Positions 1 through 64,000 of a stretch of 64,000 bases of DNA are shown here, in pieces. The position numbers and the translations under genes were made by a program. Below the pieces are notes generated by a model, which was not told where the DNA came from, made no database searches, and saw nothing but the letters and a program-made list of their open reading frames with translations. The number at the start of each line of letters is the position of its first letter. The stretch's first letter is position 1. This stretch comes from Macrotrachela quadricornifera (Eukaryota; Rotifera; Eurotatoria; Philodinida; Philodinidae): positions 93,057 through 157,056 of the forward strand of contig JAJEKB010000459.1 in NCBI GenBank assembly GCA_022393335.1. Reading direction: 5' to 3'.

Positions 1-1201
1 TCGTTCGATACCTTTTAGTATATTGTAAAATTTTAGTTTATTGTGAAGAAATTTAATATCGCACTATTAGACGCATACAATTGGTTTATTCTATTGGGCT
101 TTGTGGTGCATACATTGATCTTTTATTTTGTTGATTAAAGCATACTGCCGAAATAATATTGATTTTGTTGTTTTGTTTCTTCTTCGATGAAGCATATTTG
201 TCAGTTGAGAATAAAGAATCGGATTTACTCCTAAGCTTGATTAATGATAACTAAAACTTACACTACTTTCTTTGTATCTGTCTTGCCCCCATGTTTCGAA
301 TAATCTTTAGACAGTTTTAAAGATTTGCAGTGGAGTAAAATACCACATGAATACTTCAACCAATTGAAAATTATGTCTCTTATTCTTACTTGTATGTTTA
401 TTTTCTCAACAAATTAGAAACAAATAGTGTATATAGTTTCGATCGATTTGATGGTATCTTGCGCCGTATTTTTTTAGTCATTTTCCTATAAATCATCTGT
501 ATTTCATACACGTTTCAAATTCCATAGAAATGCTAATCATAAATAAACACTAATATATACTATATAAATCTTTCTTTCGTTTATAGTTTCTAATACATTT
601 GATGTATAGTATTATTAATAACCTAATGTTTACCATTTTTTTTCTTTAACGATTCGTTTGACATTGCTGCATGATTGATATCTTAGAGTTTTTGTTCTAA
701 CTAATCTTCAACTTTTTAGAGGAAATCTTTTATTTTGGATTTTATATTAGCTCATTATCTGTTCTGATTTACTAATTAATTCATTTAGCTTTAATATTGT
801 ATCTATGAATGAACATTTTTTTCTACCGCGTAAGCTGCAAAGTTTAATATTAATTATATCTATTATTTATGGTCACGTTCACATAATTTTAATAGTAAAG
901 AGTCTTTTAATTTTAAATACTCTACTGTTTTTCATTATAACATCATATAAATATAATAATAATAATATTGTAAGCCCATTGTTCAAAAACTTTGTATATG
1001 CATATTAATATTCTTTTTAAATTAACAGCATAATACAGTTACTGCACAACTTTCGTTCTGTTCTATGTTTAGTTTGATAGATACACATACATATATGTAT
1101 GGATGAATTATTTTCTTTTTAAGATCTATTATTTTAAAAGAAGAAAATTGAAAGAAAGAAAAGAGTAACTTTATATTATATCTTTTTTTTTTAAAACAGC
1201 A

Positions 1202-1387
1202 ATGTTGAGATTTTTATTTCTTTTTTGGTTGTCTATTAGTACTATTGATCTTATTTATGTTAAATATTGTTTGAAAAAAAACGTAGTTGAATTACAAAAC
1301 TCAACAAATGATAAAAATTCAAAAATCATGTATCAGCTTGACAAAAAATTATTTGGTTTTTCTGGAACTGGAAACCTCGAGTATTAA
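1202..1387 (+). CDS. Possible small secreted peptide (61 aa), unrecognised
   Basis: A single open frame encodes 61 residues. The N-terminus is strongly hydrophobic and resembles a signal peptide (MLRFLFLFWLSISTIDLIYV), followed by a polar Asn/Lys-rich tail ending in GFSGTGNLEY. A poly-T tract and CAG acceptor (AG at 1198-1199) end two bases before the ATG, the arrangement expected of a 3' splice site or spliced-leader acceptor. No cysteine pattern or dibasic-flanked amidated peptide is obvious, so a neuropeptide precursor is not supported. The ORF is short enough to be chance in AT-rich DNA. The acceptor and the signal-like start are the only reasons to list it. Confidence 0.25.
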   Translation: MLRFLFLFWLSISTIDLIYVKYCLKKNVVELQNSTNDKNSKIMYQLDKKLFGFSGTGNLEY

Positions 1388-2732
1388 GGCTAAGTGTATC
1401 AAAGTTAATTAAACGATTAGGAATTATTGGAAAGCCATATATTCCGCATTTGTTTCCCTGTAGTATCAAAAGAATTAATCATTCATTGGGCTTCATATAA
1501 CTACTTTACACGTCTCACACTTAATCAAAAGAAGAGTTAAATGCTTAACTTGGAGGTATGAAATAATAATGAATGATATATCTTTTTCAGGGTCTTCATT
1601 GCTAAAAGAAGCCATGTTCTGCAACATTTTCTCCGTATTGATGTTTTCTACCATTGTAAATTTTGATTGGTTGAAACTCTCGTCAATCAAACAGTACTGC
1701 TGTTCATAGTAATCAATTCTACTTAGATGACAAGTGTATTAGAGAGAAGTAAAATATATAGACGATTTGCAACTTCTAATCTTTACACTGTTTTACATTT
1801 TATCCAAAAGCTAGAGTGTGAGTCGTACACTATGACGAGTAAAATAACACGTTCTTGTCAGAATGATTAATGCATTTCTAAAGAGAAAAATAGTGAACTT
1901 AACTGATCCTATGTTTTTTTCAGTATATTTTACTTTTTTTCCTTCTGTTCTCCAGGTTCTCTTTCATTGTATCAAAAAAAAAAAAGACAAATATGTTTTT
2001 CGCTGATCGTAATTTTTGTATCGTCGACAAGTATTTATTTGTCAAGCAAAAAAAGATAAATTTTTCTTCCTCTCTTTTAAGTATTTTTTTCGCAAAACTC
2101 CGCTGTACACTATGATACACTCTACTTATAAAAAAACAGCATATACGTACGTCTTACTAGTAACATAACGTGTGCAAAAACACTATGATTTGGATGCTTA
2201 TTAGAAACGCTGTTTGACAAGTCTTCCCCTCCCGAGTTTCTTTAGAAACATCACGTACTTGTAAAATGTGTTGCATGCGCTCTTTTATTTATTACGTTAT
2301 ATTTATTCTATTTCACTTGTACAATGACTTATACTGTACAGAATGGTATGAATATAAATTTAACTAATGTATCAATTATTTTTCAATAATCAAATAAAAA
2401 CTATCAATAAATTTTTCATTCATCTTTCTCGACACTGAAATCAATAAAAATCGACGATTATGTTTTAAATATTTTCTAATGTGATAATGCAATGGTATAC
2501 TTGAAGTCAGTTTCATCTCTATATTTCTTGACATGATTGATATTCCGTAAGTATTGTAAGTTCAATTTAATATCAAATTTAACAGATTATATTACATAAC
2601 CAACGGTTATAAATCATAATGTAGGTTTTTTTGGTATTGACAAGTAAGTATTAGTATGATGACAATATCTGAAACTTAATAAAAACATTTTTATCAATGA
2701 TTCATGTGCATTGTTTAGTGATTATTATATGG

Positions 2733-3051
2733 GCATGCTCAATGATAGAGTATCCTATTGATGTTTTTTTTTCCTATTGTAAGGATAAAACATGCTATTG
2801 TTTGTGTCATATGATAGAAGATCATAGACAACCCTGAATTGGCCCGAACAACACTATGCTTTATCCTTACAATAGTAAAGAAAAGCCGCCGATGGTAGCT
2901 TTTCTTTACTATTGTAAGGATAAAGCATAGTGTTGTTCGGGCCAATTCAGGGTTGTCTATGATCTTCTATCATATGACCCGAATAATATTATGTTTTATC
3001 CTTACAATGGAAAAAAAACATTAATAGGGTGTCCTACCATGGAGCAAACCG
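2733..3051. mobile_element. Nested palindromic fold-back element (MITE-like)
   Basis: The sequence folds into one long hairpin. 2806-2886 and 2898-2978 are perfect inverted copies of 81 bp around an 11-bp spacer (2887-2897). Outside the perfect part the pairing continues imperfectly to about 2733 and 3051. Each arm is itself partly palindromic: a TATTGTAAGGATAAA block occurs four times in alternating orientation (near 2775, 2862, 2909 and 2995). No transposase is encoded. This suggests a non-autonomous fold-back/MITE element, possibly built from an inverted duplication of a smaller one. The exact ends and target-site duplication are not clear. Confidence 0.75.
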
Positions 3052-3560
3052 ATATGCGATTTCGTGAAAATTTTCATCATTTACGAATGTGAGTGCCCCA
3101 CGAGAAAAATATGTAACAAGGAAATCCATTCTCAAAATAATTCTTATATATTAATATTTTACATTTAGAAACCTATTTTTAGTAATAGTGCAGCCGTCCG
3201 TACAATAGTAAATATTCGACATTTTCATAGAAAATCATAATTTTATTTACAGATTGTGGTAGCATTTAAACATTCCTAATTAATAACAGTCGTTTTTTAA
3301 TATATAGCATCCACAAGAAAAGATCGTCCATCTATCATTATTAATATATGCGGTAATAAAGAGAAGATGCATTCTGAAGGATAAAGTATCTCATACATTA
3401 AGAAAAGAGATACAAGTTGAAAGATAGAAAAATGTAATAATAAATTTTTAATTAAGGCACTTATTCATTATATTCTCATATTTAATACAGATAAATAGTA
3501 ATTTTATTCTATTTGCTGAAACAAAAAATTAGATAAAATATGTATTTCAGATAGATTTGA

Positions 3561-6500
3561 ATGGCCAATGTTTTTCTTCAATTTTTACTGGATGTTGAAC
3601 ATGGAGATTTAGATGCTGTCAAACGAAATATTGAAAATGGTATTGATTTAGAAACACGTGATGAAGTAAAATAAAGATAAAAATAAATTTGTATAAGATT
3701 ATGTTTTTTATTTTCTTTTAAATATTTAGGATCAACAAACAGCACTTATTTTAGCTACTCGATGTAATTATTTTGAATGTGTCAAAATTCTTATTGAAGC
3801 TGGTGCTGATGTAAATGCTGAGGATGTGGTAAGCAATATATAGTTTGTTATTTTAAACAATAGATTCTTTCGTTTAGGATAATTGGACAGCATTATTAAA
3901 CGCATGTCAAAATGGAAATTTAAATATTATACGTATTCTTGTTGATCATGATGCACAAATTGAGCATTCTGATTGTGTAAATTTTATATATTAATGAAAA
4001 TAAATAAAAAAAACTAATTTTTTTTATTTGTTAAATAGGGACAATTTACTCCTTTGATGTGGGCATCCTATCAAGGACATAGAGATATAGTTGAATATTT
4101 ACTATCATGCGGTGCAAATGTCGATGCTCTCAATGAGCATGGTATATCGAGTTTAAGTTGGGCAGCAGGACGAAATCATGTTGATATTGTAAAATTATTA
4201 CTTACAGCTGGTGCTTCACCTAATTTATGTGATAAGAATAATACAACTCCATTAATTTGGGCTAGTAGACGTGGTATGTATAGAAAAGCATACTTACTAT
4301 TAATTTCTAGTTTCTTTTTTTGTATTCAGGTCATACCGAAGTAGTGGATTTATTATTAAAAGCTAATGCTAGTGTTAATAATATTGGAATGAAAAATATG
4401 ACAGCTCTTTTAGCTGCTACAAAAGGTGGTCATACAGGAACAGCTCTTCGTCTTCTTCAAAATCGAACAATTGATATCAAAATACAAGATAAAGTAAAAT
4501 CATAGAGAATTCTTAATGAAAATTTACATAAAATAATTATAATAGGATGGACAAACACCATTGAATTATGCATGTATTGAAGGTCTTACTGATGTTGTTG
4601 CTGCACTTATTGATCGTCATGCATATGTCAATACTGTTGATAAAGTAAATTCTATAATTAGTATTGTTTTCTTTTTTCTTATTGTATGAAATTATTAATG
4701 ATTATTCATATAGAATGGTGATCCAGTTCTTTTCTCTGCTATTAAAGGTGGAAAAGAAGATTGTGTTGCTCTTCTACTTGATAATCATGCTGATATAAAT
4801 GTAATTGGTGCTGTAAGTAAAATAATATATAATTATTTCTATTAATATTAATTTAAACTTTTAAATAAAAAGGAAAATAAAACAGCAATCTGGTGGGCTG
4901 TCGAACGAGGTCGATTGGATGTAGTTAAGTACTTGCTTCATTATAATCCTGATGTTGAAGTTCCAGGTGGTCAAGATGATGATACACCATTATTATTAGC
5001 TACGAAACGAAAACGTGTTGGTATTGTTTATGAACTGATAAAATATGGTGCAAAAATATCATCTGTTGATCAGGTTTGATTGTTTCTATATTGTATTTTT
5101 TTGTTAAGTTTACATAATATTTTTGTATTTAGTTTGGTGATAATAGTTTGCATGTTGCTCTACGTAATCGTAGTCGTGATATTGCAGATATGCTACTATC
5201 TAATCCACGACATGCAAAATATTTGTATCGTCCTAATAAACGTGGTGAAACACCTTACAAAATAGATGCTAGTCTTCAGAAGAGTATTCTTACAGCTATC
5301 TTTGGACAACGTATATACTTTTTAATATATAAAATTTATAATTTAAAGAATTTGTTTTTTTTTAATTTTTGTGGATAGGTGCGTTGAATTTGAATGATGA
5401 TTCTATTCTTGGTTATGATCTATATTCGTCTGCATTAGCTGAAATTTTAAGTGAACCAACGCTTCGAACACCGATTACTGTGGTAAATAATAAATATTTA
5501 TAGAAGGTTTTTTTTTCTCAATATTTTAAATTGATTCATTAGGGTCTATACGCTAAATGGGGTAGTGGAAAATCAGCTTTATTAACACATCTAAAAGGTA
5601 AAATGGTTTGTTTCATATTCAATAAATCTATTTTATTTTATAATTCTTTTTAGATGAAATGATCAGTTTTGCTCAATTGAGAGGTATGTTTTTCTTCTCT
5701 ATATATTTATTTTACAAGATTTATTGTAATTTCTTATAGATTTTCCCTCTATGAAATTTTCACCGTTACTTCTGTCGGTTATTTTTATTATAGCATTAAT
5801 TGTTGCTCTCGTAACCGGTTTTTCAATACATTACATTGTTGGTATTTCACTCGGTGTAACATTAATAGTTTTTCCATTAATATTTCTTTTTCTGATCAAA
5901 TATCTTCTTCGTCGTAAAGATTATGAGTGGACAACTAATGTAGCACAATTTATAAATAAACGTTTAGAAATTTTACGATTTTTACTTCAAGTTCTTTTTA
6001 TGAATCCTTATGCACATCGCCGATTAAAAACAAATGATATAAGTGATTGTAAAAAAATGAAGTAAGATAAAAAATTTTGTAATATTATTACTGAATATAA
6101 ACAATTTTATTAATTAGATTTATTTTTACTGAATATGAAAAAGTATCAACTATTGATGGTGAAAAAGCTAGTGCGGGTATGATTGCTGAACTTGCAACTA
6201 ATATTGAAGAAACTTTTGGACTTGTGGCAACTCGTCTTTGTCGTGCACTTCATTCTAGAAGTTTGTTTAAGAATAATTCCATTGATTGATTATTTTTGTT
6301 TTTTGTTTAATTATTAGATTTAAGTCATCATCGATTTCGATATCTATGTTGCATACCAGCATTCATTTTTGTTATTATTCAAATTTCTCTTGTCTTAGCT
6401 TTGACCATTTTAGGACTAGTCAATGGTAAGAGATTTTAATATATACAATATAAAATTCATTTCAATATTCGTTATAGGTATTCCATCAAGTCATCATTCA

Positions 6501-9500
6501 GTGAATATGATTTATATTTTACTTACATCTATATTAGCTACTTCAATTGCATTCAGTTTTGCTACATGGCTTCGATTATTAATGGGATTAATGAAATCAC
6601 CTAAATCAAAAATAAAATTTTCAGATCATTCATCACGTTTAAATGAAAGTTCTCTTTATCGACTAAGAAAAGAAGTACATTATTATTAAAAAAATAAAAT
6701 GTTATTTAAAAAAAACTAAGATTTCTTCATTTTAGGTTAGTCATTTATCATACATCATAAAAACTGTTGAAGCTTTTCTAAATATCAATACTCGTCTTGT
6801 TGTTCTTATTGATGGTTTAGATGTTTGTGAACAACAACGTATGCTTCAAATACTTGATGTAAAATAAAATGTTAATTAATATTATTATTATTATTTCTAT
6901 TATCATTCTAGCAAGTACATGTACTTTTTACAAAAGAAAATGATCCATTTATAACATTAATTGTTTGTGATCCACATAAAATGATGCAAGATATGGCATC
7001 AACAATGGGTGTATCATCAACAACAAATCAAAATACAGGTTTTGATACTTCTGTTAATGGTCATGATTATTTACTATCAATTATTCAACTTCCAATCTAT
7101 TTACAATTAGATTTAAGTAAAACAAAACAATTGAAAAGAAATTCTGATGGTTTTCCAAAAAGAAGACAAACTGTTAGTTAGATATCTTTTATGAATATAA
7201 TCAAAATAAAGATTATTTATTTCTTTTTGTTTAGCTTCTTCCAAATGGTACATCAGTTCTTGATGTAAGTGCAAAATTATCAATAAATAATAAACTTTCA
7301 AAAAATAAACGACGTCGTCAACGACGAGATACATTACCAAATACAAAACCAGTATGTTACATATATTGTTGTTAGTAGTATATTTTTTTGTTTTTATGTA
7401 TCTTTATTAGGTAACAACATCAGAATTAACTCATCAATTACTTCAATCTGATTATTTTCTTGATATTAATCCACGAATACTTCAACGTCTTATTAATATA
7501 ATTGCAATGACAGGTCGACTTTTACGTGCTAATCAAGTATTATTCAGTTGGAAACGTCTTGGATGTTGGTCATATTTAGTAGAACAATGGCCATATCGTA
7601 TTACTTGGATTATTGTTTATTATGAAGATCATGAACAAGATTATGGAGAAGATACAGCACTTTATTTTCTTTATAATAAGTATATTTATTTTATTTTTTG
7701 CAGAATATTATTTAAATAAATATTTACCTTTTTTTTTTTTCTTCAGAATTAAACCATTTATGCCAATAATAAATGATCCACTTTTAGAACTTGATCGTAG
7801 TGGACGTAAATTTGAACTTTGTATAGAACAAAGTGAACCTGTTTTAAATATAGCTGATTTAAAACAATTTCTTCCATGTACATGTAATCTTGATCCATAT
7901 TTAAATAAATTAATTCGAGGTAAAATATTTTTCATTATTTTTCTTTTATTTTTTTTATTAAATAGAATCTGTCACATATTTTTATATGAATAATCATGAT
8001 GAAAATGGTTTTATCAATGTTGATCCATCACGATATTTTCCTCGACACGATTCTAAGTAAGTTAAAAGTTAACTTAAAAAAAATATTAATTGGTAGATTT
8101 TTAATTGATTATTTTATTCAGAAATATTTATCACTGCTACTGTAATCAATGGTAAAATTATAAAAATTTAAGAATATTTTCAACATTGCATGAATAGAGC
8201 TTTGAATTTTTAAAATTTTATTAATTAATAAAGATTTTTTTAAAAAAAATATTTATTTATATGTTTTAGTTTTGCTGGACGTGGAGGTTGTTTTCAACAA
8301 CCATCAACTTTACGACATAAAAGTGCATTTTATCCAAAATTCAATCATGATAAATCGGATCACTTAGGTAATCGTTTACAACGCTTACTAAACTTTAATT
8401 TATTAATTTGAATTTTTTTTTGTTCTGTAGGAAATCAACATCGTCCACATACACAAATATCAATGAAAAAACGAGATGATGATAATCATAATCATCGTCG
8501 AACATCATCTATTTCATCAATATCAGAATCTATTACACAACCATTAATTGAACGACAACAATCATCATCAAATAATCCTTCAACATATGTTAAAGTATAT
8601 ATGCATCTTCTTTTGTTTTTTTTCATTTAATAAAATTTTTTTATTTAAAATAAAATAGATGGATTTATCAGCATGTTTAAGTCAGATGACAGTGAAAGAT
8701 ATTTGTGATTGTTTACAAAATGATATTATCGGTTTAAAATCATCAATGATACCAATCTATACTCAAGATATAAATGATAATAATATAACTGGTCGTGTAT
8801 TAGCAACATGTGAACTTAATGAACTTAAACAAGTATGAAAATATTTCTATATAATTCAATATTTTCTTTTCATTTTTATAAGATACTTTCAATGCCATTT
8901 GGTGATTGGGTACTTTTTAGTAATTGGATACGAGCAAAACGAGAAGATGAACAGTAAAATTTCTTATATGAATAGAATAAAATTTATTTTATTATGACTT
9001 TGTTTTTTTTTTGTAGACGATCGAGATTTCATATACAAACAGTATCTTCATCGACAGACAATAATACTAATATTCATCAGAATGAATCATTTAATGAGTA
9101 TCAATTTTATACTGATAATGGTGTATTTAGTACTGCATTAAATCAATTATTTTCAACAAAATCACAAAATGCAACAATTAAATCTACTGATGAAATACGT
9201 ACAAGTGGTAATGATAAAGTATCGATTGTTTCAGCACCAAAAAATGTTAAATTTCTTATTCCGCTTGGTCGATCTGGTATAACATCAAATGAAAGTACAT
9301 TTGGTGTTATTGAATCAACAACACGAACAATTACACATGTTAAAGATATATTTCCATTAAATATTCAATCACAAACTCCACAAATAATATCAAATAATCA
9401 AACAGATACAATTACATCATCATCATCTTCAAATTCAATAACAATTGCACCATTATTCAATCAAGAATATCACCAAGACATAATTAAAAGTGACAGTGAA

Positions 9501-9542
9501 GAAATTCCTTTACTTCCTTATGATAATTCCAATGATCAATAA
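3561..9542 (+). CDS. KIDINS220: KIDINS220/ARMS-like ankyrin-repeat KAP-NTPase membrane scaffold
   Basis: This is a multi-exon gene (about 1,430 aa when exons are joined) with introns of about 45-80 bp. The N-terminal ~370 residues are ankyrin repeats of 33 residues, several encoded one per exon. Next come the family segments [11 protein letters not shown] and [17 protein letters not shown], then a KAP-family P-loop NTPase with Walker [15 protein letters not shown] (near 5545-5590) and a Walker B-like [13 protein letters not shown] (near 6800). Four hydrophobic segments inside the KAP domain (5750-5920, 6330-6560) are the expected membrane helices. The segment TGRLLRANQ...LVEQWPYR and a SAM-like Kidins interaction module ([16 protein letters not shown], near 8659) follow. 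In vertebrates the protein is a neurotrophin-receptor and protein kinase D scaffold at the plasma membrane. The Ser/Asn-rich tail ends NDQ and lacks the PDZ ligand of the human protein. The start is the first ATG, 11 bases after a TTTCAG acceptor; the stop is at 9540-9542. Exon joins around 8040-8270 are the least certain. Confidence 0.93.
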
Positions 9543-10353
9543 ATGAATACAAAAATATTATATGCGGAATAAATTCCAATTTTTTAACAGATTTAAATTT
9601 CGTTTATTTTTTATTTTATACACATGTATTTATATTTATTCATTTCATTTATTTTTATCCATTGTTTTACTGCTTTTCTCTTTTTTTTTTAAATAATTGA
9701 TCAGTAATCTATTGATGGAGAATGTAAATATAAGTCATAAAAAGACATATTAATAATATAATTGAATAAAAATTTTAATAATTTTATTTTTATTAGATAA
9801 TCATATTTGATACAATTTTATAAAGAAATATATAGAATTGTTCGACTAGTAGCGTCCTCTATTAAATGTTTTTTTTTCATTTTTTTTCTTTTATTTTTTT
9901 GTCAGTTTTTTTCTTAAATGGTTCGAATAGACGATTCATAATTGGTCAATATTTTAATATAAGTCATGTAATTTTACGTAATTTTTACTTTTAAATAATA
10001 TCTGATGTTACATTGGCAGATGACAAAGATGATGAGACGATCAGAAAACGAGAGAAGAAAAAAAAAAAGAATAAACAAACAAATGAGAATGGAAAAGAAA
10101 AAGAGAAAGTAAATGTTAGTTCGTTCAGTCTTTAGATTCAAATGGCAATTATCATATGTTTGTACCTAGATTTATGTATTTTCTATTTTTGATATAATCA
10201 TATAATATTTATTTGATTATAAAGAATTTTTCGAATGATGAAATTATTATTATTATTATTTTTTTTCTTTTAGTTCTAGAATAAAAATCTTTAACATCAA
10301 TAATTCCCCTTCCCAAAAAACAAAACAATAATAAACAAAAGCAATAAAATATC
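9543..10353. other. Intergenic: KIDINS220 3' UTR and DDX3 upstream region
   Basis: No gene is visible. The first ~250 bases contain several AATAAA-like signals (for example near 9567 and 9763) consistent with the 3' end of KIDINS220. The rest is A/T-rich with purine-rich stretches (10035-10110) and probably holds the promoter and 5' UTR of the DDX3 gene. No core promoter motif can be assigned with confidence. Confidence 0.5.
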
Positions 10354-16135
<5,782 letters not shown>

Positions 16136-18604
16136 ATGTTGAATGATTATGGATTATTTATTATACTACTACCAAATGATTTTGATAAAGATATATCTAA
16201 TAATACAATAACATCTCATGTTGTTGTACCATCAATATCAACAGTAAGTCATTGTATTAATTTATTTTATTATTATTTCTATTTATTTTTGAAAAGCTAT
16301 CAATTGATACAGTATCTGCTTCAATAGCTTCAGCTTCAATTCCTATTTCTACACCATTTTCTATTACTTCAACAATTGAAAAAGATAATGAATATTTAAA
16401 ACAAACATCAATAAAATCTTTATGTGTTGTTTTAACAAATTATTTTTCAAAAAAAAATAATATTGAACCTGTATGGTTAATATCTGATGATAAAAAAACT
16501 TATCAAATTATATTTTATGTTGAATTTGGATTTATAAGTGATCGTATTTTACAAGATTTAGTTAAACTTGGTATTGGTAAAATAAATAATACAAAAATAT
16601 TAATTTTACCAACAACTATTATACTTGAAGGACAATTAACTGATAAAAAACAATCTATATCAACAATATCATTAACAGAAGATATTTCTAATAATGAATT
16701 ATTATCAACTAATATTGAAAATAATACAAGTGATACAACAAATAATGATTTACCATTATCACGTAAAATTCGTAAACGTATTAATGAATCAAATTTTAAA
16801 AAAAGTGTTCGAGCACGATTAATGGTTCATCAAGTTGTTGCTAGTATACGAACATCAACAACACTTACATTTGATTTTGTTCTATTAATATGTCTTGCAT
16901 CAATGTTAGCTGCATTTGGTTTATTAGATAATTCAACTGTTATTATTGTTGCTAGTATGCTTGTTAGTCCATTAATGAATCCAATATTAGGTATTGTATT
17001 TGGTTTATCTGTACGTGAACATTCATTATGGAAACGTGGTTTTCGAAATGAATTAATTGGTTTAATTATTTGTATAACTTGTGGATTTGTTCTTGGGTAA
17101 AATTTATGATATCTTCCATTTTTTTTTTAATTTTATTTTTTATAGATTATTTACAACATTTGCTGAAACAAAATGGGGAAGTTCAACAAGTTTTCCAACA
17201 TCTGAAATGAAATCACGTGGTGATATTAAACGATTATGGGTAGGTGTACTTATTGCTTTACCTAGTGGAGCTGGTGTTGCACTATCAGTACTCGGTGGAA
17301 ATACAGGTAAAAATTATGATTAAATTTTCTTTTGATTACAAAAATTTATATAGGTTCACTTGTTGGTGTTGCTATATCAGGTTAATTTACTTTTTATTTT
17401 TTTTATTAAATAAATATATTCTTATTAATTCTTAATTATTTTACTAGCTTCTCTTCTTCCACCAGCTGTAAATTGTGGTCTTCTTTTTGCTTATGCATTA
17501 CTTGGTATATCATTTTCAAATGTTGCTGCTTTTGTTGATTCACTTGAATTAAATAATACAAATGAAGAATTTTCTTCAAATCTTAATTGTACAAAATATA
17601 TTAATAATAATTATCAATCACTATATACATGTAATTTAGCACATGAAGCAGCAATACTTGCTGGTTGTAGTTTATTATTAACAATAGTTAATATAATATG
17701 TATTATAATAATGGCATTATTTATATTACGTATAAAAGAAGTTGTACCATTACATCAACCAAATAAAGATATAACAAATTTTTTTCATTATGATGTTAAA
17801 GTTGCACGTGATTATAATAAAACAATAGATGAAAATGATATAAAAACAAATAATTTAACAACATCAACACTTAATAGAAATAGTTTAGCACAATCATTTG
17901 TTAATCGTTGGAAATCATTTAAAACAATAAAATCAGATGATAGTCAACATCATCAAGAAACAGGACAATCATTATCAATAAATAATGATATAGAATTAAC
18001 AAATACAGAATCACGTAGAAAATTATTTCGTTTAAAAACATTTGCTAAAGAATATGATCTTGATGTATTTAATAAATGTGATTATGATTTATTAAGTTAT
18101 GATAGTCGAGAAAAAGTACGTTTACTTATTCATGATCTTGTTGATATGTGTCAAGAAATTCCATCTGTATTTATTGATCTATTTCATTTACAACCATGTG
18201 CTATACAAACATCAACTGATAAAGAACATATGTCATTTTATCAAGAAATTATTGAACTTTTACCACCTAAATGGTATAAATTATTTGTTCGAGAACAACA
18301 ACGACGACAAATTATATCATGGTCGTCATCATTTAATCGAACATATTCATTACGTATGTCACGTTATCCTACATATAGAAAATCCATATCAGAATCTAAT
18401 GAAAATAATTATAATCAATTATTACAAGATCACAATAAAAAACTGAGAGGACATTTTCAAAGACAAAGTTCAGTACCTACAACAAGTATTCATTCATCAA
18501 TTATTGATCAAGAAATTGAAATACCTTTAGAAGGTACACGTTTTCGTATAACTAAACCATCTATATCCACTCAAATGTTTGGAAATGAATCAAAAATGAT
18601 TTAA
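16136..18604 (+). CDS. DUF389 family multi-pass membrane protein (750 aa)
   Basis: Five exons (16136-16243, 16297-17096, 17146-17306, 17354-17380, 17448-18604) join in frame to 750 residues. The middle third matches the DUF389/TIGR00341 membrane domain: paired helices with ASMLVSPLMNPILGIVFGL, then a loop, IALPSGAGVALSVLGGNTG, VGVAISASLLPPAVNCGLL and AAILAGCSLLLTIVNIICI, about six hydrophobic helices in all. The N-terminal ~210 residues and the C-terminal ~290 residues are hydrophilic and probably cytosolic. The family is widespread in bacteria and archaea, scattered in eukaryotes, and its function is unknown. A 27-bp microexon (17354-17380) lies inside the membrane domain. Introns and base composition match neighbouring genes, so this is not recent bacterial contamination. 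The start is the first ATG of the open frame; an upstream exon cannot be excluded. Confidence 0.85.
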
Positions 18605-19193
18605 ATCGTTTTTTTTTTTTTGTATTCTTCACTTATAAATTCTTTTATATATAAACGTAAAAAAAATATTATCATATACGTCATCACATATCATAATTTG
18701 ATCTTCTGTAGACATCTTATCTATAATCAATCTCAATCTTACTATCTAAAGTCAATTTAATATTACGATATATAAATGGTTATATGAGATTCTATATATA
18801 ACAAAAAATAATTTAACTTATTTAGAATTATTATTATTTCTAAGATAAATTATAAAGCTTTTGTTTACAACGAAGATTATTATTAAATTAGATTCATTAC
18901 AATATAGAATTGAAAAGTTTACAATATCTAACAATCAAGATAGAATGAAATAAATATTCTTGATAAGTAGCGACCTCTAATTAAACAAATAATTCTATAG
19001 GGTTGTCATTCTTTTACAATGTGTTGTACTATCCTACCGGCATCATTTGTTTTTTGTTTGCCACTGCTACTACGACGGCATGTGGTAGCACATGACATTG
19101 AATATTGACAATGAAAATTAATCGAAAAGTATATTTATATTTTCTTCATTTAATTCTAGATTGATGTTAAATTAAATATTAGTAAAATTTTCA
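18605..19193. other. Intergenic between DUF389 gene and TRAPPC5
   Basis: AT-rich spacer of about 590 bp with no gene. A TCTAG acceptor-like site near 19154-19158 lies about 35 bases before the TRAPPC5 start and could be a 5'-UTR splice or trans-splice acceptor. The block AGTAGCGACCTCT near 18965 resembles one near 9848, also downstream of a gene, but two loose matches are not enough to define a repeat. Confidence 0.4.
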
Positions 19194-20025
19194 ATGCAAT
19201 CATCTACACGTTTAAAATCATCAACCCTTGATCGTTCTTTACAAAAAACAAAAGGAGATGTAATATTAATATTACATTAAAAAGAATTTTATTTATTTCT
19301 TTTTGAAAGGCTAATTTAAGTACATTTACTTTATTATTTTCTGAAATGGTACAATATTCACAAAATCGTGTTGATAATATACATGATTTTCAAAATAAGT
19401 AATAATTTATATTAAAGAAAAAAATTCTTTAAATTCTTAATATAAAATTAATTGAATAGATTAACTGATTTTGGCAAACATGTAGGTATTCGTGTACTTG
19501 ATCTATTTTTTTTACGTGTTGGAAAAGATAAACGTGAGGTACGTCTTACACCAATGCTTGTATTTATTCAAAAAGTTTTTTGGAAAGTAAATAGAAAGAA
19601 AATAAAAATAGAAAAGAATTTTAATAATTTATATATTTTATAGTTTTTATTTAATCGTGAAGCTGATAATCTTGAACAACATGCACAAGAACCAAATGTT
19701 TGTATGTAGAAAAGATTTTTTTATTCTTTTATATTTTAATTATATTTAGATTATCTTATTGAACGTGAATGTCTTGTTAATAAATTTATTTCTGTTCCGA
19801 AAGATAAAGGTAGAAAAACAAAAACTATTAAAAAAACTATTATTTGTATCTTTTTAAGGAACTTTAAATTGTGCTTCATTCGTGGCAGGTATTGTTGAAG
19901 GTGTCCTATGTTCGAGTGGTTTTACATGTAAAGTTCTCACTCATCAAGGACCTCGCGGTACAACTTATGTTATTAATTTTACTAAAACAGTAATGGATCG
20001 TGAAAGTCATCTTGATAGTAAATGA
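19194..20025 (+). CDS. TRAPPC5: TRAPPC5 (Trs31/Bet3-family TRAPP subunit)
   Basis: Six exons join to 188 residues, the same length as I recall for the human protein. Family-typical stretches run from start to end: LKSSTLDRSL, LLFSEMVQYSQNRV, GIRVLDLFFLR, LVFIQKVFWKFLF near the middle, ISVPKDKGTLNCASFVAGIV, and THQGPRGTTYVINF at the end. TRAPPC5 is a Bet3-fold core subunit of the TRAPP complexes, Rab exchange factors for ER-Golgi and Golgi traffic. The reading frame stops at 20023-20025. A weak GT donor at 20018 with the acceptor at 20095 would instead give a terminus ending NVY and a stop at 20104-20106. The TTTCTTGTAG at 20086-20095 could equally be the trans-splice acceptor of the next gene, which starts at 20142. 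Confidence 0.92.
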
Positions 20026-20085
20026 AAAGAAATTTCTTAAATTAAATATGATTTTTAAAGATCAAAATATATATAATTATATTGA

Positions 20086-20095
20086 TTTCTTGTAG
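20086..20095 (+). promoter_or_regulatory. Acceptor-like site between TRAPPC5 and CTTNBP2
   Basis: TTTCTTGTAG sits 61 bases after the TRAPPC5 stop and 46 bases before the CTTNBP2 start. It is a good 3' splice-site sequence. It may accept a cis intron that slightly changes the TRAPPC5 C-terminus, or a spliced leader for CTTNBP2 if the two genes are co-transcribed. Sequence alone cannot separate these. Confidence 0.4.
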
Positions 20096-20141
20096 ATGTA
20101 TATTAAAAGGTAAATAGAAAAATAGAAAAAAAACATAAGTA

Positions 20142-22192
20142 ATGGCAACAACAATGTTAACTTCAACACCAACGAAAGAAAAGAAAAAAAATTCATCACC
20201 AAATAAACAAAATCGATCGACTGTTGCTGGTACATTGAAAGTAATTATTTTATTGAAAATTATTTTATTTATATTAAATTTTATTTTATTTTATTTTTAG
20301 CGTAATCCGAAATATGAATTAAAAAAAGATGAACTTATTCAATTATTAGGACGTTTTGAAGCAGAACTTCAAGCCAAAGAAATTGCATTAGCTGCATTGA
20401 AGGTAAAATAAATTAAATAAATAAGTTTGAGTCTATCATCTGATGAAATTCTGTATATATCAACTGTTCTTTGACTCACTTTTTTCGTACATATATATAT
20501 ATATATATATATATACACGGTTGGAAATAATATTATTCGAGGGGCGAGGGGTGTCGCTTATAATTTCCAATAGAAGAGATAATGAATTCTGTATCAAATG
20601 AAAGCGCGTCAAATATGGGGTTTGTTGATACTAAATAGTAAGGACTATGCAAACTTTTCAATATCGAACATGAAAAACTTGAAGAAATTGAATACTATTT
20701 CTGCAGTAGAAAAGTAAGATGACAGCAATTCAAAAATGGAATAATGTGTTTTTCTTGGATATTTTGACATGATTCAATAGATCTTGTCAAGCTCTACAAA
20801 ACTGTATATATGAAAAAATTTTTAAACATAGTTGTTGGATTAAAATTCACTGAAAATTGTCTAAAGAATGAATCAAAAAAACACGCATTTTTTTGACATC
20901 TTTTATAAAGGAAAAAAGTGGTCTTTTTACACTAAATTCAGCTGTTTTCCATTAGTATCACTAAATCCCATTTTTGACGAGCTTCATTTGATATAAAATT
21001 CATTATCCCTTCTATTAAAAATTATAGGCGGTACTCTCTAGAATAATATTATTTCCAACCATGTATATACATTAGGACATTTTGTATCAACATTATTAAA
21101 TAAGTTTCAGTTTCGAATTTTTAAGTTTAATTATCAGAAAGAATAGATTTAATATTAAGTTTTATATTTTGATATTTTAGTCAGAAAAAGTGAAAACACT
21201 TTTATCAAATGCTCGATTTGGTCGTCTTAGTTGTCAAACTGATCCTTATGCTACATTACTTCGTGATAGTGAATATATTAAAGAAGATGTACTCAATGAA
21301 CAAATACCAATGAAAAATGCCTATGAAACACAACTTATACAACTTGAAGAACTTATTGTTCAACAAAGAAAACAAGTACAAACATTAACAATTGCACTTG
21401 ATGATACAGAACAAAGATATGCATTAGTACATAAGAATAATAAAAAAAAATTGTATTTTGAAATTAATAAATTGAATTTCTTGTTTTAGTTAGCACAACA
21501 ACTTGAAAATGAAAAAAAAGAAAAAGTTCGATTACAAACATTTCAAAATCAATTATTAATTGTTCAAGAAGAAAAAATTCAATTACGAAATGAAGTATTA
21601 ATAAAAAATATGAAATTCTAAAAATAAAATTTTTTATTTTTTAGCTCAATAATGTTAAATTACATAATCAAGAATTAGAACAACAATTAACTCAAGTAAT
21701 GAAATTACTTGAACATGAACATGAACGTCATAAAAAATTTATTATACTTCTTTTAAATGAACGAAAACTTGAAAAGGAACAACATAAAGAACAAATAAAA
21801 CAATTATCAAATAATCATATCAAGTAATAGAAAAGAAAAAACAATATGAGAAAAATTTTCTTTTAATCAATTCTATTTTAGTGATGATTCACAACGTGAT
21901 GCGAAATTTAAAGAATTAGAATTAGAAAATGAACGTAATAAACAAGTTTTAACTGCACGAATTGAACAATTACAAAGTGAAATTGATTTATTAGTTAAAG
22001 AGAAAAAACAACAATCAATAACAACAAATAGTATTTATTTATATCTTTTCAAAAAAGAAAATATTATATATATTGTTAATTTATAGATATTTCATCACCG
22101 AATGAAGAAATAATTGAATCAATTCCTAAACCTCCATCAAAATCACGTCAATTACCATCGACAGTTTCTCAGGCACCTCTTCCAATAAATGA

Positions 22193-22223
<31 letters not shown>

Positions 22224-25200
22224 CAATCATCTAATCCTGAAAAGCCATCTCTATCGACAACAACGGGTGGTATCCGTCGTCCAACTATTATTCCAACACC
22301 GTCATCATCAAAGAATGGTAATAATTCAATACCAAAAACAGGCGTTGTTTCTTCATCAATCTCAATACGTCCACAACAAACATCATCCACACCTGAATTA
22401 CCTCCATCACCTATACCTACTGTTGCTAAACGTAATGTTATACCTACTCGTTCAATATCAAATGTTTCTCAATCTCCAATTATGTCAAATCTTCGTTCAT
22501 CACCAACGAATAATCAAACATCAACATCATCATCTATTCCAACTAGTTCATCATCATCATCATCAACAACAACAACAACAACAACAACAGGAAATAATGC
22601 TACACGTAGTGGTGGTATTCCACGTTTAACAAAAAATTCTCATCAAATTGTTAAACCGACAACAGCAACTGGTCCAGCGAAACGACCTGGTCAGGTAAAT
22701 CAATCTCTTACTTTTTTACTTAACTATTCAATAAAATAAATCATAGTTAAATAAACCAAAGCATGGCTTCATGGTTTTTTTTTTCATTGTTTATTTATTG
22801 ATAAAAAAAGGGTTCAAAAGTGTTTTATATATAGATATTAGTTTTGTGTTTCTGTATTCTATTCTCTCCATCTTGTAGACTACCTTTTCATCAGAACACA
22901 AAATTGATGATCTCCGAACTCTATTAGAAACTCTTCATACAGGTAATCTATCTATTCTATATATATCACACATATTCAATCACTCTTCGTCTTTCTATGC
23001 TTCTTATTTTTGTGTGAATATTTATCACTGAGCTTTTTCTTTTTTATTTTCTGCTTCTCTTATATACATATACTAATAATGCTAATCATATCTGCTTGGC
23101 TAAACCTTTTTTTTTATCATTTGATTTCTATTAATTTTATTTTTATTATTCATATTTTAGTTGCTGAAAATCGTTTAACATCTTCAACAGATATTGCCGA
23201 TTCACCATCACAGACAGACAAAGGCGATTTAAATTCATCATCATCATCATCATCATCTTCACATTCCGACTTAATCCTTTTTCGAGCTGCTGAAAATGGA
23301 GATACAGGTATTGAATCATTTATTTTCTTTTTACTTTTCTAAATAAAAAAAAATAATCTATTATAGAACAATTAGTAAAATTTCTTAAACTTGGATCTAA
23401 TCCAAATAGTCAAATGATTGATGGAAATACATGTCTTCATCTATGTTCAGCCAATGGTCACATTGAGTAAAATTTTTTTTAAATATATCAAACACATAAC
23501 ATGATAATCTTTTTGAAAATTTAGATGCATTCGTCATTTACTTAAATATGGTGCTAATCCATTTCTTGAAAATAATCTTGGTATAAAATCATGGAATAAT
23601 TTATCGAAATTAAATGAAACAATTCAACTTGAATGTTTACAAGTATTTGTTGATATAAGTCAAAATCTAGTAATTAAATTTTTATAATAGAAATTTATTT
23701 AACCAATATTAGTGTTTTTTTTTCTTGTAGCCACCTACAGATCTGATTTTTGATGCTATTGAACAAAATCATATAAATACTTATGGGTATTTATTATCAA
23801 TTTTACATGAAGAATTAAAAATAAATTCTTCATATCTATCTCGTTTATTACGAACAGCATTAAGATCTTCTAATACTGTAAATATTTTTCTTTTCTATTA
23901 TGATTTATTTATATATATACATATATACATATTTATTTTTAGCATTTTCTTGAATGTTTATTTGCTCTTATACCTATGCAAGATTTTATTCATTTTATTG
24001 ATCCAAATACATTTATTTCTAGTGAATGTCTTGATGTTTTATCATCATTAGATAATGAAGAAAGTTTGTATATAAATATATATAAAATAGAGATAAATAC
24101 AAAATTTTATTATTTAGATCATTTAAAACCATTGAATATAACTGTTTGTATTTCATCATCTAATCATGAACATCGATATTCTTATGCTATTGGTAGAATA
24201 TCTATAACAACAGATTTAACTTGGCTTGAAGTTGAACGAACATGTATTAAAATATTTGTTGACCATATAACACAGATTGATTCACCATTTGATTATATTA
24301 AATCTTCTATTGGTTGTACATCAAATCATATTGATACATTAACACTTGGTATATATTAAATATAAAATAAAAAATTTTTTAATTAATTATTATTTGAATA
24401 TATAGGTTTAACTAAATGGCATTATCAAGATAGTCCAAATGATGGATCACCAATACCATATACAGCTGCACGTGATCAAAATATTTTAACAATTCAACTT
24501 AAAGGAATTGATATGAATTCTACAGATTCATTAGCATATAATTATTTTATTCCAAGTCAAAATTTAAAAAATTTTATTCGTTATGTATGATTAAATTTCT
24601 TTAATTTTTATAAATTAGATATAAAAAAAAAAAGTTCGGTTTTTTAGATTGAACAAAATTCTTATGTGGGTGTTTATGGAGCTATATATTTACAGAAAAA
24701 ATCATTATTTGAAGATCTTATGAGATATTTAGAACGACCAATGGCTTTTTCAACAAATCCAAAATTTAAAGTTATTAGATTTGAATTTGAAAGTGTTACA
24801 AGTTTAGATGATTGTATTGATGAACTTATTGAACAAGGTAATATTAAATATAATTTAATGAATATATTCTTTTTAAATTATTTTAATTATATTATTAGAA
24901 TTTTTACGTACATATCAATGGTCAAATGATCAACAACAATCAATAAAATATTTACTTTATTTTGCTAATATACAAAATAGTGTTGGGACTGATGTACTTA
25001 ATTTATTATTAAATGGTGAATCGATTTCTAATACATGTCAGAAATTATATTATTCTAGAGAACAAGATTCGAGTAATTACTTAATGAATTTTATTTTTTT
25101 TCATTTTTTGTTAAATAAAATTTGTTTTATTTAGAATCACCGATAATTTATTATTTTCCATCGATTTTTCATATATTTGTTACTATGAGTAAACGTACAT

Positions 25201-26061
25201 GGTCAACAGAAAATGAAATTTATAAAAAATTTAAATGGATACCATTTAAAATAGATAGTGTACCATGGAATGGTTTACTTAAAAGACATTTATGGAGACG
25301 TATGATTGATATGTAATTGTTATTTGTTTTTTATTTTATTTAAGATTCAAAATTAATTATTTTGTTTTGTTTTTTCTTCATAGAAATATTCGTGAAAATC
25401 GTTCGGTTGATAATGAATTAATACAAACATTACAATGGATAACAAATATTTGGCAACGTTATAATGAATGTTTACAAAAATTAAGTCTTCAAGATGCATT
25501 ACTTGGACCAGCTTTATTTTTTGATTGTCCTATGGAACGTGAAGCTATTTTTGAGTAAATATAAACATTTTTTTTTTCATAGAAAAACTTTTTTTTTGTT
25601 TTTGTTATTAATAGTTGGTTACAAACAAAATGGAATACAATTGTAGCACCACTTGTTCGTGAACTTTCAATGAATAAATGCGCTCAACCAAAATCAAAAG
25701 GATCAACATCAGCAACAGCAGCTGCTGCAGCTATTGCTTCATCATTACGTGCTAATAGTCTTGAAATTAGTACACCATATGAATCAGTAGCATGTACAGC
25801 TCTTTATGTTTTATTACATCGAGCTGTTTCACGTGATTGTCCATTAACAGGACAAGGTAAGAATTTTTATTTATTAAATAAAATCTTTTTATGATATTGT
25901 TTTCTTTTAATATAGAACGTGAACAGTATTTATTAAATTTTGTTGGTAGTCGTTTGGAAGGTGGTGGTTCATCATCATTAATGTCTTCAGCTGTATCAAG
26001 TCGCTCTAGTACTCCTCAACCATCTAATTATTGTGACTTTGTGTCCATACAACTCGAGTAA
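20142..26061 (+). CDS. CTTNBP2: CTTNBP2-like cortactin-binding protein
   Basis: This multi-exon gene has an N-terminal coiled-coil CortBP2 domain: NPKYELKKDELIQLLGRFEA, EIALAALKSEKVKTLLSNA, the block YATLLRDSEY, then a long Glu/Gln-rich heptad region to about 22020. A Ser/Thr/Pro-rich linker (22090-22700) carries trinucleotide-repeat-encoded Ser and Thr runs. A short ankyrin segment follows (LILFRAAENGDTEQLVKFL ... GNTCLHLCSANGHIECI, 23270-23590), then the large C-terminal region ending in ALYVLLHRAVSRDCPLTGQE. Vertebrate CTTNBP2 binds cortactin, microtubules and striatin/PP2A and shapes dendritic spines. Only about two ankyrin repeats are visible, against about six in vertebrates. The intron at 20403-21180 is enlarged by a MITE. 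The stop is at 26059-26061. Confidence 0.9.
20490..20515. repeat. (AT)n microsatellite
   Basis: An uninterrupted AT dinucleotide run lies immediately upstream of the 548-bp inverted-repeat element in the CTTNBP2 intron. Its final TA is also the putative target site of that element. Confidence 0.9.
20516..21063. mobile_element. Tc1/mariner-like MITE in a CTTNBP2 intron (548 bp)
   Basis: The element starts CACGGTTGGAAATAATATTA and ends with the inverse (TAATATTATTTCCAACCATG). The terminal inverted repeats continue imperfectly for about 115 bp per side. For example, AATAGAAGAGATAATGAATT on the left pairs with a nearly identical inverse on the right around 20990-21025. It is flanked by TA on both sides (20514-20515 and 21064-21065), the target duplication of Tc1/mariner elements. 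No transposase ORF is present, so it is non-autonomous. It lies in the same intron as the start of the CTTNBP2 coiled coil and does not disturb the splice sites. Confidence 0.85.
22195..22222. repeat. (ATC)n/(TCA)n trinucleotide run in coding sequence
   Basis: This triplet run encodes polyserine in the disordered linker of CTTNBP2. Similar TCA runs near 22548-22565 and 23235-23262 and a CAA/ACA run at 22563-22590 encode Ser and Thr tracts. Length polymorphism is likely at such sites. Confidence 0.8.
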
Positions 26062-26945
26062 AGATGATGATGATGATGATAATATTCACTAACGATATTG
26101 TGATTTATTTCGCCTTTTGTTTTGTCGTATATTTTTAATGGATCGGCATTCTGCTTGTTTTTTTTCTCTCACGATAATGTCAGGTGTAACTGGTTTTTAT
26201 GTCAAGAATCAGCTTCTTTTTTTCTTTTTTTTTCTTCTTTCATTTGTATAATCATATTTTTTTTGGTCCAGTTTTTTTCTTTCTGCTTCCATATCATAGT
26301 TATACTTCTTTTTTTTTTGTCCGTACAGACATGGCTTTTGTTTGTTGGTGGTTTTTTTTCTTTGTCTTTGTATGGTTTGTTGTGATAAATATTCACTTTT
26401 GAAAAATACATCTCTTTGGGTCATTTTTTTTCCTATTGCACATGACTTGTACTACTATAATGAAACGAAACGATACTATGCACTAGTGACTAATTTTCAT
26501 CTTCTTTATTATCATCTTTGAAATGCATGATGTATATGTATATGGAGAAAGTTTTTTTTTTTTGAAACTATACGAAAAATAAATATGCACTAATGCTTGT
26601 ATTAAAATAAAATATCGTCCGTAATAATTCACCATTTTTAATCATGTAATCAAATGTAATGTGTGACACATCGACAAAATACACTTTTATTCGTCTTACA
26701 TAACTCTTTAATAATCTTTTTTTTAAATATTTAATCATTATGTTACATCTTTAACATTTTATGAATAAGTTTTTATCTCAATCAGAATTACTGTTTATGA
26801 AGTAAAATTACAAAAAAATGGCTCATCTGCAGAAAATTGTTTGATAAGAAAATTTAACAATTTATTGGCAGTCTTTTCACTGAAATGGAACCTGTGTTTT
26901 ATGCAAAAGAGTATGTGAAAGTAAATATTGTACAGCACCAGAGTT

Positions 26946-26967
26946 ATTTTATTTTATTTTATTTTAT
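26946..26967. repeat. (TTTTA)n microsatellite
   Basis: About four to five copies of the pentamer ATTTT in tandem. A simple AT-rich repeat in the intergenic region downstream of CTTNBP2. Confidence 0.8.
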
Positions 26968-29954
26968 ATATGTTTCTACAAAGAATTAAATGATACATGT
27001 AGCTACCTTTAATGAAAATTACAGTTATTTGTTGTAGAGAAAGAAAATATCTTAATGTGATTACGTGTGACAGAGTCTGATATGGATCAGTTTCTCGTAA
27101 TACGATTCAACCAAGGATAAAGACAGTTTTTGGTCAATCAAAGTAACTTTTTTCATACATTAACGACCTTTCAATGAATTTATAGAAATTTTCTCACTAG
27201 CTAAAATAAAATTAAAAAACTCATTTTTTTCGCTGAAAAACGCTATTCATCTTATACAAAGTTTGAAATCAGTCAATTCAAATGGATGGTCAAAAGCTGT
27301 TGACGATGGATCTTTGATCCTTATTCCTTCTATATTCATTGTCAGATGTCGAAAAACTCTGTAATGATCTCACTCTGTGCATAATTTATACAGCGCGGTT
27401 CATATACGGTAGTAAACAGATAAAACACAGCATCTTCGCGACATTTCGTAGATTTTTATTTACGAACACCCGTTCTATAAAAATGTCTGATTGAGATTAA
27501 TTTCCATAGCTAGTATGTTGCTAAAAGTTCTTTTTTATTCAGTTCTATACGATGTAATAGAGTGTTGATATTCTTAAAAGTATCGGACATCGAAGTTTCA
27601 TCATAGTTCATATTCTCTCGATCATTGGATTAACAAAAATAATAGATAGATTTTTAATAATTATTATCAACGTAAATTTAATCTGTGGGCCACTATTTTA
27701 TAATGTTTTTCAGATAATTTAATTTACTACATGAAAACGTTAAAAATATGATTTAATTACGGAATCGTCAAATATGGATTTGAATATAGTCATAACACAC
27801 TATTTATCCATGGTTTACTGTCGTAAAGATGCCGTTTTTTCATCATTTAAATCCTGAAAACGTACTGTAAATGAATCCGTTCTCATTGATCTACTCCAAT
27901 GAATTAAATTTGCAGACTTGTTTGTATTAGCTATGTTCAAGCAATGGTTCTGCACAATCGTTATCACGGCCATCAGTAATGATATCATCGTCGAATAATT
28001 ATGTTGAAGAAAAGATATGGATGAAGTTAGTGGCAGAATCGAGTGAATCTATCTTCGATGCATTTAGGAATATGTTCCAAGTACACCTTAATGAGTTCTA
28101 TTTAAAATGTCAACTAGATTTTTCATAGTTCAAGCGATACTTCCAAAAAGTCTGGAGTACTCTATTTTTCCTTAGAACTCTTGTCATCCAATTCTAATAA
28201 TTCCGCGTACGATTCGTTCAGGAACACGTTCTAAAACGTTTTCCGTAATGTTCGAAATACAACTTGTCGAGGTCTATCCAATGATAGGCTCAGATTTTCA
28301 ATAGACCAGGCTACAATTTTCCAATATTTATACTTCCACTATGATTCCAAAAATTCTGGTATCGTCTATAGGAAACTTGAGTATATCATTAGATAGAACT
28401 TGTTCATCTGTAATTGGAATACTGAAAAAGAGCTCTGGAACGTATCCTTGAGTAAGTTGTATATGGAATTATTCAAGGTGGATGCCAGGATTTTCATAGA
28501 AAAATACAGTATTCTGACCTTTTTGATAGCATAGTTTGGACAATGAAAAATTTGATTATATTATTGAATAGAGTTCAAAATTTATTCCATTAATATGTGT
28601 TTCTTTTGTTTGTCTTTGATGCTCACTTTAAGATTCACAATTTTTTCCTTCTGAAATTAGATATTGACTGTTCTAAAAGTTTTTTCGTAAATCTTTGTTT
28701 TTTGATTTAAGTTTATCAAGAAATTTTTTCTTAAATGATAGATGAAAAAAAGCGACTTTTTATTTGTACCAGTAAATTCCAAATTCACTATTCACAACTA
28801 TCACCTACAATCAAAATACCGAATTTTTTTATTCATTCATTTTCTTCAATGTTATTCACATGCTCACCCACTTTATTAGTTCATAAGCAGTAAGACTCTA
28901 CTTAGTTTTAGATGATGTATGATACGAAGCAAACTGATTGCTGCGCCTTGTTATTTTTTATGATACAATAATTGATCAACCAAAGAATCTTGATATGTAT
29001 AAAGCATCTTTTGTCTGAGTTTGTAGACAAGAAGAATGAATTAATTTCACGTTGAATATAACGTGACACACTAGAAATAGATATTTATCTTCTTAATTTT
29101 TTTTATCTTATATACACTGTTGTTAATGCAATATTTTCTTTGTTTCATGTAATTAAAAGTAAACAAAAAAAGTGTCAATAAAATTTTCATTTAATATTTA
29201 ACGTATTTTTCAATTTCTAAATTTATGACACGTTATGTTATAACATCTAACTAATATACACTAATGAAGATATTTATAAAGTTGAATTTCAAGCTAAAGA
29301 AATTTCATTATATTCGCTAAAGTTAAAGTAAATCAACTAATTCAAGTGTTTGAACAAATAAGATTGCGTCTTCATCTGTTCGAAAGTTTTCTTAAATAAT
29401 ATTGGTTATGTTTTCAATTTGGACAACAGTATATGAATTTGAAAATTAAACTAGAATTGGATCTAGAAATGCATGAGATCAGTTTTAATTCAAGTTTGAT
29501 AGATTGGAGTTAGACTCAGATCAAAGTATGCCATTTAATATTCTACTGATTTTAGGGAAATTTTATCGTTTTATATACTGAATTATTTTTGTTCTAGGAT
29601 ATTGCGATATGAATGCTATCGTTATGTAGGCTTTATATCAGTTGGTACTGGAATTATAATTGAATAGCTTTATGAAAGTATAAAAGTTAATTGAAAAGAC
29701 GTTTATTCATTTAAAATACCATTGTCACGACAAATTACGTATTTGATGTTTCTATATATAATTTACTTTATCATCTTAGATAGTTCTTTTAATTTTCTAT
29801 CAATTTTTCACATATATGTATTATGAAATCGTTCACCGCCAACAGAAAAAGAGTTTATTAAAATACTCATGTCACAAAAATTGGATCATTTTTAGTGGTA
29901 AACCATGGTTTATCGGCAAAAACTTACGGGTTGATCGCTAAAATACCGATAAAG

Positions 29955-30370
29955 CATGTAAAAGCATAAAGAGGAGACATTCAAACTTGAAAAAAATCTA
30001 AAAAGATATGAATACATGTTTGCAATTTAGCTGAGATATTTCACTTTTACTCAAATTAATTCATATCACGACGGTACTATGTCCGAATATTCTGAAATTT
30101 GTTTCATAAGCAAATCTAATTGAGGACTTTATGTGAGCAAAGTTTCCAGTCAAAATTCGAAAATACAATTTTACTGGAAAATCATGGTGTGGCAGAACAA
30201 TTCGAATAAAAATGAAATATCTCAGCCAAATCGAAACATAGGTCCACATTCTCTTAGATTTTTTCTAATTTACATGTTTTTCACTTATGGGCAAAATATG
30301 GGATTAAAAGCGATGGGTCAATTGAAAACGTTCTCAGAGTATTGCAGGATAAACTTTTTCGTGTCCGAAT
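29955..30370. mobile_element. Degenerate fold-back element (MITE-like relic)
   Basis: The two halves are inverted and diverged. AGCTGAGATATTTCACTTTT near 30030 pairs with the inverse of AAAAATGAAATATCTCAGCC near 30210-30232. Near the centre, TTTCCAGT at about 30146 pairs with ACTGGAAA at about 30173. Outer blocks also match imperfectly: AAAAATCTAA near 29993 with TTAGATTTTTTC near 30255, and a CATGT block further out. No ORF belongs to a transposase. The boundaries are approximate and the arms differ in length by small indels, so this is an old copy. Confidence 0.45.
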
Positions 30371-33284
30371 CTCAAATGTCTCTTTTCGAACTCTTTCGGC
30401 TCGTTTCATAAAATCTCGTAAGTTTTATTTGTTCCATTGACTAAAAGAAATATAAAAATATTATTTTCCCAAAGAAGAGTGCGTAATTTGTATACTGCCA
30501 ATATTGAGAGTAAACTATATTGATAATTATTAAATAGACTAGCTAGTCTTTTACTTTATATAATAGACAGTAAAATATAGATCGAGGAATCTCTCTAACT
30601 ACAAATGAAATATCGGAACATTAATGAAAATTTACTTGTGTATAGAGATTATTTTGGCGTATAACTGCAGTTTAGGTAAACTCCCATTCTCATGCGCATA
30701 CTGATTGATGCGCACAATATACTAATTCAACGAAATAATAACTTAAGTTATAATAGCAGTAAAACAACAGATGAAAATGATCAGCTTTAAAGACTCTGTT
30801 CATAATCCTTTCTATGTTTTTTTATTATGTGATTTATTAAAATATTTGCTAGAAATAAGAAACTACAAACTTACAACATGTTTTGATATGTAATCATGAA
30901 TCATAGAAAATATTTGCACATTTTTTTTACCCTTGATCTCTGTATATTCAACAGAAGATTTCATTTGTCTTCTGTATTAGCTATAGTAAATTTCATTGCA
31001 ATCAGACTTCATCTTCTACAAACAATCAAAAGTGTGATATGTATGATCTTAGCACAAAACACATACAGTTGATTAAACTATGTCATATTCAAATTGTACA
31101 AACGTTTTTTTTCGTAAATTCTTAAATTTGAGATAATAATGCAATTTTAAACTTTTTTTCCGCAATAAAGTTCTTTTTCTTTGTTAAAATATTGACTTCA
31201 CATGTGTCTTCTGCATTTGATATCTATATAAATATACTTCATCGAGATCATTAGACTAGTCTTACTATATGGCAGCATAGCTTATATGTGTTTGTGTCAC
31301 ATGTTTCTTCTTGTTTCAAATACAACGAAAGATAATGTACTATTTATAAACTTTCATTAAAGTGTCTTCCATTAGAACAGTGAATTTTACTTCATAATGC
31401 GAAGTGAAGCAGTAAGATTTATCACAATATTGTATATTAGTATTGAAAATACTGTATTTTAAGGCATATCTTGGTTTTCACAGGAATATAATGACTTTGA
31501 ACATTTTTAATTTCAATATATAAAATTCGAACATAGACAGTAATTTGTCTTATTTCATAGTATAACTTGAAAATATCAAAATAATATTAAGTCCTTTTAT
31601 ATATATGTATACATTCGATAAAGTCATCATTACCATGCGAATATTAATATTTTTGCTATCTATAAATTAAGTATTTCATATACTAACCAATACCAATTTT
31701 TTTAGTCTCAATTAATTCATATGATAATCTCTTTGAATTTTAGATCAGTTTTTTCTTCGAATATTCCAGAGAGTTTTATTAGAATCTAAAAACAAATTCT
31801 TATTTTTTCTACGAATCAATACAGTTAAGTAAATTCTATATTTAAACAAGAAATTGTTTTTAATGATTACGTTTGACTTCTATTTATTGTTAGTTTATAA
31901 AATAGTCTATAATCAAACAGTTTATATGATTAGGTTAATTAATATTTAGAAAAGATCAAAATATTATCGACATTTATATACTTCAAATATTCATAATTTA
32001 CTCGTTCTCACAATTCAAATTTTCCATTGCAATAGGACAATATGAAGTCTTCACCCACGCTATATGTCTCTTAAGTATAACAATGCTTAATACTGTTTAT
32101 ATCAGTCAGTTCTTGTTAATCGACAACTGATTGATAAGAATAACTCAGAAGATAATGTAAATGGTACTAGCATATAGATAATGCTTTTCTATGAAGTTAT
32201 TAATTTATACTAAATATTGTCAAACAAATAACTAACAAAAGTCATAGACTTTTAGTGCATTTTTTACCATCAAAATAGTCTATGTCGATACTCCAATTGA
32301 TTAAAACAGATTGAATATAATTTTCTCCTTTTTCAATATCTTCAACTAGATTTACCAGTATCATTCATATTTAAGTATGTTTCCATGTTTATTATGAAAT
32401 GGAATATCTATAATATGTTAACAAAAAAGCATATTTATAACTCTTTGAAACAATAAGCATGATAAGTTTCATATTATTTCGTCACATGAATGATAAAATT
32501 GTTTCATTAATCTTTCTTGATATTTGAAAAAATTTTTAATATCTCAGTTTTTTATTGTTTGATTATATGAATCGACACATTTGATTTAGATGCTGAACTA
32601 AAACTGAACCACAACTAATTGAAATACAATTTACTACTTAAATTATATTCAACTAGTTACAACTGACTCAATTTTGTCATTTGTTTTCGATTACATTGAA
32701 TACTGTCATAATAACATTTCTCATAAGACACCTGGGAATAAAATATATTTATTTTGGTACATTTTTTCAGTAAATTAAATATCTGTATGCTTTCTTCCGT
32801 CCATTTACTTATGATATGTTATTCATTGATAAATTCTTTTTTTCTTGTTTCTCTTGAGAAAAAAGGAAGTATTCGTTTCGATTAATCCAAATAAGATTTG
32901 TCACATCAAAGGCATCTGACTTTTTTCTTTGACCAGTATTCACGCATACACATGTCGATGCTCATTTGCGTATTTCAACAATTAATAATAGTTAGAAAAG
33001 ACAAAGTCCATCCTTATCGCACATGCGAACCAGACTTTCTCATCATATTAAATTGACCGACACTTTTTCTTTTTTATTTTTTGAGAAAAAACAAAATGCC
33101 GACAAATATATAAATATACATTCTCGATAATAGCCAGGTAAATATCTGTTTGTGTGGATGACTGATTAGAGTCAAGTGGATTTAAGTTCCACATGATGTG
33201 CGAAAAGAAAATTAAAATGAATAATATAAAAAAAAAAATATGCATAATCAATTGAGTTGACCGCACATACCGCTATACACTTTG

Positions 33285-33304
33285 GTGTGTCGTGTGTGTG
33301 TGTG
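33285..33304. repeat. (GT)n microsatellite
   Basis: A short GTGTGT run, interrupted once, and followed by GAGAGAG. It lies upstream of the Meis gene. Confidence 0.75.
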
Positions 33305-35214
33305 AGAGAGTATAGTGTATGCATAATCGAATAGAAATAATCATAGGGTCACTTGTTTTGTGAGCATTTGTGTTCTGTCGTCTGTATCCACTATCAATCA
33401 TCATGCTCTTTTGTTGAACTTGATTACAATGAATAAAAATCAAGGTAAAGTGGCTAAGCTCACCTTCTCGTTCACTTAATTGTCTTTTTCTTTTTTCCTA
33501 TGATGAAATCATCAAAACACAACAATGCATACCGGGCGATAATTTTTTTTAACCACACATCCATATACAATATATATGCATAAATACGAGAATAGAAGAG
33601 TTGCTCGCTTTTTCTTTACAGTTTATGTATAGCTGAATGCATTTAAACATGATATGGTTTATCGATATATAACAAAACGGTAAATAGAAAGAAAGAAAAA
33701 AAGATTGACGACGATCAAAGTATGTGTCAATAGATCAGTAGAGGCAAGTACTTGTTGCACGAAGTGTGAGTGCTAAATTCCATTAATTCAAAGTGTGTGC
33801 GAAAAACGATCAACACGAAATAAATTGCTAAATGATGAACTTAAGTGAAAAATAAAGAATTAGCTGTTTTCTTTTACTTAATTAATCCAAATGGATGACA
33901 CTTGATTAAAGTCAAGAATTTTTTGGAAAAAACCAGAATTTTCTTTTTTTGTTTCAAAATATAATGAATAATTCCAATATTATTTTATATCTATCGAAAA
34001 ACTTCATCGATCTGGAACGAGTAATTCATACGAATAGAAATTGTGTGTATGTGGAACAGATGAAGAAAAAGAAATGTAAAACATCTCTAAAAACATGCCG
34101 CTTGCCATTGTTTCTTTGTTCTTCTTATTTTTTTTTTTAGCATATATACACATTGAACAAACGAACTATGTCAAGCAAAAGATTGATGGGTTGTGGAAAT
34201 TCTCTAGAGAACACAAACGGTGCCGCCAAGCAATAAGACTGAAGACAGAAGTTTTTTTTATTGCTGTTATAACTGCTCTTTGAAAAAAAAATGAGCATGA
34301 GAAAATGCAATTGTTTGACTTTTTTTTTGAATGAATAAAAAAAAATTGATGTCCAATTGATATATCGATTTACCATATGTCAAAAAAGAAGAATTCACTA
34401 AAGAGGCAAGAAACAATGGAGAAAGTTTTAAATGTGTGATAGAATTATTCTTTTGTTACGTCTACATGTCAAAAAAAGAGAATTATTATCAAATGTCACA
34501 CACAGATCATCTTCTCTTTTGTTCTTATACACAGAAGTGCAATAATTATGAAAACTATAGTTAACTTTTTTTCATTTTCTTACACATCTAAGTTTTTTTT
34601 AACTATCGACAAGAAATAATTTTTTACTTTTTTTTTTTTTGTTATTCAATGTCTTGCTTCTTTTTTTGACATGCTACACGTCACATCGTCGTCTACCAAT
34701 CAATCTTCATCTGAATTTTGATTGGATGTGACACGCCTTTCTCCTGCCGATGGCGACGTCATTGCTGCTTTCTTCTCCACCCTCTTCCGTCTAAGTGCCA
34801 GTTCATTCCATCATGATTCTAACAGAAACATACCAGCTCGACTCCAAGTGTGAGTTGACGCGTTAATTATAATCTCTCGTTCACTCGACAACCCTGGGTT
34901 TTCTTTCATATGAAAGATCTTTATGATAGCAAGAAAAAAAAAGCAGAATAAGAAAAAATTTTCCAGTAAGACATTACCATGAATTGAGCTACTTCCTCTT
35001 TCTCTCTATTCTGCATGCGACACACTGGTTGTAGTACTTTTTTTATCTCGTCCAATCTCGAACCTGCGAACGCTTTCTTTCTTTATATATCTCTTTGTCG
35101 ACAATACCCGCCAACACTCGGCTTTTTGCTTGTTCTCATACACATACACATATAATCGCCTACCAATATATAAGCAAAAGAAGAAAATCCTTTTTTTTTC
35201 CTCTTCGTCTATAA

Positions 35215-35280
35215 TAAGAAAGAGAGAGGGAGAGAGAGACAGAGAAAGAGAAAAAATAAAGAGAGCGAAAGAGAAAGAGC
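35215..35280. repeat. GA-rich low-complexity tract upstream of Meis
   Basis: About 65 bases are almost entirely purine on the + strand (AGAGAGAGGGAGAGAGAGAC and similar), about 500 bp upstream of the Meis start codon. Such GAGA tracts occur in animal promoters and 5' UTRs and may bind GAGA-type factors, but this is only suggestive here. Confidence 0.6.
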
Positions 35281-35781
35281 AACTCGCTTGCTGACTGGTC
35301 GAGAGTAACCGTTCACATTAAGAGTAATTACAAGTGTTCGCTCGCTTCGTCGTTAGTTTTTTTCTCTTTCTGTGAGCAACAGCCTCTGTTTTTCTCTTCT
35401 TTTTTTTTCACGATTTTTTTTCTCTTGTGTATAAGAAAGAAGAGAAAGTGCGAAAAGGTGAGACGTTTGTGCTTACGAATAAAGATTGACATTCAGAAAT
35501 CTATCAAATCACATACATCGATCACGTCACATATTCCTATTAAATTCGACAGATAATAGACTGTATTCATTACACGCTACGATTCGACAAGCAAGACGGA
35601 TATAAATACAAGACAATATAGACACTTATAAATAAATAGAAAGAAAAAGAAGAAAATAAACTGGTCTGTCTCATTTAATGAATAATGATCTTCATTCATT
35701 TATCTATCTCAAACTGTCTCTATATACAATCGACAAATAAATTAGTCATGTCGTCTTGAACTCGTCGATTTCAATAGATCA

Positions 35782-38700
35782 ATGGCTGCTCAAAGAGTAA
35801 TTTGTGTGATGTCATTTTTGACATTCGATTGATGAGATTTATTTATTTATATTTAGTTACTCACCGATACAAATGGACCTTATTATGGTAATAGTAGTGG
35901 AGATTTTTCAACGACAAATGGTCCCAATGGTAATAACAATATGTATCCACCACCATTCACTAATGAAACATCGTCATCATCACCAGTTCCTCATCATTTA
36001 CAAACTCTTCTTGGTCCTGTTGGCGAATCTCCATCAACTACAAATCATACGAACATTGTGAATACCGATAATCAAATAAAACAACAAAAAGATATGATCT
36101 ACAGGTAAATGAAAACACAAAAAAGAGAAGGAGAGAGATAGAGAAAAAAATAATAGTATTTCTTTTTCTTTTATTCATTTTCTATTTCTTTTCTTGAAAA
36201 AAAAAGAAACGAATTAATTTTTTGTTCTGTTTCTTAACAACTGATTCTTTCCTTCATTTTTTTTGCCTTGTACATTTGTGGTATCGGGTAACGTCAAGAT
36301 TGATAAATTACTATATTGTTACTATTTTGTATCGTTAATCGAAAGTGAAGATGAGCAACTTTTATTTCATCTGTTCATTGATGATAATGATGAGAAAATC
36401 GTTGGGTCAAATCACCTTCAAGCACATTATACATAGTTTTTTTTGTTTCAATGCGGCCCTTCTTGTGCATACAATCATAGATACACATATACAGCTGTAA
36501 TTTCGAAACCGATCATTATCTTCACGCTTCGCGTGCTTTTATTCTCGTGCTCTGACTTTTCTTTCTTTCATATCGATTGACGAATGTTTACTTCTATCTT
36601 GATGTATACATATATCTGTTAAAGACCATTAGTTGTCAATAAAAAATAAAAGCGATTAGAATAGCTTGTAAACATATAGAAAATGCAATAAAATAACAAA
36701 AAAAAATCTAAATATATGTTAGAATAAAGAAGCGTACATATATATATATATATATATTTGGTACTTTTATTTCCCTGTTAATCATCTTGTTCGTTTCGGC
36801 TCGCCTATCTTTCTAATCACTCGGTTGGTTGCTATCTCTTCGTCGATGTTGTTATTGTAATAGTGATGATGGTGGATGGCCTTTGTGTGTGCGTCAGTGC
36901 ATACCACTGACTAACTAATAATCGTCGGAAAGGCAAAACGAGTATGGAAAGAATAAGAATAAAGGAAAAAAAATGCAAGCATACAATCGAGATCTTTTTC
37001 GCTGTCTATTCCTAACCTTATCGTCTCATTGGGTATTCTTTTTTTTTCCTCTTCCACAGTTACACTATGAGTGTGTTCTTGTGCTTGCTTGTAATTTTTT
37101 TTCTCTCGATTCTCGCATGCGTATGACAGTGATTGATGATCATTACGCCTGCTGCTCCTTCATCGGTTGCTGAAATTATACCAAAGTACTGATTACGATT
37201 ATGACCTCATAGATATCGGTTTTTATTGGTTCTTTTCTTTTTTTTCTTCTTCTTATTCATCTTTCTATCATCATTATTATTCGAATTGTAAATCGATATG
37301 ACCGTAATCGAAATACGAAGGTATCAAAAATCCTTCTCTTTAATTTAAAATATGAAAAAAATAGCTTGAAGCAAAAGAAGAAAAAAAAAGCGAGAGAGAG
37401 AGGCAGATCGATTTCTTTAATATTTAATCATAATTATAGTTCAACTATGAATGAAAAGAAAAAAAATAGATAAGCAGATGATTTCATTTTATTTTATTTT
37501 TTCTTTTATTTAGCCATCCATTATTTCCTTTATTGGCATTAATTTTTGAAAAATGTGAATTAGCAACTTGTACACCAAGAGATCCCGGTGGACCAGGAGA
37601 TGTTTGTTCATCAGAATCATTCAATGATGATGTTAATGAATTTGCTAAACAGGTAATATTTCAATTGCATATGGCTTATCATCATCATATTCATGTAAAA
37701 TAATATGAAACAGAAATTAAATTGAAGTGCATTATCGAGCTACTGTGTATGGTGTATATGTATATATGTTATCACAAGATGAAAATTTGATAAGCCACTT
37801 GAACAAGAAAATAAATGAAAAATATATATTGATGATTATGACCTCCTCTGCTCTCACTCCTGTCAGATTGATACTTGAATGAACAAACTATGATAAGATC
37901 TAGCAAATAGAGAGCATACAAGAGGGGTGGAATATAAATTGACGTCATACATTTGCAGATGTTGTCAATTGGGGTTTTTTTTATTATTTAGTCAAGACTT
38001 ATCTTATATGAGTTAGAGAATAAAAAAAAAGAAAAATGTCATGCTGAGATTGAACAATATTGTTCAATTGTATTCAAGTTGACATAATGTAAAGGTGTTG
38101 AGTACTTATATTAAATAAAAATTTTCATCAGTTAATTTGATGAAATGAAAATGTAATTAGACTTCTTAAAGACATTCTTTGTCTACATACATTTAAATGA
38201 ATGTATATGTTATTACTAATGGTTGTAAGCACGTGCTGTTTATTAGCTTGATCTTATTTAAGATAAAGGAATGTGCTGTGATGATCCCAAGAGCAAATCA
38301 GCTCATCATCATCTTATCAAAAGTAAAGGAAAAGAACAAGTTAGCTCTTATATTTTTGTTTTATGGGTGTAAATGGGAGAAAAAGCTTGAGGGTATCATT
38401 AAAATGTCATTAGCTTTTCATGTGAAGAAGACACAAGAGATGAGAGAGAGGTCGAAAAGAAAACTCATCATTATATTCATACAAATGGAGCTAGCAGTTT
38501 TTTTTCTTCTTTTTTTCTTGTATAACGTTCATATCTATGTGCGGAAATGCTTTGTTTTCAAAGCACCTGCTGTTCTTTTTGATGATCAATAAATTTCAAT
38601 AGATTTCCTGTTATAAATTTTCTTCTTTTTTTTAGCTTCAAAAAGAACAAAACTATATAACTGCAAATCCTGAATTAGATAATGTGGTAAGAAATTTATT

Positions 38701-41700
38701 TTAATATCAAATTTTTTCTTTCTTTTTTTTTACAATTTAAAATTATTTTAGATGATTCAAGCAATACAAGTATTAAGATTTCATCTTCTTGAGTTAGAAA
38801 AAGTATGAAGAATTATTTTATCAAATAATAAATTTTTATCATTTTTGTTTAAGGTTCATGAATTATGCGATAATTTTACTCATCGTTATATAACATGTTT
38901 AAAAGGAAAATTACCGATGGATTTAGTAATCGATGAACGTGATTCAAATGTTTCATCATCAAAATCAGGTGATGATGATGATCAAGATGATGATCAATCA
39001 AGTCCTCAACCACCATCAGGATTTCCACCACAACCGCCTACAAGTTCATCACGTTCATCATCTTATAATCAACATAGTCCAGATGGTTCAACAACACCAT
39101 TTACTCAACATCCGAAATCTGTAAATCGTCTTTTTTTTTCTTTTTTTTACACATTATTTTTTAATATTTTAAGTAATCAAAACACCTATTTTTTTTTTTT
39201 AATATTTAAGCTTCGATCATCATCATCACAATTAACACCCTTTGTTTCACCTCATCATCTTGGTCATTCTCATCATCATCTTCAACCTCCACCACCACCA
39301 CCATCAACACATTTTCAACAACAACTTCTACCACCACCACCTCCACATCCATCATATTCAAGTCATCTTGTTGGTCATCATCCAACACTTTTAAATCATC
39401 AACAACATTTTCATCATACAATTCATAATGATGATACACAATCGACACATTCTTCGTCAGATACAAATACTCCAAATTCAAATCAAACAACAATGATTAA
39501 TATGACAAATACCAATAATAATTATCATAGTTTACATGACAATAATAGTGAAACAGGTATGTGTTTTATTTCAAATGATCAGTTAGTTTTACTAATAGAA
39601 ACAATCGTTGACATTTCATTATTATTACACATGTTCTACATATATACGCCAGGGAACAAGCAATATAAATAATTGTGAATAAAAAAAAAAAAAAACATTA
39701 TCAATCTGTCTATATATTCAATTATTTTCTTGTTCCCAAACGAATTCGATTGACTGATAATATTTGCATGTCTTTTTTTTAAAAAATTTTCTCTTAAAAT
39801 AATCTCTGATTTCATACATATTAAAAGTTAACATTCATTTTTCTATATGTTAATCACATTCGAATGCTTTTTTTTCTTAAATCGATTGTCAAGACATATA
39901 ACTATACGTATATATATATATATATATGGGTGTGTCTCATCAATCAAATATAATTGATCCTAAGAATGAATAGGTTTTAAATATATTAAAATTTACCATT
40001 TATTTTTGCTTTATTTCAGGTGACAATTTTGATAATAGCATAGGGTCAGGTGGTGAAGATGATCTTGATGATAATTCAAAAAAACGTCAAAAAAAACGTG
40101 GAATTTTTCCAAAAGTAGCTACTAATATTATGCGAGCATGGTTATTTCAACATTTAACTGTAAATTTATATTTAACAAAAAAAAAAACTTATCTTTTTCT
40201 TTATTGTTATTAGCATCCATATCCGTCCGAAGAACAAAAGAAACAATTAGCTCAAGATACTGGTTTAACAATTTTACAAGGTAAATTTAATTTTATCTCT
40301 AATAAAATATATCTCTATATATATATATATTTTTTCTTTATTTTAGTTAATAATTGGTAAGTTAAATATATATTTATTTCTTATTGGTTACTATTTAATA
40401 GAAAATTTTAACCAATTAAAAAATATATATCAGATGTTTATTCTCAATTTGGGACTTGTTGCCATTTGTCGGTATGCTTTTTTTTTTGTCAGTTTGTTAT
40501 TACTATATGTCGGCAATAATAATGATCAAACTTATATATATCTTTTTGACATATAATCAACATAAAGCAATAGTATGGTCAATTAATAAAATAAACAATC
40601 TGCTCATTGATACTATTGTAGCGTGCAAATAGAAAATTAGAAAAGATTTTCAAGCGTAATAGACAATTCAATTGAACTGTCAAAAAAAATGTTTGATGCT
40701 ACGAGAATGATGATTATTATCTGTATGCACGCAAATATCGATCAAAAAAAAAAAAAAGAAAGAACCTATTGCGTGAATATTGATGAGATTAATACATGTA
40801 ATAGCCATTGACTAAATGGGTCACGTTCGTTATTTTATTTTTTTGATTCTTTTTTTTTTTTTTTTTGTATGTGAAAAGATTCGAGAAAAACATCTGGCAG
40901 GATGTTGATGACAACAATCGATCGTCACCATCGTTAAAATCACATTAAGAGAACGAGGAGGAGAAGAAACGAAACTTATACATTAGCTTGTCTTGTTTGT
41001 ATATACATATCTTGAAGGAGAAGATCGTTACTATATCTCTTTTCCACAAGATGGACATCATTTATCATTGCTTAGATATCGTTATATTGTAAACAAATCT
41101 GTCTATCTTCTTCTCCTGCTGACAGGTTTTTCTAGGTCATATTTATTCTTATCATAAAAAGGTTAAATTTACTTGAATAATCAAATTTTTATTGATAAAT
41201 GTAACAGATAAAACATCATAAGAAAGAAATCGATGATAATTAACCTCTATATAATAAAATAAACATATTTCAATTAACTTTTAAAAGATATGTTATACAT
41301 TGTCTTTTATCCTTTCTTTTCTTTTTTTCTTTTTTTTATAAAGGTTTATCAATGCCAGACGTCGTATTGTTCAACCGATGATTGATCAATCTAATCGTGC
41401 TGGTAAGTTCCAATAAAAGTGATAATGAGAAATAATAAATGTATAAAATTCGTCATATATATATATATCCTATCAGTGGTATCCTCTCCTGTTATGACAA
41501 AACGATATAAACGTCAGAATAAATCTCGAGGATTAATATTAAATGAAAAAAAATTATATCGTCGAACAAATCCTGTTAAAACACCAGTTGTTTCTCAACA
41601 ATTATTCCCTTCGTATATATCAAAAGGCAAGAGTGTATGACGCTCTAACATTATTTTATATCTAATGCTTCTTTCATTATTTATCAAATTTTACATAATA

Positions 41701-42496
41701 TTTAAAAAAAAATAAAACAAAACAAAACAAAACATCTTCCTTATTTTTTCTTTTTTTCCAGCCCATGCTCAAAAAGGTAGAACTTCTACTTATGCATCAT
41801 TGTGTACGTGTGTGTGTGTGTGTATTGCTCATTTTTACTTCTGCTGCTTTTTATTTTAAAATGACTTGAACGTGTCAAATGAATATATATATATATTCTT
41901 TTGCTTGACAATTAATTATACTTGATCAGAATTCAATTGATAAAAATGTCGTATGACATATCAATAGTTGAAAACTAGATTGATTTGTGAAAGAAAAAGA
42001 ATAGTCATTCTAATTCATAAAGACACTTGAGCAATTGTTCCTCCTCTCTTTTTTTTCCTTTTGCTGTCAAAGTTAATTATTTGCACGAATGCGTGAAATA
42101 ATACAGATGATGAAAAATGATAGACATAAAAATTTTATTATTATTTTTCTTTTTCTTCTAGCGGCTATACCATCTGAATTTACCGATTGTTTCGGTCCAT
42201 ATTCTCCTGATGCAGCTGCAGCTGCTGCTATGCATTATCAATTTAATGGAGGTTATCCAACAGCACCTCATGGTAAGATATAATAATAAAGAGTTTTTTG
42301 TCTTAAATATTTACTTTTCTTTTTTTTAGATATTTTTGGATCTTACGCTCAAATGTCACAATTTCGAAATCCGATGATGATGATGTATCCAGGTGGTTAT
42401 CCTGTATCATCAAGTCCGACTAATATGATGGATCCAATGGGTCATCATCACCATCAACAACAAGAATCATCAGCAGTTACAAGTGGAGCTTCTTAG
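35782..42496 (+). CDS. MEIS: Meis/homothorax TALE homeobox transcription factor
   Basis: Fourteen exons join to 561 aa: 35782-35796, 35857-36104, 37514-37652, 38636-38686, 38752-38802, 38854-39120, 39211-39556, 40020-40159, 40214-40280, 40347-40356, 41344-41402, 41762-41776, 42162-42272, 42330-42496. The Meis/PKNOX N-terminal domain (PBC partner binding) is encoded at 37514-38935 ([20 protein letters not shown]; then [17 protein letters not shown] and [10 protein letters not shown]). A low-complexity Ser/Pro/His linker follows. The TALE homeodomain runs [53 protein letters not shown], with the PYP loop insertion and Ile50-Asn51. Meis proteins partner Pbx/Exd and Hox proteins. Introns are far longer than elsewhere in the window (up to about 1.4 kb). 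Two microexons (10 and 15 bp) and an alternative exon at 41477-41640 are noted separately. Confidence 0.95.
36737..36757. repeat. (AT)n microsatellite in Meis intron
   Basis: AT dinucleotide run inside the large intron between the second and third Meis coding exons (36105-37513). The rest of that intron is non-coding, with several short purine-rich and pyrimidine-rich tracts. Confidence 0.85.
39908..39927. repeat. (TA)n microsatellite in Meis intron
   Basis: A short TA run lies in the 463-bp intron (39557-40019) upstream of the first homeodomain exon. Confidence 0.8.
40347..40356 (+). other. 10-bp microexon encoding the homeodomain VNNW
   Basis: TTAATAATTG is flanked by TTTTAG and GTAAGT. 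It is needed to link ...GLTILQ (exon ending 40280, phase 1) to FINARRR (exon starting 41344, phase 2). Together they read LQ-VNNW-FINARRR, the invariant start of homeodomain helix 3. Without it the frame and the recognition helix are lost. The downstream intron is about 987 bp. Confidence 0.85.
41477..41640 (+). other. Candidate alternative Meis exon with its own stop
   Basis: A CTATCAG acceptor in the correct phase (1) follows the homeodomain exon. The frame reads [16 protein letters not shown], is Lys/Arg-rich, and ends SKGKSV followed by TGA at 41638-41640. Used as a terminal exon it would give a Meis isoform with a basic tail of about 54 residues instead of the Ala/Met/His-rich C-terminus. 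A GTGTAT donor just before the stop (41633) is also in phase and would allow an internal cassette. Vertebrate Meis genes have alternative C-termini, which makes this plausible, but the exon is unproven. Confidence 0.45.
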
Positions 42497-43821
42497 ACAA
42501 AGAAAAAAAAATAACAATAGACAAATGATATAACTTTCAAAATCGAATGTTTTATTATCATTTTTTTTTCTCTCATTATTTTTCTCCATAACCGGTGTTC
42601 GTATTTCTATTCTTCTTTTTCTTCTACTCGTTTTTTTTCTTTTTCTTTCTCTTTAAATTTTGATGTCGTCATTTGTGCGCATTTATATTGCTTTTTTCGT
42701 CTATATTCTTTTGTCTCTTGATTTCTCTAATGTTTCAACAATTCAAAAACAAAAAAAAAGAGGAAAATTAACGTAACAAAAACAAAAAAATCATCGATTA
42801 TCAATTCTTTATGTTGCATGTAAATTTTTGCAACTATAACAAAAGAATTATAATCATTGAGCGTTTCAATCTTCTTTTTTTTTTTTTGTATGTCTTATGT
42901 AATGCATATAATTGTCTTTTCTTCTTTTGTCTTCTGTACTTTTGCTACACACATTGATCACTCAACGTTCTAGCTTTTCTTTATTCTTTTCTGTTGTCTT
43001 GTGTTTTTTTTCTCTTTCTCAATGTCCATGACACACAAAATATTGTTTTTTTTTCTAAAAAAGAAAGATCGAACTGAAAACATAAAACAAAAAAAAACGA
43101 AAATTTATGGATAATTTAAATCTTATTGTCATGAATTAATCAATCGATTAGTTAATTCAAAAAAAAGAAAAAGCATGTTAAAATTTTACGTTTAATGTAG
43201 TAAAATACAAGCATGACCATAATATAATATGTAACAAAGACAGATAAAACAATATTTATGTATATTATACTATGCGTTTTGATAGCCGTCAGATATGTCT
43301 AGTCGATTATCGACGAAAATTAAGGTCATCACGTTAACAAAACGTGAATTGAAAATGTTTCTTTTAAATACATTTTTATAATTAATAGAAAATACATTCA
43401 AATCTTTTTTCATTTAGTAATTATACAAAATTCTATATGATATTTTTGTTAAAATTTGATTAGTTATAATGTCTTGAATATCAATTTTTCTTTTTATCAT
43501 TTTTATATGAAGTACATGGTATTTAACCTTAACGTAATACAGGAATGACTTACTTAGATGAATGTTTTTCTATTAAAACATAATATGACGAATATCAAAA
43601 TTTGTCCGTCATAAAATAAAATGATTGATTCACTATACTTGTTTTCGTCTGTTCGAATCATATTATAGAAGTTCGTTATAACACATGATATGATGATTTA
43701 TTGTTTCTTTTATTAGCGAATTTTCTAAGACTATTAAAAGAATAGAATAGAATAGAACGTAAGAGAAAGACTAGTCTATATAATGTTTATATCGATTTAA
43801 AATTAATTCATAGCATTTCAC
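42497..43821. other. Meis 3' UTR and spacer before NOX5
   Basis: 42497-43100 is T/C-rich with many short A runs and is probably Meis 3' UTR. The remaining ~700 bp is AT-rich and has no recognisable gene. A short pentamer repeat (AATAG)n lies at about 43738-43757. TTCATAG, 9 bases before the NOX5 ATG, could be a splice or trans-splice acceptor. Confidence 0.45.
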
Positions 43822-46800
43822 ATGATGCGATCAGCAAATATAACTTCATCAAATAAAGAAATTCTTATACAACGATGGCAACGTCATCTTCATGGTCGTA
43901 CACATGTCAGTTTTCAAGAACTTATGACTTTACTTCGACAACGTGTATGAACTATTTAGTATTATTATTATTATTATTTAATTTTTTTTTTATTAATCAT
44001 TTCTAGCAATTATTAGAAACAGTTTTTTGTTTATTCGATCGTGATTCAAGTGGTTTGCTATCGGAATCTGAATGGATTGGCTCTATATATAAAGTAGCTG
44101 AGTATGTTTTTGAATGTAAAAGATTTCTTTTAAATAAAATAATATATTTTCTATAGAACAGCAAATCGTACAAAAGATATTAAATCACTTGAACCATTTA
44201 TACATAGTTTTGAACATATGTCACATGAATATGATTCACTTAATATAAATAGTTTTTGTAAATTATTTGAAGATTCATCAGTAAAATTTATTAATAATTA
44301 AAAAATAAAAAAAAAATTTTAAATTATTTATATTTAGTTTCGACGAGAATTTGTATTATTATTTTTGGGTGAAACAAATATTTTAACTGTTATGGAATTT
44401 ATAGATGTACTTCGAGCTATTTCTAAGTTTGTTTATTTTTTTTTATTTTTTGTTTTTGTAATTTTTGATATTTAAAGTGTTAAATCCGATACAAAATGGC
44501 TTTCATGGTTAGCTTATCAATTTCAAACAGCAGTTAGTAAAAATCGAAATAATACATGTGGAGAAGATAGTATGGATTTAGAAACATTTAAAGATAGTTT
44601 TCATTTTAAAGTAGTATGTATTTATAAAAAAACAAAAAAAAAAAGAAATATTAAAATTTATATATACATATTTTTTTTTAAGCCTGAATTAGCTGACTGT
44701 TTATTTAATTATCTTGATACGGATAGAACTGGACAATTACCATTTGAAAAATTTATTCAAAGATTTGAATTTATTGTTGAAGCAAATGATTGTGAAAAAG
44801 TTGAATTCCTTTTTAAAATATTTGATCATGATAGTTAGTTTTAATTAAATTTAATAATTATAAAAAAAATAATATATAATTGCTTTTTTTTCTTACTTCT
44901 TTTAAAGATGATGGATTAATTAACTTTAGTGAAATGAAATTATTACTTCGTTGCTTTCTTGAACAATCACCATCATTAGATTTAGAAGAAACATTAGAAG
45001 AATTAACAACTAGTTTATTTAAAGAAACTGATGTTGATAGATCAGGTGATATTAGTTTAGATGAATTATCAAATGCATTTAAACGAAATGAACATTTATT
45101 AAAAGTTCTTTCATTAAGGTTAAGAAAATAAAATAAATTATTTTAAATAAATAAAATGTTTGTTTTTTTTTCTTTCTTTCTAGTACATGTAATTGGATTC
45201 AACCAAAACCAGCAGCAATCAGTAAATGTTATAAACGTACATTAACAATTCGTAATTGGATACGTAATAATCTTGGATTAGTATTTTTTTGGTCATTATA
45301 TTTATTTATATGTCTTTGTATATGTGTTAATGTCTTACGTGTTTATATTGGTCAACAACATGCTCATTTTCTTGTTGTTATTGCTCGAATCAATGGTGAA
45401 ATTAAATCTTTTGTATATTTATATATATATATTTGTAATTATTTTTTAGGTGGAATGCTTAATTTTAATTGTGCCTTAATACTTTCGTTAATGCTTCGGA
45501 AACATATAACATGGATGAGGTCAAAAGGTGGCAGTTGGTTTTTTCCACTTGATCATCATATTGATATACATAAAATTATTGGAATTATTATATTAATTGA
45601 AACTATATTACATACAGCAGCACATTTGGCTTATTTAGGTTAGTTGATTCATATATCAATATTCATTTTTAGAATATTTATTATTTTCTTTTTTTTTTTA
45701 AGGCTATATTTTTTATGTTTGTTCGTTGCCAACAGATTTGGGTTTTCCATGCTATAGTAATAGTAGTAATTTTCATAATAATTTTTACAACAGATCATTC
45801 TCTGATCCTATGATATTAACAAAACGATATCAATATGATGGTACAACAAATCAATGTGAAGAATTTGAATACCATGGATGTGGCGGTAATTGGAATAATT
45901 TTCATACAGAATATGCATGCATGGCTCGATGTAGTAAGATATATTTTTTTTTGTTTTTAATATGATAAAAAAAATGAAAATATTATTTATTTAAATATAG
46001 AAGCGTATCGTGAAACTCAACATAATTATCTTGATGCACTTTTTACAACTAAATTAGGACTTGGTTATATAACAGGTGTTGTTGAATTTATATTAGGTGG
46101 ACTTATTTATATAATGTGTTTACCATTTGTACGAAAAGGTGGTCATTTTCAAGTAAGAAAATAAAACAAAAAAAAACAACATACATCGATTTAAAAATTT
46201 TCTTTAGTTATTTTATTGGTGTCATATGTTAACTCTTCCATGGTTAATAATAATGCTTTTACATGGACCAAGATTTTGGAAATGGTTATTGATTCCTGGT
46301 TGTTTATATCTTATTGAAAAAATTTTACGTTATCATAAATCACGTTCAAATAAACATGGAGAAACATTTATAATGGAAGCTATTTTATTACCATCACAAG
46401 TAAAAAAATTTATTTTTTTTTTAATTCAAAATATTTTATTTACAAAAATTTATTTTTAGGTTATTCATTTAGTTATTAATAAACCAAGAAAATTCACATA
46501 TAAACCTGGAGATTATATTTATATTAATATTCCAGCTGTAGCTAATTTTGAATGGCATCCATTTAGTATTAGTAGTGCTCCTGAGCATAAAGGTAATAAT
46601 GATAAAAATAAAGATTTAAAAAAAAAATACTCGTTTATAACAAACATTATTTTTACATTCAGATAGTCTTTGGCTTCATCTTCGTGCTTGTGGTTATTGG
46701 ACACAACGTGTTTATGATTTATTTCGAGTAAAATTACAGCAAGAACATGGTATCTCACTTGATGATAATAGTAATATTAATCTTCGTACATCAATGCGTT

Positions 46801-49273
46801 CACGTATGTCAAAAACATATATTGAAGAATTGCGTGGTTCAACTCAAGAAGATGAAAATGTTCAAGTTGATTTAAATAATACTGAAAAATCGATTCAGTC
46901 ATATCAACATGGAAAACCTAATATTAAACAACATAGTTCATTATCATTACCACAAATAAAATTTCATAATAACGTATCAACACCATGTCAATCAGCCATA
47001 AATATACGTGATTATAAAAAATTACATTTAGAAAATGAAACAAAATCCGATGAAAAAATTTTAAATGATAATAATGAAGAAATAACAAAAGGTAAAACAG
47101 TTATTAGAAATAATAATCAATTAACTGTACCACCTATTGGGGATTATTGTATACGAATATCAAATACATCATCAATGTGTGATGAACAACAAGAAATTCC
47201 ACTTAATGATTCACGTTTATCAGATGCACTTGGTTATTTACGTATGTATCAAAATCATAATCGTGTACAATATAATGCACTTGAATTTAATGATCGAGAA
47301 GATTTACAAGTAAAATAAACTTCATTTTAAATTATATATTGTTTATCTAAGAAAAGAAAAATATTTAATTTAGGTTTTAATTGATGGTCCTTATGGTGCT
47401 CCATCTCAACATATATTTGAAGCTGAACATGCTGTTTTAATAGCTGCTGGTATTGGTATAACACCATTTGCATCTATTTTACAAAGTATTATGTGTCGTT
47501 ATCGAAATCTTCGACATAAATGTCCAAATTGTGAATATATTTGGGATAGTCCACAAAATAATGAACCATTTGTGAGAAAAGTAAAAATAAATTTTTTTAA
47601 TTGTATTTCGAAAATTATTGAATTGAAATTTTTTTTGTTATTAAGGTGGATTTTATTTGGGTTACACGTGATCAACGTTCACTTGAATGGTTTATTAGTT
47701 TATTAGCACGAATGGAAATTGAACAATCACATTTAAGACAAAATTCTGATAAAGGACCGTTACTTGATGTTCATTTATATGTAACAAGTGCGAAATCAGC
47801 AGCTGATTTAAAAGCACTTAATATTTATTTATCATTGGATTTAATTGGAAGAGAAAATACTACTAATTGTAATGCAGTTGATAGACTTCGTCAACGTACT
47901 AAACATGGTCGACCTGATTGGGATCAAGTAAAAAAAAATTCTTTCTTTCTTTCTCATTTATATTACATAAGAAATTTTATTTTACAGTCATGCATTTATT
48001 CGATAGAAAAACATTATCTAAAACAGTCTAAACCTGATATTTCTATTTAAGAGAGTATTATTGATATACAAAAATAGAATATACATAAAGTAGATGAAAC
48101 TAATTAAAACAAAAGAAGACCTATGTTTAGAAGGATAAATCACTAATGAATTTATTATAAAAGTAGACATAAAAAGTAAGATAAACGTCTTTTTTTTTGA
48201 ATGACATAAAGAATATACAAATATTTTATTTTGACAATTATTAACTTATTAATCATTGAGTATTTATATTAATTTAGTTGAATAGAATAAAATGTTCTTT
48301 TAACTTCTAGGAAGAAAAATCTTTTTAATATGAATTGAATAGTAGATTTGTTGGAGTTTTTTACAAACTAATTCTTGAAAAGTGAAGTTCAATATTAGTG
48401 CATAATTATATTTGTTATCAAATTTTCTCTAAGGTCATTTTTTTCTCATCTTGTGCATATGTTAATAGAAGTTTAATGAGTTTAAAGATCAACGTATTTT
48501 ATCATATTATATAAGAAAATCCATGTTCATCTGAGATATTTCAAATATATCGTAAACATTAAAAAATAATTTGAGAATATATTATTAACTGTTCTTTTGT
48601 GCACTTCAATTTAATTATATTTTTTCGAAATTTTTCGTTCAATAAATAAATGAAAATAACTTTTGAAAAATTATAATAAATAAATTGTTAAAAAATTTTC
48701 TAATCAACTCTTTTATTAAATAATAGATTGATATTCATATATAAAAATTCAAGAACAAAATATCCTTTTTTATCCATTTTCATAAGAAAGATATCGTTTT
48801 TTTTAGAAAATATGACACGTGTAGAATCATTTAACTTTTCTTGTCTCGTGACTCTATTTAAAGAAACATCTTTCTCACTGCTTAGGAAACCATATGCTCT
48901 TTTAATATTATATAAGTATTTATCACCATAGTTCAAAATAACCTTCACCTTGCTCACACTTTCTCATTCTTTTTTTTTTCTTTAAAAGTCTAAGTATATT
49001 TATAATCTTTTACTTTTCTTACTATAATAGTGTTCTCCTTATGATTAAAAAATCTATTTGCATTTGTCTTTAGGGGTATAATGACCTAAAATTTTGAATA
49101 GTAAAATTTTTTTTTTAATTAATATATTTCTTTTATTTTAGGTTTTTACTGATTTATCATGTCAAAGAAAAGGAAAAATATCTGTATTTTATTGTGGACC
49201 ACCAGCATTATCAGGTGAATTAACAAAAAAATGCCGTCAATATGCATTTGCTTTTAAAAAAGAATTATTTTAA
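43822..49273 (+). CDS. NOX5: NOX5-like calcium-regulated NADPH oxidase with an inserted Kunitz domain
   Basis: A multi-exon gene of about 1,100 aa. The N-terminus has four EF-hand loops: [36 protein letters not shown] and [12 protein letters not shown]. The ferric-reductase membrane domain follows, with haem-binding histidines in [20 protein letters not shown] and in [20 protein letters not shown]. Then come the FAD site (YEWHPF-like [14 protein letters not shown]), the NADPH sites [26 protein letters not shown] and FYCGPPAL, and the terminal ...KKELF. This order is that of NOX5, which makes superoxide across the membrane when calcium rises. Unusual features are a Kunitz domain on exon 45703-45933 in the loop between TM3 and TM4, a linker of about 185 aa between the FAD and NADPH segments (about 45 in human), and a final intron of about 1.2 kb (47928-49140). 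The other introns are 50-120 bp. Confidence 0.93.
45703..45933 (+). other. Kunitz/BPTI-type domain exon inside NOX5
   Basis: This single 231-bp exon (77 codons, phase 1 at both ends) encodes all six Kunitz cysteines. The spacings are C-x9-C, then x34, then C-x7-C (CEEFEYHGC), x12 ([12 protein letters not shown]) and C-x3-C. The second half, [12 protein letters not shown] followed by the GCGGNWNNF core, is canonical. The loop after the second cysteine is 34 residues instead of about 15 and contains NSS and NRS sequons. The exon lies between exons encoding [11 protein letters not shown] and [20 protein letters not shown], which align to contiguous sequence in other NOX5 proteins. The segment faces outside the cytosol in the NOX topology. 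Confidence 0.9.
47928..49140. other. Unusually long last intron of NOX5
   Basis: This intron of about 1.2 kb separates the exon ending HGRPDWDQ from the last exon ([11 protein letters not shown]...). Both flanks align to contiguous NOX5 sequence. A short acceptor-like TTTACAG near 47986 could start a minor alternative exon with an early stop. No transposase or clear terminal inverted repeats are visible; several short ORFs on both strands look random. Confidence 0.6.
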
Positions 49274-50475
49274 TTGTTCGATCATTTTATTTTTATTTAT
49301 TTTTTAATTGTATTTCATACTGTTCGAAAATAATTTAAGTTTATGTAGATTTATCCGCATGAAAACAGTTCCTAGCTTTATTTATATTACTTTTTCTTCT
49401 TTTGTTACAAAAAAAAACAAATATAAAAATACGTTAATTAAAAAAAAAAAAAAAGAATCAAACATCAAAAGTTTTATTTACTATCGACGCAATTTCATTA
49501 TATTCATAGAGGACAATTATTATTTAAAACTTTAATTTCTTTGATACAAATCATTTAAAAGATTTCATTATATTACACACATTGTAACCTTAATACTATT
49601 ATAGAACAAAAAGAAAAAGAATAAAAATGAGGGGGAAAAAAAAGGACAGCTAGTAAGAGAAGAAAAAAAAGAGAAAAAAAAATCTAGTTTCTGTTTAATT
49701 GGTCGATCTAACTAAAATTCTTTTCTTTATGATTCATTATTTCTTCTTATTAAATAGATGATCATTAGAAATAGCATTCATTTGTTTTTTTTTTCTGACA
49801 TAGAACATACCATAAGTCAAACGTACACATTAATAATCAGGTATAGAAAATAACAATTTATTAAATATATAGTCCTTGACAACTTTACTAGATCGTATTT
49901 TAGGAAAATTTCATTAGAAATATTTATAGAAATCAATATAATGACATTTATTGATATGACTGTTAGAAATAAAACAGACTAGAAAGAAATAATTACGTCA
50001 AAAATCTAAGAAAATTTTTGCGCATTTCGATTAATAATTAAATATATCCACTTGTCATATCTCCTGTCAAATGAACCGTCAGAAATACTTCTTAAATGAA
50101 AAATATGAAAATTAACTAGTACTCAAAGGCAAATATACATATTATGACTTCCAGAAAATTTTATATTGTACCTACTTATTAGGTCATAAACACCTGCTTC
50201 TTACATTAATTAAAATATAAGATTCGGTTTAAATTTCTTTCTAATGATCAACTTAGTGTCATTTATCTATATTAAAATCTGTTTATAACTGGCACTAATG
50301 AATGTGTCACATTTAGTATTTTTCTTTTTTTTGAATATAATCATAATGAGAAAAATGTCATACACTGATATTACTTCATTATTTCTATAAGTTCATCTTT
50401 ATCTCATAAAGAAAAAAGAAAGAAAATAGAAAAATTTATGATACCTAATTCTAATCTTTCTAATATTATTTTAGA
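49274..50475. other. Intergenic spacer downstream of NOX5
   Basis: NOX5 3' UTR followed by AT-rich sequence. No gene or repeat was recognised. The last 14 bases form a TATTATTTTAG acceptor one base before the next start codon. Confidence 0.5.
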
Positions 50476-50937
50476 ATGATGATGTTTACATCGTATATTA
50501 TTGTTTTTTCAATTATTTTTGGTGTTATTTTAACTAAACCTATACAAGAAAAAATAACTAATGAAAATATATCTCAAGATATAACAATTGAACAAGCTTT
50601 TCGAGAAGCTGAAAGAATCCTTAATCGATATTTTTATTTAATTAATTCTGATACAGATCAACTTGTTTATGCTATGTTACGTATTATTATGAATAATCCA
50701 ACATCATTTCCTTATATACCACATCGTGCATTAGATATAGCATTGAAAAATTTTGAAAAGAAGTTAGGTCAACATGATGTAGATATTTTAACAAAACCTA
50801 TATTATTGTCTATTGAACAAAAGGCTCAAAATAAATCTAAACAATCATTATATAAATTATCGGATGATGTCAAAGAGAAAATCGAAATTGCATTGGATAA
50901 ATTTCTGGAAGAACAACAAGACACATCTCACATGTAA
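50476..50937 (+). CDS. Orphan secreted protein (153 aa)
   Basis: A single-exon ORF of 153 residues. The first ~20 residues form a typical signal peptide (hydrophobic core YIIVFSIIFGVIL followed by TKP). The mature part is predicted mostly helical and charged, with no cysteines, ending FLEEQQDTSHM. Amphipathic stretches such as IEQAFREAERILNRYF and HRALDIALKNFEKKLG suggest a helical bundle. I recognise no family. An ATTATTTTAG acceptor ends one base before the ATG, which supports the start and suggests a spliced or trans-spliced 5' end. An AATAAAA poly(A) signal lies near 51041. Codon use matches the neighbouring genes. Confidence 0.65.
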   Translation: MMMFTSYIIVFSIIFGVILTKPIQEKITNENISQDITIEQAFREAERILNRYFYLINSDTDQLVYAMLRIIMNNPTSFPYIPHRALDIALKNFEKKLGQHDVDILTKPILLSIEQKAQNKSKQSLYKLSDDVKEKIEIALDKFLEEQQDTSHM

Positions 50938-53900
50938 ATTACAAATATCAAAAAAAAAAAAAACTTCAATAAAAATGAATTTATATATAAGAATATTTTC
51001 ATATTTATTGTATTTATGTTGTTCGTCTAAGATTTGTTAAAATAAAATATTTATTCCTGTAATTAATATATATGTTAAATATTAATCATTTTATTTTTTA
51101 TTGTTAACAATAAGCAGAAAAGAATGAATAAACTTTTTCAATGACGTCAAACGTAGGACGTTAATAGATTTATAAAAAAAACATTAATAATTTGTTCATT
51201 GATTGTATGAATATGTAATCAACGGAAATGATGATAATTACTTTTTCATGACTCAAATCTATTCGAAATTATTACTATATTTAATAATCTCTATAATAAA
51301 CTATATTTAATCGAAATTAGAATTTATCTTAAATTAAAAGTTATTGTGCCATACACAAGTGTATTGACGTGTGAATAGATATGATAAAACGATGAGTAAA
51401 TTATTATAAGCATGAAAGACTATTGCTTGAAATATGTATTTTAAAAGGATTTTTATTAAATGTATGTTATTAAAAAAAAACCCACATACACATGTTTTTA
51501 ATAAGAATTTATAAAAAAAAAACGTCCTGAAATTACAAAGAAACAAAGTCAAAATATTAATAATTTCATCTATGAATATATTTATAGAATACGCATTTGA
51601 TACAAAGACATTTTTAATCGGTAGTTTCTTTTATTCTTTAAAGATAATATTAATAATTAGTATTTTTTTTAGAAAAAAATAATGAAAAATAAAGATGTTC
51701 TTTATTGCGTAGGTTATTATATTTTTACTCATTCTTTTTAAGAATTTCTTTTAAATTTATTTCCTAATGCGTCTTTTTTTCATATGTTCGTTTGACATTA
51801 CTTTAAAACAATAAAATACAAAACAATTAATTTGATATTTTTTTCTAAAAATTAGTCTGCTGTTAAAAATATGAATACCATTTTTTTTCTACTTATATAC
51901 ACATAATCATTATACTGTTCTCAACTTATCAAAATGTTTGACAATTATTTACTAAAATGAATTTTCTAGTAAAAAATTTTAATTAGTAGTATTATCTATC
52001 TTTTTGTCTTATATTCATAATCTTTCATTTTTATTTAATCAAGTATAATAGATTAATATATCATCAATTAAATTGAGGATTTATTGAAACTATAAAATGG
52101 AATTGTTGTGCTATTTTTATCTTTTATTTGATATTTAACAATATGTCCTGATACCATCTTAGATATATAAACGTGATTTGTTAATGAATCTATTGAATAA
52201 CTGAAGTGGCGATTCCATTAATTAGACTCGACAAAATCGGTTAAAATATAGAAAAAACGAAAGAATTAGAGTGATGTTAATAACGGGTCATATTGATTCT
52301 CTTTTGAGTAGCTAGAAAGTATTTCTAACGAATCAAAATTTATACGTTCACTCTCAATATGTCTGAAAAATTATTTTTTGAATATTGAACCCACAGTTTT
52401 TTGCTAAATTAGTAAGTTCCTTTTGAAACGTGCTGAAAAGCGTTGAAGTTGGTCGTTTTATAAAACGAACAATTCTCTACAAAATGCGATGTTCAACGAA
52501 GTGTTAGCTTTACCTAAATAGAAACTGAAGCATTTTATCAAGGATTCCTTTTAACAAAAAGGATTGGTGGTCAAAAAGTCGTTTTTGAAAAAACGAAAAC
52601 TGAGGTGCTCTGTCAAAGGATAAACAAGAACCTCAAATAGTGCACTTTGTAGGATAACCTCTAATCGATACGCTGATATATTAATAAAGATTCCAATTTT
52701 TAGATTCAAATCACAATAGTGAAGGTTTCAAAGATTCATTCACTACTCTTGAAACAAAATCGTGGTAAAATTTTCAGGTCGATATTCAAAAAAAGTACAA
52801 AACTCTGATTCTAATGTATAACTTTTGATTCGTCAAAAGTACTTTCTAGCTAGTTAAAAGTGAACCAGCATGTTGTTCGAAAACGTTTTTATCATCTGTT
52901 GTTAATAAGAAAAACAAAAGTTCACATGAATATGTCATGCTATAGATGATTACTACGACCTTTGATAAGATACAGAAGGCTGAAAAAAAAACAATATTTC
53001 CAGAGATACAGGCATGATTTTGTCGAAAAATATTCATTACTTTAAAATATGATGGAATATTTACAAAAGTTATTATTCACACGCAACAATAAAGTGAAAT
53101 AATAAAAGCTCTATAAAAATAGAAATTACAATAAAAGATACACAACTGATTTTCATTGTTGTGTATAAAATGATTAAATTAATCTCTCTCTATATATATA
53201 ACTAATTAAAGTGTTCATATCTGAATGTGAAAAGATTAAATTAAATCGATTTTATTCAGTGAAATTCACATAATAATATACTTAAAGTATTTTGAAATTA
53301 TTCGTGCGTAATATCTTATTCGAAAATGTTCTTATATCTGTTGTTACATGTCCTATTCTCAACCTACATATTATTTATATATATCTGTCTAACGCTTACA
53401 ATTATGTTACGAGTATGATATGAATATTCGTAAGTTTCAATAATTTAATTTGAACCTATTTAATGTGTTAGTTGGACAATAAGGGTGTAAGAATAAAAAA
53501 AAAAGAACTCATTTTTACGATTTCAAATTGACCTTTTACAGAATTTCATTTTGAAATTGCATATATTTATTAATTGAACGAAACAAGTAAGTAGCAAAGA
53601 AAACATTTAAAAAACTGAAATAATCAATGCTAATCTATTATTTATTCTACACGGTTATTGTGAAAAAGTTGATCAAGTTTTTTGTGTAAAAATTCTTGTA
53701 ATAAAAATATCACTATAGAAGAAAGAAAAGCCAAAATGTGTTGTATACATACATGTCAACATTCTTTGAGTGTGATATTTTAATATAGACTTCTCAAGAT
53801 TGTTTACTGGTGATAATGAAAAGAATTAGAGCTGAAATTACGGGACAATGATACACTTACTAAAAGGGCAACAACAAATTTCTGTTATAGTAGCCATTTG

Positions 53901-55314
53901 TACGACCCTGGAATAAGAAGAATAAAGAAAATAATCTTACAAAATATATTAATAAGAAAACATTGTATAAGGACCTTACTTGTTAGAACGTGTGTGAGTT
54001 TTACTTAGTAAAATTCATCATGATCGAGTTTTGTAAGATCATCGATCTTCTACATTGATATTTTAATATACTTATCTAGTGAAAGTATGAGAGCAATCTG
54101 AACGTTTTACTGTTTATCTACTTATAAAAGAAAAGAATCTTTAAGAGAAATGATGAATAAAACATGCTAATATGTCATTAAAAGCATGACATCGAATTTT
54201 CTTCAACCTTGAGTGTGCAATTGATGAAACACAAGCCTATAGAATCGTGAAAGCATATTTTTAGCGCCACCATAGTATAAAGTCATATAAGCACTGAACT
54301 AGTGCATATGAATACCATTAATCATTTTGACAAGCAAATGTCGTATAAATGTCATACTCAAAAAAAAGTACTAGAGAAAAAAACCAGAGATTTTCTTCAC
54401 AGTCTGTGATTATTATTAAATATATCGTAAAAAGTATACAATAACTTGTAATCTAAAATAAATGACATACATAAAACGGATTGAATTTTATTAAACAATT
54501 CATGCAATAACATATGAGATAAATCTAGTTCGTGCACAACATATTTTTATTTCTAAAAATGTGTTCACGTTTTATTTTCTTTGAGGTGAAAATTTCATAT
54601 GTAGATTGAAAAACATGAGATCTTTGGGAGACTCGTATAAGAGTAATGAATTTGTACGAAAAAGCAATATTCATACTTTGATATGAACTGTATATTAATG
54701 CTTGTTTCCTATCGGATGTGACATATCGTTACAATTGTTGTTCCCGATTTTAGAAAGCCATTTATGACTCGATGAATTTGAGCCCTAAAATTTCATATAA
54801 CCAATCTTTCTACGAATAGAAATGATTGATACCCTGCTCATCTTCGATCATTATGAACGAACACTTGATTTCTATCTAGAGTGATTACAAAATTCAAAAT
54901 AGGTAGAAATTTTTTTATATGATAATCGTACTGGGTTTTAACGTATTTATCTACGTATTCACTGCATATACAATCTGTGAATGTGTAGTTGAACTTGCTG
55001 ACATCTTCACCTCTTCCCACTCTTACTCTGGTTTGTTATTATACATGTAAGAAATTCATTGTAAGTGTTTTTGAAAGGTAAGTGTCTATTGTTAATTTTT
55101 TTTCATGTCTTTTTACTTCTTTGTAAACTAACGTGAAGCTAGAATCACGCTTATCATATAATGAACCATTTCAAAATGGATGGGGTTTGAAGCAAGAGAA
55201 ATGGAAGAGAAAACATAAAACATGATAAACAGATCATATTTCATTTTTATAACCACAAGAAAGACTCATTCTATTTCTTTAAAAATATTTTTCTATGAGA
55301 AAAAACAAAGTGTT
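50938..55314. other. Intergenic region with one MITE-like element
   Basis: About 4.4 kb of AT-rich sequence without a recognisable gene on either strand. It contains the inverted-repeat element at 52302-52860. A minus-strand, intron-like signal near 53890-54000 was considered and not accepted as a gene. Confidence 0.5.
52302..52860. mobile_element. MITE-like element with ~45-bp (up to ~105-bp) terminal inverted repeats
   Basis: The left end CTTTTGAGTAGCTAGAAAGT pairs with the inverse of the right end ACTTTCTAGCTAGTTAAAAG. Matching continues through ACGAATCAAAA-TTATAC on each side. Further in, a TTTTTTGAATAT block at about 52375 on the left matches its inverse near 52781-52795. The element is about 559 bp and has no transposase ORF. 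The interior has smaller palindromes such as CGTTTTATAAAACG. No convincing target-site duplication is visible, so the family is undetermined. Confidence 0.7.
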
Positions 55315-55650
55315 ATGCTACTCAAGCTCCTTGTCTCTATGTTTGCATGATTTTTCAAATCTCAGCATTACAATGTTATACGAGTGCAGATTCACAACGC
55401 GTGATAATGGACACATGCCATAGTGAGAATGGCTGTGGTGATAGAATTACTGAAAAGAATTGTGCGTGTTCAAAGTACCGTTTTAAATGTACATCAGACG
55501 ATGTAGTATGCACAGCTGAAGAACAACGTTTGCAAACAATCAAATGAGGTTATATGATATCCACTGATCAAAGTTCTAAAGAAATGAAGAAAAAATTGAC
55601 TTTATATCGACAAGTGAGATGTTATAAGAAAAATAAATGTAATGTTCCAT
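55315..55650 (+). pseudogene. Cys-rich Ly6/three-finger-like fragment, frame not resolved
   Basis: The frame from 55347 reads ALQCYTSADSQRVIMDTC, then Cys-rich sequence (ENGCGDRITEKNCACSKYRF, CTSDDVVC), a TGA at 55545-55547, and then in the same frame VRCYKKNKCN. An LxCY start and a final CxxxxCN are typical of Ly6/uPAR three-finger domains. A hydrophobic signal-peptide-like start (MLLKLLVSMFA, ATG at 55315) lies in a different frame. Either the gene is broken, or the parts are joined by introns (for example a GTTTGC donor near 55530 and a CGACAAG acceptor near 55612 would skip the stop). Both readings are weakly supported. The function is unknown. Confidence 0.3.
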
Positions 55651-56267
55651 CGTCGAAGAGAACCAAATGTATGGATATGTTGTCTATATATAATAGTATT
55701 GACAAGCAAAAATTTGTCCCGACTTCTCATCGCCAGAGTATATTTCAATCAATTAAATTTATATATCGGTACAGTTGATTCTTAATCTAATGTGGAGTTA
55801 AAATTGTTCTTTTTTCTTTCTATCTAATGATTATTAAGAGAACAACTTTTCTGCAGTTTGTTTTGATATATATTTACTTTTAAATGAACATATACTGTAG
55901 TTTATTAATAATTTTCTACAACAGTTACATCTTTGCGCAAAACTTTGCACAATACAAAGTAAATGTACCTTACTGTGAATGTTGTCTTATTAGTCTTTTG
56001 AGATTGTTACGTTATAATACAAATCGTAGCAAAGGCAGCGATCGAATGAATATTATCAGGAACGATGTATTAGATTTTAAAACACTACATCTTTGTTTAT
56101 TTCATCATTGATAGTTCAAAATATAAAAAAATGAATTCAGTCATACAGATATTGATGTTACTTACCAACAACAATATGATAAAAAAAAGCAAACAAAATC
56201 AAAAAGTACACCAAAATAATAAATATTCTTTTTACTCTACTCGTTTAAAATTACATATATAACCTAT

Positions 56268-57714
56268 TTACACATCATATAATTGTTCTCTCACTAACCA
56301 TTGTTGATCTTTCATGTTAGTCTTTTTCTTATGGCGATCGATCATCATTTTTTCTCCTTTCTTTTGAAGATCACTCGTTGCAAAACATCGATGTCCTTCC
56401 ACAGTCCATCTAGATCGTTCTTTTCGAGTTCTCAGCATTGTTTCTGTTTTTCGATAATTTGTTCGTTGCCGAGATGTCTGCTCGTCATCAGACACTGAAA
56501 ATGTCATTGTATGTCTCGTATCACCAACAATATCTATATTTTCAAAAGGTAACGATTGTCTTCGTGATCTGCACATTTGTCGTTGTAGTTTTAATTGTTC
56601 AAATCTTTCATCTTGCACTTTTTGCTCACGAACTGCTTTGTCCCATGCTAATTTTAAATTTGTTCGCACTAAATCGACGTTGACATTATTACGATATGGT
56701 TTCACTTGAAATTGTATGTTTAACGTTTTCAATGAACCAATAGAAGGTGATTTTGTTAGAAGTTTAAGACGAACATTGTTTTTTTGTTGAAATAGTTTGA
56801 TATTAACACCATTTTTGCCGAAGAATCGACCTAAAGTTGATGGTGATTGCGATGAAAGGTTGATCATGAATGGTTGTAGTTTTGCAGATTTTTTAGCTAA
56901 AAGTATAGAAAATCAGTTAAATTAAAAATTTTCATTCGACAACAAAATTGCATGAAAAGTGAAAATAGAAAACTTAACAGCTATGGTCAGACAAAGAAAT
57001 GCTTGAAACACATGTGTTACATAACGGAACTATCTTTTCCATCATAACTCTACTAAATGATATAAGATTCATAATGCTCTCTGTATTAATAAGCATTTTG
57101 AATACTAATAAAGAAGCATTTATTTGAATTAAAGTACTATAAGAGTGTGAATAGTTGAGAAATGTAATAGATATTTCAACATTGATCCAACTCGTGATCT
57201 TTGTTTATGAATTTTATAAGAAAATCGTGAGAATTGCTATCTCTCTTTGGCTCTTGCTACAAAAAGAATAAGCCTTTCACTTACTACTCTTTTTACTTTG
57301 TTCTTGTGGCTTTGATGTAGTCATGCTTGTGTCATTTTGATCGTCAACCATCTCCTGCAATGGCATTTTTGTAACCTTTTTATTTCTAAGATGTTTGGTT
57401 TCTATATGATCATTTAATGCTTTTTTCTTGGTAAAAGCTGTAAGTCTTGAACATCCCACAATAGGACATTTTAGAACACGATGACGTATATTTACTGCTT
57501 CATCTTCTGTTCCATTGACACGTTTAATAATATCGAAATCGAATAGTTCACCATCGAACGGTAAATCATCCTTGGTAACATATCGTCTTGAATTCTTCTT
57601 TAAGCTATGTAGATGAAATAGAAATTGTTTGTTGCTTTCATCATCTTCTATTTGAATGTAACCGAAGTTTGTATCTTTATTAAATGCAGTGATATAACCA
57701 GATGCTGAAGTCAT
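56268..57714 (-). CDS. Cold-shock domain + C2H2 finger + KH-like protein (352 aa)
   Basis: Two exons (57714-57285 and 56896-56268, phase 1, donor GTAAGTG, acceptor ACTTTTAG) join exactly to 352 residues. Residues ~4-75 form a cold-shock-type OB fold: SGYITAFNKDTNFGYIQIED, QFLFHLHSL, then FDGELFDFDIIKR and DEAVNI. A C2H2-like finger follows (CPIVGC ... HIETKH). The second exon begins with a basic stretch, then SPSTLGRFFGKNGVNIKLFQ, whose GKNG resembles the GxxG loop of KH domains, and ends in a long Arg/Lys/Gln-rich tail. All parts point to nucleic-acid, probably RNA, binding. The start at MTSASG is chosen because the cold-shock domain begins there. The frame extends upstream to an ATG at 57798 that would add a signal-peptide-like stretch (IKIFSLFLIFTICLC), unlikely for this type of protein. 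The family is not recognised. Confidence 0.7.
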
Positions 57715-57798
57715 TAAATTGTAATATTTTTGACACAAACAAATTGTAAAAATGAGAAACAAAGAAAATATTTTTATACTGTGCACAATCTTGCACAA

Positions 57799-60700
57799 TG
57801 CATAGGACAGAACGAGGGAAGTAAGACAACATGGTGCAATGCATTTTTTTCCTTCTGCAGTAAACGCGCAATCAAAGGCGCAATGACTCAGCTATAGCTG
57901 AGTCATGTTGCATCAGAGATAGAAGAAAGACAGTGTTGCTGTTGTCTATAGTTTTTGATGAAATAATTGTGAAATTTAATATATACATTCGATTCTATTT
58001 TGATAATAGGCATAGGCATATGAGAGTTACTTCTATGTTGAAATCATACTTATCTTCTGCGAAGATTCAACGATAGGAAGATTTTCAAAATCGAAAACTT
58101 CAGAAACGAAGTAAATTTCACTTCGATTGGTACTTTTGAAATTTCTTAAATGACCAAAATTACTTCCTATGAACGGTGATGTGGTTTTTGCAGAATGAAA
58201 ATTTCGGAAATTTGCACATACCTCGTAAAATGGTATAAATAAAGTTGATAGAAGGTTCCTTTTTTTTTAGAAATTCCTTTTACATGACAAAAGTTATAGG
58301 TCTCCGAATAATTCGTATTTTAAACAAGGTGAATTTCTATTTTTCAGCTGATGCTAGTCATTTTAAGCATTTGTTGTAAACTAAATCATACGAAATAAAA
58401 TTTTAGAGAACGTACTAATATACTATAAAAAAATCAATTAAATCGCTTGAGTTGTATAAGAGATATTAAGCTTAAATTTCCTAAGGGATTTTTGCAACAT
58501 TCTGTACTTTAGAGTATGGACTACTTAATGGCGTTAAAAGTTTTACTACAAAGCTCAAGTGGAGTAAAATCAACCTGAAAATAGCACAATCTATACGACC
58601 CATTTTTCTTTTACGGAATCCACTGAAGTGACAACCAAAAACAATACATATTATAAATTTACAAAATCTCCGCAACCGATTTATAATAAAGTGGTCAATT
58701 ACTACTGAAGATTCTTTTAAAAAAAAATGTTTTTTCCAAACAGCTATGTTAGTAAAATGAGCGCGCTCCCCAGCGCCCAATTTGAAACTTATTCAATCTT
58801 TGCCAGAATGTTCTCCCATATATCCTCTCTCACCACAGTACGAATTAGCACGAATGTTCCAGAAACCTACAGGATGCTTTCGAAAAACCCACAGTTTGTC
58901 AGGTTTCCTTACCGTCTTCATAATATTTTCAGTTCAAAAGGCCTTTTAGACAAAGGTAATGATAGATTTAGCATCAACACCAAAAACTGCATCGAATGAT
59001 GTATATTTTGTTAATATTTAAAGAATTTTTTTGGCAAAAAGTCAGGGTTAGGGTCTTCCTCCAAAATTTTTCATCAAAAAATTTTTTATCAGTCATCACT
59101 TTTTGTAGTAAAAGCTAACACTTCTATGAAAAAAAAACCATTTCTGTAGAAAAGAAGTCATGTTCATATACTCTGTAGAAGTTGCCCACTATGTAGTGTA
59201 TTGTAGCATAATTTGGCTTCATAATATATGTTTATTGATCATTTTTTGTCGAATACAATATGATTCATGTGATTATACAAGTTAGACTAAATATATCAAT
59301 TAAAGAAACGTTACTGATTCCAGATAGAATATATAAGCTAATCAGACTGAAGCTTTTTCTTTACCTTGATTGACTTCCCTTTTCTCATTACTACAAGTGA
59401 GTGCGTGTGGGAATGAGTATGCGCTTTCTCTTTACTCACATTTACATCATCACGCTCCAGTTAATTCTTAGATGATATTTCGTTTTCTCCTAAATATTTG
59501 TAATTGACAATCAGGAATAATCGATAGTAGATTACCAAAAACTGATATATTTAAGCATTGTTTATTATCATAACTCATTAAGAGCACACATTGCCACAAT
59601 CTTGATACACTAATTCTATATGTCGAAAAAAAGATCCATTGTCGATGTGAAAATTGATGTAATTAACTAAATTGAAGCATGCCATAGTTAATTTTTCAGA
59701 GGAAAAGCATATCTATTCAAAGTTTAATCATATTTTGGAATATCTGATTTCAATTTATCTACAATTATCATTCTAGTTATGATATTTGTATTCACTTATC
59801 GATTGGATGAAACATTTAGCAAGGTATTCAAATATAGCATGAAGGGAATCACTTAATTATACAGCTCGAAATCAGAGCAAACTTTTCTGATGCTTTCACC
59901 TTGTAATAGATTGAATTAAATCATTTGAACTCCATGAAACTTGTTTTTCTCTAACTATTTATTAGAATTCTATAATAAATTCACTTTCAGTTTGTGCCCT
60001 ATATATATATCGCAACAGTGAATCAAGGATGTCTTGCACTATTTGTTGTGATACATATGTAGTCCTTCGATAAATTCTTCTTGTCATGATAGTACTCTGT
60101 TTTTATTTTATAGTTTGTAAAATAAAAACGAATGATTTGTAGATACGAAACGGATACGATCAAAACGTTTCGTTCAAATAATCATGTATCTTTTTCTAAT
60201 TTTTTTTAATTTCTCGATTAATCCGTTGGATAGTACCGAACTTTATTTCTCTTTTTGCATTCATGCCGTAACTTTGTTATTGACAGCTGCGATAAAACAC
60301 AGATACTGATAATCTCATCTATGTACGATTTTTCTCTTTTATCCTTGTACCAAAACTGTTTGAAGTAGCAATAAAATAGCTGCAAATATAGAAAAAAAAT
60401 TCTCACAACCGAACAGGAGACTATTGATAACTGGCACTAAAATGCGAAGTTTTACTTCGAACAACTGTCATATTTTGAGTGCTTTAATGAATGGAGTATC
60501 AATAGTATGTGATTGAGATTCTTTTCTTCGATCTATTGTTTGGTACATGCTTCTCTTTTACTCATGGATAGTCTATTTCATTCATTTATAATTGCATTAA
60601 ACTTACTAGTAAAGACAGTGCTATCTACGATAAAAAACTGCTGACAATATTATATTTTTTACTATTTGGCCAACAAATGCTGATGATACGTACTGATTCG

Positions 60701-63383
60701 GATAGCTCTACATGATCCATAATTAGCATATTTAGTATAGCTACTTCAATACACGTTGTCTTTGGATGCTTTCCCATTTTTATGCATGCATGATCACTCT
60801 GATTAGTGTATTCTTCTGTAAAATGTGTTAAAAATTCGTAGTTTAGATGCTCCATATCTAGAATCATCAATTCAACACTAGGTCTGCACATTCGACAGAA
60901 TCCGGTGAGATTTCGAATGGCTCTGAACTGCGGACGAATCCGGCAGTCAAAGCCCAACTATTGCTCTTTTAATTGGCATTCATCTAATCAGTATTAGATA
61001 CAATACTGGAATTCAATCTTATTGAACTGCTGGATCTGTCTGTAAACTTCCGTCGAATTCATCACTATAGATTTCAATCAGTGTCCAGTTTCCGAAGTCG
61101 TATTGAATTTTACTGGATTCATTATATTACGTAGAATTTCGGTAGAACTCCGATTGGTTTCCTGTCAGATTTAGCATTACATTGATGGCTGTGAATAGCC
61201 CATCCATCTCAGTAAATCAATATATATAAATGAATGTTTCTAATTTGTAAATGAAGGCAACGACTTCAAGTACTTTTTAACTATTTAGGGAGTAAATTGA
61301 AATTAGTGACAGAAACAATTTAATTCTATGTCGAAAGTTTGACGAAGTTTTCTCTTGGTACATTAGATAAGAGCTATTTTCATAATATATGACAATAGCA
61401 TTAGATAACACTGTCTTTGCTGTTTATCCGTTTTTTATCTACTCCTTGTTTTTCCTCTTTTTTTTCCTCGTCTTTTCTAACATCCAACTGTCTATCCATA
61501 TTTGAGTATACAAAAAGTAATGGTAGTTGAATAAAATAAGGTATACAAGAGCAAAATGGTTTTTGACAATCCTTTTAACTTTTAATGGCCAATGGAAGGT
61601 AACCTGATGTATTTTACTACTCATATTAGACTAAGAATTATGGCAAGTTGCTACTGTTGAGTCATTTTAATTGGCCGAAAAGAAGAAATTTTCGTTGCTG
61701 TTGATTAGTCAATACTGTATCATCTTCGTACACTGAAATAAATATGTTTGATTTATATTGTTTTAATGCAGAACTAATAGATCTATTTCCATGATTTATG
61801 ATGGATATTGGTCGCAGCATTTAAAATAAATGATATACGTAGGTTGCTGCTCTTAATTATTTTGTTCACTGTGTGTAGTGACGAGATAAATGATTGTACA
61901 TTACGAATTTTAGCAAACCCGAAAAATTTATAGAAATTATTTACCTTGTGAGAACTTTGTACCAATGGCCGGAAAAGACTATTGCTGCTCTATATTACTA
62001 TTTATTAGTTCTAAATAATGTTGCTGATGTATTTTATACAGTAAATTTTGGTTATTAATACCTGATTTACTAGAATTTAAATGATCTCGAGTTAAATGAG
62101 TGTTCAATATGTTTATTTTCTCTAATTGATAATTGCTAGAGGACAGAGTTACATCTCAACAAAGTATGGATCATTCAAATAATTATTTAATTTAATTTTT
62201 TCTTTTTATCAGTAATGATTTAATAATATCTGCAAATGGCAAGCCGATGGCTAGAAGCGTTTACAGAACACGTGTTTTTATCTTATCTTGTCTCAAACGA
62301 AAATTTCATTTCAAAGTTTTTTTCTTGACCTATCCTGTCCTGTAGAACAAAAAGAATATTTTAATGTTTATATTTAAGTTCAAGCACTGGTCTTTATTTG
62401 TAAAGGAATTCAAGAAAAAAAAAGACTTATGATTGATAAGAAATAATAATAAAACAGGACTAAAAGAAATAGTTTATTAAAGAAAAAAATATTTTTCATC
62501 TTTTTCTAATTGCGTTTTCATTGATATCATGAGCAAAATGTTATTCATCTCCTTTAATTGCAAATGTAATCTTTGTGAATTAAAAAACCATCCTGTTCTT
62601 GACAATTCTCGTTCAGCATTCGTGACTATTGTATGCATTGAAATTATCCATCGAATATATTTTGAAAAAAAAATGAGAATTGATTCTAATAGCTCTTCCA
62701 AAACGATAAAGATTCGGTGTTTTGTTAGTTTTTATTAAATATGAGTAATAAATAACGACTAGATTTATCACTTTTTTTATTAATATCAAATTCAAGATTT
62801 TAATCAGTCCATAATGAAGATGATTATATGATTTTATTTTTATTTAGCATATTAAAGGAACAAAAAGATGACTAACAATTACAAATATATATTCATAACA
62901 AAATGCTCTTATTTCCAAACAAAATTTAAGGTGTATGTGAAATCTTCAGAGCATAAATTTATTGCCTTGCTCTGTTGTCCTATAAACACAACTGTTGGTG
63001 ACATAAATATTTTTATCATTCAAAATTTTGTTTAAAATCTACATGTAATTCAAACAATATAACTTATTAATTAAAGGTACAAGAAGAATAAATTGAACCG
63101 TAAATCCTGATACAATGTTATGTGAAGTATTGAAAAGGATAGACACATATAATAAGTTATATCCATCGATTCATTCTTATTCTTTAAATAATGTTCATAA
63201 AAATTTCTGTGAATGGTTCGATAAACTTAAAGTAGTTTGTATAGTATAAAGTCATATTTAGATGTGCTCTTCATCATCAATAGAAGACAATTACTTTCAA
63301 TGACATCTAATTTTATTTACAGAAAATCTCTTTTTTTTTCTTCTTTTTATTTATGAATGGACAATAAAGCAAAATAATTTGCT
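57799..63383. other. Intergenic region without recognised genes
   Basis: About 5.6 kb of AT-rich sequence. ORFs of 60-110 codons on the minus strand (58481-58780, 60625-60957) show no known domain, and no good splice structure was found around them. There is a near-perfect short palindrome near 58108 (CGAAGTAAATTTCACTTCG). No RNA gene was recognised. Confidence 0.45.
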
Positions 63384-64000
63384 TTAAATATTTTCTTTAA
63401 ATAATCTCGGTCGATTAACTGACCAAAAAGGAACAAATTGAAATCGTAATCGATATCGATGATGTTTTGTTTTCCAATGTATTATTTTCATTGATTCATG
63501 TTGTTGTTGTAAATCATTTGAATTTGACATATCTAAAGTAATTATTGGTTCATTATTTGATGATTCAGAATTATTTGTTGTTAATATTTGATGTGATGTT
63601 TGTTGTTTACGTAATAATTTTGAATTAAAATGACACCAACATGGAAAATATTTTTTTATTAAATATGATAAACGTATTAATAAAAAACTATCACCAAAAC
63701 GTGATAATAAATATAAATAATGACATATTTTTAATACATAATCATTATTATCATATAATAAAGAAATTGTTTTTTCAGATAGATTATTTTGAAGAATAAA
63801 TAAATAAAATTGTTTTAAATGAAATATCATTTGAAAAATATATTGTGGAAATGTTAATAAAATATATTTAAAAAGAAAAATTAATAATAAATAATAACAT
63901 GAATGACATAATGAATGTTGATGATTTAATTTAATTAATGTTGTTTTAAAAAATGAATTATTTATTGTATGATTTTCTAAAATATTTTGTTCTTCAGAAG
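63384..64000 (-). CDS. C-terminal part of a multi-pass membrane protein, probably a GPCR (partial)
   Basis: The frame is open from the right window edge (64000) down to the TAA at 63384-63386 (about 205 codons). The N-terminal part lies outside the window. From the edge it reads a polar segment, then LCHSCYYLLLIFLFKYILL with an adjacent hydrophobic stretch, a polar loop (SEKTISLLYDNND), a second hydrophobic segment (CHYLYLLSRFGDSFLLIRL), then a basic, Ser/Asn/Gln-rich tail ending RPRLFKENI. This resembles the last two helices and cytoplasmic tail of a rhodopsin-type GPCR, of which rotifers have many. There is no clear NPxxY motif, so the class is inferred from topology only. The start codon is not in the window; an internal ATG at 63830 is not the true start. 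Confidence 0.55.
   Translation of the reverse strand, partial: SEEQNILENHTINNSFFKTTLIKLNHQHSLCHSCYYLLLIFLFKYILLTFPQYIFQMIFHLKQFYLFILQNNLSEKTISLLYDNNDYVLKICHYLYLLSRFGDSFLLIRLSYLIKKYFPCWCHFNSKLLRKQQTSHQILTTNNSESSNNEPIITLDMSNSNDLQQQHESMKIIHWKTKHHRYRLRFQFVPFWSVNRPRLFKENI

Follow-up and report, generated by a model that had tools for sequence, protein, structure and literature searches.

A Kunitz domain on a symmetric exon within the TM3-TM4 loop of a bdelloid NOX5: a possible lid beside the oxygen-reducing site

Introduction

NADPH oxidases are mostly viewed as a fixed core with cytosolic regulation. Few additions to the outer side of this core were met in our searches: the peroxidase-like domain of DUOX, the loops of NOX1-4, and DOMON domains in some reductases. 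A locus of the rotifer Macrotrachela quadricornifera, in which an earlier note had read a complete Kunitz domain on its own exon inside an extracellular loop of NOX5, the calcium-activated member of this family, raises the question of whether such an enzyme exists, how it arose, and what the added domain might do there. Bdelloids are known for surviving desiccation and oxidative damage, according to the available part of PMC7730656.

The window analysed here is a stretch of 64,000 nucleotides on contig C343 of a 450 Mb assembly, and positions below refer to it.

Results

The NOX5 gene and its Kunitz exon

A search for GT-AG splice sites in a continuous frame gave one coherent gene, with the following features:

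43822..49274, plus strand: NOX5 gene, 17 coding exons, 1101 aa, by GT-AG continuous-frame splicing and Pfam
45450..45638, plus strand: exon 9, including TM3 with His421 (45569-45571) and His435 (45611-45613)
45703..45933, plus strand: exon 10, the Kunitz exon, 231 nt, 77 codons, phase 1-1, residues 444-520
45720..45932, plus strand: Kunitz domain from C1 to C6 (C1 45720, C2 45750, C3 45855, C4 45879, C5 45918, C6 45930)
45753..45824, plus strand: segment after C2, about 19 residues over canonical, with sequons NSS (45759-45767) and NRS (45789-45797)
46001..46152, plus strand: exon 11, the remaining TM3-TM4 linker followed by TM4
46208..46399, plus strand: exon 12, TM5 with the second haem-ligand pair (columns H577 and H590 of P0003)
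46460..49274, plus strand: exons 13-17, FAD and NADPH binding domains (Pfam)

The introns are 51-74 bp long, save the last (1214 bp). In-frame splice alternatives 3 nt away exist for the exon 5 donor, the exon 10 donor (45930) and the exon 11 acceptor (46004); for the latter two, the pair 45933/46001 was adopted. Exon 10 is thus preceded by AG at 45703 and followed by GT at 45933, and both flanking introns are in phase 1, just as the earlier note had read them.

Pfam models for EF-hands, FAD_binding_8, NAD_binding_6 and Kunitz_BPTI matched the spliced protein, with 78.4 bits for PF08022, 92.1 bits for PF08030, and EF-hand models above cut-off (EF-hand_1 in two stretches, rather than as the four separate N-terminal hands expected of a NOX5). 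The Ferric_reduct model reached 22.8 bits against a cut-off of 28, its match being confined to the part following the insert. We aligned 77 of 98 database relatives and examined the haem-ligand columns, numbered after P0003, an Adineta relative whose best PDB match is human NOX5. H577 and H590 were invariant, and H420 and H434 were at least 90% conserved. In the window, we take His421 and His435 from NOX topology to be the inner and outer haem ligands, and the Kunitz exon begins 9 residues past His435. Judged by its Pfam domains, its haem histidines and the tree described below, the gene is a genuine NOX5. The placement of the exon in its TM3-TM4 loop is upheld; this loop is extracellular in human NOX5, as stated in the accessible text of PMC11088703.

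Completeness of the Kunitz domain

PF00014 (cut-off 21) matched the exon ORF with 49.5 bits (E 4.8e-13) and the spliced 1101-aa protein with 40.9 bits (E 2.3e-10), so the lack of a significant PF00014 hit, which the earlier note had named as refuting its reading, did not occur. Against solved structures, the exon ORF matched SmCI (E 2.5e-14) and bikunin (E 4.9e-13). The C1-C6 span was found by cysteine pattern and the single cysteines were counted from it, giving a spacing of 9-34-7-12-3. The last three intervals are canonical, in agreement with the earlier claim. The profile match in the window covers positions 15-52/53 only (15-53 in the spliced protein), roughly the latter two thirds of the profile, because a C2-C3 segment of 34 residues, compared with a canonical 15, splits off the C1-C2 part. 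Coverage is fuller in relatives (1-53 in P0005 and 1-52 in P0009). A Kunitz domain on its own exon with all six cysteines and a significant profile match is therefore present, while the word "complete" fails for the match to the profile.

In a predicted model of P0003, the Kunitz hairpin and C-terminal helix were recognizable by secondary structure at a block pLDDT of 81-93, and the insert after C2 lay at 51-56. The window exon predicted alone, with no alignment, gave a pLDDT of 36.5. The VIA-align list for the full model contained NOX and reductase folds only, the Kunitz part lying outside that comparison.

The fusion recurs within the genome and among bdelloids

Scanning the assembly with PF00014 gave 52 matches, four of which have the partial 15-52 shape. 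These four lie on C342, C343, C287 and C288, which also carry the four strong NOX5 loci of this genome. The C342 locus (L009) is a near-identical haplotype copy of the window gene, and those on C287 and C288 (L010 and L011) are diverged homeologs. All 17 exons were matched in each of the three, with a phase-1 acceptor and donor at exon 10 in all.

Among the 98 database relatives, the Kunitz pattern was found in the ten best (P0001-P0010) and was absent from the other 88. Nine of the ten carry a species name, and they cover six bdelloid species in two orders: Adineta steineri (three proteins) and A. ricciae (two) of Adinetida, and Rotaria magnacalcarata, R. socialis, Rotaria sp. Silwood1 and Didymodactylos carnosus of Philodinida. 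The domain occurs twice, in tandem, in the A. steineri model P0001. Within this set of 98, no Kunitz domain was found in the monogonont Brachionus calyciflorus (P0021) or in the proteins closest to it. A profile search with six bdelloid NOX5s, in which 8000 candidates were scored, returned 15 matches, namely nine of the ten Kunitz proteins and six proteins lacking the domain. When the Kunitz part alone was used in a protein search, P0002 was the sole match among 4 candidates. Absence of the domain outside bdelloids refers to the proteins of two database lists, with one named monogonont (P0021) among them.

The Kunitz exon is thus present in every examined copy of this NOX5 lineage, which establishes the fusion of the domain with NOX5. 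The insertion in other rotifer NOX5s, for which the earlier note had proposed a search, is accordingly found in these ten relatives and not in Brachionus.

An assembly chimera or gene-model artefact, the outcome that would have undone the earlier reading, was tried as an explanation and rejected: the same architecture stands in three further loci of the assembly and in ten proteins of other records, which leaves it a negligible chance.

In public databases, the Kunitz NOX5s appear as unnamed, FAD-binding or NADPH oxidase 5 entries bearing the Pfam label. We met no description joining Kunitz domains with NADPH oxidases or bdelloids in the open literature searched, subscription papers and preprints lying outside its reach, and the earlier note, which knew of no such oxidase, agrees with this. 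Queries for bdelloids with Kunitz, and for NADPH oxidase with Kunitz domain and extracellular loop, returned no papers. The word "kunitz" occurred 0 times in a term search of four NOX or ROS family papers (PMC7730656, PMC9421330, PMC5372347 and PMC3591440), and PMC7962413, in the portion available, treats Kunitz inhibitors and NOX5 apart. As far as these searches reach, the architecture is visible in databases yet undescribed.

History of the insertion

To place the insertion, a tree of 27 rows was built from the cytosolic half, with the insert excluded. The seven rows of Kunitz NOX5s grouped together as a single clade (100/100), whose sister group comprised nine Brachionus-type NOX5s, P0021 included (100/99). 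A single gain on the bdelloid stem is therefore the simplest history, whereas loss of the domain in monogononts rather than gain in bdelloids may also account for this pattern. Linker lengths, measured from the second histidine of HTxAH to a conserved TG, were 91-106 residues in eight bdelloid Kunitz rows versus 17-45 in 69 other aligned proteins, which sets the bdelloid form apart from human NOX5 (PDB 8u85 and others) and animal NOX5 in general. The window linker has 105 residues, and subtracting the 77-codon exon leaves 28, close to the 29 of Brachionus, so nothing ancestral seems to have been lost.

Weaker NOX matches were found on 18 further contigs, none of which has a listed Kunitz match. 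Three of these loci (L029, L030 and L031 on C4741, C2298 and C404) were read and proved to be EF-hand or NOX5-like, without a Kunitz domain. L029 and L030 gave no ORF at 300 aa with ATG, GTG or TTG starts and were read from stop to stop; against solved structures, L031 matched human NOX5 with 216 bits and DUOX1 with 99 bits. The three group together in the 27-row tree. Each has a phase-1 intron just past TM3, lying four codons further downstream than its counterpart in the window gene does; the introns were compared by phase and position, and shared ancestry is not implied. The phase-1 loop intron of this Kunitz-less family is a plausible type of landing site, since insertion of a phase 1-1 Kunitz exon there would produce the very architecture observed.

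A symmetric 1-1 exon carries exactly the domain, as in exon-shuffled extracellular modules. The simplest history is that one phase 1-1 Kunitz exon entered a phase-1 intron of the TM3-TM4 loop on the bdelloid stem. We then looked at other Kunitz domains of the genome. Besides the four NOX5 matches, 16 other domains out of the 52 PF00014 matches were read; 17 loci were fetched for this purpose, and L023, L027 and L028, without a pattern match, were left out. A consensus scan placed a candidate phase-1 acceptor ahead of each of the 16. By spacing, the closest to the NOX5 domain is the last domain recognized in a multi-Kunitz gene (L018, C388:21600-25900), with 9-25-7-12-3 and two sequons after C2. 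In a tree of 26 Kunitz domains, from which four near-duplicate rows had been removed, this domain fell beside the NOX5 group (52/91) on a long branch, the NOX5 group itself having 88/56. Given this weak tree support and the long branch, it is a possible donor or sister of the NOX5 Kunitz domain.

Sequence features untypical of a trypsin inhibitor

Fifteen NOX5 Kunitz sequences were compared, from the four loci of this genome and eleven domains in ten database proteins; they are related, and some are nearly identical. All 15 have six cysteines with the spacing 9-(20 to 35)-7-12-3, so that C1-C2 is longer by one residue and C2-C3 by 5 to 20. The core is GCGGN in 14 and GCSGN in P0008. These cysteines, the 7-12-3 intervals and the GC-GN core are shared with Kunitz/BPTI domains such as bikunin, TFPI, the APP inhibitor domain and the multi-Kunitz gene on C388. 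The domain differs in having nine residues from C1 to C2 and 20-35 from C2 to C3, in contrast to the 8 and 15 of 12 of the 16 other genomic domains (8-15-7-12-3), and in sitting inside a polytopic membrane enzyme. A seventh cysteine, which could be free or pair elsewhere, occurs in the C1-C2 loop of the Adineta proteins P0002 and P0003 and is absent in the window.

Kunitz serine protease inhibitors are expected to expose, in their canonical loop, a P1 residue that is basic or, failing that, conserved. The residue after C2, which we take to be P1, is Y, H, Q, N, D or P in the 15 sequences and never K or R, compared with K or R in six of the 16 other genomic domains. Directly after it, presumably at the site of the protease-binding loop, comes an insert that bears one to three N-glycosylation sequons in each of the 15; the rest of the domain has none. 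The insert is variable in length, and its sequence is not conserved between copies. When the inserts of 12 sequences were shuffled, composition alone produced at least one sequon at rates of 37-85%, depending on the sequence. Since sequons would often arise in this way and the 15 domains share descent, selection for glycosylation is suggested rather than demonstrated.

These features bear on the view, raised by the earlier note, that the domain may bind a protease. A membrane-tethered inhibitor blocking a serine protease near the oxidase could shield the enzyme from cleavage or couple proteolysis and ROS. The six cysteines (15/15) and GCGGN core (14/15) would suit it, and so would the Tyr at P1 in the window, which could in principle fit chymotrypsin-like enzymes. 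A P1 that is never Lys or Arg, followed at once by a sequon-bearing insert in an overlong C2-C3 segment, disfavours it, and we regard this view as distinctly unlikely. Its sequence is unlike that of a trypsin inhibitor, and trypsin-type inhibition has probably been lost.

Exon 10 evolves fast and has ordinary splice sites

Nei-Gojobori counts between the homeologs gave exon 10 a dN of 0.316, the second highest of the 17 exons, and a dS of 0.510. Its dN/dS was 0.62 versus 0.515 for the rest, and dN below dS was not significant for exon 10 alone in this comparison (Fisher p 0.13). Between haplotypes, 3 of about 10.5 non-synonymous differences fell within exon 10. The exon thus evolves fast. A tolerated passenger, an exon that landed in a permissive loop and still folds while selection sees only its harmlessness, would explain this rate, the non-significant constraint and the variable insert length. 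It sits badly with six cysteines and 7-12-3 intervals kept in all 15 sequences across two orders, and with the fact that no copy of the lineage was seen without the exon even though in-frame skipping or loss is possible. We consider it improbable.

Skipping exon 10 stays in frame, as had been claimed, shortening the protein from 1101 to 1024 aa. This in-frame skipping, with its Brachionus-like linker of 28 residues, is what could let alternative splicing of the exon yield capped and normal forms of NOX5 in turn. In a leave-one-out matrix of the gene's own 16 introns, a small sample, the donor and acceptor of exon 10 each ranked 5th of 16, which is not what a weak cassette exon would show. Six of the 17 exons (1, 9, 10, 12, 15 and 16) have lengths divisible by three, so the symmetry of exon 10 alone says little, and the exon is present in all ten closest database models. 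Alternative splicing, as the earlier note had suggested, is therefore unsupported and has very little probability in our estimate.

The long exon 14 (46663-47309) has the highest dN/dS of the 17 exons between homeologs (1.32); it largely corresponds to a stretch that is disordered in the predicted model of a relative.

Discussion

A glycosylated lid beside the oxygen-reducing site

What the Kunitz domain does we infer from its position and composition. Our preferred reading, to which we give a probability of about 0.45, is that it forms a glycosylated lid beside the oxygen-reducing site; shielding of the extracellular haem side was among the earlier note's suggestions as well. TM3 with its outer haem ligand would leave the membrane and run straight into the first cysteine. 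In the Kunitz fold, the C1-C6 disulfide brings both ends together, so the domain could occupy the loop without forcing TM3 and TM4 apart. A small, disulfide-locked and N-glycosylated domain would then be held adjoining the oxygen-reducing site. Such a cap could slow the escape of superoxide, leading to more dismutation and more released H2O2, or shield the site, or both. That slower diffusion beneath a cover of this sort promotes H2O2 has been proposed (PMC8956913, in its accessible part).

Known oxidases offer partial parallels. In human NOX5, the extracellular linkers TM1-2, TM3-4 and TM5-6 are short and the oxygen site lies exposed (available sections of PMC11088703); with the Kunitz domain, NOX5 would gain a cap comparable to the covers of NOX2 and DUOX. 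In DUOX1, the oxygen site is covered by a domain that is disulfide-stapled to loop C (excerpts of PMC7794343). The likeness is an extra extracellular domain, of peroxidase homology, over the oxygen site; the difference is that DUOX adds a large domain at its N-terminus, complete with a TM helix of its own, whereas the bdelloid NOX5 has a 70-residue domain within loop C itself. Loops A, C and E cover the oxygen site of NOX2, and two N-glycans lie on loop C (PMC9568551, as far as its text was available). Loop C of the bdelloid NOX5 likewise carries predicted sequons, but the NOX2 cap is made of long loops rather than an inserted known domain. Ferric reductases with extracellular DOMON domains also show an extracellular module added within the same superfamily, and DOMON is discussed as an electron-transfer module (part of PMC3591440). 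A Kunitz domain differs in that it is not known to carry a redox cofactor.

Several observations weigh against the lid. The predicted model does not give the placement of the Kunitz domain relative to the oxygen site, with the insert at a block pLDDT of 51-56. The exon evolves fast, with non-significant constraint on its own, and the sequons are partly expected from composition in related sequences. The Kunitz-less NOX5-like family in the same genome means that bdelloids also keep uncapped relatives.

Next after the lid ranks a binding or anchoring module, an interaction head that fixes NOX5 to matrix, to cuticle or eggshell components, or to a partner subunit such as a peroxidase. Kunitz domains of matrix proteins act as interaction modules. 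A core that is kept while an exposed insert changes fast would fit a recognition surface, and the closest other genomic Kunitz domain by spacing sits in the multi-Kunitz gene on C388; yet that join is weak (52/91) and on a long branch, no partner is known, and the insert is not conserved between copies. Such a module is conceivable, if doubtful.

Extending the lid reading, bdelloids may have independently evolved a capped NOX5, in which an exon-shuffled, N-glycosylated Kunitz domain at the outer end of TM3 covers the oxygen site and turns a superoxide-releasing enzyme into one that is gated or releases mainly H2O2. In function, such a cap would have converged on the peroxidase-like domain of DUOX and the E-loop of NOX4. 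We put this fuller proposal forward tentatively, as one that may well prove wrong. A Kunitz domain in loop C beside the outer haem is a natural experiment on whether the cover of the oxygen site decides between superoxide and H2O2 output. Testing this is straightforward, since deleting the single exon keeps the frame and gives a linker of usual length.

Neighbouring genes

Upstream of NOX5, a plus-strand gene at 40214-42496, its extent judged by eye, encodes a TALE-type homeobox (PF05920 Homeobox_KN, E 7e-8 at 40214-40357) and is presumably Meis/homothorax-like. Downstream, at 50464-50937, lies a small protein with a signal-like N-terminus, as seen by eye, and no Pfam match. It is 42% identical to a tail fused onto the R. 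socialis NOX5 gene model P0006, indicating that gene order beside NOX5 is probably conserved.
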